From the NCBI GenBank assembly GCA_019689555.1, contig JADGHE010000010.1, forward strand, positions 1-64,000: a stretch of 64,000 nucleotides of DNA, given 5' to 3'. Position 1 is the stretch's first letter. Every line of letters starts with the position of its first letter. The notes beneath the pieces are model-generated. The model searched no databases, was not told where the DNA came from, and was given only the letters and a program-made list of their open reading frames with translations. The position numbers and the translations under genes were made by a program. This document shows, one piece after another, positions 1 to 64,000 of this stretch. The stretch is from Variibacter sp. (GTDB taxonomy: Bacteria > Pseudomonadota > Alphaproteobacteria > Rhizobiales > Xanthobacteraceae).

Positions 1-42
1 CCGCGCCCCCGCGGCATCGAGGCCCCCCGGCCGTCCGCGTGA
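1..42 (+). CDS. possible 3' end of a gene entering from upstream
   Basis: Frame 1 is open from the first base and ends in TGA at 40-42, giving 13 residues rich in Pro and Arg. The next start is the GTG at 61, only 18 nt away, which would fit an operon entering from the left. The piece is too short to assign a family, and in GC-rich DNA open frames this short arise by chance, so this is only a possibility. Confidence 0.25.
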   Translation, partial: PRPRGIEAPRPSA

Positions 43-60
43 GGCCGCGTCCGGCCACCC

Positions 61-1671
61 GTGAGCGCGAGGCGACAGGTGCACTCCGTTTTTGCGAACA
101 GCCTTGCGGCCTTCGACCGTCTGGCGGCGGCGCTCGCCCGCCCCGTCGACGCGCTGTTCCGGCCCGGCCGGGCGCATCGCGCGATCCTGGCGCTGCTCGG
201 CCTGTTCGTTCTCGTCTGGACCGTCTTCCACGTCGCCTCGACGGCGTCCGTCGGGCTGCATCCCGACCTCATCGAGTTCTTCGCCTGGAGCCGCCATCCA
301 AGTCCCGGCTATTTCAAGCATCCGCCGCTCGGGCCGCTGATGACGGCGGCGTGGTTTGCGGTCTTTCCGGCGCAGGAATGGGCCTTCCGCCTACTGGCGA
401 TGGTCAACGCGGCGGTCGCCCTTTACATCGTCGATCTGATCGCGCGGCGCTACCTTCCGGGCGAGAAGCGGCCGCTCGTCCTCGTCCTGCTGCTTTTGAC
501 GCCGCTCTATCAGTTTCACGCCGAGCGCTTCGGCGCCAACCAGACGCTGCTCGCGACCTGGCCGCTCGCCACTTATTGCTTCCTGCGCGCCTTCGAGACG
601 CGGGCCTGGCACTGGTCGGCCGCGGCCGGCGCAGCGAGCGCCCTCGCCATGCTCGGGAAGTACTGGTCGATCTATCTCGTCGCGGGCTTCGTCCTCGCGG
701 CGCTCACCCATCCCGCCCGCCGGGCCTACCTGAAGTCCCCGGCGCCGTGGATCTCGGCCGCCGTCGGCGCCGCCGTCCTTTCGCCCCACCTCGCCTGGCT
801 CGTCGCGACAGGTTTCCAGCCCCTCGACTATGCCTTCGACACCCACGGCCATGCCTCCGTCGCGCGAGCGGTCTGGAAGGCGGCCGAGTACGTCGTCGGA
901 TCGGCGGCCTATGTCGCGCTCCCCGTTGCGGCCTATCTGCTCGCCGTGCGGCCGGACCGCGCCACGCTGCAGGACACGCTGTGGCCGAAGGACCCCGACC
1001 GCCGCATGCTGGTCGTCCTGCTCGCGGCGCCCTTGGCGCTGCCGGTATTGATCGCGCCCCTGCTCGGCGTGAAGATCGTCTCGTTGTGGACGATCCAAGC
1101 CTGGTTTCTGCTGCCGATCGTCCTGCTCGCGCCCGCGCGGGTCGAGTTTCCCCGCCTGGCGGTGCGGCGTATGATCGCCTTCATCGGCATCACCACGGTC
1201 GGGGCGCTGGCGGCCGCGCCGCTCGTCGCTGTGTATTTTCTGCGCAGCGACCCGAAGGATGGCCGCGCCTACTATGCGGCGGTGAGCGAGCGGGCGACGC
1301 AGGAATGGCGGCGGGCGATGGGCAGGCCGCTCGCCATCGTGATGGGGGACTTCTACATGGCGGTGGCCCCGACCTTCTACAGTCCCGATCACCCGGACTC
1401 CGTGCCCGCCGCCAATCTCGCGCTCTCCCCCTGGGTCACGCCGGAGCGCCTGAAGCAGGAAGGGTGGCTCGCGCTGTGCCGCGGCGAGGACTCCTGGTGC
1501 TACGATTTCGCGGCGCAAACCCAGGCCGCCGCCCCCGGCGCGCGCCGCCTCGAATTTGACGTGTCACGCCGCTTCCTGGGCCAGCAGAGCGGGCCGGCGC
1601 GCTTCGTCCTCGTCATCGTGCCGCCGGCCCCGGCCGCAACACAGCCTCGAGGCGCAGGGACGAGGGGATGA
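61..1671 (+). CDS. GT39-family membrane glycosyltransferase (PMT/ArnT type)
   Basis: The 536-residue protein is a multi-pass membrane protein. An early segment (about 42-60) is followed by a loop carrying HPDLIEFFAW and GYFKHPPLGP at about residues 66-91, the acidic loop typical of PMT_2 (GT-C fold) glycosyltransferases. Further hydrophobic segments run to about residue 400 and a soluble tail follows. The family transfers sugars from polyprenyl-phosphate donors on the outer face of the inner membrane. Donor and acceptor cannot be read from sequence. The GTG start at 61 is the first in-frame start in the window. The stop overlaps the next gene's ATG (ATGA), so the two are probably translated together, suggesting a lipid or surface-glycan modification pair. 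Confidence 0.8.
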   Translation: MSARRQVHSVFANSLAAFDRLAAALARPVDALFRPGRAHRAILALLGLFVLVWTVFHVASTASVGLHPDLIEFFAWSRHPSPGYFKHPPLGPLMTAAWFAVFPAQEWAFRLLAMVNAAVALYIVDLIARRYLPGEKRPLVLVLLLLTPLYQFHAERFGANQTLLATWPLATYCFLRAFETRAWHWSAAAGAASALAMLGKYWSIYLVAGFVLAALTHPARRAYLKSPAPWISAAVGAAVLSPHLAWLVATGFQPLDYAFDTHGHASVARAVWKAAEYVVGSAAYVALPVAAYLLAVRPDRATLQDTLWPKDPDRRMLVVLLAAPLALPVLIAPLLGVKIVSLWTIQAWFLLPIVLLAPARVEFPRLAVRRMIAFIGITTVGALAAAPLVAVYFLRSDPKDGRAYYAAVSERATQEWRRAMGRPLAIVMGDFYMAVAPTFYSPDHPDSVPAANLALSPWVTPERLKQEGWLALCRGEDSWCYDFAAQTQAAAPGARRLEFDVSRRFLGQQSGPARFVLVIVPPAPAATQPRGAGTRG

Positions 1672-2372
1672 AAGGACAGCCGAAGGACTGGGTCAGCTTC
1701 TGGGATGCGCCGCACTCGATTTACGTGAACGCGCGCCATCTCGACCTTCACTATCGCGATACGGCGGCCGGGATCATCGGCTTCATCCCGAGCCCGCAGG
1801 CCCGCGTGCTGGACTACGGCTGCGGCGAGGCCCTCCACGCCGACCGCGTGGCGGCCGCGGCGGCGGCGCTGACCCTGTGCGAGGCGGCGTCGAACCTGCG
1901 GGCCCGCCTTGCGCGCCGCTTCTCCGGCAACGCCAAGATCAGGGTCATGGCGCCGGAGGAGGTCGAGGAACAGCCCGACGCCTCCTACGATCTCATCGTG
2001 GCCAACTCCCTGGTGCAGTATCTCTCCGCGGCGGAGCTCGACCGGCTGCTGGCCTTGTGGCGGCGCCTGCTCGCGCCCGCCGGGCGCCTCGTCATCGGGG
2101 ACGTCATTCCGCCGAATGTCAGCGCACTCAGCGACGCCGTGGCGCTCCTGCACTACGCGGCCCGGGGCGGATTCTTGATGGCCGCGATCCTCGGCCTCGT
2201 GCGGACCGCCTTCTCCCCCTACCGCAGCATCCGCGCGCGGCTCGGCGTGAGCTGCTACTCGGAGGCCGAATTTCTGGCGCGTCTTTCCGCCGCCGGCTAC
2301 GCCGCGGAGCGCGCGCCCCGCAATATCGAGCACAACCCCGCGCGCATGACCTTCGTCGCCCGGCCGCAGTGA
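1668..2372 (+). CDS. class I SAM-dependent methyltransferase
   Basis: The 234-residue soluble protein has the SAM-binding motif I VLDYGCGEA (about residues 46-54). Motif II lies around SYDLIVANSLVQYL, and a post-motif strand RLVIGDVIPPNV follows, as in Methyltransf_11/25 proteins. The mid-to-C-terminal part (about 155-185) is hydrophobic and may touch the membrane. Its ATG lies inside the stop of the GT39 gene, indicating coupled translation and a shared pathway, possibly methylation of a sugar or lipid intermediate. The substrate is unknown. Confidence 0.75.
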   Translation: MKGQPKDWVSFWDAPHSIYVNARHLDLHYRDTAAGIIGFIPSPQARVLDYGCGEALHADRVAAAAAALTLCEAASNLRARLARRFSGNAKIRVMAPEEVEEQPDASYDLIVANSLVQYLSAAELDRLLALWRRLLAPAGRLVIGDVIPPNVSALSDAVALLHYAARGGFLMAAILGLVRTAFSPYRSIRARLGVSCYSEAEFLARLSAAGYAAERAPRNIEHNPARMTFVARPQ

Positions 2373-2465
2373 ACGGCCGCCGGTGAGGTGGCGGGCCCGG
2401 TCCGTTAACCAGCCCTTCAGCCGGGGCTGTCATCGACACCTTAGACAAGGGAAAAATCGCGCCTT

Positions 2466-2540
2466 GGCCCGGTGGCGGAGTGGTGACGCAAAGGCCGTGC
2501 AAGGTCTTGAAGCCTGGTTCGAGTCCAGGCCGGGCCTCCA
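2466..2540 (+). tRNA. tRNA-Cys-like gene (GCA) with an 8-nt anticodon loop
   Basis: The acceptor stem is seven perfect pairs (GGCCCGG at 2466-2472 with CCGGGCC at 2530-2536). U73 (2537) and an encoded CCA (2538-2540) follow. The D arm has a G13:A22-type mismatch seen in Cys tRNAs, and the T arm (CCTGG/CCAGG with loop TTCGAGT) is normal. The best anticodon stem is AAGGC (2491-2495) with GTCTT (2504-2508), including one G-U pair. This leaves the eight-base loop CGTGCAAG, with GCA at 2499-2501. A seven-base loop would break two stem pairs. U73 and GCA are Cys identity elements. It may be a functional variant, a frameshift-type tRNA or a decaying copy. Confidence 0.75.
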
Positions 2541-2554
2541 CCCCGAAGGGGTTT
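2541..2554 (+). terminator. short hairpin terminator after the tRNA
   Basis: CCCC (2541-2544), loop GAA and GGGG (2548-2551) are followed by TTT. It begins directly after the tRNA CCA end and ends two bases before the stop of the convergent YihY-family gene. The stem is short, so this is a modest terminator. Confidence 0.5.
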
Positions 2555-2555
2555 C

Positions 2556-3671
2556 TCAGGCCCTGGCGGGGCCGACCGTATCGGCCATGCGGGCGCCGCG
2601 CCGCCCTAGCGGCTTTTCGCCTTCGGCGGTGCTGTCCCGCGCCGTCTGATGCTCCATCTCGGCGTTGAGCTCCGCGCCCATGAGCACGACGATCACCGAC
2701 AGCCACATCCACACCATGAGGCCGATGACGGCGCCGAGAGACCCGTAGGTCGCGTTGTAGTCGGCGAAGTGCGACAGATAGAACGAGAAGGCGAGCGAGC
2801 CCACGATCCAGGCGAAGGCGGCCACCACGCTGCCGACGCTCACCCATTGCCATCGCGGCTTCCGCCGGCTCGGCCCGAACCGATAGAGCACGGCAAGGCC
2901 GAGCACGGTCAGCACGAACATCACCGGCCAGCGCAGGACCGATATGATCGTCGGTCCCGCCCCCTGCAGGCCGAGATAGCTGAGCGCCAGCGGCAAGGCG
3001 ACCACCGCCGCAATGGCCGTCAGCAACGCCACGATCGCGCCGAGCGTGAAGGCGAGCGAAATCGCGTTGAGGGCCAAGAATCCGCGCTTTTCCTCCTCGT
3101 CATAGACGACGTTGAGCGCATCGAAGACCGCCTTCATGCCCGCATTGGCGCTCCACAACGCCACCGCAAGGCCTCCGACGAAGGCGAAGGTGAGCGTGCC
3201 GGCCGCCTTGGCCGTGATGCGTTCGATCTGCTCGCGGACGATGTCGAAGCTGCCGGGGGGCAGCAGGGTTCCGAGCGCTTCGAGATGGCGACCGACCGTA
3301 TGCATGTCGGTGAAGAGGCCATAACTCGAAACGAGCGCGGTCACCGCCGGGAACAGCGCGAGGAGCGCAAAGAACACGACGCCCGCGGCGACCGCCATCA
3401 CCCGGTCGCGGTTCGCCTCTTCATAGGTGCGCCACAGAATGTCCTTCCACCCCCGCCGCGGAATTTCGAGCGGAGAACGGGCCCGCCGCCCGCGATGGGG
3501 CTGGGCGGCCTCCGGCGCACGGTTCCTGGACGGCTCGGCGGCGGGACGCGAGCCGCCGAACGGGCCGGCCGCCGGCACGGCTTTTCGCGCACCGACTCCC
3601 ATGATAAGCCCGGCAAGGAGGCCGATTGCGAACAGCGACCATCCCGTGGGGGCTCGAGTGCGCGCATTCAC
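2556..3671 (-). CDS. YihY/BrkB-family inner-membrane protein
   Basis: The core begins around GWKDILWRTYEEANRDRV and has the family's typical segments, including AGVVFFALLALFPAVTALVS, a loop with a hydrophobic stretch around the ALWSANAGMKA motif, and four more membrane helices ending near VLMGAELNAEME. The family has about six transmembrane segments and no established biochemical role; older annotation as ribonuclease BN is wrong. An additional N-terminal hydrophobic segment lies before the core. The start is uncertain: I use GTG 3671, but TTG 3737 and ATG 3602 are in frame and none has a strong ribosome site. It converges on the tRNA-Cys-like gene. Confidence 0.8.
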   Translation of the reverse strand: MNARTRAPTGWSLFAIGLLAGLIMGVGARKAVPAAGPFGGSRPAAEPSRNRAPEAAQPHRGRRARSPLEIPRRGWKDILWRTYEEANRDRVMAVAAGVVFFALLALFPAVTALVSSYGLFTDMHTVGRHLEALGTLLPPGSFDIVREQIERITAKAAGTLTFAFVGGLAVALWSANAGMKAVFDALNVVYDEEEKRGFLALNAISLAFTLGAIVALLTAIAAVVALPLALSYLGLQGAGPTIISVLRWPVMFVLTVLGLAVLYRFGPSRRKPRWQWVSVGSVVAAFAWIVGSLAFSFYLSHFADYNATYGSLGAVIGLMVWMWLSVIVVLMGAELNAEMEHQTARDSTAEGEKPLGRRGARMADTVGPARA

Positions 3672-3922
3672 GGTCAAGGCGAAGGGTCCCGGCTGCACCG
3701 ACCGCTGATAACCCGCCGGCGAAGGCAAAGGTTTCAAGCCGCGCGCCCTTGCGGCGGCGTCCTCGGCGGTCGCGACCTCGCGCGGGCAGCCTTCCCCCGC
3801 GGCCCAAAGTGGGCTAAGCAGCCGGCGCTGCGGCGGCCAGGATCGCCGAAGCGGCCGCCTGGCGAGTGAGGCTGCGTGCTGGACGCCGCCTTTTTTTGTG
3901 CCTGAACCGTTCCGCGGAGCTG

Positions 3923-7372
<3,450 letters not shown>

Positions 7373-7375
7373 AAC

Positions 7376-7400
7376 GCCGACCGCATGGGTGCGGGTCGGC
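7376..7400 (+). terminator. hairpin directly after carB
   Basis: GCCGACC (7376-7382) plus GCA pairs with TGC plus GGTCGGC (ending 7400), with one bulged G and a TGGG loop. It starts four bases after the carB stop. No T-run follows, so it may stabilise the 3' end rather than terminate transcription. The stronger signal lies further on, at 7549. Confidence 0.4.
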
Positions 7401-7548
7401 CCGGCCCCGGGCCGTGCGGGGGGTGAGGCCTCGCGTGGCCGGAGGGAACTGCCGGGACGGTCTGGACTTGACGGATTGGGCTGCCGGAAGCCGGGTTCGC
7501 CTTTGGCGAGGGCTGACGGGGCCCGTTGGCGGCAGCGAGAAATTCGTC

Positions 7549-7595
7549 CGATCGCGGGGGCGAAGAGCGTCTTCGACCCGCGATCGAGAATTTTT
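7549..7595 (+). terminator. strong intrinsic terminator in the greA leader
   Basis: An outer stem CGATCGCGGG (7549-7558) pairs perfectly with CCCGCGATCG (7577-7586). Inside it, CGAAGA pairs with TCTTCG around a GCG loop. The run AGAATTTTT ends at 7595. Only 34 nt separate the T-run from the greA ATG at 7630, too little for a complete promoter and leader. RNA that expresses greA from an upstream promoter must therefore read through it. It may end carB transcripts, attenuate greA, or both. Confidence 0.75.
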
Positions 7596-7629
7596 CTGCC
7601 GCAAGGCTTGAAAGGACTAGAGACAGGCA

Positions 7630-8103
7630 ATGGACAAGATCCCGATGACCGAGGCCGGATATGCTGCGCTTGAGCAGGAGCTCAAGCATCGTCAGCAGGT
7701 CGAACGGCCCCGCATCATCCAGCAGATCACCGAAGCGCGTTCGCACGGCGACCTGTCCGAAAATGCCGAGTATCATGCGGCCAAGGAGGCGCAATCGCAC
7801 AACGAAGGCCGCATCGCCGAGCTTGAGGACAAGCTCGCCCGTGCCGAAGTCATCGACGTGTCGAAGCTCTCGGGTGACGTCATCAAGTTCGGCGCGACGG
7901 TTACCCTGATCGACGAAGACACGGAAGAGAAGAAGGTCTGGCAGATCGTCGGCGAGCCCGAGGCCGATGCCAAGAAAGGCCGGATCTCGATCACCTCGCC
8001 GATGGCGCGCGCCCTCATCGGCAAGAAGAAGGGCGCGCAGGTGGAGGTCGTGACCCCCAACGGGGCCAAGGCCTACGAGGTGGTCAAGGTCGAGTGGCGG
8101 TAA
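7630..8103 (+). CDS. greA: transcription elongation factor GreA
   Basis: GreA rescues backtracked RNA polymerase by stimulating transcript cleavage through the secondary channel. The 157-residue protein has full family length. An N-terminal coiled-coil hairpin carries the tip motif [15 protein letters not shown] (about residues 41-55) with the acidic residues D41 and E44. A C-terminal FKBP-like domain ends in YEVVKVEW. The ATG at 7630 follows a weak AAGGACTAGAG site. An intrinsic terminator lies immediately upstream, and a long terminator follows the gene. Confidence 0.97.
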
Positions 8104-8139
8104 GCCGAACGTCCTTGCAACGTCCTTGGTCTGATCGCG

Positions 8140-8168
8140 CCGCCTGCCCCCGCCGGGGCGGGCGGTTT
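8140..8168 (+). terminator. intrinsic terminator after greA
   Basis: An 11-pair stem (8140-8150 with 8155-8165, one T-G pair) closes a four-base CGCC loop and is followed by TTT. Its right edge touches the stop codon of the convergent gene at 8168, so it may serve both strands. Confidence 0.8.
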
Positions 8169-8812
8169 CATTGTATGGGCCGCTCCGTGACCCAGAGTTC
8201 GACCGCGGTGCCCATGCCCCCCGTCATCACGTCGAACGAGAGCCCCGCCGACTGCAGGGCGCTCTGGAGCTGAACCGCCTCCGGCGGGGGCCGGAGCGGG
8301 TCCGGGACGCGGAGGCCGAGGCCGTAGCGTGGCCGCTCGGCCCCGCCGGGCAGGGTGCCGAGGCCGACCGTCCAGCCCGAACTCTCCTGGAGCGCCCCGA
8401 CGATCTGGGCGGCGAAGGGCTCGCAGTCGCTGCAGTCAGGCTGGCGCACCACGGAAATGGTATAGCGCACGCCGGGACGCAGGCGCGCCCGATCGGCGAG
8501 TGCCTGCCGCTGCTCCGGCGTGAGAACGCGCGGCTGCAGTCTGATCCGCAGGGCCTTGACCTGCGTCTCCAGGGCCTGCATGCGCGCCTTGGCCTCGTCG
8601 GGGCTCATTCCGCCCATTTTCTCGCGCCACTCGCCGAGCCGGCGCTCGAGGAACGCGATTTGCGCGTTCTTGCCGGAGAGAACGGCGCCGTAGGAGAGCT
8701 GCAGGACCGCCCACATCACGACGCCGGCGACAACAACGATGATCAGAAATGCGATGGGCGCGGAGCCAACCGTCTCGACCTCCTGTCGAATCCGCGCGAG
8801 CCAATCCGGCAT
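8168..8812 (-). CDS. membrane-anchored coiled-coil protein with a CxxC motif, unknown function
   Basis: The 214-residue protein begins MPDWLARIRQEVE. One transmembrane helix (about residues 19-41) is followed by a predicted coiled coil (about 48-95, with MGGMSPDEAKARMQALETQV). A soluble C-terminal domain carries PDCSDCEPFA, a CxxC pair. ATG 8812 is chosen because AGGAGG precedes it at good spacing; the frame extends upstream but only as Arg-rich sequence. The CxxC could bind metal or be redox active, but the surrounding sequence is not clearly thioredoxin. I do not recognise the family. It converges with greA. Confidence 0.7.
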   Translation of the reverse strand: MPDWLARIRQEVETVGSAPIAFLIIVVVAGVVMWAVLQLSYGAVLSGKNAQIAFLERRLGEWREKMGGMSPDEAKARMQALETQVKALRIRLQPRVLTPEQRQALADRARLRPGVRYTISVVRQPDCSDCEPFAAQIVGALQESSGWTVGLGTLPGGAERPRYGLGLRVPDPLRPPPEAVQLQSALQSAGLSFDVMTGGMGTAVELWVTERPIQ

Positions 8813-8944
8813 CCACCTCCTCCTTTGGAGAAGAGGACGATAGCCGGGGCGGGACCCGCTCGGAAGCGGCTCCCTGCGCGCGCGGCGCGGCGGCACCGCC
8901 CTGATTCAGGTTGCCGCGGAGCGAGCGCCGCGCGCCGGAATGCT

Positions 8945-10180
8945 TCAGGCGCGCGCGAGCGCCGCCCGCGGCACGGGCTTCTCGACGATCGGCAGATTGA
9001 TGAGGGCCGAGGCGACGCCGAAGAAAACCGACAGCCACCAGACGACCTCGTACGAGCCGGTCCGCTCGTACAGCACGCCGCCGAGCCAGACGCCGAGAAA
9101 GCCGCCCACCTGGTGGCTGAAGAAGGCGAACCCGAACAGCATCGCTAGCCACCGCGTGCCGAACATCACGGCGACGAGCCCGGAGGTGGGCGGCACGGTC
9201 GACAGCCACAGAAAGCCCATCGCCGCCCCGAAGGCGAGCGCCGACGCGAAAGTCATTGGCAACGAAATGAGGGCGACGACCGCGAGCGTGCGCAGCGCGT
9301 AGATGACGGAGAGAATGAAGCGCTTCGGCACGCGGCTTCCGAGCCAGCCCGAGGTGAAGGAGCCGAAAATGTTGCACAGCCCGATGAGGCCGATCGTCCA
9401 CGCCCCCGCATCCGCCGAGAGGCCGCGATCGACCAGATAGGCGGGCAGGTGCACCGTCACGAAGGCGAGCTGAAATCCGCAGGTGAAGAAGCCCAGCACG
9501 AGCAGGAGGTAGCTGCGGTGGGCGAAGGCCTCGGTGAGCGCCTGCGCGAGCGATTGGCGCTGCGATTCCGGCGTCGCGGAACGGTCCTCGCGCGTCGCGA
9601 GCACGAGCGAGAGCGGAAGGACGAGCAGCATCACGGCGGCAAAGGCGACGAGCGCCGACTGCCATCCGAATGCGTCGATCAAACCCCGGGCGAGCGGCGA
9701 AAACAGGAACTGTCCGAGCGATCCGGCAGCCGTGCCGGCGCCGAAGGCGAGCGAGCGCCACGCCTCCGGCACGAGCTTGCCGAAAGCCCCGATGACCAGC
9801 GTGAAGGAGCAGCCCGAAAGCCCGAACCCGATCAGCACGCCCGCGGTCAGATGCAGCATGGCGGGTGTGGTCGCATAGGCCATCAAGGCGAGGCCGAGCG
9901 CATAGAGGATCGCGCCGACGCTCAGAACCCGAACGACGCCGTAGCGGTCGGCGATGCCCCCTGCGAGCGGCTGGCCGACGCCCCAGAGAAGGTTCTGGAT
10001 CGCCACCGCGAGGGAGAAGACGTCGCGCCCCCAGCCGTTCGCGAACGACAGCGGCGTAAGGAACTGGCCCAGAGCCGAACGCGGGCCGAACGCGATCAAG
10101 CCGATCAAGCATCCGGCGAGAACGACGACGAGGGGCGTCCGCCACCTCGGGAGCTCCGCCGCCTGGGCAATGGAAGACAT
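8945..10180 (-). CDS. MFS transporter, monocarboxylate/oxalate (OFA/MCT) type
   Basis: The 411-residue protein has about twelve hydrophobic segments in two halves. The loop GGIADRYGVVRVL after the second segment is the MFS motif A region, and an equivalent GWLGSRVPKRFIL lies in the second half. The overall pattern (SFANGWGRDVFSLAVAIQNL, GFGLSGCSFTLVIGAFGKLV) fits bacterial MFS relatives of monocarboxylate carriers. The ligand is not predictable. GGAGAG lies seven bases before the ATG. It is divergent from nadA across a 282 bp spacer, but nothing shows that it transports an NAD precursor. Confidence 0.8.
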   Translation of the reverse strand: MSSIAQAAELPRWRTPLVVVLAGCLIGLIAFGPRSALGQFLTPLSFANGWGRDVFSLAVAIQNLLWGVGQPLAGGIADRYGVVRVLSVGAILYALGLALMAYATTPAMLHLTAGVLIGFGLSGCSFTLVIGAFGKLVPEAWRSLAFGAGTAAGSLGQFLFSPLARGLIDAFGWQSALVAFAAVMLLVLPLSLVLATREDRSATPESQRQSLAQALTEAFAHRSYLLLVLGFFTCGFQLAFVTVHLPAYLVDRGLSADAGAWTIGLIGLCNIFGSFTSGWLGSRVPKRFILSVIYALRTLAVVALISLPMTFASALAFGAAMGFLWLSTVPPTSGLVAVMFGTRWLAMLFGFAFFSHQVGGFLGVWLGGVLYERTGSYEVVWWLSVFFGVASALINLPIVEKPVPRAALARA

Positions 10181-10366
10181 TCAAGTCTCTCCGAGGAAAA
10201 GGATTAGGCCTGAAGGCGGAGCGCCGCCTCGGCTCGGATTGCGCACGAGCATAGGAGGATGGCCTGCAGCCCCCAAACCAAAGTTTGTGATCGAAGCGAT
10301 CCGTCCGGCGCATGGCTCGCCCGCGCCGGCGCGCTGGCGGGAGCCGCCGCGGCGTGCTATAGGGAA

Positions 10367-10383
10367 TTGCTCGAAACGAGAAT
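10367..10383. promoter_or_regulatory. second, weaker NadQ-like palindrome
   Basis: TTGCTCGAAACGAGAAT shares TGCTC, the central AA and GAG with the perfect palindrome 59 bp downstream, and has its own CTCG/CGAG arms. It may be a second operator half for the nad promoter. The match is partial and based on comparison with that one site only. Confidence 0.35.
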
Positions 10384-10425
10384 AAGAGCCCGGCCATCTT
10401 GCGCCGGTTTTTCATGTACCCACAT

Positions 10426-10442
10426 ATGCTCAAATTGAGCAT
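10426..10442. promoter_or_regulatory. palindromic operator upstream of nadA (NadQ-type)
   Basis: ATGCTCAA and TTGAGCAT form a perfect 8 bp inverted repeat around one central base, ending 20 bp before the nadA ATG. In Alphaproteobacteria the regulator NadQ is known to control nadABC genes. I infer that this is its site, where it would repress de novo NAD synthesis when NAD is plentiful. The nadQ gene is not in the window. Confidence 0.65.
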
Positions 10443-10462
10443 TACGAACGGGGGAGCGCGCC

Positions 10463-11557
10463 ATGCCTGTTCTCGACATCCTGGGCCCGACTGCCGGCCG
10501 CACGGCGCCGCCCTCGGCCCCCGCCCTGCCGACCCGTTCGGAGACCCGCATCCTGCCCATGCCGCCGCTCGAATGGAACGAGCAGGTGGCGAACGAGACC
10601 GCGCATCTCTATGCGCGCGTGAAGACCGTGATCCCCGAGATCGAATGGCCGTTCTTCGCGCCTTACGTGAAGGCCATCAACGCGCTGAAGAAGGAGCGCA
10701 ACGCCGTCATCCTGGCGCACAACTACCAGACGCCGGAGATCTATAACTGCGTGGCCGACTTCGTCGGCGACTCGCTGCAGCTCGCGCGCGAGGCGACCCG
10801 CGTCGACGCCGACGTGATCGTCCAGTGCGGCGTGCACTTCATGGCCGAGACCTCGAAGATCCTCAATCCCGAGAAGACGGTGCTGATCCCGGACTCCAAG
10901 GCCGGCTGTTCGCTCGCCTCCTCCATCACGGGCGAGGATGTGCGGCTTCTGCGCGCGCGATTTCCGGGCGTGCCGGTCGTCGCCTATGTGAACACCTCGG
11001 CCGACGTGAAGGCGGAAGTGGACATCTGCTGCACCTCGTCGAACGCGCTGCAGGTGGTCGAGAGCCTGCCCGGCGACACGGTGATCTTCGTGCCCGACCA
11101 GTACCTCGCGAACTACGTCGCCGGCCAGACGAGCAAGAAGATCATCGCCTGGAAGGGCGCCTGCGAGGTCCACGAGCGCTTTACCGGCGAGGAGCTGCGG
11201 CGCTTCCGTGAAGACGATCCGACGATCCAGATCATCGCGCATCCCGAATGTCCGCCCGACGTCATCGCGGAGGCGGACTTCACCGGCTCGACCGCCCATA
11301 TGATCGACTGGGTCCGCGCGAAGCGGCCCAAGCGCATCGTCATGGTCACCGAATGCTCGATGGCCGACAACGTTCAGGCGGAACTGCCGGACGTCGAGTT
11401 CGTGCGGCCGTGCAACCTTTGCCCGCACATGAAGCGCATCACGCTGCCCAAGATCCTCGACAGCCTCGTCTACATGAAGGAGGAGGTCGTGATCGATCCG
11501 GCGATCGCCGAGCGCGCGCGCCGGTCCGTCGAGCGGATGGTGAACTTGAAAAGCTGA
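10463..11557 (+). CDS. nadA: quinolinate synthase A
   Basis: NadA condenses iminoaspartate with dihydroxyacetone phosphate to quinolinate, using a [4Fe-4S] cluster. In the 364-residue protein the three expected cluster cysteines are C122 ([14 protein letters not shown]), C234 (GACEVHERF) and C320 ([10 protein letters not shown]). The family signature AHNYQTPEI is near residue 85. The N-terminal 35 residues are an unconserved-looking Pro/Arg extension. The ATG at 10463 follows GGGGGA. First gene of the nadA-nadB-nadC group, read from a leader containing the palindrome at 10426. Confidence 0.96.
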
Positions 11558-11695
11558 AACCACGCCCGTCGCGCGGCCGCAATGCTCTCCTGGGACCAAG
11601 GCGGAGAACCGCGCGCCGCACCGGTTGGAGCCGGGTGAGGCGCGAGCCTCTCCCGGATGGCTGAGAAGACGGTCCCCTCCCCTGCCTTCGGCACG

Positions 11696-11720
11696 CCCTC
11701 TCCCCCGGAGGGAGGGGGAA
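11696..11720. repeat. pyrimidine/purine imperfect hairpin between nadA and nadB
   Basis: In the 173 bp nadA-nadB spacer a CCCTCTCCCCC tract runs straight into GGAGGGAGGGGGAA, forming an imperfect stem. It is preceded by CCTTCGGCACG. Such tracts resemble the short dispersed intergenic repeats of Hyphomicrobiales genomes, but with one copy in view I cannot show that it repeats. Its purine arm also supplies the ribosome-binding region of nadB. Confidence 0.4.
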
Positions 11721-11730
11721 AGAGGCACCG

Positions 11731-13341
11731 ATGTCCACGACGCCCACTGACGTGTTGCACGCGCCCGCTTCTCCGAACGTCCTCGACGACGTCATCATCG
11801 TCGGCGGAGGGCTCGCGGGACTCTTCTGCGCGCTCAAGCTCAGCCCCCGCCCGGTCACCGTCATCACCGCGGCGCCGCTCGGCGAAGGAGCCTCGAGCGC
11901 CTGGGCGCAGGGCGGCGTCGCTGCCGCCGTGGACGAGGGCGATACGCCCGATTCTCATGCGCGCGACACGATCGTGGCCGGCGCCGGGCTCGTCGACGAG
12001 GCCGTTGCGCTGGAGATGGCGCGCGAGGCGCCCGAGCGCATCCGCGACCTCCTCTCCTACGGCGTGCCCTTCGACAAGGACCTGGCCGGCCGCCTGCAGG
12101 TCTCGCGCGAGGCCGCGCATTCGGCCCGCCGGATCGTGCGTGTGAAGGGCGACACCGCCGGTCGCGCGATCATGGAGGCGCTCGCCGCCGCGGTGCGCAG
12201 AGCGCCCTCGATCCGGCTGTTCGAAGGCTTTCTCGCCGAGGATTTGATCGCAGAGGGGGGCGTCGTCGGCGGGCTCCGGGCGCGCGAGATCGCCACCGGC
12301 CGCGCATGGACCATTCCTGCGCGCGCGGTCGTCCTTGCGACCGGCGGCGCCGGATACCTCTATGCGGTGACGACCAATCCGCCGGAGGCATCGGGCCTCG
12401 GCCTCGCCATGGCCGCGCGCGCGGGCGCCGTGCTGGCCGATGTCGAGTTCGTGCAGTTCCATCCCACCGCGCTCGACATCGGGCGCGACCCCGCCCCCCT
12501 TGCGACCGAGGCGCTGCGCGGAGAAGGCGCCGTGCTGGTCAACCGGGCGGGCGAGCGCTTCATGTGCAAGCTGCACCCCGACGCCGAGCTTGCACCGCGA
12601 GACGTGGTCGCACGCGGCGTCTTCGCCGAGATCGCAGCGGGACGGGGCGCCTTTCTCGACGCCCGCAGGGCGCTCGGCGACGCTTTTGCCGAACGCTTCC
12701 CGACCGTCTACCAGAGCTGCCGCGCGGCCGGTATCGACCCCGCCCGCGACCTCATCCCGATCGCGCCCGCGGCGCACTACCACATGGGCGGCGTCAAGAC
12801 CGATGCGCGGGGGCGCACGTCGCTGAAGGGGCTGTGGGCGATCGGCGAGGTTGCCTCCACAGGCGCGCATGGCGCAAACCGCCTCGCCTCGAACTCGCTC
12901 CTGGAAGCGGTGGTGTTCGCCGCCCGCGCGGCCGAGGACGTGCGCCAATCCGTTCCGCAGGGCTCCGTCGCGGCCGCTTCGCCGGTCGGCGCGGATTGCG
13001 CGAGCGCGCGCGCCGATGATCTCGGTGCCGCGGAGCGGCTGCGCCGCACCATGTCCGCCGAGGTCGGCGTGGTTCGCGACGCTGCCGGCCTCTCCCGGGC
13101 GCTCGCGGAAATCGTTCGCTGCGAACGGACGGCCCGCTCCCCGCGGCTGCGCAACATGGCGACCGCCGCCCTCCTCATCGCGGCGGCCGCGCTGCGGCGG
13201 CGCGAGAGCCGCGGCGGGCACTTCCGCGCCGATTACCCGAAGGCCGACCCGGCGCTGGCGCGGCGCGCGACGCTGACGCTCGACGAGGCGCGCGCGATCG
13301 CCGCGAGCGCGGCGGACGACGTGTTGGCGCCCGCGGAATGA
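11731..13341 (+). CDS. nadB: L-aspartate oxidase
   Basis: NadB is an FAD enzyme that oxidises L-aspartate to iminoaspartate, the substrate of NadA. The 536-residue protein has the N-terminal FAD-binding [17 protein letters not shown] and the [15 protein letters not shown] segment that surrounds the flavin. The fumarate-reductase-family substrate region is FVQFHPTAL, the cap motif is YHMGGVKTD, and the second FAD contact is [17 protein letters not shown]-terminal helical domain follows. A purine-rich GGAAAGAGG precedes the ATG. The stop region overlaps or abuts nadC depending on that gene's start. Confidence 0.96.
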
Positions 13342-13382
13342 GGTTCGCGCGCCGTTACCCCCTCGCCCATCCGGATCGCCCG

Positions 13383-14249
13383 ATGTCCCTCCTCTGCCCC
13401 GACGCCTTCCTCTCCCCGCTCGAGATCGAAGCGGCCGTCGATCGCGCCCTCGCCGAGGATCTCGGCCGGGCCGGCGACGTCACGTCGATCGTTACCGTGC
13501 CGGAGCATGCGCGGGCGCGGGCGATCGTCGTCGCGCGCGCGGGCGGTGTCGTTTCCGGGCTACCGCTCGTCGAAGCGGCCGTTCGCAGGCTCGATCCGCA
13601 GGCCAAGATCACGGGCCATCGGCGCGACGGCGACGCAGTCGAGTCTGGCACCACTTTGATGACGATCGAAGGCGCGGCCCGCTCGCTGCTCGCCGCCGAA
13701 CGCACCGCGCTCAACTTCCTCGGTCGCCTCTCGGGCGTTGCGACCGCGACGGCCGAATTCGTCCGCCGCATCGCCCATACATCCGCGCGCATGTGCTGCA
13801 CGCGCAAGACCACGCCCGGCCTGCGGGCGCTCGAGAAATATGCGGTGCGCTGCGGCGGCGGGTTCAACCACCGCTTCGGCCTCGACGATGCGATTCTCAT
13901 CAAGGATAACCACATCGCGGTGGCGGGCGGCGTCGCCGCGGTGCTCGCCCGGGCGCGCGCGGTCGCCGGCCATCTGGTGAAGATCGAGATCGAGGTCGAT
14001 ACGCTCGATCAGTTGCGCGAAGTGCTGGAGGCGGGCGGCGCGGACGCCGTGCTGCTCGACAACATGGACCCGCCGACGCTGCGGCGCGCCGTCGCGATGG
14101 TCGATCACCGGCTGACGACCGAGGCTTCGGGCGGCGTGACGCTGCAGACGGTGGCGGCGATCGCCGAGACCGGCGTCGACTACATCTCGACCGGCTGGAT
14201 CACGCATTCGGCGCCGGCGCTCGACGTCGCGCTCGACATTGCCGTGTAG
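13383..14249 (+). CDS. nadC: nicotinate-nucleotide pyrophosphorylase (carboxylating)
   Basis: NadC converts quinolinate and PRPP to nicotinate mononucleotide with loss of CO2, completing the pathway begun by NadB and NadA. Family signatures are [11 protein letters not shown] near the N-terminus, [16 protein letters not shown], the PRPP-site segment [26 protein letters not shown], and the barrel strands EIEVDTLDQ and [10 protein letters not shown] chose ATG 13383 (288 residues) because it matches the family's usual N-terminus. An in-frame ATG at 13338 overlaps the nadB stop and would add 15 residues, so translational coupling is possible. Confidence 0.95.
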
Positions 14250-14264
14250 GGCCAACGGGCGTCG

Positions 14265-15653
14265 TCAGAACTTGGCGGCCATTTCCGCATTGGCGGCGTG
14301 ACCCCAAACCGGCGCGTCGGAGCCGTCGCCCCAGCGGCGCGGGCGGTAGAAGCTGTGCACCCCGATCTTGTGCAGCCGCCGCATGGAGCGCACCCAGTAT
14401 GGGTTCACCCAGTAGGCGTGATAGTGCGTCGCCTTGCCGATCTCCTTGAGCCAGACCTTTCCATCGAGCGCCGCGGCGGCGATGCGCTTGGCGCGCGCCC
14501 AGGCCTCGGGCTCGGTGACCACGTCGGGGATGCCGTCGCAGGCGAAGGTGAACTGGCACGAAAGGTGGCGGTGCGCCCCCTGATAGACGACGCCGCAGAT
14601 GTCACGCGGGTAGTAGCCGGAGAAGACGCGGTTGAGCACGACCTGCGCGACCGCGATCTGGCCGCGCACGGATTCGCCGCGCGCCTCGAAATAGATGGCA
14701 TTGGCGAGGCAGCGCTCCGCCTTGGCGCGCGCCTTGCCCGCGAGCCTGAGCCGCATGGCGGGCGTGAGCAGCCCCTCGGCCTCCTCCGGCGCCTCGCCCT
14801 TGGCGGCGACGGTCACCGGCTCCTTCCGCGGTTCCGGCTCCCTCCGCGGCTCCGGCGGAGCATTGGCCTCGGCGCCGGGCGAAGGGGCTTTGGCCGCCTC
14901 CCCGTCCGCGCCCCGGGCATCGGGCGGCAACGACGCCAAGACGGGCGCTTCGCCGGGCCCCCAGGGTTCGATCGGCGCGAGCGCCGCCATGGGCGTGCCC
15001 TCGAAATAGAGCCGGCTCGTGCCGAATTCGGCACCGGCGTCGTCCGCCTCGGGGGCGGCCTCGTCGCCCGATTCCGCGCCGCTCTCGGGCGGCGCGGCGG
15101 GAACCTGCGGGTGCAGCTCCAGCGAGAGGGCGATGTCGTACTCGGGAAACGGCTGGAAGCGGACCGCGGCTTCGATCTCGTCGAACTCGCCTTCCGGGCG
15201 CGCGGGCGCAGGCCCCTGAAGCGCCTCCACGATCGCGCGATTCACCTCGATCTGCACGCGCGGGATAAGCAGGTCGCCCTTGGCCGCCCGGTTCACGTCC
15301 GGCGGCGGATCGTCGCCGGCGCCGTGCCGGCGCAGCCAGTATTCGGGGTCGCGCAGCGCATGGCCGACGAGATCGGAAGCCGTGGGATCGAACTTCGCCA
15401 GCATGACGGGTTCCGCCGGCGGCACGAGAGTGCCGATCGGCCGCGGCAGGCTGAACACGGAGGCGTGAATGGTGCCGAAAGGCGAGGCGATGAGGTGTTC
15501 GCGCGCGCGATCCGACACCGTGGGTTGCCGGGCGATGAGAGCGGCGAGGTCCTGCCGTCCGATCTGCGTCGTGCCGAGCGCATAGAAAAGTGCCGAAAGG
15601 CCGAACAGCGCATGCGGCGCGCCGAACAAACACCTACGCAACGCCACCATCAA
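14265..15653 (-). CDS. SleB-type cell-wall hydrolase with long Pro/Ala-rich linker
   Basis: The 462-residue protein has an N-terminal hydrophobic segment (about 11-27) that is a signal or membrane anchor. A long acidic, Pro/Ala-rich region follows (about 180-290). The C-terminal Hydrolase_2 domain has AIYFEARGES near residue 318, with the presumed catalytic Glu, then GQIAVAQVVLNRVFS and YPRDICGVVYQG. In spore formers SleB is a lytic transglycosylase; in Alphaproteobacteria these proteins are periplasmic peptidoglycan hydrolases of general wall turnover. The linker probably spans the periplasm. It converges on nadC with 15 bp between. Confidence 0.85.
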   Translation of the reverse strand: MMVALRRCLFGAPHALFGLSALFYALGTTQIGRQDLAALIARQPTVSDRAREHLIASPFGTIHASVFSLPRPIGTLVPPAEPVMLAKFDPTASDLVGHALRDPEYWLRRHGAGDDPPPDVNRAAKGDLLIPRVQIEVNRAIVEALQGPAPARPEGEFDEIEAAVRFQPFPEYDIALSLELHPQVPAAPPESGAESGDEAAPEADDAGAEFGTSRLYFEGTPMAALAPIEPWGPGEAPVLASLPPDARGADGEAAKAPSPGAEANAPPEPRREPEPRKEPVTVAAKGEAPEEAEGLLTPAMRLRLAGKARAKAERCLANAIYFEARGESVRGQIAVAQVVLNRVFSGYYPRDICGVVYQGAHRHLSCQFTFACDGIPDVVTEPEAWARAKRIAAAALDGKVWLKEIGKATHYHAYWVNPYWVRSMRRLHKIGVHSFYRPRRWGDGSDAPVWGHAANAEMAAKF

Positions 15654-15720
15654 GCGGACTCGAGTGCGCCGAACTCACCGACATCCGCCGCGCCGGCGCG
15701 GACGGCGCGCGCGGCGGATC

Positions 15721-15761
15721 GTCAACCTTTCTCGGGTATTAACCTTGCGATCCTGTTAACC
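15721..15761. repeat. three 7-bp repeats at exact 17 bp spacing
   Basis: GTCAACC (15721), ATTAACC (15738) and GTTAACC (15755) lie head to tail at exactly 17 bp. They sit in the divergent spacer between the SleB-type hydrolase and msrP, 68-108 bp upstream of the hydrolase start. The spacing differs from the CtrA consensus (TTAA, seven bases, TTAA), so another regulator is implied if the repeats are functional. A TATAAG box lies at 15790 toward msrP. Confidence 0.45.
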
Positions 15762-15868
15762 GCGGGAAACATTCGGCGTGCGCCCGGCGTATAAGAAGCC
15801 GTTGAGCGGCGGCTTGCGGGCGCAGGCCGGCCGAGCGAGTGTGGTCGTGGTCAACGAGGAGAACTGCC

Positions 15869-16837
15869 ATGCATGTCCTCCGACGCCGGGGCTGGGAAAT
15901 CCCCGAACGCCTCGCCACCCCTGAACACCTGTTCTTCAATCGGCGCGCCGTGTTGGGAGGAGGCGTCGCCGCTGCGGCGGGACTTCTGCTGCCGAGCCCG
16001 GCACCGGCCCAGCGCGTCGCCGATCTGCCCGACCCGACGAAGGATCTCTATCCGCTCAAGCGCAACGAGAAGTACACGCTCGACCGCCCGATCACCGACG
16101 AGAAGCTCAATGCGAGCTACAACAATTTCTACGAATTCGGCTCGTCGAAGCTGATCGCGAAGCAGGCGCAGGCGCTCAAGCTGCGGCCGTGGGTGATCAA
16201 GATCGACGGCCTGGTCGAGAAGCCGCGCGAGATCGGCATCGACGACCTCATCAAGCGCATGCCGCTCGAGGAGCGGCTCTATCGCCATCGTTGCGTCGAG
16301 GCATGGTCGATGGCGATCCCGTGGTCGGGTTTTCCGCTGGCCGAGCTGGTGAAATTCGCCGAACCGTTGTCGGGCGCGAAGTATCTGCGCATGGAGAGCT
16401 TCCTCGATTCCGCGGTGGCGTCGGGACAGCGGCAGACCTGGTATCCCTGGCCCTATGTCGAGGGCCTGACGCTGGCGGAGGCGACCAACGAACTCGCCTT
16501 CCTGGCGATCGGCGCCTACGGGCATCCGATGCCGAAGCAGCACGGCGCGCCGCTGCGCCTTGCGGTGCCGTGGAAGTACGGTTTCAAGCACATCAAGTCG
16601 ATCACGCGCTTCACCTTCACGGACCAGCGGCCGAAGGGCTTCTGGGAGGCCCTGCAGCCGGCGGAATACGGCTTCTGGGCCAACGTCAATCCGGAGGTGC
16701 CTCATCCGCGCTGGAGCCAGGCGACCGAACAGCTGATCGGCCTCGACGAACGCCGCCCCACGCTGCTGTTCAACGGTTACGCGGAATACGTCGCCCACCT
16801 CTACAAAGGGCTCGAAGGCGAACGGCTCTGGGCGTGA
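15869..16837 (+). CDS. msrP: MsrP/YedY-type molybdenum methionine-sulfoxide reductase subunit
   Basis: MsrP is a Tat-exported molybdopterin protein that repairs oxidised methionines in periplasmic proteins. The 322-residue protein has a twin-arginine signal (R25R26AVLGGG, a hydrophobic stretch, then PAPAQR). The SUOX-fold core follows, with C142 in HRCVEAWSMAIPW as the expected Mo ligand. GAGGAG precedes ATG 15869 (MHVLRRRGWE), preferred over the in-frame ATG 15839. The haem membrane partner MsrQ usually lies next door but is absent here: a terminator and a convergent LysR gene follow. Electron delivery must come from elsewhere. Confidence 0.92.
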   Translation: MHVLRRRGWEIPERLATPEHLFFNRRAVLGGGVAAAAGLLLPSPAPAQRVADLPDPTKDLYPLKRNEKYTLDRPITDEKLNASYNNFYEFGSSKLIAKQAQALKLRPWVIKIDGLVEKPREIGIDDLIKRMPLEERLYRHRCVEAWSMAIPWSGFPLAELVKFAEPLSGAKYLRMESFLDSAVASGQRQTWYPWPYVEGLTLAEATNELAFLAIGAYGHPMPKQHGAPLRLAVPWKYGFKHIKSITRFTFTDQRPKGFWEALQPAEYGFWANVNPEVPHPRWSQATEQLIGLDERRPTLLFNGYAEYVAHLYKGLEGERLWA

Positions 16838-16852
16838 GCGGCCGCGCCAAAA

Positions 16853-16880
16853 AAACCGGGCCCAAACTGGGGCCCGGTTT
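16853..16880 (+). terminator. intrinsic terminator after msrP
   Basis: AAACCGGGCCC (16853-16863) and GGGCCCGGTTT (16870-16880) pair perfectly around AAACTG. The A-run before and T-run after make it usable on both strands. It lies 15 bp after the msrP stop and closes that transcript as a single-gene unit. Confidence 0.85.
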
Positions 16881-17125
16881 AGTCCCGCCAGCGCGAATTG
16901 CGCGCCAGCACCACTTCAGAGGGGAACAGCTGCCTGCTCGCGGCCGCCGCGTGGGAGGTTGCGGTTCGCCGACGAACAGCGCGACGAAACTATGCGGGCC
17001 GCGAGGCGCCCCTGACAACACGGAGGGCCGCATGTCAGCCATGAGGGGCCCGCAGGCCTCTCGCACCCCGGCACCTCGCTCGAAGAGCCGCCCGGCCGCT
17101 GCGGGACCCCGTTCGATCGGCCGCT

Positions 17126-18016
17126 TCAGAAGTGCCAGCGCTGCGCCTGCGCGACAAGGAAATCGCGGAACACCTGGACGCGCGCGACGGACTTCAGCTC
17201 CTCCGGATAGACAAAGTACGCCTCGAAGGAAAAGCCTTCGCCGTCGCTGAAGAGCTGCACCACGCCCCCGTTCTCCTCGACGACGTAATCCGGCAGCATG
17301 GCGACGCCGAGCCCGCGCTGGCAGGCGCGAAACACACCGAGGATATTGTTGATCGTGAGCCACGGCGTCCGCGGCTCGCGCCCGTTGCGTCCGGCTTCGA
17401 GCAGCCATCGCACATTGCGCAGATAGGTCGGCGTCTGCCCCCCGAGGACGAGGAGGCGGTGCGTGTCCAGGTCTTCCGGCTGGCGCGGCGTGCCGAAGCG
17501 CTTGAGGTATTCGGGCGAGGCGTAGGCGTGGAAGTGGACCTCGAACAGCTTGCGCTGGATGAGGTCGGGCTGCGTCGGCTGGCGCAGGCGGATCGCCACG
17601 TCGGCCTCGCGCATGGCGAGGTCGAGCTCCTCGTCGGTGGTGATGAGAGTTACGCGGATGTCGGGGTAGAGATCGAGGAACTCGCCGAGCCGCGGCGTGA
17701 GCCAGTTGATGCCGAGACCGGGCGAGGTGTTGACCCTCAGCTCGCCGTTCGGCTTGGAGCGGCTGTCGCTCAGCTTGGCGCGCACGGCCTCGAGCTTCAT
17801 CAGCACTTCGTGCGCCGTGCGGAACAGGAGATCGCCCTGCTCCGTCAGGATCAGCCCGCGCGCATGGCGGTGGAAGAGAGGCGCGGACAATTCCTGCTCG
17901 AGCGCGCTCACCTGGCGCGAGACCGCCGATTGCGACAGACCGAGCTGCTCTCCCGCATGCGTGAAGCTGCCCGCCTCCGCGGCGGCATGAAACACCTTCA
18001 GCTTGTCCCAATCCAT
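17126..18016 (-). CDS. LysR-family transcriptional regulator
   Basis: The 296-residue protein has an N-terminal winged helix-turn-helix (MDWDKLKVFHAAAEAG, then GLSQSAVSRQVSALEQELS) and a periplasmic-binding-like effector domain (about 90-290). It ends QVFRDFLVAQAQRWHF. I chose ATG 18016 because this family usually starts at MDWDKL. An in-frame ATG at 18055 overlaps the trxB stop (ATGA) and would add 13 residues. Downstream of and co-directional with trxB, it may report on redox state or simply ride on the transcript; its target is unknown. Confidence 0.88.
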   Translation of the reverse strand: MDWDKLKVFHAAAEAGSFTHAGEQLGLSQSAVSRQVSALEQELSAPLFHRHARGLILTEQGDLLFRTAHEVLMKLEAVRAKLSDSRSKPNGELRVNTSPGLGINWLTPRLGEFLDLYPDIRVTLITTDEELDLAMREADVAIRLRQPTQPDLIQRKLFEVHFHAYASPEYLKRFGTPRQPEDLDTHRLLVLGGQTPTYLRNVRWLLEAGRNGREPRTPWLTINNILGVFRACQRGLGVAMLPDYVVEENGGVVQLFSDGEGFSFEAYFVYPEELKSVARVQVFRDFLVAQAQRWHF

Positions 18017-18051
18017 GTCTTGCAAATGGCGCCGCCCCACGACGCCTCCCC

Positions 18052-19017
18052 TCATTCGGCCGCGGCGCGATGCCCCGCCTGAGCGGCGAGAAACCGCTCC
18101 GCTTCGAGTGCGGCCATGCAACCCATGCCGGCTGCGGTGACGGCTTGTCTGTAGACATCGTCGGTCACGTCGCCGGCGGCGAACACCCCCGGAACCGATG
18201 TGGCCGTGGAGTGCGGCGCCGTCTGGACGTAACCGGACGGTTTCAATTTGAGCTGCGTGCTGACGAGCTCCGTCGCCGGGCTGTGTCCGATGGCGATGAA
18301 CACGCCGTCCGCCGGAATCTTCGTCTCCTGGCCCGTCTTGACGTTTTTCAGCCGGACATGTGTGACCTTGCGCGGGTCGGTCGTCCCCAGGATTTCCTCC
18401 ACAATCGTGTCCCAGATGACCGTGATCTTGGGATTCTTGAACAGGCGCTCCTGCAGGATCCGCTCCGCGCGGAGGGTGTCCCGCCGGTGCACGAGCGTGA
18501 CCTTGGAGGCGAATCTGGTGAGAAACAGCGCTTCCTCGACCGCGGTATTGCCGCCGCCGACCACCACCACCTCCTTGTCGCGATAGAAGAATCCGTCGCA
18601 GGTGGCGCAGGCGGAGACACCGTAGCCCTTGAAGGCCTGCTCGGACGGAAGGCCGAGCCAGCGCGCCTGCGCGCCGGTGGCGAGGATCAGCGCCTCGGCG
18701 AAATAGAGGTCCCCGGAATCGCAGGTCAGCCGGAACGGCCGCTGGGACAGATCGATCGCCGTGACGTGGTCGAAGACGATCTTGGCGCCGACGTGCGCGG
18801 CCTGCTTCTCCATCTGCTCCATGAGCCAGGGCCCCTGGATCACGTCGGCGAAGCCGGGATAGTTCTCCACGTCGGTGGTGATGGTGAGCTGTCCCCCGGG
18901 CTGGACGCCCTGGATGAGCACCGGCTCAAGCAGCGCGCGCGCGGCGTAAATCGCGGCGGTGTAACCGGCCGGACCCGACCCCACGATGACGACCTTGCTC
19001 GAAATGGACTGTGGCAT
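18052..19017 (-). CDS. trxB: thioredoxin-disulfide reductase
   Basis: TrxB passes electrons from NADPH through FAD to thioredoxin in the cytoplasm. The 321-residue protein has the FAD-binding VVIVGSGPAGYTAAIYAARA, the redox pair C137-A-T-C140 followed by DGFF, the NADPH-binding VVVVGGGNTAVEEALF, HRRD, and the C-terminal FAD contact GVFAAGDVTDDVYRQ. ATG 19017 (MPQSISSKVV) is preferred over upstream in-frame ATG 19104. The LysR gene follows closely. Confidence 0.95.
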   Translation of the reverse strand: MPQSISSKVVIVGSGPAGYTAAIYAARALLEPVLIQGVQPGGQLTITTDVENYPGFADVIQGPWLMEQMEKQAAHVGAKIVFDHVTAIDLSQRPFRLTCDSGDLYFAEALILATGAQARWLGLPSEQAFKGYGVSACATCDGFFYRDKEVVVVGGGNTAVEEALFLTRFASKVTLVHRRDTLRAERILQERLFKNPKITVIWDTIVEEILGTTDPRKVTHVRLKNVKTGQETKIPADGVFIAIGHSPATELVSTQLKLKPSGYVQTAPHSTATSVPGVFAAGDVTDDVYRQAVTAAGMGCMAALEAERFLAAQAGHRAAAE

Positions 19018-19193
19018 GACAAGATCCTCGCGCAGGCGGGGAAAGGTCCCCGGACGCGCGGGAATGTATGCTGAGGGACCAGCTATGCAAGCTATGCAAT
19101 ACACGCGTCGGCCGTTCTTTCAACAGAACGAAGCCCGAAAAAACTGCGGCCATTCAGCGCGCATCACGGGAGAATGAGCGGGCTGGCACACGC

Positions 19194-19679
19194 ATGGCGC
19201 GAACCAGCGCAGGCCTTTTATTGTACAGGCGGGTGCCGGAGGGCCTGCAGGCCTTCCTGGTCCACCCCGGGGGCCCGTTCTGGCAGAGGAAGGATTTGGG
19301 TGCCTGGTCCATCCCCAAGGGCGAGGTGGAGCCCGGGGAGGACGAGCTTGCGGCCGCGATTCGCGAATTCGCCGAAGAGACCGGTATCTCGGTCACGGGC
19401 GAGTTTTCCCCGCTGGGGGATCTGAGGCAGGCCGGGGGCAAGCGCGTCGTCGCCTGGGCCGTTCGGGGGGATGCCGACCCGGCGGCGATCCGAAGCAGCA
19501 CCTTCGAACTCGAATGGCCGCCCCGCTCCGGACGGCGCGAGCGATTTCCCGAGGTCGACCGCGCGGCCTGGTTCGACCTTGCGACCGCGCGGCTCAAGAT
19601 CCTGAAAAGTCAGCAGCCTTTTCTCGACCGCCTGGCGGCTCTGACGGCGGCGCGAGAGGGGGGCGGCGGCTCGGTCTGA
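19194..19679 (+). CDS. NUDIX hydrolase
   Basis: The 161-residue protein has a full NUDIX box: G43, E49, R57-E58, E61-E62 and G64, spaced exactly as GX5EX7REUXEEXGU. The N-terminal strands [10 protein letters not shown] and [10 protein letters not shown], together with LGAWSIPKG, resemble NUDIX proteins that act on diadenosine polyphosphates or similar nucleotides. Substrate specificity cannot be read. I chose ATG 19194; the frame runs upstream to 19068 but that part looks non-coding. It is divergent from trxB. Confidence 0.85.
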
Positions 19680-19762
19680 CAATTGCGGCCCTTCGGCCCT
19701 TGCGCCCTCTTGCGGGTCGCGTCACAAATCCTCGGACCAAGGACGGAAAAGCGGGATCAGCG

Positions 19763-20749
19763 GTGGCGACTTTCAAGGCGATCCGCATCGACAAGGGCGA
19801 CCCGGGGCAGACCGTCGCCCTGACCGACTTCGACGAGGCCGACCTGATGGACGGTGACGTCACCGTCCGCGTCGAGTGGTCCACGCTCAATTACAAGGAC
19901 GGGCTGGCGCTCACCGGGAAAGCGCCCGTGGTGCGCCGCTGGCCCATGATTCCCGGCATCGACTTCGCCGGCACGGTGGAAGCTTCGAGCCACCCCGCCT
20001 GGAAGCCCGGCGACCAGGTGATCCTCAACGGCTGGGGCGTCGGCGAGACCCATCTCGGCGCCTATGCGGAAAAATGCCGGGTGAAGGGCGACTGGCTGAT
20101 CGCCCTGCCGGCCGGCATGAGCGGGCGCGAAGCCATGGCGATCGGCACGGCCGGCTACACCGCCATGCTCGCGGTGATGGCGCTGGAGCGCTACGGCGTG
20201 CGGCCGGAGCAGGGCCCCGTCATCGTCACCGGCGCGGCTGGCGGCCTCGGCTCCGTCGCGGTGGCCTTGCTGTCGAGGGCCGGCTTTGAGGTCCTGGCGT
20301 CGACCGGGCGGCCGCAGGAGGCAGACTATCTGCGGAGCCTGGGGGCGAGCGAGATCGTGGAGCGCGCCGAGCTGTCCAACCCGGCCCGGCCGCTCGGGCG
20401 CGAGCGCTGGGCCGGGGGCGTCGACACGGTGGGCTCCCACACGCTCGCCAACGTGCTGTCGATGACCCGCTACGGCGGGGCGGTCGCCGCCTGCGGACTC
20501 GCCGGCGGCATGGACCTGCCGACGACGGTCGCGCCCTTCATCCTTCGCGGCGTCTCGCTTCTCGGCATCGATTCGGTCATGTGCCCCAAGCCGAAGCGGG
20601 AGGAGGCGTGGAGACGCTTGGCTTCGGAGCTCGATCGCGCCAAACTCGCCGCCATGACGAGGGAAATCGGCCTTGACGACGTCATCGCGGCCGGCCGGGA
20701 CATCGTCGAGGGCCGGGTTCGCGGTCGAATCGTGGTCAAGATCGGGTAA
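19763..20749 (+). CDS. AcuI/YhdH-type quinone or acrylyl-CoA oxidoreductase (MDR family)
   Basis: The 328-residue zinc-independent medium-chain reductase has [18 protein letters not shown] and [12 protein letters not shown], typical of the YhdH/AcuI group. The NADPH Rossmann motif is [19 protein letters not shown] at about residues 152-170. AcuI reduces acryloyl-CoA to propionyl-CoA during DMSP or 3-hydroxypropionate metabolism; YhdH relatives were first called quinone reductases. The start is GTG 19763 ([10 protein letters not shown]), inferred from the family N-terminus; the upstream frame reads as shadow of the NUDIX gene. Confidence 0.85.
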
Positions 20750-20810
20750 ACGCGTTCAGGATTTGGCGACGAAGATTCGGCATAGTCGCGTCGCGAAGTC
20801 AGAACGGGGG

Positions 20811-21281
20811 ATGGACATGTTTGCGTCGCGTTTGGCGTTGGTGGTCGCGGCGCTTCTCCTCGCGGCGCCCGCGCTGGGCGGGGAGATGACGCCCGAGCAT
20901 GCGCGACGCTTCGTCGTCGGCAAGCTGTTTTCCTACACCTGCTTCGAGGGGACGACCGGGGCAGGCCGCGTCCTCCCCGACGGATCGGTCGTCGGCACCA
21001 TTCAGTTCCAGGGTGCGGGGCCGGTGCGGCGGGCGGCGCTGCCGGCAGGGACCCTGCAGGTCAAGGGCGAGAAGGTGTGCGCCACCGTGAAGGGACTGCC
21101 CTTCCAGCCCTGCTTCAACCTCGAACAGACCAGCGACAAGAGCTTCCGCGGCTCGATCTCCGGCTTCGGCTTCGCCTATTGCGACTTCGTGCACCAGGGC
21201 CGCGGCCGCGCCCAGTTCGCCCGCTCGGTCTCCCGCCATCACAACAAACCGGTCGCGCTGCGCTCGAGCATCACCGAGTGA
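20811..21281 (+). CDS. small secreted protein, unknown function
   Basis: The 156-residue protein begins with a clear signal peptide (MDMFASRLALVVAALLLAAPALGG). The mature part has SYTCFEGTTGAG, VVGTIQFQG and a C-terminal FAYCDFVHQGRGRAQFARS. Four cysteines in the mature part suggest two disulfides. A GGGGG run sits just before ATG 20811. I believe relatives are common in Hyphomicrobiales but know no function. It is probably periplasmic. Confidence 0.7.
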   Translation: MDMFASRLALVVAALLLAAPALGGEMTPEHARRFVVGKLFSYTCFEGTTGAGRVLPDGSVVGTIQFQGAGPVRRAALPAGTLQVKGEKVCATVKGLPFQPCFNLEQTSDKSFRGSISGFGFAYCDFVHQGRGRAQFARSVSRHHNKPVALRSSITE

Positions 21282-21321
21282 CCGCCGCGCCGGGCGATGA
21301 AGGCCGCCGCCCGTCCCCGCC

Positions 21322-21341
21322 GCAGGTCCCATGGGGCCTGC
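21322..21341. terminator. hairpin between convergent genes
   Basis: GCAGGTCC pairs with GGGCCTGC around CATG, with one T-G pair. It sits between the secreted-protein gene and the convergent ABC permease gene. No T-run is present, so any termination role is uncertain. Confidence 0.3.
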
Positions 21342-21393
21342 CCGCGCGGCGCGCGAAAGTCCGACGGCCGTAGGAAGCCGTGACGGCGAGCCT

Positions 21394-22281
21394 TCAAGCC
21401 TCCCGCCGGATCGCGCTTTCGTGCCAGCGCCGCAGGACGAGGTGGGAGATCGTGCTCGTCAGGACGAAGATCGCGATCCCGCTCGCCGAGACGAGAACGA
21501 GCGCCGCGAACATGCGCGGGATCTGCAGCCTGTAGCCGGACTCGAGAATGCGATAGGCGAGACCGGACGCTCTGCCCCCCGTCCCGGCGACGAACTCGGC
21601 GACGACGGCGCCGATCAGCGCGAGTCCGCCGGAGATCTTCACCCCGCCTAGAAAATAGGGCAGCGCAGCGGGCAGGCGCAGATAACGCAGCGTCTGCCAG
21701 CGGCTCGCGCGGTAGAGCCGGAACAGGTCGACCAGGTTGTGGTCGGCGGAGTTGAGCCCCAGGATCGTGTTGGAGAGGATCGGGAAGAACGCGACGATCC
21801 ACGCGCAGATCAGCAGCGACAGGTTGATGTCCCCGACCCAGATGATGATCAGCGGCGCAATTGCGACGATGGGCGTCACCTGGAGGATCACCGCGTAAGG
21901 AAACAGCGACTTCTCCAGCCACTTCGACTGCGTGAACAGGATGGCGAGCGCGACGCCCACCACCACGGCCGCGATCAGCGCCGCAAAGGTGATGCGGAGC
22001 GTGATCAGCAGCGACTGCGACAGCGTTCCCCAATCCTGGACGATCGTCTGGGCAATCAGCACCGGCCCCGGCAGAATGTAGGGCGGGATGGCCTTGATCC
22101 GGACGATCGCCTCCCACAAGGCGAGCGCCAGAACGCCGATGACGATCGGCGCGATGACGCCCGGCCAGGCGCTCACCGCAAGGCCGAGCACGCGGCGCTC
22201 CTCGGCGAGGCCGGGCCGCGCCTCGGCGTCGAAGCCGTGCTGGGGCGCGGCGGAGGGCGATGCGAGGGGCGTATCGGTCAT
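21394..22281 (-). CDS. ABC transporter permease (nitrate/sulfonate/taurine type)
   Basis: The 295-residue membrane protein has about six helices. The BPD_transp_1 loop around [20 protein letters not shown] and [20 protein letters not shown] is characteristic of SsuC/TauC/ThiX-type importers. Its ATG overlaps the ATPase stop (ATGA), so the two are coupled. A binding protein normally supplies specificity, and none is adjacent, so sulfonate, taurine, nitrate, pyrimidine precursor and similar ligands all remain possible. The creatininase and deaminase genes nearby hint at a nitrogenous substrate, but this is weak. Confidence 0.88.
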
Positions 22282-23108
22282 TGCATGATCGCCCGCTTGA
22301 GGGTTTCGGACGCGACCCGACAGAGATGGGCATATTCGGCCGAGGTGCGAAAGAGGTCGTCGCGCGGATAGGGCGCGTCGTTGGCGAGGTCCGCCATGAC
22401 GCGACCCGGGCGCGCCGCCATGACGACGATGCGCTGGGAGAGATAGACCGACTCGAAGACCGAATGGGTGACGAACAGGACGGTCAGCCGATGCCGCCAC
22501 CACAGCGCCAAAAGATCGTCGTTGAGGCGATGGCGCGTGATCTCGTCGAGCGCCGCGAAGGGTTCGTCCATCAGCAGGATCCGGGGCCGTGTCACGAGCG
22601 CCCGGGCGATCGAAACGCGCATCTTCATGCCGCCGGAGAGCTCGCGCGGATAGGCCTTCTCGAAGCCCTTGAGCCCGACCAGTTCGAGCATCTCCAGCGC
22701 ACGGCTTTCTGCCTCCGGCTTGGGAACGCGCGCGAGCGTGAGCGGCAGCATCACGTTGCGAAGGGCGTTCGCCCACGGCATCAGCGTCGGGTCCTGGAAG
22801 ACGAAGCCGATGTCGGGCCGCGCCCCGCCGGTCGCGCCGGGGCTTGCGTCCGGGCACGCGCTCGGCCACTCGACCGTGCCGGCGCTCGGCTCGGTGAGCC
22901 CGGCGATGATGCGCAGAAGAGTCGATTTCCCGCACCCGGACGGTCCGAGCAGGCTCGCGAACTCGCCGGGCGCAAGGTCGAGGCTCGCGCCGCGAATGGC
23001 GAGCGTGCCCGTGGCGAATTGTTTGGATACGTTGCGGAGCGAGACCAGCGGGCGGCTCGCCTGCCGCGCCGCATCCGCCGTCCGACCCGCAACCGACACA
23101 TAATTCAC
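22278..23108 (-). CDS. ABC transporter ATP-binding protein (nitrate/sulfonate/taurine type)
   Basis: The protein has Walker [10 protein letters not shown], a Q-loop region [19 protein letters not shown], the signature [15 protein letters not shown] and Walker [19 protein letters not shown], the pattern of the SsuB/TauB/ThiZ group. It energises the overlapping permease. The start is uncertain. I use GTG 23108 (VNYVSVAGR) because the 34 codons back to ATG 23210 are Arg-rich and look non-coding. It is divergent from the creatininase-family gene. Confidence 0.88.
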
Positions 23109-23472
23109 GCGCCTGGACCCTTGTGGCTGAAACGGAGGCTCGAGGCCGCACCGGACCGCTCGCGCGATGCGCCGCTTGCGGCGTCGCGGGAGCGCCTCCA
23201 TCGCGCGCATGATACGGCAAAGACCATTGCGCTCAACGAGAGATACGGTGCAGCCGCGGCGTTATAAGACCTGCAAGGGCTTGTGTCGCCTTGGCGCGAT
23301 CCGCCGCCGCGCGCTATGAACCCGCCCGCACGCTTGGGCCGCGGCCGGCCTCGCAGGGGCAAGCGAGGCCGGGGGCGCCGGCGCGCGACGAGTGTCCTTC
23401 CGCTTCCGCGGACAAGCATTCGGTCGTTCGGCGAATTCTTCGGCCGGGAAGGCAGCAATGCGGAAGACATAG
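23109..23472. other. 364 bp divergent spacer with a perfect 10 bp hairpin
   Basis: No gene is seen here. CCGGCCTCGC (23345-23354) pairs perfectly with GCGAGGCCGG (23363-23372) around an eight-base loop, about 100 nt before the creatininase ATG, so it could be part of that gene's leader. A TATAAG box lies at 23262-23267 without an obvious -35. If the ATPase gene starts at ATG 23210, about 100 bp of this stretch is coding. Confidence 0.45.
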
Positions 23473-24261
23473 ATGCGGAAAACCTACTGGAGCGAGCTCG
23501 CCACCACGGATTTCGCCGGCCTTGACCCCGAGACCACCATTGCGGTGCTGCCGGTCGCGGCGATGGAGCAGCACGGCCCGCACCTCGCCGTTTCCACCGA
23601 TACGGTCATTGCCGAAGGCATGATCGCCGAGGTGCTCAAGCGCCTTCCCGCGGACCTCTCGATTCTCGTCCTGCCGACCCAGACGATCGGCAAGTCGGAC
23701 GAGCACATCCGCTCGCCGGGCACGTTGACGCTGACCGCCGAGACGGCCATTCGCGCCTGGACAGAAATCGGCGAGTCGGTGCACCGGGCGGGCCTTCGCA
23801 AGCTCGTGATGGTCAATTCGCACGGCGGCAATGTCGACGTGCTCAACATCGTCGCGCGCGACCTGCGCGTGCGCCTGAACATGCTGGCGGTGACGTGCTC
23901 TTGGAACCGCTTCGGCCGTCCGCCGGGGCTCTTTTCCGACGAGGAGGCGGCCGTCGGCATCCACGGCGGCGACCTCGAGACCTCGCTGATGCTCTACTTC
24001 CGCCCCGATCTCGTGCGGATGGAGCGGGCGCAGAACTTCGCGCCCGCAACGATCGGCATCGCGAAGGAGTTTGCGCATCTGCGCCCCACGGGAGCGACCG
24101 CCTTCGGCTGGATCGCGCAGGACCTGCATCCCACCGGAGCGGCGGGCGACGCCACGCGCGCGAGCGCCGAAAAAGGCCGAGCCACCGCCGAATATCAGGC
24201 GCTCGAATTCATCAAACTGCTGCGGGACGTGAAGAACTTCTCGCTCTCGCGGCTGGCGTAA
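23473..24261 (+). CDS. creatininase-family amidohydrolase
   Basis: The 262-residue protein shows the family metal-binding pattern. It has MEQHGPHL (Glu and His near residue 32), an Asp in STDTVIAEG, NSHGGN (His, about 117) and GIHGGDLETSL with the later Glu. Family members include creatininase, the mycofactocin protease MftE and formamide-deformylating enzymes of riboflavin/F420 synthesis, so the name does not fix the substrate. A GGAAG lies seven bases before the ATG. It converges on a cytosine-deaminase-like gene seven bases away; both could act on small cyclic amides or ureides, but this is inference from position. Confidence 0.85.
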   Translation: MRKTYWSELATTDFAGLDPETTIAVLPVAAMEQHGPHLAVSTDTVIAEGMIAEVLKRLPADLSILVLPTQTIGKSDEHIRSPGTLTLTAETAIRAWTEIGESVHRAGLRKLVMVNSHGGNVDVLNIVARDLRVRLNMLAVTCSWNRFGRPPGLFSDEEAAVGIHGGDLETSLMLYFRPDLVRMERAQNFAPATIGIAKEFAHLRPTGATAFGWIAQDLHPTGAAGDATRASAEKGRATAEYQALEFIKLLRDVKNFSLSRLA

Positions 24262-24268
24262 CCGGCGT

Positions 24269-25645
24269 TCAGCCGGCCTTCGCCGCGGGCTGGGTGAGGC
24301 GCACGGGCTCTTGCCCGTAGAGGTGATCAAGCTCGCGATAGTCCGGCAGCGTCGTGTCGACGGCGGCCCCGGCGACGACGACGACGCGGTCGGATTGCGG
24401 GCGCGCGACGAGCTCGTGCACGGTTCTCGCCCGCGTGAGCACGAGATCGGCCGCGGCGCCGGCGGCGAGGTGGCCGCCGCCCGGAAGCCCCATAATCTCG
24501 GCGGACGCCGGTCCGAGCATCCGCAGCCAGGGCCGGTCCGAATGGTCGAGGTGCAGGATGCGGACCGCCTCGCGAAACACTTCGAGCATGTCGAGATCGC
24601 CGTAGGCGTAAAACGGGTCGCGCGCATTGTCGCTCGCGATCGCCACCGGAACGCCTGCCGCGTCGAGTTCGTGCAGCGGTGCGACGCCGCGCAGACGCGG
24701 CGTGCGGCCGGCCCGCCGGTCCTGCAGATAGAGGTTGCACATGGGCAGCGACACGACCGCGATGCCGGTCTCGACCAGCCGGCCGATCACGCGGTCGCGC
24801 TCCTCGTCGGGCGCGAGCGCGAGCGAGCAGCAATGGCCGGCGACGATGCGGCCCTTGAAGCGATGGCGCTCGGCCGCGCGCGCGATGCATTCCAGGCTGC
24901 GGGCCTCCGGCGAGCAGCTCTCGTCGACATGGAAATCGAGGTCGAGCCCGTTCGCCGCCGCGGCGGCGAAGATGCGGTCGAGCGCAAGCTCGAGCTTCGG
25001 CCCCGGCTTGTCCCCGAGGAACGTGACGCCGCCGAGCACGCCCCCGTAGCGCGCGACGGTGTGGACGACGGAGCGGAACTGGGGCTCGTCGTCCACCGCG
25101 AGATCGAACGGGAACAGCGCGACCGCCTGCAGCGCGATGCGGTCCTTCCAAGCCCCGCGCAGCTCGGCGAAGACCGGCCAGGTGATCGCGGTTTGCTTGC
25201 CGATCGAATCGAGATGGGTGCGGATTGCGCCCGTCCCGTGCGCGAAGGCGCAGCGCAGGGCAAAGTCCATGCGGGCGAGAACGTCCTCGGCATCCCACCG
25301 ACTTTCTCGATCCAGCGCTGCGGCGTCGAGCGCCCCGCCGAAGGTCCCGTCCGGGTTGGGGCTGCGCGGCCAGATGTGGCTTTTGTCGAGATGGGTATGC
25401 ACGTCCACGAATCGCGGCAGCGCCAGGCCGTCGCGCAGGTCGACGGCGGGCAGGTCCCTGCCGGCCGGAAAGCCGCCGGGCGCGCCCAGATAGGCGATGC
25501 GCCCGCGATCGACCACGATCTCGCAGGCGGCCAACCGGTCCGGCCCGGCGGCCGGCGCGAGGGCCGGCGCGAGCTCCGCGGGCACGCGGGCGTTGATGAT
25601 GCGATAGGTCGGTGCGCGTGGAATGGTGACGAAGCCGTGGGACAC
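24269..25645 (-). CDS. cytosine-deaminase-like metal-dependent amidohydrolase
   Basis: The 458-residue protein of the amidohydrolase superfamily has the first metal site VDVHTHLDKSH, then LDFHVDESC and AGHCCSLA. The metal-ligand Asp lies in IASDNARDPFYAYGD, the pattern of the CodA/TrzN-like group rather than guanine deaminase. Likely reactions are hydrolytic deamination of cytosine-like rings or related N-heterocycles. The start is uncertain: GTG 25645 gives a family-like N-terminus, whereas the frame continues to ATG 25756 through sequence that looks non-coding. Confidence 0.85.
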   Translation of the reverse strand: MSHGFVTIPRAPTYRIINARVPAELAPALAPAAGPDRLAACEIVVDRGRIAYLGAPGGFPAGRDLPAVDLRDGLALPRFVDVHTHLDKSHIWPRSPNPDGTFGGALDAAALDRESRWDAEDVLARMDFALRCAFAHGTGAIRTHLDSIGKQTAITWPVFAELRGAWKDRIALQAVALFPFDLAVDDEPQFRSVVHTVARYGGVLGGVTFLGDKPGPKLELALDRIFAAAAANGLDLDFHVDESCSPEARSLECIARAAERHRFKGRIVAGHCCSLALAPDEERDRVIGRLVETGIAVVSLPMCNLYLQDRRAGRTPRLRGVAPLHELDAAGVPVAIASDNARDPFYAYGDLDMLEVFREAVRILHLDHSDRPWLRMLGPASAEIMGLPGGGHLAAGAAADLVLTRARTVHELVARPQSDRVVVVAGAAVDTTLPDYRELDHLYGQEPVRLTQPAAKAG

Positions 25646-25865
25646 GGGCTGCTCTGCGGGGTCGCGCGCTATCGCGCCTTGCGCTGATTCTGCGGCAACG
25701 CAGCTTAAATCACAGGCCGGCCGAGCGATCGACTCCGGCGCCGCGCCGCCCCGCAAGAAGCCCGACGCCAGATCGAACCGAACGGACAGGTTGTGCTTGA
25801 TTCGGCAGGCCGGGGCGCTCGCTGACGGCGGGAATCGGCGGCGCCGCCGCCGTGGGCGGCCGGCA

Positions 25866-25940
<75 letters not shown>

Positions 25941-26061
25941 AGGTGGCGGGCCATGGCCCCGCCGCGAGGCGCGGCGACAATGGAGGCGATGCTTGCCACA
26001 AGGGCCAGGACGGCGCAAGCAGAAGCGCACATCACGAATCGGCCCGGATAGGCTGCTCGCC

Positions 26062-26241
26062 ATGACGGACGATGACAAGGCCCGGCGCAAAGCGGAGCGC
26101 GAACAGCGGCTGCGGAAGGCGTTGCGCGAAAACCTACGCCGGCGCAAGATTCAGGCGCGCGCTCGCGCGGCAAAGGAGTCGCACCGATCGGAGGCCGATG
26201 GGGCGACGGAGGAGGACCAAAGCCTTCGAGGGGAGGATTAG
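26062..26241 (+). CDS. small basic helical protein upstream of murA
   Basis: The 59-residue protein begins [18 protein letters not shown] and is almost entirely charged, with a likely single long helix through residue 45 and an acidic tail. Short proteins with a [15 protein letters not shown]-like core are common next to murA in Hyphomicrobiales, which supports a real gene. No function is established. The in-frame ATG at 25993 is less likely because its N-terminus is unlike this pattern. It is co-directional with murA, 185 bp upstream. Confidence 0.7.
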
Positions 26242-26426
26242 GGGCCTTCCTGCCACCCGACTTTCGCCGTATTCGCCCTGCCGTGTGGGGCCGGAGCGTT
26301 TTCCGGGAGGCGGACGGCTCCCTTTCCGCCCCGCGCACGCCCGCAAGACCTCGACGCCCGCCCATTCGACCTGAAACGCACGTTCGGAACCGGCCGCCGC
26401 CGGCTCCGCCGCAAGGGACCCAGCAG

Positions 26427-27716
26427 ATGGATCGCATTCGTATCACCGGCGGCCGCCCGCTCACCGGAACCATTCCGATCTCGGGCGCAAAGAATGCGGC
26501 CCTGCCGTTGATGATCGCGAGCCTGCTGACCGAAGAGACGCTCACCCTTGAGAACGTGCCCCGCCTTGCCGACGTGGCGCTGCTGCAGCGCATTCTCGGC
26601 AATCACGGCGTCGACATCACGGTGCCGGGCAAGCGACCGGGCGACGGGCAGTATCAGGGGCAGACCCTGCAGATTTCGGCCGCCCGCATCGTCGACACCA
26701 CCGCGCCCTACGAACTCGTCTCGCGCATGCGGGCGAGCTTCTGGGTGCTGGCGCCGCTGCTCGCCCGCGTGGGGGAAGCGCGCGTGTCGATGCCGGGCGG
26801 CTGCGCGATCGGCACCCGGCCGGTCGATCTGTTGCTGATGGCGATGGAGCGGCTGGGCGCGGAGATCGACATCGAGGGCGGCTATGTCGTCGCGCGCGCG
26901 CCGCGCGGCCTGCGCGGGGCCGAAATCGTCTTTCCCAAGGTCACCGTCGGCGGCACTCACACGGCGCTCATGGGCGCGGTGCTCGCGCGCGGCACCACCG
27001 TCATCGAGAATGCCGCGCAGGAGCCTGAAATCGTCGATCTCGCCGCCTGTCTGACGAAGATGGGCGCCCGCATCACCGGGGCCGGCACTCCGCGCATCGT
27101 CGTCGAGGGCGTGACGCGGCTTTCAGGCGCCCGCCACACCGTCCTGCCGGATCGCATCGAAGCCGGCACCTACGCGATGGCGGTCGCGATGACGGGCGGC
27201 GACGTCCTGCTGGAGGGCGCGCGGCCCGACCTCATGCAGGCTGCGCTCGACGTGCTCGTGCAGGCGGGCGCCGAGGTGTCCGCGAACAATGCCGGCATTC
27301 GCGTTTCGCGGAACGGCGCCTGGCTCGAGCCCGTCACGGTAGCCACGGCCCCTTTCCCCGGCTTCCCGACGGACCTGCAGGCGCAGCTCATGGCGCTGAT
27401 GGCGCGGGCGAAGGGGTCGTCGCGCATCACCGAGACGATCTTCGAGAACCGCTTCATGCATGTGCAGGAGCTGGTTCGGCTCGGCGCCCATATCCGGCTG
27501 GAGGGGGACACGGCGATCATCGACGGCGTCGAGCGTCTGAAGGGCGCGCCCGTGATGGCGACCGACCTGCGCGCCTCGGTATCGCTCGTCATCGCCGGGC
27601 TCGCCGCGGAGGGCGAGACGGTCGTCCACCGCGTCTATCACCTCGACCGCGGCTTCGAGCGGCTTGAACAGAAGCTCGCCGCCTGCGGCGCCGCGATCGA
27701 GCGCCTGAGCGGCTGA
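26427..27716 (+). CDS. murA: UDP-N-acetylglucosamine 1-carboxyvinyltransferase
   Basis: MurA transfers enolpyruvate from PEP to UDP-GlcNAc, the first committed step of peptidoglycan synthesis in the cytoplasm. The 429-residue protein starts [14 protein letters not shown] and contains GAKNAALP (K22, N23 substrate contacts). The flexible loop [13 protein letters not shown] carries C126, the Cys attacked by fosfomycin. [10 protein letters not shown] and FPTDLQAQ, with the catalytic Asp region, follow. ATG 26427 matches the family N-terminus; the frame extends to 26283 without coding character. Confidence 0.97.
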
Positions 27717-27819
27717 TCGTTTCAAGCGGGCGCGCAGAAGGTAACGAGCCGCCCTCCATTCCCGCGGGCCGCCCCCACCGCAGACTCACCGCAGAAGGAC
27801 CGGCCGCCCCTGCCCGCCG

Positions 27820-28254
27820 CTACCAGCGCGCATAGCCACGCCAACGGTGCCGATGGCCCCAGCGATGGTGCCGGAAGCGTGAGCCCCAATGGACCCGCCG
27901 GTGATAACCCCAATAGGGCGTGTAGTAGGACGGCGCCCCATAGTAGACGGGACCACCGTAATAGTAGGGCTCGGAGTAGTAGGGGTAGTAGTCATAGCGC
28001 GGTGCAAACGCGCTGATCGCCGCCGCGCCGATGATGCCGGCCGCAAGGCCCGCGACCAGGGCGCCGCCGTGACCGTAGTGACGGCCGCGCCAGCGCACGC
28101 TCGTCACAGCGCCCGGCAGTGCGTCGGTCGCCGCCTTCAGCCCCGTGGCGCTTCCCGCGGTCACCGGGGCCGCGAGGCCGGCGTTCGGCAGGCTTATCGT
28201 CAGCGCGCCCGCGAAGCCGAAGGCAAGCGCCGTATTCCTGAAGCCGATAGGCAT
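27820..28254 (-). CDS. secreted protein with Tyr-rich and His/Arg-rich tail
   Basis: The 144-residue protein has a signal peptide (MPIGFRNTALAFGFAGAL, then SLPNAGLAAP) and a Gly/Ala hydrophobic stretch (about 68-88). The C-terminal half is dominated by Tyr-Pro-Gly repeats such as YYPYYSEPYYYGGPVYYG and then His/Arg/Trp. It resembles small BA14K-like or lectin-like surface proteins of Hyphomicrobiales. The tail could bind metal, wall or phenolics, but no function is known. I prefer ATG 28254, preceded by AGAGGA at eight bases; ATG 28272 is an alternative. Confidence 0.65.
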   Translation of the reverse strand: MPIGFRNTALAFGFAGALTISLPNAGLAAPVTAGSATGLKAATDALPGAVTSVRWRGRHYGHGGALVAGLAAGIIGAAAISAFAPRYDYYPYYSEPYYYGGPVYYGAPSYYTPYWGYHRRVHWGSRFRHHRWGHRHRWRGYARW

Positions 28255-28475
28255 GATCTCGATCCTCTTCATCGCGCCTGCGGCGGGGGCACGCGCGGCC
28301 TCGCGCCTCGCGCCCTTCTCCGCGCCGAAGGCGGATTTGCCTGCAAGGAACGGACAACAGAGACGGCCGGTTCCGCGCCGGGCGGGCTTGTGCGGTAAAA
28401 TAAAGTTGTCCCGCAAAGGCGTAGGCGGCGAGGCGGCGCACGCTGCTGCGGCGCAACCGGCGGCGCCTTCGAACT

Positions 28476-31400
28476 TCAGCCGGCTTCGCGGATCTTCACC
28501 GCGGCTTCGAGGTCGACGGAGACGAGCTGCGAGACGCCGCGCTCCGCCATGGTCACGCCGAAGAGGCGGTTCATGCGCGCCATGGTGATCGGATTGTGCG
28601 TGATGGTGATGAACCGCGTTTCCGTCTGCCGCGCCATCTCGTTGAGCAGATCGCAGAAGCGTTCGACGTTGTGGTCGTCGAGCGGCGCGTCGACTTCGTC
28701 CAGCACGCAAATCGGCGCCGGATTGGTGAGAAAGACGGCGAAGATCAGCGCGAGAGCCGTCAGCGCCTGCTCGCCGCCCGAGAGCAACGACAGCGACTGC
28801 GGGCGCTTGCCCGGCGGCCGCGCGACGATGTCGAGTCCCGCCTCGAGCGGATCTTCGCTCTCGATCAGCTTCAGCTCGGCCTCGCCGCCGCCGAAGAGCG
28901 TCGTGAAGAGCCGCTTGAAGTGACCGTTGACGACCTCGAACGAAGCGGTGAGCCGCTCGCGCGCCTCGCGATTGAGATTCTGGATGCCCTGCCGCAGGCG
29001 CTTGATCGCTTCGATGAGATCGTTGCGTTCGGCGGTGAGCGTCGCGTGCTGCGCCTCGACCTCGCGCAGCTCTTCCTCCGCCCGCAGGTTCACGGCGCCG
29101 AGGCGCTCCCGCTCGCGCCGCAAGCGTTCGAGATCGGCTTCGACGGCGGTGACGTCGGGCAGGCTCGCGCCCTCCTCGAGGTCGGCGAGCAGGGCAACGC
29201 GCTCGGGCTCGACCTCCAGCACTTCCACGATCTCGCGCGCGATCTCGGCAAGGCGCGTCTTGGCCGCCTCGAAGCGTTCCTCGGCGCGTGCGGCCTCTTC
29301 GCGCGCCGCGCTCAAGGCCTCCAGCGCCGCGCGGGCCGCGGCATCGGCCTCCGCCTGCGCCTGCTCGCCGGCGCTGAGCTGATCGCCCGCGGCGCGGCGC
29401 GCCGCCTGAGCCGCTTCGATCTCGTCGATGAGCGACCGCCGCCGCGCCGCCAACAGGACCGGCGCTGCGTCGAGCTCTTCGCGCTCGCGCCGCGCCTCGG
29501 CTTCGCGCGCCTCGATGGTGGCGATGTGATCCCCGGAGTTCTGCCGGCGCTCGATCCAGGCGGCGCGCTCGGATGCGATGGCCTTCAGGCGCCGCTCGGC
29601 GTGCTCCAGCTCGCGCGCGAGCGTCTGCGCTTCCGAGCGGATTTCCGCCAGCGCGGCGCGACGGTTCGTCGCCTCGGCGCGGGCGGCGGCGAGCTCCTGC
29701 TCCAGCGCGCCGGCGCCGGGGAGGGATTCGAGCGCCGCCCGGGTCTGATCGACGACGGCCGCGACCTCGTCGCGATTCTGGCGCAGCCGCGCCGCCGCCT
29801 CGGTGACGGCGGACAGCCGAGCCGTGATGCGCGCGAGCTCCCGTTCGGCGGCGGCATGGGCGGCGCGCGCCGCTTCGACCTCCTGCTGGCGCTTGCGCCG
29901 CGCGGCACGGGTCTCGGCCTCGACGGCGGCGGCGGCCGCGGCCTCGGCCTGGGCCTGCTCGACCGCCGCACGCTTCGCGCTCACGTCCGCCTGAGCGGCT
30001 TCGAGCTCCTTGCGGACGTCGGCGAGGCGGTTCTTCTGCGCGAGGCGCCGCACGGCGGCCGTCGGCGCGTGCGCGGCGGCCGCATAGCCGTCCCACCGCC
30101 ACAGATCGCCCTCGCGCGAGACGAGGCGCTGCCCGGGCTTGAGCAGGGTCGCGATCCGCGCGCCCTCGGACCGCTCGACGACGCCGATCTGCGCCAGGCG
30201 GCGGGCGAGCTCGGCCGGCGCCCTGACATATTTCGACAGCGGCTCCACCCCTTCGGGCAGCGCCGGATCCGAGGGGTCGATCGGCGAGCCTCCCCAGCGC
30301 TCGGGCGCGGCGGGATCGATCGGCGCATTGATGTCGTCGCCGAAGGCCGCGCCGAGCGCCGCCTCGTAGCCTTTCTCGACCGTGATGAGATCGAGCGCGG
30401 GCGGCCACATGCTCGGGGTGTCGGCCTGGAGCACCTTGGTCAAGGTGCGCGCTTCGGTCTCCAGTTCCGCGATGCGGCGCTCGGCGGCGCCGAGCGGCTT
30501 GCGCGCGGCTTCCAGGGCTTCCCGAGCCGCCGCGTGGCGCTCCTCGGCGGCATGCGCGGCCGCTTCCGCCTCGGCCACCCCGGCCTCGGCCGCCTCGATC
30601 GCGGCGGCGAGCTGCGGAAGATTGGGACCGCGCTCGCGCTCCGCGGTCAACTGCTCCGTCTCCTTGGCGACGGACGCCAGTTCCCGGTCGAGTCGCTCGA
30701 GCCGCTGGGCATTCTCGCGCAGCGAGCGCTCGAGCTGGTTGCGCCGCGCCGAAAGGTCGGCGAGCGCCGCCGTGCGATCCGAAAACTCCTTCTCGGCGGC
30801 GGCGAGCGCGGCCTCCGCCTCGCCCACCCGCGCGGCGACGTCCTTCTGCCGCTCCTCGCCGCGGACGGCCGCCTCACGCAAGGCGGACTCCTCGGCCGCC
30901 AGCCGTTCGAGCGCCGCTTCGGCGTCCGCGGCGAGCCGCCGTTCGCGCGCAATGTCCTCGGCGAACTGGGCGAGCCGCCGGTCGAGATCGGCGATGCGCT
31001 CGCGCGCCCGCGCCTCTTCGCGGTCGAGGGTGTCGCGGGCGGCGACAAGGCGTTGCAGAGCCGCGGCGGCCCGCGCCTCGGCGTCCCGCAGCGCCGGCAG
31101 CGCGGCGGCCGCATTGGCCTGGGCCACGGCCGCTTCCGTCTGCACGGCGGTGCGCTCGGCGACGAGGCGGACGGCGAGATCGCGCGCGCGCTCGCCGTCG
31201 ACCACCGCCTTCTTGGCGGCGACGTAGCGCAGGTGGAACAGCGTCGCTTCCGCCTTGCGCACCTGCGCCGAGACGGCCTTGTAGCGCACCGCCTGGCGGG
31301 CCTGCCGCTTGAGGCTCTCGATCTGCCCGGCGAGCTGACCGATGACGTCCTCGAGCCGTTCGAGGTTGTGCTCGGCCGCCTTCAACCGCAGCTCCGCCTC

Positions 31401-31934
31401 GTGTCGCCGCGCATGCAGGCCGGCCACGCCCGCGGCCTCTTCGAGCACGCGGCGGCGCGCCTGAGGCTTGGCCTGCACGATCTCGCCGATGCGCCCCTGG
31501 TGCACCAACGCCGGCGAGCGCGCGCCCGTCGAGGCGTCGGCGAACAGAATCTGCACGTCGCGCGCGCGGACCTCGCGGCCGTTCACGCGGTAGGTCGACC
31601 CCGCCTCGCGCTCGATGCGGCGAGAGACTTCGAGCGTATCGAACTCGTTGAAGGCGGCCGGCGCCGTGCGCTCCGAGTTGTCAATGGTCAGCACCACCTC
31701 GGCGGTGTTGCGGGGCGGGCGATTGGTGGAGCCGGAGAAGATGACATCGTCCATGTCGGCCGCGCGCATCGCCTTGTGCGACGACTCGCCCATCACCCAG
31801 CGCAGCGCTTCGACCAGATTGGACTTGCCGCAGCCGTTGGGGCCCACCACGCCGGTCAGGCCGGGCTCGATCGGCACATCGGTCGGTTCGACGAACGACT
31901 TGAATCCGATGAGGCGCAGGCGCGTCAGCTTCAT
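28476..31934 (-). CDS. smc: chromosome segregation protein SMC
   Basis: SMC is the ATPase of the condensin-like complex with ScpA and ScpB that compacts and resolves replicated chromosomes. The 1152-residue protein has full length. It shows Walker A GPNGCGKSN (31-38), two long Glu/Ala/Arg coiled coils (about 170-500 and 670-1000), a hinge around residues 515-660, and the C-terminal signature LSLLSGGEQALTALAL with Walker B ICVLDEVDAPLDD. The coiled coils are unusually alanine- and arginine-rich, as expected at this GC content. It is downstream of and co-directional with the DsbA-like gene. Long open frames on the opposite strand are GC artefacts. Confidence 0.97.
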   Translation of the reverse strand: MKLTRLRLIGFKSFVEPTDVPIEPGLTGVVGPNGCGKSNLVEALRWVMGESSHKAMRAADMDDVIFSGSTNRPPRNTAEVVLTIDNSERTAPAAFNEFDTLEVSRRIEREAGSTYRVNGREVRARDVQILFADASTGARSPALVHQGRIGEIVQAKPQARRRVLEEAAGVAGLHARRHEAELRLKAAEHNLERLEDVIGQLAGQIESLKRQARQAVRYKAVSAQVRKAEATLFHLRYVAAKKAVVDGERARDLAVRLVAERTAVQTEAAVAQANAAAALPALRDAEARAAAALQRLVAARDTLDREEARARERIADLDRRLAQFAEDIARERRLAADAEAALERLAAEESALREAAVRGEERQKDVAARVGEAEAALAAAEKEFSDRTAALADLSARRNQLERSLRENAQRLERLDRELASVAKETEQLTAERERGPNLPQLAAAIEAAEAGVAEAEAAAHAAEERHAAAREALEAARKPLGAAERRIAELETEARTLTKVLQADTPSMWPPALDLITVEKGYEAALGAAFGDDINAPIDPAAPERWGGSPIDPSDPALPEGVEPLSKYVRAPAELARRLAQIGVVERSEGARIATLLKPGQRLVSREGDLWRWDGYAAAAHAPTAAVRRLAQKNRLADVRKELEAAQADVSAKRAAVEQAQAEAAAAAAVEAETRAARRKRQQEVEAARAAHAAAERELARITARLSAVTEAAARLRQNRDEVAAVVDQTRAALESLPGAGALEQELAAARAEATNRRAALAEIRSEAQTLARELEHAERRLKAIASERAAWIERRQNSGDHIATIEAREAEARREREELDAAPVLLAARRRSLIDEIEAAQAARRAAGDQLSAGEQAQAEADAAARAALEALSAAREEAARAEERFEAAKTRLAEIAREIVEVLEVEPERVALLADLEEGASLPDVTAVEADLERLRRERERLGAVNLRAEEELREVEAQHATLTAERNDLIEAIKRLRQGIQNLNREARERLTASFEVVNGHFKRLFTTLFGGGEAELKLIESEDPLEAGLDIVARPPGKRPQSLSLLSGGEQALTALALIFAVFLTNPAPICVLDEVDAPLDDHNVERFCDLLNEMARQTETRFITITHNPITMARMNRLFGVTMAERGVSQLVSVDLEAAVKIREAG

Positions 31935-32233
31935 CGCTCGGCCTCGGCGCGCGGCGGCGCGCGGAAGGAAAGGTTCCCTCCGCGGGCGATCGGAAGCTCA
32001 TACCCGGCGCGAATCACTGGCGTCTTCGGCATCGCGCGGGAGAATGACGGAAACGGCGCCCCGCGGGCAACCGGGCGTGTGGAGTTTTCGCACCGAAGAT
32101 GAGGCCGTGGCGGACCGGCCTTGAGGCCGTTCGCAGGCACGAGGCCCTTGCCGGGGCCCTTCCGGCGCGGGCGCCCCGAAGGCCGCGCAACGCCGCGCCC
32201 GCGGCGCGGTCTCGAGCCGGGGGAATTCGCAGG

Positions 32234-32899
32234 TCAGCTCTTCAGATACGGCTGAATCTGCTTTTCCAGCTCTTCGATCGTCATGGCGCCGCGGAAGATC
32301 TTGCCGTTGACGAAGAAGGTCGGCGTGGAATTGACGCCGAATTTCTGCGCGGCGCGCTGGCGAACCTCCTCGAGATCGTCGAGCAGCTTCTGGTTGGACA
32401 GGCACTGTTCGAAGCTCTGCTCCGTGAAGCCCGCCTCCTTGGCGATGGCGAACAGCGGCGGAATCGGGTTCTGCACGAAGGCCCAATCCTTCTGCTGCTG
32501 GAACAGCTTCTCGACCAGGGGAAAGTACTTGTCCTCGCCGGCACAGCGCGCCAGCATGAAGGCGCCGGCGGCGAGCGGGTCCAGCGGGAATTCACGCAGG
32601 ATGTAGCGCACCTTGCCGGTGTCGATATAGCGCGACTTGAGCACCGGATAGGTGGTCGTGTGGAAATGGGCGCAGTGGCTGCACGTCATCGAGGCATATT
32701 CGATGATGGTCACTGGCGCGTTGGGGTCGCCCAACGCCTTTTCCGCCAGCGGCCCGGGCTTCAGCAGCTCTTCCATCGTGGGGACCTGGGCGTGGGCCTC
32801 GCCCAACCACTGAAGCCCGGCGAACTGTCCGCGCGCCGTGGCGACAGCACCGATGGCCAGCGCCGAAGCGCTGAGCAGAAACCCGCGACGTGTGATCAC
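32234..32899 (-). CDS. exported DsbA-like thioredoxin-fold protein
   Basis: The 221-residue protein has a twin-arginine-like signal (MITRRGFLLSASALAIG, cleavage near GEAHAQ) and a thioredoxin domain with active site C73-S-H-C76 in YASMTCSHCAHFH. A helical insert follows, and the cis-Pro strand is NSTPTFFVNG. This is the DsbA/BdbD type that forms or shuffles disulfides in periplasmic proteins. The GTG start follows AAGGA. In related genomes it lies between DUF721 and smc in one direction, as here, but here the link to DUF721 is broken by a low-GC patch. Confidence 0.9.
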   Translation of the reverse strand: MITRRGFLLSASALAIGAVATARGQFAGLQWLGEAHAQVPTMEELLKPGPLAEKALGDPNAPVTIIEYASMTCSHCAHFHTTTYPVLKSRYIDTGKVRYILREFPLDPLAAGAFMLARCAGEDKYFPLVEKLFQQQKDWAFVQNPIPPLFAIAKEAGFTEQSFEQCLSNQKLLDDLEEVRQRAAQKFGVNSTPTFFVNGKIFRGAMTIEELEKQIQPYLKS

Positions 32900-33149
32900 G
32901 ACAAAAGTCCTTGGCTTCGAGAACCCCGCAGGGCAACGTCGCTATCCTGATACGTCGAATGTGGCAATGGTGCGTTGAGCCCGCAACCCGAAAGGCCCGG
33001 GAAGGCGCTCGACGGGAACCTGGTGCGGGAGGCCGCCCTCAAAGGGGAACGTCATACAATCGCATGTGGAATGCATGGGTAAACGTAGCCCATTCCGAGG
33101 CGGCCCAATCCGGTGTAAATCCGAGACCAGCGATCGGGGGGGAGGGCTG

Positions 33150-33395
33150 ATGTCCGAAGGGCAGAAGCGCCTGGAGGCCATGCGTCGGAACCCGCAAGGC
33201 GACGGGCGGATTGAGGACGTGAAAGTCGTATGTAGGGCCTACGGCATCAGCTTCACTCCTCCCAATCATCCAAGCCAAGAAACAATCCTGACCGTACCAT
33301 TTGCGAGACCCATTAAGGCGGTCTACAAAAGAAAGCCCGTAAAGCTCGTAGATGCGGTCCAAGGAGCCGTCCCGGCTGAAAAGGCCGGAAGATAA
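33150..33395 (+). pseudogene. HicA-like toxin remnant lacking the catalytic His segment
   Basis: The 81-residue frame starts MSEGQKRLEAMRRNP after GGGGGGGAGGG. RRNPQGDGRIEDVKVVC and ILTVPFARPIKAVYKRKPVK resemble a HicA-like toxin group (N-terminal helix and the final PIKPVYIRK-like strand). The middle Gly-Ser-His strand expected between GISFTPPN and HPSQ is missing, and no HicB antitoxin is seen on either side. I infer a decayed toxin. It sits in about 50-55% GC sequence, against about 68-70% around it, and opposes the flanking genes. Alternatives are an unrelated small protein or a divergent intact family. Confidence 0.45.
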
Positions 33396-33553
33396 GGCGA
33401 AGGGGAGCAATTCAGAGGGCCAGAGCCTTGGGTCGTCAGATCCCCGAACCCACGCGAGAGCTCCTGCGCGCCTAGCAACTCGACTGGCTTACGTTCAAAT
33501 CCCCCTCACCTCGAAAAACCGTCGAGGAAGCGCGCGTCGAGGCCGTCGAATAA

Positions 33554-34033
33554 TCATCGGCGCTTGATGGCCGCGCCGAGGCGCGCGAGCGCATCGCGCA
33601 GCCCGGGGTCGTCGATGGCGCCGAGGCTCGCGGCGACCTGCGCGGTCTCGGCCGGGCTCGGGGCCGGAGGCCGGACCTTCCGCGGCCGGCGCGCGAGCGG
33701 CGCCTGGCGGATGGCGATGCGCGCGACCGCCCGCCAGCCGAAATAGCGGTTGATCCGCTCCAAGATGACAGGCGCAAGGTGCTGCACCTCGATGGCCGCC
33801 GGCCCCTCGACCCGAAGCACGAGGGTGGCCGGCTCGGAGGCGTGCTCGCCCCCGCCTCGCGGCCATTGCAGCTTGAGCGGTTCCGCAAGCTGCGCGACGT
33901 CGTCGCCGACGATCTCGGCCCAATGGGTGACGATGTCGCCCGAGGCGAACCCTTGGCGGGCGAAGACGTCGCCCAGGCAGGGACCCACGAATTCGGCGAG
34001 CGGGCGCGCGAAGGTTCTGCCGGGCTTGTTCAT
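33554..34033 (-). CDS. DUF721 (DciA-like) protein
   Basis: The 159-residue soluble protein has the DUF721 region (VGPCLGDVFARQGFASGDIV, HWAEIVGDDVAQLAEP) followed by a basic, Pro-rich stretch and a C-terminal helix. DUF721 includes DciA, the ancestral loader or helper of the replicative helicase in bacteria without DnaC, so a replication role is plausible but not proven for this shorter type. I use ATG 34033 (MNKPGRTFARPL). ATG 34063 is in frame and its codon overlaps the mutY start within CATG. Divergent from mutY. Confidence 0.8.
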   Translation of the reverse strand: MNKPGRTFARPLAEFVGPCLGDVFARQGFASGDIVTHWAEIVGDDVAQLAEPLKLQWPRGGGEHASEPATLVLRVEGPAAIEVQHLAPVILERINRYFGWRAVARIAIRQAPLARRPRKVRPPAPSPAETAQVAASLGAIDDPGLRDALARLGAAIKRR

Positions 34034-34061
34034 GGGGATCGGCTCTGGCAATCGCTCCGCC

Positions 34062-36492
<2,431 letters not shown>

Positions 36493-36556
36493 TCAGGGCT
36501 GCGAAGTCGGCGACGCGAGACCTTCAACCGACGGGCCGCATCTTGGCGGGCGTCGG

Positions 36557-36571
36557 TAAAAAACGACTTAA
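36557..36571 (-). promoter_or_regulatory. CtrA-like box upstream of ccrM
   Basis: On the minus strand TTAA, seven bases, TTTA matches the CtrA consensus (TTAA, N7, TTAA) at seven of eight bases. It lies 83-97 bp before the ccrM start. CtrA activates ccrM in Caulobacter. A single near-match in an AT-rich spot can occur by chance. Confidence 0.45.
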
Positions 36572-36738
36572 ATCCGAACGAATTTGCTGCGAGGACGGCG
36601 GCCCGCTCCGCGAGGCTGTCGGCCGTCCGTTTCTTCCCACAGTTTCGCGGAACGTGCAAAAGGGCCGCGGCCGACATGGACTTGGGGGCCCCCGTGGGAG
36701 AAGATCGAGGGCCGGGCGCGGCCAGGCAGGAGAGGTGA

Positions 36739-37671
36739 ATGCGCTACGACGATTTCCGCCGCAGCGACGACATCGATGATCGGCGCGACGAGGCCGGTGG
36801 CGGCGGTTTCAGCGTGCCGGGCGGCCCCGGAGGCCTCGGCATCGGCACCGTGCTCGTGCTGGGTCTCCTCGGTTGGGCCCTCGGGATCGACCCGCGCCTG
36901 CTGATCGGCGGCGCGGAGATACTGAGCGGCGGCCACAGCACCTATCAGCAGCCCTTCGAGCCGCCGCGTTCCCGCAGGACGGCGGCGCCGAAGGACGAGA
37001 TCGGCGATTTCGTCGCCGCCGTGCTGGGCGAGAACCAGGACCGCTGGCGCGAGATCTTCGCCAAATACAATCGCAGCTACCGCCGCCCGCGCCTTGTGCT
37101 CTTCAGCGGCGGCACCCTGTCGGCGTGCGGCATGGCGCAGTCGGCCATGGGCCCGTTCTACTGCCCGCGCGACGAGCAGATCTATCTCGACACGGCCTTT
37201 TTCAAGGACATCGAGACGCGGTTTCGCGGCTGCCAGGGCAAGTCCGCCTGCCGCTTCGCCCAGGCCTATGTGATCGGCCACGAGTTCGGCCATCACGTGC
37301 AGAATCTCCTCGGCATTCTTCCGAAGGTTCAGGAGATGCAGCGGGGCATGGACCGGGTCGAAAGCAACCGGCTGCAGGTGCGGGTCGAGCTGCAGGCGGA
37401 CTGTTTCGCGGGCCTGTGGGCGCATCACGCGCGCGCCGCGCGCGAGCAGCAGAAGAAGCCCGATTTTCTTGAACCTGGAGACCTGGACGCGGCGCTTCAG
37501 ACCGCGTCCGCCATCGGCGACGATACGCTGCAGAAGGCGGCCGGCCGCCGCGTCGTGCCGGACGCCTTCACGCACGGTTCCGCCGAGCAGCGCAAGCGCT
37601 GGTTCCTGAAAGGCTTCCAGAACGGCACGATCGACGCCTGCAACACCTTCAGCGCGTCCGCTCGACTTTAG
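36739..37671 (+). CDS. YpfJ-type neutral zinc metallopeptidase
   Basis: The 310-residue protein has a short cytoplasmic N-terminus and one membrane helix (about 33-50). The protease domain follows, with H181-E-F-G-H-H as the zinc site and ELQADCFAGLWAHH downstream. The conserved cysteines C130, C142, C165 and C171 suggest an extracytoplasmic disulfide-rich domain. The family has no known substrate. CAGGAGAGGTGA precedes the ATG. moaB follows 54 bp later on the same strand. It is divergent from ccrM. Confidence 0.88.
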   Translation: MRYDDFRRSDDIDDRRDEAGGGGFSVPGGPGGLGIGTVLVLGLLGWALGIDPRLLIGGAEILSGGHSTYQQPFEPPRSRRTAAPKDEIGDFVAAVLGENQDRWREIFAKYNRSYRRPRLVLFSGGTLSACGMAQSAMGPFYCPRDEQIYLDTAFFKDIETRFRGCQGKSACRFAQAYVIGHEFGHHVQNLLGILPKVQEMQRGMDRVESNRLQVRVELQADCFAGLWAHHARAAREQQKKPDFLEPGDLDAALQTASAIGDDTLQKAAGRRVVPDAFTHGSAEQRKRWFLKGFQNGTIDACNTFSASARL

Positions 37672-37725
37672 CCGGGAGGAATGTTCTTAAGCGGAAGAAA
37701 CAGTCGCGGACGGAAGGAACTCGGA

Positions 37726-38289
37726 ATGCCGGGAATCGATGAGAGCCGCCCATTCGTTCCGCTCAGAATCGCGGTGCTGACGGTCTCGGACACGCGCAGC
37801 CTCGGCGACGACAAGTCCGGCGCGATCCTGGTCGAGCGCCTGGAGACGGCGGGGCACGTTCTCGCCGATCGCGCCATCGTGCCCGACGAGATCGAGGCGA
37901 TTCGCACGCAGCTCAAGAAGTGGATCGACGATCCCGCGGTCGACGTCGTCATCTCCACCGGCGGCACCGGCTTCACCGGCCGCGACGTGACGCCGGAAGC
38001 CGCGGAGCCGCTGTTCGAGAAGCGCATGGAAGGCTTCGCGACGCTGTTTCACATGATCAGTTATCCGAAGATCGGTTCGTCGACGGTGCAGTCGCGCGCG
38101 ACCGCGGGGCTCGCCAAGGGGACCTTCATCTTCTGTCTGCCCGGATCGCCCGGCGCCTGCCGCGACGCCTGGGACGAAATCCTCGTGCACCAGCTCGACT
38201 ACCGCTACCGGCCGTGCAACTTCGTCGAGATCATGCCGCGGCTCGACGAGCACTTGCGCCGGCCGAAGGCGAAAGGGGCGACCGTTTGA
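37726..38289 (+). CDS. moaB: molybdenum cofactor biosynthesis protein MoaB
   Basis: MoaB/MogA-family enzymes adenylylate molybdopterin before molybdenum insertion. The 187-residue protein has RIAVLTVSDTRSLGDDKSG, the nucleotide-binding STGGTGFTGRDVTPEA, and the C-terminal LPGSPGACRDAWDEI. Size and motifs fit MoaB rather than MoeA. ATG 37726 is supported by GGAAGGAA six bases before; the in-frame ATG at 37681 adds 15 basic residues. Three molybdoenzymes of this window (15.9, 54.2 and 60.0 kb) would need its product. Confidence 0.92.
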   Translation: MPGIDESRPFVPLRIAVLTVSDTRSLGDDKSGAILVERLETAGHVLADRAIVPDEIEAIRTQLKKWIDDPAVDVVISTGGTGFTGRDVTPEAAEPLFEKRMEGFATLFHMISYPKIGSSTVQSRATAGLAKGTFIFCLPGSPGACRDAWDEILVHQLDYRYRPCNFVEIMPRLDEHLRRPKAKGATV

Positions 38290-38379
38290 AGGCGCGGCTC
38301 GAGGCGCGCCGTGGCGCCTTGCCGCGTCGCTGCGGCCCTGCATGCGGGCCGCGGAGTGACCATCCGCCAGGCCCGTGAG

Positions 38380-40056
38380 CTAGGCCGCGCGCACTTTTTC
38401 CAGGAACTCGTCGACCAGGCGCTTGAAGGATTCCGCCGACGACGCGGAGAGGGTCGACGCCGTGTCGACTCGGCCGGCGGCGGCGCGCGTGCGCTGCACG
38501 GCCGAGGCAAGTTGCTCCACCACCCCGGCGAGGTCGCGGGCCCAGGTGGCCGCCTCGTCGATGTTGCGGGAGATCAGCGCCGTCGTTTGCTGCTGCTGCT
38601 CGACGGCGGAGGCGATCGAGGTCGCCTGCGCCGTCGCCCGGCCGCTCGTCTCGGTGATGCTGCGGATGGCGCCGACGGCTTCGCCCGTGCGGTGGCGCAC
38701 CTCGGCGATGCGGCCGGCAATCTCCTGCGTGGCCGTCGCGGTCTGGGCGGCCAGCGACTTCACCTCGCTCGCAACGATCGCGAAGCCGCGGCCGGCCTCG
38801 CCCGCCCGTGCCGCCTCGATGGTGGCGTTGAGCGCGAGCAGATTCGTCTGCCGCGCGACGGCGTCGATGAACGACGCGACGCTGCCGATGATCTCCGCCG
38901 TCTCGGCCAGCTCGCCGATCGTGTCCGATGCGAGCGCGGCCTTCTGCGCGGCCTCGCCGATCGCGCTCTCGGCCTGACCGAATCCCTGCGCCATGTTGCC
39001 GATGCAGCTCGCAAGCTCGTGCGAGGCGCTCGCGATCTGACCGACATTGCTCGACGCTTCCCGCGAAGCCGAGGTTGCGCTCTCCGCCCCGGCCTCCGTG
39101 TCGGCTGCGGCTCGCGTCAACTCCAGGGTGGCCGCGCGCATGGACACAACGGCCGCGTCGTTTTCCCGCAGCGCGGAAACCACGCTCGCCCGGAATTCCG
39201 CGATCGTGCTCTCGAGCCGCTGGCGGCGCAGGTCGCGTTCCGCCGCATCGCGCGCCCGCTCTTCCTCGAGCCGCTGCTTGGCGCGGGCGTTGTCGCGGAA
39301 GACTGCGAGCGCCGAGAAGATTGCGCCGATTTCGTCGTCGCTGGCCGCGGGCGGCACGGGCTCGGCGATGTCTCCGCGGGCGATGCGCGCAAGGGCCTCG
39401 ATCGCCTGCCGCAACGGCCGGCGCACACCGAAATGCAGGACGAGCGCGCCCAGCGCACCCGTCAGCACGATGCCGGCGGCGAGCGCGCCGATGAGGGTGC
39501 GCCTCGCCTCGGCCGCACGACGGTCGAGCGCATCGGCCGCCTCCGCGGCCATTCTCTCGGCGACCTCGTCGGCTTTCAGGATCAGTTCCCTCATGCGCGC
39601 GGCGTGCTTCACCACGGCGACGAGGTGGAAGATGAACTCGTCGCGCTCGCCGCGGGCGACCTCTTCATGCGTCTCCTGCCAGGCGCGGCGCGCCTCCACC
39701 ACCGACTCGGCGAGAGCCTTGTGCTCCTCGGGGGAAATCACGTGATCGAGGATCGGGCGGAGCCGCTCCTGCATCGCCTCGAGCCGGCCGAGCATCGTCT
39801 CGCCTTCGGCGACGGCGCGCTTCTGCTCCTCCTCCGTGAGGTCGAGCCCGAGCGAGGCGAAGGCTGCCGCCGCGCGCATCGCGGCGATGACGGCGGCGTC
39901 GACCGCCTCGCGCCTGTGGGCGGCCGCGCGGCCCGCTTCGCTGTATTGCTGAACGGCGGACAGCTCGTGCAGGCTCAGCCCGACAACGCCCGCAATGGCG
40001 ACGCCGCCGCCGATCAGCAATCCTGCGATGCGATGACTGAGCCCCAGACGTTGCAT
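38380..40056 (-). CDS. methyl-accepting chemotaxis protein
   Basis: The 558-residue chemoreceptor has TM1 (about 10-30), a helical periplasmic sensor (about 31-185), and TM2 (about 190-212) with [22 protein letters not shown] domain follows ([19 protein letters not shown]), then a cytoplasmic signalling rod with the hairpin tip [20 protein letters not shown] near residue 410. It reports a small ligand or redox state to CheW/CheA. The sensor resembles the four-helix type and the ligand is unknown. The ATG is 53 bp after the PepSY gene on the same strand, so they probably share a transcript. Confidence 0.93.
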
Positions 40057-40109
40057 CGCCCTGCTCCGCAAGCGCACGCTGCCCTGGCGCACCTGCGGCG
40101 CGCCCGGCT

Positions 40110-40376
40110 TCAGCTCTTGTGCTCTTCGACGATCGAACCCGTGATCGGGTGAAAGTACACTTCCGCGCGCCGACCCGCCTTGTCCTGCCCGTAGATTTCG
40201 TAGCAGTTGCCGGCCGTCACCTTGAAGACTTTGTACGTATAGCCAAGCTCGGCGATCTTCGCCTTCATCGCCGCCTCGCTCAGCCACTTGGATTTCGGTT
40301 CCGAGGTGCACTGCGGGCCGGCCAACGCCGCGCCCGACACGAGCCAAGCCGCAGCCGCGGCGACCAGACGAAGCAT
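40110..40376 (-). CDS. small exported PepSY-domain protein
   Basis: The 88-residue protein has a signal peptide ([19 protein letters not shown]) and one PepSY-like domain: [46 protein letters not shown]. Two cysteines could form a disulfide. PepSY domains often inhibit peptidases or act as periplasmic ligand-binding units; here it may serve the neighbouring chemoreceptor, but only position suggests so. Confidence 0.8.
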
Positions 40377-40427
40377 TGCCCTACCCTCCCGCGGACATAT
40401 GCAAAGAGACAGGGTAGCGAAATTTGC

Positions 40428-40442
40428 TTAACTGCACGTAAA
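40428..40442 (+). promoter_or_regulatory. CtrA-like box upstream of the PepSY-chemoreceptor pair
   Basis: TTAA, seven bases, TAAA matches the CtrA consensus at seven of eight bases, 52-66 bp before the PepSY start. CtrA controls many motility and chemotaxis genes in Alphaproteobacteria. The support is one near-match in a short spacer. Confidence 0.35.
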
Positions 40443-40484
40443 GGTTGGCCGACGGGCGGCCGGATGCGCGGCCGGCGGCGCCGC

Positions 40485-41210
40485 TCAGACCATCACCTGT
40501 CCGCCGTTCGCGGAGAGCGTCGAGCCCGTAATGAAGCCCGCATCGTCCGAGGCGAGGAAGACGACGACGCGCGCGATCTCTTCGGGCTCGCCGAGCCGGC
40601 CGACCGGAATCTGCGGGATGATGTTCTTTTCGAGGACGTCCTTGGGCACCGCCTGCACCATTTCGGTGTTGATGTAGCCGGGGCAGATCGCGTTCACCGT
40701 GATGCCGAAGCGGGCGGATTCCTGTGCCAGCGCCTTGGTGAAGCCGAGTTCGCCCGCCTTGGCCGCCGAATAGTTCACCTGGCCGATCTGCCCCTTCTGC
40801 CCGTTGATCGACGAGATGTTGATGATGCGGCCGAACTTGCGCTCGCGCATGCCTTCGATCACCGGTCGGCACATGTTGAACAGCGAGCCGAGATTGGTGT
40901 TGATCACCGCGGTCCACTGATCCGGGCGCATGCGGTGGAACATGGTGTCGCGGGTGATGCCGGCGTTGTTGACGAGGATTTCCACGGGGCCGAGCCGGGC
41001 TTCGACCGCCTTCACGCCGTCGACGCACGCCTCGTAGGACGAGACGTCCCACTTGAAGACGGGGATGCCGGTCTCGTCCGTGAACTTCTGCGCCGCCTGG
41101 TCGTTGCCGCCATAGTTGGCGGCGACCCTGTAGCCGGCGGCCTGCAGCGCCTTGGAAATCGCCGCGCCGATACCGCGCGTTCCTCCCGTCACCAGCGCAA
41201 CCCGCGACAT
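40485..41210 (-). CDS. phaB: acetoacetyl-CoA reductase
   Basis: PhaB reduces acetoacetyl-CoA with NADPH to (R)-3-hydroxybutyryl-CoA, the PHB monomer. The 241-residue short-chain dehydrogenase has VALVTGGTRGIGAAIS, NNAGITRD, Ser134, and the catalytic pair Y147-SAA-K151 (VNYSAAKAGE). NAICPGYINTEMVQAV and the C-terminal GSTLSANGGQ are typical of PhaB rather than FabG. It lies 163 bp downstream of phaA on the same strand. Confidence 0.95.
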   Translation of the reverse strand: MSRVALVTGGTRGIGAAISKALQAAGYRVAANYGGNDQAAQKFTDETGIPVFKWDVSSYEACVDGVKAVEARLGPVEILVNNAGITRDTMFHRMRPDQWTAVINTNLGSLFNMCRPVIEGMRERKFGRIINISSINGQKGQIGQVNYSAAKAGELGFTKALAQESARFGITVNAICPGYINTEMVQAVPKDVLEKNIIPQIPVGRLGEPEEIARVVVFLASDDAGFITGSTLSANGGQVMV

Positions 41211-41373
41211 GCCCCGGTCCTCTCCCCACGGATTCGTGCCCGGGAGACGGTCCGGCGCGCGGCCGTCACCAGCCCGGGCACTTCACGATCCACACATCTT
41301 CCGCCTGCGGACTCTCGCCCTGCGGCGAGACCGCGGACGGCCGTGTTCAGTCCTTCGCCCGCTCGCCGCGTCT

Positions 41374-42720
<1,347 letters not shown>

Positions 42721-42742
42721 TCACAAAACTATGGCCCTGCTC

Positions 42743-42756
42743 ATGCGAAAGCGCAT
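42743..42756. promoter_or_regulatory. inverted repeat in the phaA-phaR spacer
   Basis: ATGCG and CGCAT flank AAAG in the divergent spacer. This is a candidate operator, possibly for PhaR, which represses pha and phasin promoters in related bacteria by binding GC-rich dyads. There is no independent evidence for this site. Confidence 0.35.
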
Positions 42757-42805
42757 ATGCTCCAAGCACCCGCCCTTCGCGCGCGGCGCAACGAACAACG
42801 TGCCC

Positions 42806-42990
42806 ATGGCTGAACTTGCCGAATCGGTCACGATCAAGCGGCGCCCCGGCCGCCGCCTCGCCGACACCGGCGCGGGGAGTCGCGTAACGCGGGAGGATGA
42901 CGCCCCATGACGGGAGCCGGCAAGGATTTCGTCATCCAGGTTACCGCGGCTGCAGGCATCGCCGCCTTGCGCGGCCGATCCTGGCCACGT
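42806..42990 (+). pseudogene. decayed duplicate of the PhaR DNA-binding domain
   Basis: A 34-codon frame (42806-42910) reads MAELAESVTIKRRPGRRLA at its start, against MAKPAEPVTIKKYANRRLY in PhaR. By hand alignment 17 of 31 residues and about 63 of 93 bases match without gaps. After a frameshift the next frame (42907-43005, overlapping as ATGA) begins MTGAGKDFVIQ, matching PhaR MVKGGEDFVVY. Similarity fades near 42990, just before phaR at 43020. The tyrosines and other conserved DNA-binding residues are lost. This looks like a tandem partial duplication now decaying; a role in phaR leader control cannot be excluded. Confidence 0.6.
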
Positions 42991-43019
42991 CCTGAGGTTC
43001 CTTGAGAGCGTTCGCAACC

Positions 43020-43598
43020 ATGGCCAAGCCCGCCGAACCGGTCACGATCAAGAAATACGCCAACCGTCGCCTCTACAACACCGGCACAAGCACCTATGTC
43101 ACGCTCGAGGATCTCGCCGCCATGGTAAAGGGGGGAGAGGACTTCGTGGTCTACGACGCCAAGACCGGCGAAGACATCACCCGCTCCGTCCTGGCGCAGA
43201 TCATCTTCGAGCAGGAGAACAAGGAGGGGCAGAACCTCTTGCCGGTCGCTTTTCTGCGTCAGCTCATCCGCTTCTACGGCGACAGTCTGCAGATGCTGGT
43301 GCCGCGCTTCCTCGAGGTCTCGATCGAGTCGCTCGTTCGGGAGCAAGAGAAGTTCCGCTCCCAGATGGCGCAGGCGTTCGGCCTCGGCCCGTTCGGCGCG
43401 ATCGAGGAGCAGGCGCGCCGCAACATGGAGATGTTCGAGCGCGCCTTCGCGATGTTCACGCCCTTCGGCCGCCGCGAGGCGGAACCGCGCGAGGAGCCGA
43501 AGGCAGCGCCTCCGACCGCCGAGATCGACGAGCTCAAGCGGCAGCTTGCGGAAATGCAGAAGCGGCTCGATCGGCTGAGCGAAGAGAAGGAGGGCTAA
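43020..43598 (+). CDS. phaR: PHB synthesis repressor PhaR
   Basis: PhaR senses PHB granules and represses phasin and pha genes. The 192-residue protein has the PHB_acc_N DNA-binding domain (VTIKKYANRRLYNTGTSTYV, then GGEDFVVYDAKTGEDITR) and a second accumulation-regulatory domain (QMLVPRFLEVSIESL, then a FGLGPFGAIEEQARRN segment). The C-terminal coiled coil is Glu/Lys-rich. ATG 43020 is used; an ATG at 43002 is in frame. A decayed copy of its first domain lies immediately upstream. Confidence 0.95.
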   Translation: MAKPAEPVTIKKYANRRLYNTGTSTYVTLEDLAAMVKGGEDFVVYDAKTGEDITRSVLAQIIFEQENKEGQNLLPVAFLRQLIRFYGDSLQMLVPRFLEVSIESLVREQEKFRSQMAQAFGLGPFGAIEEQARRNMEMFERAFAMFTPFGRREAEPREEPKAAPPTAEIDELKRQLAEMQKRLDRLSEEKEG

Positions 43599-43604
43599 GC
43601 GCCC

Positions 43605-45434
43605 TCAGCAGGCTTCGTCCTGTGCGGCGCCGGATCGCCCGGCGCTCCAGGGCCGCTCGCTCGAGGCGAGGCCGACGAGCGCGCCCTGCAGATAGTCGCA
43701 CCCCCACTCCGCGAGCTGGGCGGCGGCCTCCTCGGTCTGCACCCATTCGGCGACGGTGGTCAGGCCGAGGTCGCGGCCGAGACCGACGAGCGTGCGCACG
43801 AACACGCGGTCGTCCCGCGAGCGCGTGAGGTTTTGCACGAAGGCGCCGTCGATCTTGATGATGTCGATGCCGAGCTTGCGGAGGTTGCGGAACGACGTGT
43901 AGCCGGCCCCGAAGTCGTCGATGGCGATGCGGCAGCCGAGGTCCTTCACACGGCTGACGAAGCCGCGCGTCTCGTCGACGTCGTGAATCGCCGCCATCTC
44001 GGTGATCTCGATCGTGAGCCGTTCGGCGACGCCGGCGTGCGTCTTGAGATGCGCCGTGAGACTGGACCACCAGTCCGGATTGACGGTGGAGGCGGGCGAC
44101 ACGTTCATGCTGAGCTTCAGGTCGGGCGCAGCGGCGAGCTCGGCGACGACCAGCTCGAGCACGCGGTGATCGAGCAGGCGCACGAGCCCCAGCCGCTCGG
44201 CGATCGGCACGATCGCCGCCGCGTGTGTGAGCCCGCCGTCGGCGCGGCGGATGCGCATCAGCGCTTCGTGGAAAACCGGTCGGCGCGACACGGCCTCCGC
44301 CACCGGCTCGAACGCGAGAAAGATGCGCCGCTCGTTGAGCGCCGCAACGATTTCGTCGGTCACGCGCACGTTTTCGCGCCGCAGGGTTTCGCGTTCGACG
44401 CTCGGCCGATAGGCGAGGAACGAGCCCGGCCGCTTCGCCTTGGCGACGGCGAGGGCCTCCTGCGCGCGCGCGATCGCCTCGGCGACTTCGCGGGCATGGC
44501 GCGGCGCCACCACGCCGCCGGCCGTGACGGTCATCGCAATCGGCGCCGCCTTGGTCTGAATGACGTCGTTGCGCACGCCGGACAGCAGCCGTTCAGCCGC
44601 GATCGCCATTTCGTCGATCGTGCAGTTGCGCAGGACGACACCGAACTTGTTGCCCGAGAAACGCCCGAGCACGTCGCCGGCGCGCAGCTTGCCGCGCAGG
44701 CGCCGGGCCACGGCCCCGATCGCTTCGTCGGCGACGTCGAATCCGTAGGCCCCGTTGATGTGCGAGAGATTGTCGATCGAGATGAGCAGAAAGGCGCAGG
44801 AGTTGCGGCAGCGCGTCGCCTCCTCGATCGCGCCGGCGAGGGCCTCGGTCAAGTGCCAGCGGTTGATCTCGCCCGTCAGCGCGTCGGTCTTCGACAGATA
44901 GGCGAGGCGCTCCTGTTCCGCGTGACGCGTGTTGACGACGCGCACCACGCCGTGCGCCCGCCGCGGCCGCCCGTCCGCCCCGGCGAACCAACGTCCCGTG
45001 TCCTCGATCCACAGCGCGCCGGCATCGGCCGCGCGCAGCGCATATTCGACCTGGTAGGGAACGCCCTTTCCGTCATCGCGGCGCCCCGAATTGAGGACGG
45101 CGTCGAACCGCGTCGTCATGGTATCCTGCGTCAGCAGGCGGGCATAGGCGCGACCGGTGGCGATGGCCGCGGGATCGTTCACGCCGAGCACTTTGGCCGC
45201 GTTCGCGCCCCAGGTCAGGGCGTCCGTCTCGATATCCCACTCGTAGAAGGCCTCCTCGATGGAGGCGAGAATTGTCGCGGGGTCCGGTTGGGCGGCACAT
45301 CCGGCTTTCGTGACGGCGGCCTGGCTTACATCTCCCTGCGGCCCGCGTTCCGGGGCGGCCGCGCGTTGCTGTGCCTTTTGATCGTCCTGTCCCACGGATG
45401 ACACCATTCCGATCGCAGCGCGAACGCAAGACAT
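43605..45434 (-). CDS. PAS-GGDEF-EAL protein with degenerate GGDEF motif
   Basis: The 609-residue protein has an N-terminal PAS-like domain (about 50-165), a GGDEF domain whose active loop reads FSGNKFGVVL near residue 258 (GGDEF lost), and a C-terminal EAL domain. The EAL domain keeps FHEALMR (about 388), MNVSP, IEITEMA, DDFGAGYTSF (about 505), IKIDGAF and the final YLQGALVG. This predicts a c-di-GMP phosphodiesterase whose dead GGDEF domain may only bind GTP. Some loop residues (AEWVQTEE) deviate. The start is uncertain: ATG 45434 or 45407. It converges on phaR with six bases between. Confidence 0.88.
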   Translation of the reverse strand: MSCVRAAIGMVSSVGQDDQKAQQRAAAPERGPQGDVSQAAVTKAGCAAQPDPATILASIEEAFYEWDIETDALTWGANAAKVLGVNDPAAIATGRAYARLLTQDTMTTRFDAVLNSGRRDDGKGVPYQVEYALRAADAGALWIEDTGRWFAGADGRPRRAHGVVRVVNTRHAEQERLAYLSKTDALTGEINRWHLTEALAGAIEEATRCRNSCAFLLISIDNLSHINGAYGFDVADEAIGAVARRLRGKLRAGDVLGRFSGNKFGVVLRNCTIDEMAIAAERLLSGVRNDVIQTKAAPIAMTVTAGGVVAPRHAREVAEAIARAQEALAVAKAKRPGSFLAYRPSVERETLRRENVRVTDEIVAALNERRIFLAFEPVAEAVSRRPVFHEALMRIRRADGGLTHAAAIVPIAERLGLVRLLDHRVLELVVAELAAAPDLKLSMNVSPASTVNPDWWSSLTAHLKTHAGVAERLTIEITEMAAIHDVDETRGFVSRVKDLGCRIAIDDFGAGYTSFRNLRKLGIDIIKIDGAFVQNLTRSRDDRVFVRTLVGLGRDLGLTTVAEWVQTEEAAAQLAEWGCDYLQGALVGLASSERPWSAGRSGAAQDEAC

Positions 45435-45605
45435 GGCCCGCGCAATCTGAACAGTTCGCGGAAAGCTACCGCCGAACCCTAAAGAATTCGGAAAACATTC
45501 CGCCAGTCAGCACGGGAACTTGCACCGGGGCGGCAGGTTCCTCCACCGGCACGTGGCTTGCGACCCACTGGGCAGGATGCCCCAGATTGGGACAGGGAGG
45601 CGCAA

Positions 45606-45932
45606 GTGAAGCTGATCCGCCGCGTGGCTGCCGTTGCGACGGCAAGCGCCTTCCGCCATGCCGGACGCGGCCCCGAAGACGGGCCGAACTCCGCTCCTTC
45701 GCGGAGTCGGGCGCTCGTGGCGGCCGCGCCCCCGCAGCCGGCGCCCGAAAGCGCGACACCCCGGCCCGGCCTGTTCGCGCCGTTTCTGGCGCATATCATT
45801 GCGATGCGACAACAGGCGGCCCATCTGCGGCAGCGCCGACGCGCGGAACCCTCCGTGGCGGTCTCCCGCTATGCGGCGACCGCGCGCGCGGATTCGGCGA
45901 CGGGGCGCCACCGGCTGAACCGGTCCGCCTGA
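45606..45932 (+). CDS. small basic protein of unknown function
   Basis: The 108-residue frame starts at GTG 45606 (VKLIRRVAAVATASAF) after GGGAGG. It has no signal peptide or recognisable domain; the middle is Ala/Pro-rich and the C-terminus Arg-rich (AMRQQAAHLRQRRRAE). It lies between the divergent c-di-GMP gene and the convergent ggt gene. The good ribosome site supports it, but GC-rich open frames are common and it could be spurious. Confidence 0.45.
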   Translation: MKLIRRVAAVATASAFRHAGRGPEDGPNSAPSRSRALVAAAPPQPAPESATPRPGLFAPFLAHIIAMRQQAAHLRQRRRAEPSVAVSRYAATARADSATGRHRLNRSA

Positions 45933-45943
45933 GGCACAAGGCT

Positions 45944-47539
45944 TCAGAAGCCGATCGCACACCCGTCCTTGCGGCCGTCGGACCCGCCGAGCAGCACGCC
46001 GCGGTCCCAATCGATGGCGATCGCCTGGCCGCCGCCGAGCGGCAGCGGCCGGCGCACGACGTCGTGACCGCACCGCCGCAGGTCCGCCACGACGGCGTCC
46101 GGAATTCCTTCCTCCACCACGACCTGCTCGCCTTCAAAGAAGACGCGCGGCCAGTCGATGGCCGCCTGCACGTCCATGCCGTAATCGACGACGTTGGATA
46201 CGAAGCTCGCGTGCCCCATCGCCTGATAGCCGCCGCCCATCACGCCGAAGCTGAGCACGCAGCGCCCGTCCCGCATGCCCAGCGCCGGAATGATGGTGTG
46301 CATCGGCCGCTTGCCCGGCCCGATGCAGTTCGGGTGATCGGGATCGGTGACGAAGCAGGCGCCGCGGTTCTGCAGCATGATGCCGGTGCGTTCGGTGGCT
46401 ATGCCGACGCCGAACGCGGCGTAGAGCGAGTTGATGAACGAGACGGCGGTGCGGTCGCGGTCCACCACCGTGAGATAGACGGTGTCGCTGCCGGGCGTGG
46501 GAACGGGCGGCCGCGGCATGCGCTGTGCCGGATCGATGCGGCGCGCGAGTTTGGCGGCGAAGGCCTTGTCGAGCAGGCTTTCCGCCGTCACGCGCATGTG
46601 GTCGGGGTCGGCGATGTGAGCGTCGCGCACGCTGTAGGCGAGCCGCGCCGCCTCGATCAGCACATGCAGGCGCTTCGGCGACAGCGCCTCGAGCGATCCG
46701 AGATCGAAGCGTTCCAGGATGTTGAGCAGAACCAGCGCGGTGAGGCCCTGCCCGTTCGGCGGCAGCTCGACCACGTCGAGGCCGCGATAGGACGTCGCGA
46801 TCGGGTCGACCACCGTACCGCGGTGTCGGGCAAGATCCTCGGCCGTCACGAATCCGCCGCGGGCGGCGATCGTGGCGGCGATGTCGTCCGCGATCGGACC
46901 TTCGTAGAAGGCGCGCGGCCCGTCCTTGGCGATCATGCGCAGCGTGGCGGCGAGCGCCGGAAAGCGCATGATCTCGCCGACCTCCGGCGCGCGGCCGTTG
47001 ACGAGGAAATGCCGTGCTGCGCCGGGGTCGTTCTGCAGGCGGCTCACGGACTGCGCCCAATCGTAGCCGACGCGCGGGGTGACCGGGAACCCCTCCTCGG
47101 CATAGCGTATCGCGGGCGCGAGCGCGCGCCCGAGGTCGAACCGGCCATGGGCGGCGAGGATTTGCGCCCACGCTTCGACGGCCCCCGGAACGGTGACGGC
47201 GTGGATGGAATCCATGCCGATCGTCTGAACGCCCTGCTCGCGCAGCACTTCGGGGTGGACCGCTGCCGCAGCGCGACCGGACCCGTTGTAGCCCCACACC
47301 GGCGCGCCGGGCCTCGCCACCAAGCAGAAGCAGTCGCCGCCGATCCCGGTCATGTGCGGTTCGACGACGCAAAGCGTGGCGGCGGCTGCGACCGCGGCGT
47401 CGGCCGCCGTGCCGCCGGCCCGCAGCGCCTCGATCGCCGCGAGCGTCGCCAGCGGGTGGGAGGTCGCGGCCATGGCCTCTCCGGCGATCGCGACGGAGCG
47501 ACCGGGCGTGTGGAAGTTGCGAATCATGGGGGGCTTCAC
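45944..47539 (-). CDS. ggt: gamma-glutamyltransferase
   Basis: This Ntn-hydrolase makes an autocleaved heterodimer that removes or transfers the gamma-glutamyl group of glutathione and similar compounds. The 531-residue protein contains the cleavage Thr near residue 351 in GSDTVYLTVVD and the small-subunit motifs SFINSLYAAFG, NRGACF and GKRPMHTIIP, with GVMGGGYQ at the oxyanion region. No signal peptide is seen, unlike E. coli Ggt, so it may be cytoplasmic or a cephalosporin-acylase-like relative. The start is GTG 47539 or ATG 47527. Confidence 0.9.
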   Translation of the reverse strand: MKPPMIRNFHTPGRSVAIAGEAMAATSHPLATLAAIEALRAGGTAADAAVAAAATLCVVEPHMTGIGGDCFCLVARPGAPVWGYNGSGRAAAAVHPEVLREQGVQTIGMDSIHAVTVPGAVEAWAQILAAHGRFDLGRALAPAIRYAEEGFPVTPRVGYDWAQSVSRLQNDPGAARHFLVNGRAPEVGEIMRFPALAATLRMIAKDGPRAFYEGPIADDIAATIAARGGFVTAEDLARHRGTVVDPIATSYRGLDVVELPPNGQGLTALVLLNILERFDLGSLEALSPKRLHVLIEAARLAYSVRDAHIADPDHMRVTAESLLDKAFAAKLARRIDPAQRMPRPPVPTPGSDTVYLTVVDRDRTAVSFINSLYAAFGVGIATERTGIMLQNRGACFVTDPDHPNCIGPGKRPMHTIIPALGMRDGRCVLSFGVMGGGYQAMGHASFVSNVVDYGMDVQAAIDWPRVFFEGEQVVVEEGIPDAVVADLRRCGHDVVRRPLPLGGGQAIAIDWDRGVLLGGSDGRKDGCAIGF

Positions 47540-47578
47540 TCCGGAGGGAATGCGCGGCCGTCAGGCGGGGCGCCGCCG

Positions 47579-47983
47579 TCAGGCCTCCGTGCGTTCGATC
47601 GTGTAATCACGTTGGGCGGCCCGGATCGAGACCGCGAAGCCGGCGGCGACATCGATCAGGCACATCAGCATGAGCAGCGCGAAAATGGATGTTCCGGCTC
47701 TATCAACGAGCAAAAATTCGACGAGCGCGCCGATGAAGATGAGGGTCGACAGCAGGTGATCGACGATCGCACGAGTGCCGTGGCGGGTGGCCTTGAAGAT
47801 TTCCAGAAACAGAAAGAACAGGCCGGCCGTGAGCAGCAGATCGCCGAACGTGATCTTCCATTCGCCGCCGGACAGCATGGAGATGCTGGCGATCTGGGTG
47901 GCCCAGTCCACCGGCATCAGAAAGGCGACGATGTTGTAGATCGCGAGCGGAATGAGCAGGAGCGGGAAACTGACCAGGAACAC
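47579..47983 (-). CDS. four-helix inner-membrane protein, unknown function
   Basis: The 134-residue protein has about four membrane helices: residues 1-23, about 44-62, about 75-92 and 100-118. The third region runs from a basic HGTRAIVDHL loop into LIFIGALVEFLLV. Short loops and a basic tail (RAAQRDYTIERTEA) point to inner membrane with no catalytic motif. It ends 39 bp before ggt and likely shares its transcript. I do not recognise the family. Confidence 0.72.
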   Translation of the reverse strand: MFLVSFPLLLIPLAIYNIVAFLMPVDWATQIASISMLSGGEWKITFGDLLLTAGLFFLFLEIFKATRHGTRAIVDHLLSTLIFIGALVEFLLVDRAGTSIFALLMLMCLIDVAAGFAVSIRAAQRDYTIERTEA

Positions 47984-48144
47984 CGTTCACCTCCGCGCGA
48001 TCCGGGACGAAGGCGCGCTGCCCGCCCGCCGGGCGCGGGCAAGCGGCGCGTGGCGCCAGTCTATCCGCTGCCGCCGCCGGGTCCAGAAGCGCTCGAACGT
48101 TCCAGCCCCGCGCCTGCGACGAGGCCGTCCCGGCCTAAAGCGAA

Positions 48145-48165
48145 GGGCCGGCGAACGACCGGCCC
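48145..48165 (-). terminator. terminator after rpmF
   Basis: Reading the minus strand, GGGCCGG and CCGGCCC pair around seven bases and are followed by TTCGCTTT. It sits 27-48 bp after the rpmF stop. Confidence 0.6.
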
Positions 48166-48192
48166 CGCCAATCCCGCGGCCCGCGCGAACGG

Positions 48193-48378
48193 TCAGGTCT
48201 GCGCCTTCACCTTCAAGACCTGCCGGCCCTTGTACATGCCGGTCTTGAGGTCGATGTGATGCGGGCGGCGCAATTCGCCCGAATCCTTGTCTTCGACATA
48301 GGTGGGGCGCTTGAGCGCATCGGCCGAGCGCCGCATGCCGCGGCGCGAGGGCGAGGTCTTTTTCTTCGGGACAGCCAT
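48193..48378 (-). CDS. rpmF: 50S ribosomal protein L32
   Basis: The 61-residue protein starts [18 protein letters not shown] and continues [13 protein letters not shown] and [16 protein letters not shown], the full alphaproteobacterial L32. It lacks the zinc cysteine pairs seen in some L32 proteins, as is usual in this group. AGGAG lies ten bases before the ATG, and a TATAAG box lies about 60 bases upstream. It is a single gene between two terminators or spacers. Confidence 0.96.
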
Positions 48379-48465
48379 TTGTTCGCTTCTCCTGAAAGCG
48401 GTGGCGGGCCACCGGAGGCCGCCCGCACATTCGGCCGGGCTTATAGAGGAACGCGAAAAGCGAGG

Positions 48466-49188
48466 CTAGTGCCGGCGTGTAAGCTCCAGGCAATCGGCGA
48501 GCCAGCCCGCCCGCCGCGCCCGGGCCTCGTAGATGCCGGCGAGGCGGCGCAGGCCGGGGCCGGGGCGGCCCGCCAGCCGGCGGTGCGGATCCGGCAACAC
48601 GGCCGCGAGGAGGGCGGATTCGCGGGAAGTGAGGCTCTGCGCGGACTTGCCGAAGGCGCGCCGGGCCCCCGCCTCGGCTCCGAACTGACCGTCCGGCCCC
48701 CATTCGGCGATGTTGAGGTAGATTTCCATGACGCGCCGCTTGGGCAGGACGAGGTCGATCCACAGCGCCAGCGGGAACTCCAGCGCCTTGCGCACGAAGC
48801 TGCGCCCCGGCCACAGGAACAGGTTCTTGGCCACTTGCTGGACGATCGTCGAGGCGCCGCGCGCCTCGCTGAGGTCGCCGGCCTCCTCGATCGCCTCGCT
48901 CAGCTCCGTCCAGTCGATGCCGGAATGGCGGCAGAAGCGCGCGTCTTCCGCCACGATAACCGAAAGCGGGAGTGAACGTGCCATCTCCTCGATCGGCACG
49001 TAGATGCGCTCCACCTTGGCGCCCGTTAACCACCGCCACAGCATCAGCGTCGAAACCGGCCGGACGAAGAGGTAAAGGGGCGTCAGCACATAGGGCAGCG
49101 CGAGCAGCACCAGCAAGAGCGCCACGATCCGGCGGACGGCGCGCCCGATCGGGCCAGGCAGTCTCGAGAGAGGCGCGACCGACGACAT
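48466..49188 (-). CDS. mtgA: monofunctional peptidoglycan transglycosylase MtgA
   Basis: MtgA polymerises lipid II into glycan strands on the outer face of the inner membrane (GT51). The 240-residue protein has an N-terminal membrane helix (about 19-41) and the catalytic motif E81-DARFCRHSG. The second motif is [20 protein letters not shown], and the third [17 protein letters not shown] 49188 (MSSVAPL) is preferred; ATG 49206 and 49251 are in frame. It is divergent from ispA, and its upstream starts would overlap it. Confidence 0.94.
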
Positions 49189-49264
49189 CGGGTCCGAGTA
49201 AACCATGTCTGCCGCGCGGGGAAGAATGCTGCTACACGCTGCCCGGCCCAACCCGATGGCTCCG

Positions 49265-50188
49265 ATGGACCAACCTCAAGGTTTCGAAGCGCGGCTCGCC
49301 GCCTGCGCGGCCGAGATCGAGGCGCTGCTCGAGCGCCTGCTGTCGGCCGAGCCGCTCGACGGCGAGCGGACCCGGCCGCCCCGGCTGCTCGCCGCCATGC
49401 GCCACGCCTGCCTGGGCGGCGGCAAACGGCTGCGGCCGTTCCTGGTGGTGGAGAGCGCGGCCCTGTTCGCCGTTCCGCGCGCGCGCGCGCTCATGGCCGG
49501 CGCGGCGCTCGAATGCGTCCACTGCTATTCGCTCGTCCATGACGATCTGCCGGCCATGGACAACGACGACCTGCGCCGCGGCCGGCCGACCGTGCACAAG
49601 GCCTTCGACGAGGCGACCGCGGTGCTGGCGGGCGACGCGCTGCTCACCCTCGCCTTCGACGTGGCGGCGCGACCCGAAACGCATCCGGACCCGGCGGTCC
49701 GCCTGGCGCTGGTGACGGCGCTGGCGCGCGCCGCGGGCGTGGGCGGCATGGCCGGCGGACAGATGCTCGATCTCGCGGCCGAAGGCCGCTTCGGCCCGGC
49801 GGCGCCCGACGCGGAGGGCGTGCGCACGCTGCAGGCCATGAAGACCGGCGCGCTCTTGCGCTTCGCCTGCCGCGCGGGCGCGCTGCTGGGCGGCGCCGGC
49901 CCGGCGGAGACGGAGGCGCTCGACCGCTACGGCGCGGCGCTCGGCGAGGCGTTCCAGATCGCCGACGACCTGCTCGACGCCGAGGGAGACCCGGCGGAGG
50001 TCGGCAAGGCCACGGGCAAGGATGCGGCGGCCGGAAAGGCCACCCTCGTCGCGCTCTTGGGCACCGGCGGCGCGCGGGCGCGGCTCGACGCCTTGATCGC
50101 GGCGGCGGAGACGGCGCTTTGCCGCTTCGGCCCCGCCGCCGAGACGCTGCGCGCCACAGCCAGGTTCGTCGCCGCACGTCGCCATTGA
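49265..50188 (+). CDS. ispA: farnesyl (polyprenyl) diphosphate synthase
   Basis: This enzyme makes farnesyl diphosphate, or possibly geranylgeranyl diphosphate, from IPP and DMAPP. The 307-residue protein has [10 protein letters not shown] and the first Asp-rich motif [14 protein letters not shown] (about residue 93). [12 protein letters not shown] follows, and the second Asp-rich motif is [10 protein letters not shown] (about 233). The short form of the first motif fits FPP synthase. The start is uncertain; ATG 49265 ([11 protein letters not shown]) is the family-like one, with ATG 49256 and 49205 upstream. Confidence 0.93.
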
Positions 50189-50315
50189 GCGCGCAAGGCG
50201 CGCGCACCGCTCCGGCCGCGCCCGGATCCGCATCCTGACCAAAGCTTAACGTGACCGGACCGCGAGCGGCTGGTATCGAATGATCTTCTGCGGCCGTCAC
50301 AAGGGGTTGGGCGCG

Positions 50316-52004
50316 ATGCGCCGCCTGTTCACCGTTCTGATTGTTGTCGCTGCCGGCTCGGCGGGGCTCGTCTACTTTTTCCCCGAATGGACCAGAGCGC
50401 CGGCCGAGCCGGCCTATCGCCTCGCCAGGCTCGACCGCGGACCGATCGTCGCCGCCGTCACCGCGACGGGCACGATCAACCCGACCACGACGGTCATCGT
50501 CGGCTCGCAGCTGTCGGGGCAGGTCGTCGAAATTCTCGCCGACTACAATTCCGAGGTGAAGGCCGATCAGGTCGTCGCGCGGCTCAACTCCGATCAGATC
50601 CGCGCGCGGCTCGACGCCGCCCGCGCCGACCTCGCGCAGACGCGGGCGATGCGCAGCGTGCAGGAGGCGCAGATCAAGCGCGTCCTCGCCGAGATCGAGC
50701 GGATCAAGGCGACCGAAGCCGATGCGGAAGCGCAGATCGCCCGCAACGAGGCGTTGCTGGCGGACGCCGAGCGCCTCGTTCAGCGCCAGCAGGAGCTGCG
50801 AAACCGCGGCGTGGCGACGGAGGCCGCATATTCGACGGCGATCGCGCAGCGTGACGCCCAACGCGCCCAGCTCGATTCGGCGCGCGCCCAGCTTGCCTCG
50901 GCGAAGGCCCAGGCGCTCGGCCTCCAGGCCGATCTGCAGGTCGCGCGGGCGCAGCTCGAGGCGGTGAGCGCGCAGGTGCTCCAGCGCGAGGCGGCGGTGC
51001 GGCAGATCGAGGTCGACCTGCGCAACACGGAGATCCGCTCGCCGGTGTCCGGCATCGTCATCCAGCGCAACGTCGAACTCGGCCAGACGGTCGCCGCCTC
51101 GCTGCAGGCCCCGACCCTCTTCCTGATCGCCGACGACCTGCGCCACATGGAGATCGCGGCCAATATCGACGAGACCGATATCGGCCGGGTCAAGCCCGGC
51201 CAGAAGGTCACGTTCACGGTCAATGCCTTTCCGGGGCGCACCTTCGAGGGCACCGTGAAGCAGGTGCGGCTCGGCTCGCAGATCGTGCAGAACGTCGTCA
51301 TCTACACGACCATCATCTCGGTCGAGAACCCGCGCCAGGAGCTGCTGCCCGGTATGACCGCCAACCTGCGCATCGAGACCGACCTGCGCGAGAACGTGCT
51401 GCGCGCGCCCAACGCGGCGCTGCGCTGGCGCCCTCCCGGCGCCGAGCCGCTCGTGCCGCAGGCGCCGCGCGGCCGCGAGGCGGCGGGCGCGGCGGACGAG
51501 CAGCGGCCCACCGGGGCCGAGGGCCGCCGGCTCATGGCCGAATTCGCGACCGCCTTGAAGGCGGAGCTTGCGCCCCCGGCCGACCAGCAGAAGGAGATCG
51601 ACGCCGTCCTCGCCGAGGCGCGCCGGCAGATCGGCGCCGCGGTCCGCACCGAACAGAACCCCGATGCCCGGCGCGAGCGCATGCGCGCGCTCTGGACGGA
51701 GACGATGGATCGCATCGCGGCCTTGCTGACGGCGGAGCAGCGCGGCAGGTTCGCCGACCTGCGGGAGCGCTTCGCGCTCAATCGCGACGAGGGCCGCGCA
51801 ACGCAGCGGGGACGGGTCTATGTGCTCGGCGCGGACGGCAAGCCGCAGGCGGTCGACGTGCGCCTTGGCGCGACGGACGGGAGCATGACCGAGATTATCA
51901 GCAGCCGCCTGGAAGCCGGCCAGGAAGTCGTCATCGGAGGCGGACCGCAGCCGCCGGAAGCGGCGTCGTCGAGCGCGATGCGCACCCCGCGCTTCGGCTT
52001 CTGA
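50316..52004 (+). CDS. MacA-like periplasmic adaptor with an LTXXQ (Spy-like) insertion
   Basis: The 562-residue HlyD/MacA-type adaptor has an N-terminal membrane helix (about 5-22) and a lipoyl half-domain (VEILADYNSEVKADQVVARL). Long coiled-coil arms follow (about 85-215), then IRSPVSGIVIQRNVELGQTV and a beta-barrel. A roughly 90-residue Arg/Glu-rich helical stretch (about 400-490) carries LTAEQRGRFADLRERF, matching the LTXXQ signature of Spy/CpxP periplasmic chaperones. This insertion is unusual for MacA. ATG 50316 is preferred to ATG 50280. Its operon partners are the ATPase and permease that follow. Confidence 0.85.
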   Translation: MRRLFTVLIVVAAGSAGLVYFFPEWTRAPAEPAYRLARLDRGPIVAAVTATGTINPTTTVIVGSQLSGQVVEILADYNSEVKADQVVARLNSDQIRARLDAARADLAQTRAMRSVQEAQIKRVLAEIERIKATEADAEAQIARNEALLADAERLVQRQQELRNRGVATEAAYSTAIAQRDAQRAQLDSARAQLASAKAQALGLQADLQVARAQLEAVSAQVLQREAAVRQIEVDLRNTEIRSPVSGIVIQRNVELGQTVAASLQAPTLFLIADDLRHMEIAANIDETDIGRVKPGQKVTFTVNAFPGRTFEGTVKQVRLGSQIVQNVVIYTTIISVENPRQELLPGMTANLRIETDLRENVLRAPNAALRWRPPGAEPLVPQAPRGREAAGAADEQRPTGAEGRRLMAEFATALKAELAPPADQQKEIDAVLAEARRQIGAAVRTEQNPDARRERMRALWTETMDRIAALLTAEQRGRFADLRERFALNRDEGRATQRGRVYVLGADGKPQAVDVRLGATDGSMTEIISSRLEAGQEVVIGGGPQPPEAASSSAMRTPRFGF

Positions 52005-52014
52005 GGCGCCGGCC

Positions 52015-52779
52015 ATGGCCCCGCTCATCGAGACGCAGAAGCTGACGCGCCTCTACCGGCTGGGCGACGAAACCGTGACGGCGCTTGCCGATGTCAGCCT
52101 GACGGTGGACGCCGGCGAGTTCGTCGCCGTGATGGGGCCCTCGGGCTCCGGCAAATCGACGTTCATGAACGTCGTCGGCTGTCTCGATCGCCCGACCTCC
52201 GGCAGTTACCGGCTCGACGGTGAGGAAGTCTCTCGGCTCGACGCCGACAGGCTCGCGGCGGTGCGCAACCGCAAGATCGGATTCGTGTTTCAGCAGTTCC
52301 ACCTGCTCGACCGTCTCGACGCCTTGAGCAATGTTGAGCTGCCGCTGATCTATGCCGGCGCGGACCGGCGCGGGCGGCGCGAGCGCGCGGCGGAAGCGCT
52401 GCGGCGCGTGGGGCTCGGCGACCGCCTGCATCACCGCCCGACGCAGCTCTCCGGCGGGCAACAGCAGCGCGTGGCGGTGGCCCGCGCCCTGGTTAACGGA
52501 CCGAAGGTGCTGCTCGCCGACGAGCCGACCGGCGCGCTCGACAGCCGCACCTCGCTCGAACTGATGGCCCTGTTCCAGGAGCTCAATCGCGAAGGCGTCA
52601 CCGTCGTGATCGTCACGCACGAGCCGGACGTCGCCCGCTTTGCGGCGCGGGTGGTGCGGTTCCGCGACGGCTGCGTGCTGAGCGATGCGCGCCAGCGGCC
52701 GGCCGATGCAGCGGCCGAGCTCGCCGCTCTTTCGGCCGAGAAGGCCGAGGCCGACGCAGCCGCGGAGGCCGCCGCATGA
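52015..52779 (+). CDS. MacB-type ABC exporter ATP-binding protein
   Basis: The 254-residue ATPase has Walker [29 protein letters not shown], the signature [15 protein letters not shown] and Walker [14 protein letters not shown], the LolD/MacB exporter pattern. In MacB the ATPase and permease are fused; here they are split. The C-terminus is an Ala/Glu-rich tail. The stop overlaps the permease start (ATGA) and the start is ten bases after the adaptor. The trio should export a peptide, lipid or drug through an outer-membrane channel not encoded here. Confidence 0.93.
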
Positions 52780-54008
52780 CTCTGCTCGACGCCGTGCTGT
52801 CCGCGCTCGATGCGCTGCGCCTGCACAAGTTGCGCAGCGCGCTCACCATGCTCGGCATCGTCATCGGGGTCGCCGCCGTGATCGCCATGATCGCGGTGGG
52901 CGGCGGCGCGCGCCAGCAGGTCGTCGCGCAGATCCGCAGCCTCGGCGCCAATCTGCTCGTCGTCACGCCCGGCAATGTGACGCAATCGGGCGTGCGCCTC
53001 GGCGCCGGCGCCGCTTCGACGCTGACCGACGAGGACGCCGCCGCGATCATGAACGAGATCCCCTCCGTCCAGGTGACGGCGCCGTTCCTGCGCGGCGGCG
53101 CGCAGGTCGTCGCCGGCGGCGCCAACTGGGCGACGACGATCTACGCCGTCGATCTCGGCTGGTTCGAGGCGCGCGAATGGGAGGTCGAGAGCGGGCGCCT
53201 GTTCGAGCCGGAGGAGCTTTCGCGCGGCGCGCAGGTCGCGATCATCGGCCAGACGGTGGCGGCGAATCTCTTTCCCGGCATGGACCCGATCGGCGAGACG
53301 GTTCGCGTGCGCAACGTTCCCTTCCGCATCGTCGGGGTGATGGCGAGGAAGGGACAGTCGAGCTGGGGGCAGGACCAGGACGACGTGCTGTTCGTGCCGC
53401 TGGTCGCCGGACGCCAGCGCGTCATCGGACGCAATCAGGCGAACGCCCGCGCCGTCGGCGCGATCTACGTCAAGGTGCGCGACGGCGAGAGCCTCAGCAT
53501 GGCGGAAGCCGACGTGAAGGCGCTGCTGCGCCAGCGCCACCGCCTGCAGCCGCACCAGGAAGACGACTTCGCCGTCCGCAATCTTGCCGAGATCGCCGCG
53601 ACGCGCGAAGCGAGCGCGCGCACGCTGGCACTGCTGCTCGCCGCCGTCGCCGGCGTTTCCCTCGCCGTCGGCGGCATCGGCATTATGAACATCATGCTGG
53701 TGTCGGTGACCGAGCGCACGCGCGAGATCGGACTGCGGCTCGCGATCGGGGCGCGCCAACGCGACATCCTGCGCCAGTTCCTGTTCGAGGCGACCGGCCT
53801 CGCCGCGATCGGCGGCGCGGTGGGCGTCGCCTTCGGCATGGCCGCGGCCTACGGCACGGCGCGGTGGGCGGGATGGCCGCTCCTCATCGAGCCGGGCGCG
53901 ATCGTGCTCGCGGTCGTGTTTTCGGGACTCGTCGGCATCTTCTTCGGATGGTACCCTGCCCTGCGGGCCTCCCGTCTCGATCCCATCGAGGCTCTGCGGC
54001 ACACATAA
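52776..54008 (+). CDS. MacB/FtsX-type ABC exporter permease
   Basis: The 410-residue protein begins with an amphipathic SALDALRLHKLRSALTMLG segment and the first membrane helix (GIVIGVAAVIAMIAV). A large periplasmic domain (about 50-280) follows. Three C-terminal helices carry the FtsX motif VTERTREIGLRLAIGARQRD and end YPALRASRLDPIEALRHT. These are hallmarks of MacB_PCD-FtsX mechanotransmission permeases. It is translated with the ATPase through an ATGA overlap. Confidence 0.93.
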   Translation: MTLLDAVLSALDALRLHKLRSALTMLGIVIGVAAVIAMIAVGGGARQQVVAQIRSLGANLLVVTPGNVTQSGVRLGAGAASTLTDEDAAAIMNEIPSVQVTAPFLRGGAQVVAGGANWATTIYAVDLGWFEAREWEVESGRLFEPEELSRGAQVAIIGQTVAANLFPGMDPIGETVRVRNVPFRIVGVMARKGQSSWGQDQDDVLFVPLVAGRQRVIGRNQANARAVGAIYVKVRDGESLSMAEADVKALLRQRHRLQPHQEDDFAVRNLAEIAATREASARTLALLLAAVAGVSLAVGGIGIMNIMLVSVTERTREIGLRLAIGARQRDILRQFLFEATGLAAIGGAVGVAFGMAAAYGTARWAGWPLLIEPGAIVLAVVFSGLVGIFFGWYPALRASRLDPIEALRHT

Positions 54009-54162
54009 GTTCTGCGTTTTTCGCTTCATCGGGCCGTCATGCTCGACTTAAGGCCGCCCGACCACGCGCCGCGCGGCCGTTCGCGTCGCGCGTTTTCGTG
54101 GTTGAAAAGCGGTCGTCGAGAATGATGATATTGCGTTCCCCGACCTTCCCGGAAAAAGCAGC

Positions 54163-56490
54163 ATGAACATTCACGCTACGCCTCATCACGCCAAGGAAGA
54201 ACCGCGCATCGAGGATCAGCCCCTCGTCTGCGGCGCGGGCCGCTTCATTGACGATGACATCGCGCCGGGCCAGGCGCATGCGTGCTTCGTGCGTTCGCCG
54301 CATGCCCGCGCGCGGATTCTCTCGATCGACACGGAGGCGGCGAAGGAAGCGCCCGGCGTTCTCGCGGTGCTCACGGGGGCCGACATCAAGGCCGCGGGCA
54401 TCGGCAGCGCATCGCGGCCCGTGCCGATGGAGGGACGCGGCGGCTCCAAGCTCATCGCGCCGTTTCGGCCGGTGCTCGCCGACGAGCGGGTCATGCATGT
54501 CGGCGATTGCGTGGCCCTCGTCGTGGCCGAGAGCCGGCTTGCGGCGCTCGATGCGGCCGAGCTCGTTGCCGTCGACTACGAGGCGCTCGAACCCGTGGTG
54601 GACCTGGAGACCGCCGCGAAGCCCGACGCGCCGCAGATCTGGCCCGAGGCGCCCGGCAACGTGGTCTTCGACTGGGCGCTCCCGGCCGACGAGGCGAAGC
54701 TGCGGGAGGTCGACGACGTCATCGCCGGCGCCTACAAGGTCGCGCGCGTGAGGGTCGTCAACCAGCGGCTCGTCGTCGCGAGCATGGAGACGCGCGGCGC
54801 GACCGCGAGCTACGACCCCGGCGCCGACCGCTACACGCTGCGCGGCTCGACGCAGGGGCCCAACCTCCTCGCCGATCAGCTCTGCGCCATCATGGGGCTC
54901 AAGCGCGAGCAGCTTCGCGTCTATGCCGAGGATATCGGCGGCGCCTTCGGCATGAAGGCTCCGGCCTATCCGGAATATGTCGCGCTGCTCGTCGCCGCGC
55001 GGCTGACCGGCCGGCCCGTGCACTGGATGGCGACGCGCTCGGAATCCTTCCTGAGCGACAACCAGGCGCGCGACACGATCACCGAGGCGGCCCTCGCGCT
55101 GGACGAAAACGGCAAATTCCTCGCGCTCAAGATCCGCCACACGGCGAACATGGGCGCCTACGTCACCGCGAACGGCGCCTTCATCCAGACCAGCAACTTC
55201 GCGCGCTGCTTCCCGGGGATGTACGACATCCCCAAAATCGGCGTGGAGGTGAAATGCCTCTGCACCAACACGGTGCCGACCGGGCCCTATCGCGGCGCCG
55301 GGCGACCGGAGGCCAATTACGTGATGGAGCGCGTCGTCGAAGAGGCGGCGCGCATCACCGGCATCGACCGTGTCGAGCTGCGCCGGCGCAATCTCATTCC
55401 GCCGAGCGCGATCCCCTACCGGACCGCGGTCGGCACGACGTTCGACAGCGGCGATTTCCGGCCGGTGCTCGACAAGGCGCTCGAGCTTGCGGGCTATGAC
55501 ACCTTCCCCGCGCGCCGCCGGGAGGCGGAGCAGCGCGGCAAGCGCCGCGGCTTCGGCATTTCGTGCTTCCTCGAGCATTCGGGCGGCATGCCGACCGAGG
55601 GCGCGGCCATCACCTTCAACGGGCGCGAATCGCTGACCCTCGGTCTCGGCCTGCACGCGACCGGCCAGGGCCACGCCACGGTGTTCAGCCGGCTTGCGGC
55701 GGATAAGCTGCAGATCGACCCCACGCTGGTGCGCGTGCAGCAGGGCGACACCGCGCTTGGCGTCGCGGGTCTTGCGTCCGTCGCCTCGCGCGGGGCGATG
55801 ACCGTCAGCAACGCCGTGCTGCACACCATCGACCGCGTCTTGGAGAAGGGACGGAAGGCCGCTTCCGCGCTTCTCGAGGCTGCAGAGCAGGACATCGCCT
55901 ACCGCGACGGCCACTTCGAGGTGGTGGGCACCGACCGCCGCATGTCGCTGTTCGAGGTCGCGGAGCGGGCGAAGGACCTCGTGAAACGCGGGATCATCCC
56001 CGAAGGGCTGGACACGAACGCCAAGATCGACACGCCGCAGACCTTCCCGAACGGCTGCCACATCGCCGAGGTCGAGGTCGATCCCGACTCGGGCGAGGTC
56101 GCGGTGGTCGGCTATACGGCCGTCGACGACTGCGGGCGCGTGCTCAACCACATGATCGTCGAGGGCCAGGTGCACGGCGGAATCGCCCAGGGTCTCGGCC
56201 AGGTGCTGTTCGAGAACGCGGTGTACGATCGCGCGAACGGCCAGCTCGTCACCGGCTCGTTCATGGACTATGCGCTGCCGCGCGCGCACCACATGCCGCC
56301 GATCAAGGACGGCCTGCACAATGTGCCGGCGACGACGAACCCGCTCGGCGTCAAGGGCGCGGGCGAAGGCGGCACCATCGGCTCGCTGGCCGCGCTCATG
56401 AACGCCATCGCCGACGCGGTTCCGAACGGAGCCTCGATGGACATGCCGGCCACGACCGAGAAGATCTGGCGCGCCTGCCGCGCGGCTTGA
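54163..56490 (+). CDS. form II CoxL-like molybdenum hydroxylase large subunit, solo
   Basis: The 775-residue protein is the molybdopterin-binding large subunit of the xanthine dehydrogenase/CO dehydrogenase family. GPYRGAGRPEA marks the form II (BMS, AYRGAGR-type) active-site loop rather than the CO-oxidising form I AYXCSFR. GVKGAGEGG holds the catalytic Glu, and the Mo-site sequence DIGGAFGMKAPAYPEYV is present. The small 2Fe-2S and medium FAD subunits are absent here, so the partner genes lie elsewhere or are replaced. The substrate is probably an aldehyde, N-heterocycle or similar. No SD is obvious; the ATG follows a 154 bp spacer. Confidence 0.9.
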   Translation: MNIHATPHHAKEEPRIEDQPLVCGAGRFIDDDIAPGQAHACFVRSPHARARILSIDTEAAKEAPGVLAVLTGADIKAAGIGSASRPVPMEGRGGSKLIAPFRPVLADERVMHVGDCVALVVAESRLAALDAAELVAVDYEALEPVVDLETAAKPDAPQIWPEAPGNVVFDWALPADEAKLREVDDVIAGAYKVARVRVVNQRLVVASMETRGATASYDPGADRYTLRGSTQGPNLLADQLCAIMGLKREQLRVYAEDIGGAFGMKAPAYPEYVALLVAARLTGRPVHWMATRSESFLSDNQARDTITEAALALDENGKFLALKIRHTANMGAYVTANGAFIQTSNFARCFPGMYDIPKIGVEVKCLCTNTVPTGPYRGAGRPEANYVMERVVEEAARITGIDRVELRRRNLIPPSAIPYRTAVGTTFDSGDFRPVLDKALELAGYDTFPARRREAEQRGKRRGFGISCFLEHSGGMPTEGAAITFNGRESLTLGLGLHATGQGHATVFSRLAADKLQIDPTLVRVQQGDTALGVAGLASVASRGAMTVSNAVLHTIDRVLEKGRKAASALLEAAEQDIAYRDGHFEVVGTDRRMSLFEVAERAKDLVKRGIIPEGLDTNAKIDTPQTFPNGCHIAEVEVDPDSGEVAVVGYTAVDDCGRVLNHMIVEGQVHGGIAQGLGQVLFENAVYDRANGQLVTGSFMDYALPRAHHMPPIKDGLHNVPATTNPLGVKGAGEGGTIGSLAALMNAIADAVPNGASMDMPATTEKIWRACRAA

Positions 56491-56578
56491 CGGCCGCACG
56501 GCTGACACCGGACCTCGCGTCTGCGGCCGGCGCTCGGCTGGCCTTTCGTGCTGCGCCGCGCGCGGGGTCGCACGCGCT

Positions 56579-57472
56579 TCACGCCCCCCGCACCGTGCCG
56601 GCCATGCTCTCCACCACGGCGCAGACCGCTCCGGTATCCTGCGCCCCGCGCCCCTGGGCGACGGCGGCGTGGTAGTACTGCGCGGCGAGATTGAACATCG
56701 GCATGGGAAAGTTCAGCGATGCGGCGAATGCGCCGATGATGCCGATGTCCTTGAGGTGGGTCTGGTTGGTCGCGGTCACAATGTCGTAGCGCCCTTCCAC
56801 CATCATCGGCCCGCGCACCTGGAACATGCGCGAACTGCCGGCGCTGTCCGAGATGACCTCGTAGACCATCTGCGGATCGAGGCCGGCCTTCATGCCGAGC
56901 ACCAGCGCCTCCGCGGCCGCGACGTTGTGCACGGTGACGAGGTGGTTGGCGACGAACTTCATCTTGCTGCCGTTGCCGAACGCGCCGAGATATTTCTGCG
57001 CGCGCGACATGCCCGCAAACACCTGCGCGCACCGCTCATAGGCCGCGCGATCGCCGCTCGCGAACACCACCAGGTCCTTACGCGCCGCCTGCGCGCCGGT
57101 GCCGCTCACCGGACAGTCGAGCAGCACCTTGCCGCGGCGGGCGAGCGCCGCGAACGCCTCCTGCTTCACGTCGAGCGGGAGCGTGCTGCATTCGATGACG
57201 ATCTGCCCCTCGCCCTGCGCCGTCATGATGCCGTCGTTGCCCGTGGCGGCGCTGCGCAGCGCCGCCGGGCTCGGCAGCGACGTGATCATGATGCGCGTCT
57301 TCTCGGCCACGTCCCGCGGCGAGGCGGCGCATTCGCCTCCCGCCGCGGCGAAGGCCTGCATGGCCGCCTCCGACACGTCGAACCCGACGACGCGAAAGCC
57401 GTCCTTGAGAAGGTTCCGCGCCATCGCGGCCCCCATGATGCCGATGCCGATGATGCCGACCGTCTTGTCCAT
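56579..57472 (-). CDS. beta-hydroxyacid dehydrogenase (3-hydroxyisobutyrate dehydrogenase family)
   Basis: The 297-residue protein starts MDKTVGIIGIGIMGAAMARN, with the NAD(P)-binding Gly motif. It has FDVSEAAM and DCPVSGTGAQAARKDLVV (substrate Ser region), the catalytic Lys in FGNGSKMKFVANHLV, and a C-terminal helical domain. Family substrates include 3-hydroxyisobutyrate, tartronate semialdehyde and D-glycerate analogues, and specificity cannot be read. ATG 57472 is preferred to 57496. It converges on the molybdenum hydroxylase with 88 bp between. Confidence 0.88.
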   Translation of the reverse strand: MDKTVGIIGIGIMGAAMARNLLKDGFRVVGFDVSEAAMQAFAAAGGECAASPRDVAEKTRIMITSLPSPAALRSAATGNDGIMTAQGEGQIVIECSTLPLDVKQEAFAALARRGKVLLDCPVSGTGAQAARKDLVVFASGDRAAYERCAQVFAGMSRAQKYLGAFGNGSKMKFVANHLVTVHNVAAAEALVLGMKAGLDPQMVYEVISDSAGSSRMFQVRGPMMVEGRYDIVTATNQTHLKDIGIIGAFAASLNFPMPMFNLAAQYYHAAVAQGRGAQDTGAVCAVVESMAGTVRGA

Positions 57473-57952
57473 CTTGGCCCTCGCGTTTCCTCTCATGTTG
57501 CTGCCTTGGCGGACGCGCAGAGTACGGCCGAACGGTCCTTCCGCGCCAGCGGGCAGGCGAACGGGGTGCGGGCAAGGCCCCGGGTCCGACAGTGCCGCCG
57601 TTGAAATTCATTATTTCCACGCGGGTGCAGATGGCGAACGCGCGCTGTGGCCCGCGCCGCGCGGGCGCGAACGCTCGATCCCGAAAACCGCGGATTTTGG
57701 CGTCTGATTCCAACTCATGGGAGCCGGCGGCCGCGCCGCTCGGGCGCGCCGCGCGGAACCGCCCGCGGCGATGGGCCCGGCGCACCGCTGCCGCCTTGGC
57801 GGTTGCTTGCCGCGGCGTCGGCTGAATAAATCGGTTGGCGAACGCGGCCCGTCGACGCGAGCCCTCCTCCCGATCGGGCTGATCGCGGCGATGCCGCAGC
57901 GCGCGCGGTGCGCCGTCGATGAGGCCGGAAAGCGGCGACATGGGAGAGTTGA
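57473..57952. other. 480 bp divergent spacer, nothing convincing
   Basis: No gene, tRNA or terminator is convincing here. GC-rich hairpins occur around 57650-57680, and an AATAAATCGG tract near 57825 could be a -10 region for the luciferase-like gene. Long frames on the minus strand read as Arg-rich GC artefacts. Confidence 0.4.
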
Positions 57953-59065
57953 ATGCGGCTCGGCTATTTCACGATGCCCCTGCACCCCTTCGGGCGCGAC
58001 TGGGCGCAGACCCTGCAGGAAGATCGCCAGGACATCATTCTCGCCGACAAACTCGGCTTCTACGACGCCTTCGTCGGCGAGCATCTGGCGGACGGCTGCG
58101 AGACCATCACCAACAGCATGATGTTTCTCGCGACGCTGATCTCCGACACCAAGCAGATCAAGCTCGCGACCGGCACCTCCAACCTGTCGCAGATGCATCC
58201 GGTGCTCATCGCGTCGAATGCGGCGATGATGGACCACCTGACGCAGGGCCGCTTCATTTTCGGCATCAGCGCCGGCGCGCTGCCGGCGGATGCCGAGGCG
58301 CTCGGCACCCTCGACGAGGATCGCAACAAGATGTTCGCCGAGGCGATCGACGTGATTCTGGCGATCTGGGAGCGCGATCCGCCCTACGACATCGACTTCC
58401 CCGACAACCGCTGGAAGGTGTCGACGCGGCGCACCTTCGCGCCCCACCTCTCGCTCGGCTACCTGAAGAAGCCGTACCAGAAGCCGCGCATGGAGATCGT
58501 CGGCACCGTGGTCGCGCCGCACTCCAAGGGCGTGATCGAGATGGGCAAGCGCGATTTCCATCCGCTCTCGGCCAACTTCCTGATGTCGTACTATCTCAAG
58601 TCGCACTGGGAGAATTACGCAGAGGGCAAGGCCGCGGTCGGCGCCAAGGCGGACCCCGCGGAATGGCGCGTCGCCCGCACGATCTTCGTCGCCGACGACG
58701 ACAAGACCGCGACGCGCTACGGCTGGGAGGACGAGCGGAGCCCGTACCGGTTCTATTACCGTCAGCTATTCGGAAAGATGTCGCGCGGCCCGCGCCTCGC
58801 TCTGTTCAAGGCGCACAAGGACCAGCCCGACGAGGAGGTGTCGATCGACGCCGTGCTCGACAGGCTGGTGATTTGCGGCACCGTCAACAAGGTCGTGGAC
58901 CAGATCCTCGCCCTGCGCGAGGAGATCGGGGATTTCGGCGAGATTGTCTATGCGGGCATGGATTGGGTCGATCCGGCCCTGGCGAAACGTTCGATGCAGC
59001 TCATGGCCGAGGAGGTCATGCCGCGCGTCAACGCCGCGATCAAGAATTCGGCCGCAGCAGCGTAA
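57953..59065 (+). CDS. LLM-class flavin-dependent oxidoreductase
   Basis: The 370-residue bacterial-luciferase-like protein has a TIM-barrel start MRLGYFTMPLHPFGRDW, FYDAFVGEHLADGCE, and the flavin-binding LATGTSNLSQMHPVLIASNA and GRFIFGISAGALP. Such enzymes use FMNH2 or F420 to oxidise alkanals, alkanesulfonates, nitrilotriacetate or terpenoid ketones. GGGAGAGTTG precedes the ATG. The alpha/beta hydrolase begins 13 bp after its stop, suggesting a lactone or ester formed here is opened there. Confidence 0.88.
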   Translation: MRLGYFTMPLHPFGRDWAQTLQEDRQDIILADKLGFYDAFVGEHLADGCETITNSMMFLATLISDTKQIKLATGTSNLSQMHPVLIASNAAMMDHLTQGRFIFGISAGALPADAEALGTLDEDRNKMFAEAIDVILAIWERDPPYDIDFPDNRWKVSTRRTFAPHLSLGYLKKPYQKPRMEIVGTVVAPHSKGVIEMGKRDFHPLSANFLMSYYLKSHWENYAEGKAAVGAKADPAEWRVARTIFVADDDKTATRYGWEDERSPYRFYYRQLFGKMSRGPRLALFKAHKDQPDEEVSIDAVLDRLVICGTVNKVVDQILALREEIGDFGEIVYAGMDWVDPALAKRSMQLMAEEVMPRVNAAIKNSAAAA

Positions 59066-59078
59066 CGGGAGGCTGACA

Positions 59079-59879
59079 ATGAGAGTGAAGGTGAACGGAA
59101 CCACGTTGAACTACGAGGTCGAGGGACCGGAGGGCGCGCCGGTCATCATGGTGAGCCACGGCATCGCCACCAGCCTCGAGATCTGGACGGAGGTGAGCGG
59201 CCACCTGAAGGCGAAGTACCGCGTCGTGCGTTACGATTCGCGCGGCCACGGCGGATCCGACCCCATCGAAGGCCCCTACACGATGGAGATGCTGGCGGAC
59301 GACGCCGTGGGCCTCATGGACGCGCTCGGCATCGAGAAGTGCCATTACGGCGGCCTCTCGCTCGGCGGGATGACGGCGCTGGGCGTCGGCCTCAACCATC
59401 CGGACCGGGTGTTGAGCATTCTCGTCTGCGACGCGCGGGCGCAGACCAATCCCGAGACGAACAAAGCGTGGCAGGAGCGCATCGACGCCGTCAAGGCGAA
59501 CGGGATCGAGGCGATCGTGGAGTCGAGCATCGCGCGCTGGGTGGCGAAGGCGTTCCACAACGATCCCGCGCGTAAGGAGCGGCTGAAGCGGATCGTGCGC
59601 GGCACCTCCGTCGCCGGCTATATCGGGTCGTCGCAGGCGCTCCAGGGCCTCAATTTCGGCGCCCGGCTCGGCGAGATCAAGGTGCCGACGCTCTATCTCA
59701 CCGGCGAGGAGGACCAGGGCGCCTCTCCCGCCGTGATGAAGGCCATGCAGGCCGCGACGCCGGGCGCGCAATACGTCGAGATACCCGATGCCGGGCACCT
59801 GACGAGCTTCGAGCAGCCCAAAGCCGTGGCCGATGCGCTCGACAAGTTCATTTCGGGACTGATGGCCCGCGCGGCATAG
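59079..59879 (+). CDS. alpha/beta hydrolase (3-oxoadipate enol-lactonase-like)
   Basis: The 266-residue protein has VSHGIATSLEIW, the nucleophile elbow GLSLGG with S94, an acidic residue in TGEEDQGASP, and the catalytic His in PDAGHLTSFEQP. Family relatives include enol-lactonases and haloperoxidase-like esterases; the sequence does not fix the substrate. CGGGAGGCTG precedes the ATG and the gap to the luciferase-like gene is 13 bp, so they form an operon. Confidence 0.88.
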   Translation: MRVKVNGTTLNYEVEGPEGAPVIMVSHGIATSLEIWTEVSGHLKAKYRVVRYDSRGHGGSDPIEGPYTMEMLADDAVGLMDALGIEKCHYGGLSLGGMTALGVGLNHPDRVLSILVCDARAQTNPETNKAWQERIDAVKANGIEAIVESSIARWVAKAFHNDPARKERLKRIVRGTSVAGYIGSSQALQGLNFGARLGEIKVPTLYLTGEEDQGASPAVMKAMQAATPGAQYVEIPDAGHLTSFEQPKAVADALDKFISGLMARAA

Positions 59880-59964
59880 TGGCGACGGTGGTGCGGTCGC
59901 CGTCGCCCGACGGGGCGAAGGCGATTATAATGGCAACAGAGAGTCCAAAATTGCCTGACAAGCG

Positions 59965-61083
59965 ATGGCACCGGAAGCCGAGCGCAAGGTTCTTGCGGAA
60001 ACGAAACCCCGCCTCCTCGTCATCGACGATGCGGCCTTGAATGCCGAGGCGCGGCCCGAGCACCTGGATGCGCCGATCACGCCGATCGACGCGTTCTTCG
60101 TCCGCAACAACGGCCTTCTGCCGGACGTCGCACCCGCGCAAACGGATGCCTGGACGCTCACGATCGACGGGGAGGTCGAGAGGCCGCAGCGCTGGACGCT
60201 CGCGGAACTCAAACAGCAGTTCGAGGTCGTGAGCGTGACGGCCGTGCTGGAATGCGCCGGCAACGGCCGCTCTGGATTCGATCCGCCGACCGACGGCCTG
60301 CAGTGGGCGAACGGAGCGGTCGCCTGCGGCCGGTGGGAGGGCGTGCGTCTTGCCGACGTCCTCGCCGCGTCGGCGCCCAAGCCGTCCGCCGTCTATACGG
60401 GACACTATAGTCCGGATGTGATGGCGGACGGGTCCGGCAGGCCCGCGCTCTCCCGCGGACTGCCGCTGGCGAAGGCGATGGCGCCCGAAACGCTGCTCGC
60501 CTTCTCCCTGAACGGCGAGCCTTTGCCGACGCTGCACGGCGGCCCCTTGCGCATCGTGGCGCCCGGCTATCCCGGCTCGGCCTGGCAGAAATGGCTCTCG
60601 CGCATCGCGATCCGCGATCGCGAGCACGACGGCGAGAAGATGACCGGCACGAACTACCGCCTGCCGCGGTCGCCGCTCGCGCCCGGCGCGCCGATCAACC
60701 CGGCCGACTTCGTCGTCATCACCGACATGCCGGTGAAATCTCTCATCACCTTTCCCGCGGAGGGGTTCGTCGCCCCCGCGGGACGCCCGCTCGAAGTGCG
60801 CGGCTTCGCCTGGAGCGGGCACACGCCGGTCGCCTCCGTGGCGGTCTCGATCGACGGCGGCGCCACCTGGACCGAGGCCGCGCTCGAAAGCGCGGTCGAC
60901 CGCTTCGCCTGGCGGCGGTTCAGGATCGCCCTGCGGCCGCAGACGCAGGGACCGGTCACGATCGCGGCCCGCGCGACCGACGCGGTCGGCCGCAGCCAGC
61001 CCCTCGGCAGCGCGCCCTGGAATCCGCGCGGCTACTGCAACAACGGCGTCCATCGCGTGAGCGGGCGCATCGTGGCGGGCTGA
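59965..61083 (+). CDS. sulfite-oxidase-family molybdenum protein
   Basis: The 372-residue protein has the Mo-cofactor domain with C97 in LECAGNGRSG, the cofactor-binding GGPLRIVAPGYPGS, and a C-terminal dimerisation domain (GVHRVSGRIVAG near the end). It belongs with SorA and cytoplasmic SOX-like proteins. No Tat or Sec signal precedes it, unlike most SorA enzymes, so it may act in the cytoplasm, possibly on an organosulfur or nitrate-like substrate. It is co-directional with the hydrolase 85 bp upstream. Confidence 0.85.
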   Translation: MAPEAERKVLAETKPRLLVIDDAALNAEARPEHLDAPITPIDAFFVRNNGLLPDVAPAQTDAWTLTIDGEVERPQRWTLAELKQQFEVVSVTAVLECAGNGRSGFDPPTDGLQWANGAVACGRWEGVRLADVLAASAPKPSAVYTGHYSPDVMADGSGRPALSRGLPLAKAMAPETLLAFSLNGEPLPTLHGGPLRIVAPGYPGSAWQKWLSRIAIRDREHDGEKMTGTNYRLPRSPLAPGAPINPADFVVITDMPVKSLITFPAEGFVAPAGRPLEVRGFAWSGHTPVASVAVSIDGGATWTEAALESAVDRFAWRRFRIALRPQTQGPVTIAARATDAVGRSQPLGSAPWNPRGYCNNGVHRVSGRIVAG

Positions 61084-61188
61084 CGGCCGGCCTGCGCGGC
61101 GGGGGCGGCCCGCAGGCAATTGCGCCCCGGGCCGGAACTCGCCCGCCGTCTTGCGGGTTGGGGCACGAAAGGATCCGAGGAGCCGCCC

Positions 61189-61371
61189 ATGACCCGCAAG
61201 ATGCCGCCCGTTCCTCCGGCCAATCGCAGCCCCAAGGGGCCCGGCGCCGCGCCCGTGGTTCCGCACGCGGACGCCGAACCGCGCCACAAGCCGGAGAACC
61301 TCAAAGAGCAGGGCCGGCAAGGCAACATCCGGCAGAACACACGTAACGTCGGCTATCAGCAGGACCGCTGA
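61189..61371 (+). CDS. small basic conserved-type protein
   Basis: The 60-residue protein is Pro-rich at its start (MTRKMPPVPPANRSPKG) and ends KEQGRQGNIRQNTRNVGYQQ, a pattern I associate with short hydrophilic proteins of Hyphomicrobiales. It is probably disordered. GAGGAG lies six bases before ATG 61189. A second small protein follows after two bases, and ftsY is downstream. Confidence 0.65.
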   Translation: MTRKMPPVPPANRSPKGPGAAPVVPHADAEPRHKPENLKEQGRQGNIRQNTRNVGYQQDR

Positions 61372-61373
61372 CG

Positions 61374-61574
61374 ATGCCTCGCAAGCACGAAGACGCGGAG
61401 CGCATCGGCGGCCCGGGCGCGAGCCACGAAAACCGGCGCGAGCCGGAGAAGTCGAAGCCGCGAGGGCCCGCGCCGCAAACGCGGAAGAGCACGCGCCACT
61501 CGGGCGTCTCCGGCGGCGGCGGAGAGCCGGACAGCCATCACACGCACGATCCCGCGCGCAAAGGCGGCCATTGA
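61374..61574 (+). CDS. small disordered hydrophilic protein
   Basis: The 66-residue protein (MPRKHEDAERIGGPGASHEN) is rich in Arg, Lys, Glu, Gly and His and has no hydrophobic core. It starts two bases after the preceding small gene and appears to be translated with it. The composition suggests a stress- or desiccation-related hydrophilin, but this is inference. Confidence 0.5.
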   Translation: MPRKHEDAERIGGPGASHENRREPEKSKPRGPAPQTRKSTRHSGVSGGGGEPDSHHTHDPARKGGH

Positions 61575-61683
61575 TCAACCGCGCCTGGTTCGCGGCCACG
61601 TGATTTTGCCTTGCGATCCCCCTAGAAAGGAGCTGCCCTGGGCCGGACCCCGGACCGGGACGCGGCTCGCGCGGAGGCAAAGC

Positions 61684-62619
61684 GTGCAGGAGACGACCAC
61701 AAAGACGAGCTGGTGGCGGCGGCTGAGCCAGGGGCTCAAACGGACCTCGGCCGCGCTGGGGACGGCGATCTCCGATCTCGTCACCAAGCGCAAGCTCGAT
61801 GCCGCCATGCTCGAGGAGATCGAGGACATCCTGATCCGGGCCGACCTTGGCGTCAGCGTCGCCGCCCGCATCGCCAGCGCGGTTGGCCAGGGGCGTTACG
61901 ACAAGGCGATCTCCCCCGAGGAGGTCAAGGCGGTGCTGGCCGCCGAGGTGGAGAAGGTGCTCGCGCCGGTCGCCGTGCCGCTGCCGAGCGAGGCGCCGTC
62001 CCGCCCGATGGTGCTGCTCGTCGTCGGCGTCAACGGCTCCGGCAAGACGACGACCATCGGCAAGCTCGCCGCGAAGTTCCGCGCCGAGGGCCGCCGGGTG
62101 ACGCTCGTCGCGGGCGACACCTTCCGCGCGGCGGCGATCGACCAGCTCAAGATCTGGGGCGAGCGCACCGGCGCCGCAGTCGTTGCGCGCGAGCCGGGCG
62201 CTGACGCCGCCGGCCTCGTCTTCGACGCGCTAACGGCCGCGAAGGCCAAGGACTGCGACGTGCTCATCGTCGACACCGCCGGGCGCCTGCAGAACAAGAC
62301 GGCGCTGATGGCGGAACTGGAGAAGATCGTGCGCGTCATGCGGAAGGTCGACCCGACCGCGCCCCATGCGGTGCTGCTCGTGCTCGACGCCACCGTGGGC
62401 CAGAACGCGCTGTCGCAGGTCGAGGCCTTCCGCGCGACGGCGGGCGTCACGGGCCTTGTGATGACCAAGCTGGACGGCACGGCCCGCGGCGGCATTCTCG
62501 TGGCCATCGCCGAGCGCTTCGGCCTGCCGGTGCATTTCATCGGGGTCGGCGAGAGCGTGGAAGACCTGGAGCCGTTCAGCGCCCGCGATTTCGCGCGCGC
62601 CATCGCCGGACTCGAGTAG
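61684..62619 (+). CDS. ftsY: signal recognition particle receptor FtsY
   Basis: FtsY docks SRP-bound ribosomes at the membrane. The 311-residue protein has the N domain ([20 protein letters not shown]) and the G domain with [16 protein letters not shown] (G1), DTFRAAA (G2), [10 protein letters not shown] (G3), [10 protein letters not shown] (G4) and [14 protein letters not shown]. The acidic A domain of E. coli FtsY is missing, leaving about 27 N-terminal residues with [11 protein letters not shown] as a possible membrane helix. GTG 61684 after GGAGG is preferred over upstream in-frame starts. Confidence 0.95.
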
Positions 62620-62675
62620 CGGCGCGCCGCCGCGCGCCAACCGGCGGGCTGACCCGAAGTGCGAGCGCGTCTTCG

Positions 62676-63434
62676 ATGCCTGAGTTGCGGATCGGCACGT
62701 CCGGCTGGTCTTACGAATCCTGGCGCGGTCCGTTCTTTCCCCCCGGCGTGAAGGTGAAGGACCGTCTCCGCTACTATGCGAGTCGCTTCAACGCGACCGA
62801 GCTCAATGCGCCGTTCTATCGCACGCCCACCCTCGAGGCCGTCCGCGGTTGGGTCGAAGCGACGCCCGACGATTTCCGCTTCGCCTGGAAGGCTTCGAAA
62901 TTCATCACCCACTGGAAGCGCCTCGGCGAGAACGCGGAGAACAGCTTGGCGCTGATGGAGACGCGCCTCGAAATCCTCGGCGACAAGGCGGGACCGGTTC
63001 TCTTTCAGCTTCCACCGCAGTTTCGCGCCGACCGCGAGCGGCTCGCGGCGTTCATCAAGATGCTGCGCAGGAGCCGCCGCTACGCTTTCGAGTTTCGGCA
63101 CGCGAGCTGGTACGAGCCGGACATCCTCGCGCTGCTGCGCGACCATGACATCGCGCTTTGCCTCTCCGACCATGAGGACGCGCCCGCCCCCTGGGAAGTG
63201 ACGGCGAGGCTCGTCTACGTCCGCGGCCACGGCCCGACGGGGCAGTACCGGGGCCACTATTCCGACGCCACGCTGCGGCAATGGGCGCGCGACATCCGGC
63301 GCTGGCGGCGGGCGGGACGGGACGTCTACTGCTTCTTCGACAACGACCAGAAGAGCGCCGCGCCGAAGGACGCCGAGCGGCTCATGGCCCTGCTCACCCC
63401 CAAGCGCGGGCCCCGTCGCGATGCCCGCCGTTGA
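62676..63434 (+). CDS. DUF72 (YecE) family protein
   Basis: The 252-residue barrel-like protein starts PELRIGTSGWSYESWRGPFF and has YASRFNATELNAPFYR, AWKASKFITHWKRL, LFQLPPQFR and the C-terminal VYCFFDNDQKSAAPKDA, the conserved set of DUF72. No biochemical role is established. It is co-directional with ftsY, 56 bp downstream. Confidence 0.9.
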   Translation: MPELRIGTSGWSYESWRGPFFPPGVKVKDRLRYYASRFNATELNAPFYRTPTLEAVRGWVEATPDDFRFAWKASKFITHWKRLGENAENSLALMETRLEILGDKAGPVLFQLPPQFRADRERLAAFIKMLRRSRRYAFEFRHASWYEPDILALLRDHDIALCLSDHEDAPAPWEVTARLVYVRGHGPTGQYRGHYSDATLRQWARDIRRWRRAGRDVYCFFDNDQKSAAPKDAERLMALLTPKRGPRRDARR

Positions 63435-63478
63435 AGCAAGGACTTATCTCTCCGCCCCGAAAGATTGCCCGCGCCGCC

Positions 63479-64000
63479 TCACCGCGATCGGGCCCGCTGC
63501 CGTGCTCCGAGCATCACCACCACGATGGCGAGAAGGCCGAACGCCGCCGCAGCGATGAAGACGCCGCGCGGGCTGCCGTGATCGAGCAGCCAGCCGAAGA
63601 TCAGCGGCGTCACGATGCCGCCGATGGCGAAGCCGTTGGTCACGAAGCCGAACACGGTTCCGAAGGCGCCGGGCGGCGTCACCGCCCGCACCAGCATATC
63701 GCGGGAGGGCATGATGCCGCCGTTGCAGAGGCCGGCCACCGCGAGCGCGGCAATAAGCAGCGCATCGTTGAGATCGACGAGGCCGACGACGAGCACGCAG
63801 GCGGTGAACGCGACGAGGCCCACGATCGCCGCGGTATCGTGGCGCGCGGTGCGGGTCGCGACATAGCCGCCGGCGAGCACGCCGAGCGCGCTCGCCAGCA
63901 GAAAGACCGAAAGGCCGGTATTGGCGACCGCGAGAGGCGTCCCCCACAGCCCGGCCAGCGCCGCCACCGAGAAATTCTGCAGCCCCGACCCCATGAGCGC
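63479..64000 (-). CDS. MFS transporter, C-terminal part (continues past the window)
   Basis: The frame is open to the window edge; an internal ATG lies at 63994 but the protein clearly begins further on. The visible 174 residues hold about six hydrophobic segments, including LLASALGVLAGGYVATRTAR and GTVFGFVTNGFAIGG, as in the C-terminal half of a major facilitator. The substrate is unknown. Confidence 0.75.
   Translation of the reverse strand, partial: ALMGSGLQNFSVAALAGLWGTPLAVANTGLSVFLLASALGVLAGGYVATRTARHDTAAIVGLVAFTACVLVVGLVDLNDALLIAALAVAGLCNGGIMPSRDMLVRAVTPPGAFGTVFGFVTNGFAIGGIVTPLIFGWLLDHGSPRGVFIAAAAFGLLAIVVVMLGARQRARSR

Follow-up and report, generated by a model that had tools for sequence, protein, structure and literature searches.

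The window, that is, the whole stretch of 64,000 nucleotides analysed here, carries carB and, downstream of it in the same direction, greA (assigned by NCBIfam GreA), with a long hairpin in the region between them (Table 1). A first-pass annotation made from the letters had described a two-part perfect stem here followed by a T-run, and both are present: a 10 bp stem carries an apical stem of 6 bp closed by the loop GCG, and 34 nt separate the T-run from the greA ATG. The GC stem is stable, the segment 7530-7605 folding at -42.8 kcal/mol against a mean of -25.6 for shuffled sequence (z -6.0, none of 200 shuffles being as good). Because the stem continues outward of the GC core, pairing 7537-7545 with 7588-7596 and 7530-7534 with 7597-7601, I take the feature to be 7530-7601, with the T-run inside the stem.

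Table 1. Features of the carB-greA locus, in coordinates of the window.
Feature	Position	Strand	Evidence
carB (carbamoyl-phosphate synthase large subunit)	3923..7372	+	NCBIfam NF003671, 1728 bits
carB-greA intergenic region, 257 nt, without a promoter-like site above background	7373..7629	+	
Complete extended hairpin (matched by model R1 at 7527-7604; the window is an R1 seed)	7530..7601	+	fold z -6.0; R1 51 bits, E 7.9e-8
5' outer arm; encloses the U-run together with the 3' outer arm	7530..7545	+	
GC core: stem 7549-7558/7577-7586, apical stem 7561-7566/7570-7575, loop 7567-7569	7549..7586	+	
3' outer arm, U-run included	7588..7601	+	
T-run (U5), 4 nt past the GC stem; pairs with 7538-7542 in the full fold	7591..7595	+	
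greA	7630..8103	+	NCBIfam NF001261, 258.8 bits
Terminator 3' of greA (stem 8140-8165, then TTT)	8140..8168	+	d=48.3

The first-pass annotation had also called this a strong intrinsic terminator; the hairpin and T-run stand, and the word "strong" does not. AGAA (7587-7590) lies between the GC stem and the Ts. On a d'Aubenton-Carafa-type terminator score (d; own implementation) the hairpin reaches a moderate 6.7, a value equalled or exceeded at 27 sites in 2x64 kb, itself counted, and far under that of the terminator 3' of greA, which ends at 8165. A simple terminator scan of the window did not list it, and since the full stem encloses the T-run, "strong terminator" overstates the case. Elsewhere in the window, at 16849-16880, a stem (16856-16877) with a T-run on each strand resembles a very strong terminator (d 58.9 on the minus strand, 31.1 on the plus strand).

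A search of the window against Rfam returned tRNA only, the best sub-threshold match of the hairpin being sX7 at 17.2 bits against a gathering score of 55, and no match at gathering score was found in the 20 greA loci scanned. On these searches a known riboswitch or sRNA was rejected, and the two greA-linked RNA elements described below (models R1 and R2) have no Rfam match in the window and those 20 loci.

Conservation and placement in related genomes

GreA is present in 142 of 149 genomes of the family. The greA leaders compared were 110 of these 142, the window's included, plus the 80 best loci, which come in part from the same genomes; close relatives were kept in all leader sets. carB lies within 600 nt upstream in 109 of the 110 family leaders, and the remaining one, L160, had no upstream sequence. 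From 27 leaders picked by eye for a visible hairpin I built a covariance model, R1, which at E<=0.01 gives 37 matches in 37 of the 149 family genomes, one per genome. Thirty-six of them lie upstream of greA on the same strand, within 191 nt, in 14 of the 47 genera sampled; the lone match away from greA is in genome G031 (E 0.0023). As the 36 comprise the 27 seeds and nine non-seeds, 27 are expected by construction, and the evidential weight of R1 is the near absence of matches away from greA. In the window's own genome the hairpin (Table 1) is followed by a second-best match of only E 0.8, and with a single good match a repeat element is ruled out. Among 199 genomes sampled from the order, six other family genomes included, R1 matched the window alone.

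The first-pass annotation had proposed comparing greA leaders for a conserved hairpin and T-run, and the hairpin is kept at greA in 36 of 149 genomes, rather than across all, with a T-run of at least four in 29 of the 36 matches (27 of the 36 having been chosen by eye). The terminator-like hairpin before greA is thus real and is conserved within part of the family. In 112 of the 149 genomes R1 has no match, and the device is therefore dispensable there or replaced. The named Bradyrhizobium leaders have hairpins close to greA without a U-tract, and in L009, L010 and L013 of that genus a site resembling a terminator stands some 130 nt ahead of greA, closer to carB.

Other inverted repeats were seen in this region. 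The family leaders L124, L129, L136 and L139 have a different hairpin, of the GTTTCGTGC..GCACGAAA type and without a U-run, directly before the greA ribosome-binding site. L003, L120 and L132 have palindromes around GACTCCGG..CCGGAGTC between carB and greA; the exact pattern of this palindrome was absent from 31 other genomes, a set that does not contain the genomes of those three leaders.

The 36 leaders also show where the hairpin sits (nine weak R1 matches were left out of the position, T-run and outer-arm tests). The median distance from the carB stop to the hairpin is 29 nt and from the hairpin to greA 23 nt, the middle half of the distances spanning 23-33 nt to the carB stop as against 16-44 nt to the greA start, and intergenic length correlates 0.75 with the distance to greA and 0.36 with the distance to carB. 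The final codons of carB lie in the modelled element in L100, L103 and L126, where greA begins 100-191 nt downstream, and the element also overlaps carB in L107 and L112, where greA is 16-18 nt downstream. In the window 154 nt lie between it and carB and 25 nt between it and greA; in L099 the two distances are 112 and 17 nt. Neither gene thus has a clear claim to the hairpin, with carB ahead; an early reading of it as a greA-bound leader was dropped, its position following carB at least as well.

The first-pass annotation judged that too little space remains for a promoter after the hairpin, which is fair: the best promoter score in 7341-7629 was matched by 98% of 300 shuffles, so that a promoter overlapping or following the hairpin finds nothing above background there. 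Over the 70 nt upstream of the hairpin, a good -10 box (score 5 or better) occurs in none of 33 R1 leaders, the window included (L103 and L108 were left out of this test); since shuffles give 9%, about 3 of the 33 would be expected to have one, and such scoring may miss a promoter in GC-rich DNA. I infer from these sequence scores that greA is probably fed mainly by read-through from carB.

Pairing beyond the U-run is general in these leaders, the bases 3' of it pairing back to the 5' side in 33 of the 36 folds. When 3' ends were swapped among 33 leaders, native ends gained -6.57 kcal/mol in nested folds and swapped ends -5.28, with 1 of 5000 permutations as good, and again 1 of 5000 for 14 clustered leaders; L089 and L128 were out of this final test, and L085 was left out of both the swap and the promoter tests. 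The duplex-energy version of the test was marginal (156/5000, or 91/5000 with 31 distinct 3' ends). Because native 3' ends fold better with their own hairpins than with foreign ones, more than a minimal terminator seems to be selected, and I read this as selection acting on the closed structure around the U-run. The core stem has three pairs changed on both sides, a number equalled in 153 of 500 shuffles, and a covariation score equalled in 18 of 500. Core-stem covariation was accordingly dropped as proof of structure; the core is conserved mainly by sequence, with weak compensatory change.

Terminator-like signals at other greA and carB leaders

Among 186 distinct greA leaders (L160 and identical copies excluded, and L001, which is the window, excluded from the terminator-score scan), 72 have a site with d>=10, where shuffles give 7.9, and 51 have one with d>=20, where shuffles give 2.8. 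The control was 146 annotated S. meliloti genes, a single genome unmatched to the window in G+C or lineage and with an incomplete gene table; 11 of these have d>=10 and three have d>=20, greA being one of the three. Restricting the control to the 57 genes whose neighbour is co-directional and at least 80 nt away leaves seven with d>=10 and two with d>=20. As a class, greA leaders are enriched in terminators over background, an excess that may in part be made of carB's own terminators, and terminator-like signals before greA are common in the relatives, in differing forms.

One of these forms is the Rhizobiaceae-type leader (L196:25263-25361, L069, L075 and part of L019-L046), in which, more regularly than expected, a TATA-like box is followed by a hairpin CGGTTCC..GGACCG, a U-tract and greA. 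It shares with the window a terminator hairpin before greA and differs from it in having a promoter box at a near-fixed distance and another hairpin sequence. The box precedes the U-tract by 53-59 nt in all 19 leaders used, and a good -10 box is found in 74% of these 19, which were chosen after the box was seen, as against 33% of shuffles. (Of 22 leaders viewed, L035, a near copy, and L024 and L025, with other hairpins, were omitted; L032 and L046 were also unused.) In S. meliloti the gene upstream of greA is a divergent MFS gene, and because it is divergent the hairpin is not that gene's terminator. Rfam gave no match in the Rhizobiaceae-type leaders scanned. A model of this leader, R2, which has only 4 modelled pairs because its right arm was misaligned, gives six matches in the 199 order genomes, five of them (E<=1.5e-6) just upstream of greA, once per genome; the order sample contains six genomes of family f24, five of which supply these matches, and f24 is probably Rhizobiaceae. 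The replicon that bears L196 (CP090106.1) is labelled plasmid pSymB; its size of 3.7 Mb and its housekeeping genes, carB and greA among them, make it look like the chromosome.

The window's carB has a leader hairpin too. At 3870-3897 (+) a hairpin is followed by exactly T7, ending 25 nt before the carB ATG (3923), and the long ORF upstream (2556-3737) is on the other strand. In 26 of 30 family carB leaders examined, a GC-rich inverted repeat is followed by T7, or by T6 in two cases, with the end of the run 13-65 nt from the ATG, and the exact motif occurs once each in 15 of 41 family genomes, in all 15 upstream of carB and within about 215 nt. Model R3, made for this leader, scores 41-55 bits in six family genomes and has many weak matches elsewhere. 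By its sequence, this looks like a conserved carB leader attenuator.

What the hairpin may do, and its relation to known systems

I favour, tentatively, the reading that the conserved hairpin at the carB-greA junction is a leaky intrinsic terminator that sets read-through from carB into greA. RNA polymerase arriving from carB would pause at the U-run while the GC core forms; a fraction would stop there and the remainder would read into greA, so that the level of read-through would set GreA expression relative to carB. In the read-through RNA the outer arms would then close over the U-run, leaving a single long hairpin ahead of the start of greA. The computed ground for this consists of the structure, its partial conservation in the family, its unique place, outer arms better than swapped ones, and no nearby promoter-like site. 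Termination itself, its extent, and read-through as the main source of greA mRNA are what I infer on that ground.

The steadier distance to the carB stop than to the greA start over the 36 leaders fits two other readings, both of them serious rivals. One is a plain 3' terminator or 3'-end stabiliser of carB, with greA served by an unrecognised promoter; it would explain why the element overlaps the last carB codons in L100, L103 and L126 with greA 100-191 nt further on, and why the Bradyrhizobium sites of L009, L010 and L013 stand about 130 nt before greA. I nevertheless consider it unlikely: the window and L099 have the hairpin far from carB and near greA, there is no promoter-like site near the hairpin, and sequence kept over 14 genera probably exceeds what a mere terminator calls for. 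The other is a processing or insulating hairpin, at which RNase III-type cutting or end protection would separate the carB and greA mRNAs and termination would be minor. Here the stem that runs past the U-run, and the native 3' ends that beat swapped ones in both the 33 and the 14 leaders, come into their own, because pairing 3' of the U-run is not needed by a terminator and so counts against plain termination. The T-run of at least four in 29 of 36 matches, however, is not needed for processing, and terminator scores are enriched in greA leaders, so I hold this reading to be rather unlikely. Highly improbable is a palindrome acting at the DNA level, for a protein or for structure, with no RNA device: a core kept by sequence more than by compensatory change would suit it, but not a strand-specific U-run, outer-arm pairing, or the same orientation to greA in all 36 matches.

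The first-pass annotation had offered two interpretations of its own, an attenuator analogous to E. coli GraL and a hairpin that tunes carB-greA read-through. For its suggestion that such an attenuator might sense backtracking of RNA polymerase, the sequence offers no support. On the attenuator interpretation, greA would have its own start upstream of the hairpin and GreA would feed back on termination, for which there is a precedent in E. coli (PMC6829880) and a like layout at Rhizobiaceae-type loci. The window does have a hairpin and U-tract upstream of greA on its strand, but no greA promoter is recognisable a few tens of nt upstream of them, and neither the window nor the other R1 leaders, 33 in all, have a promoter-like box above background. 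A GraL-like layout thus appears to exist in the order, at the Rhizobiaceae-type loci, and not visibly in the window, for which I judge the analogy quite improbable. Because there is no promoter box, the hairpin sequence is unlike GraL and its position in relatives keeps closer to the carB stop than to the greA start, the read-through interpretation is preferred and would fit better. A broader idea is a long shot: that homeostatic termination before greA arose more than once, the hairpins of E. coli, of Rhizobiaceae and of the window's family being unrelated, and that in the last it is wired to the carB unit, which has a conserved hairpin and T7 at the end of its own leader too, polymerase state or pyrimidine nucleotide supply then setting GreA at two U-tract decisions in a row.

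GreA is a rescue factor for stalled RNA polymerase, and the E. coli protein restrains its own production by way of a terminator in its leader (PMC6829880). Terminators in the greA leaders of other lineages, with differing sequences, would be independent natural systems, one such lineage being without a visible promoter of its own, and would let one ask what is common to them: hairpin, U-tract or distance.

E. coli GraL shares with the window a GC hairpin and a U-tract between the transcription input and greA, although the two hairpin sequences are unlike by eye. The GraL hairpin spans +19 to +48, about 19 nt from the start site, and keeps down the amount of full-length greA mRNA; in vivo, though not in vitro, this leader mediates repression by catalytically active GreA (PMC6829880). 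Transcription of GraL starts at promoters of its own, about 19 nt ahead of the hairpin, and its U7 ends 94 nt before the ATG (K-12 sequence), whereas the window's hairpin has no recognisable promoter, follows carB, and has its U5 within a longer stem, 34 nt before the ATG. The upstream neighbour likewise differs, dacB being divergent in E. coli and carB co-directional in the window.

Predicted premature terminators upstream of greA are also what the window shares with the greA/rnk attenuators of Naville and Gautheret (2010), in whose work this family comes seventh among attenuated families and is said to have been noticed by an earlier study too (PMC2965389). The figures there show greA leaders of Enterobacteria and bacilli that include antiterminators; the stated range is 'Proteobacteria to bacilli and Clostridia', and its text does not name Alphaproteobacteria, some of which its supplementary lists may include. 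As a whole word, greA does not occur in the main text of PMC3738593, PMC2873474, PMC10117765, PMC1273637, PMC7566282 and PMC5756330. The phrase 'greA leader' retrieved no alphaproteobacterial paper by title, in a search that lay outside supplements and most subscription papers, where an earlier report is possible.

Intercistronic terminators and processing hairpins in operons could lower the expression of the downstream gene, and the window's hairpin, lying between two co-directional genes, is of that general build. Unlike ordinary intercistronic hairpins, it keeps its sequence across 14 of the 47 genera sampled and has a single good match in each genome that bears it. The device is of an ordinary kind, at a new site, and its structure is real and conserved.
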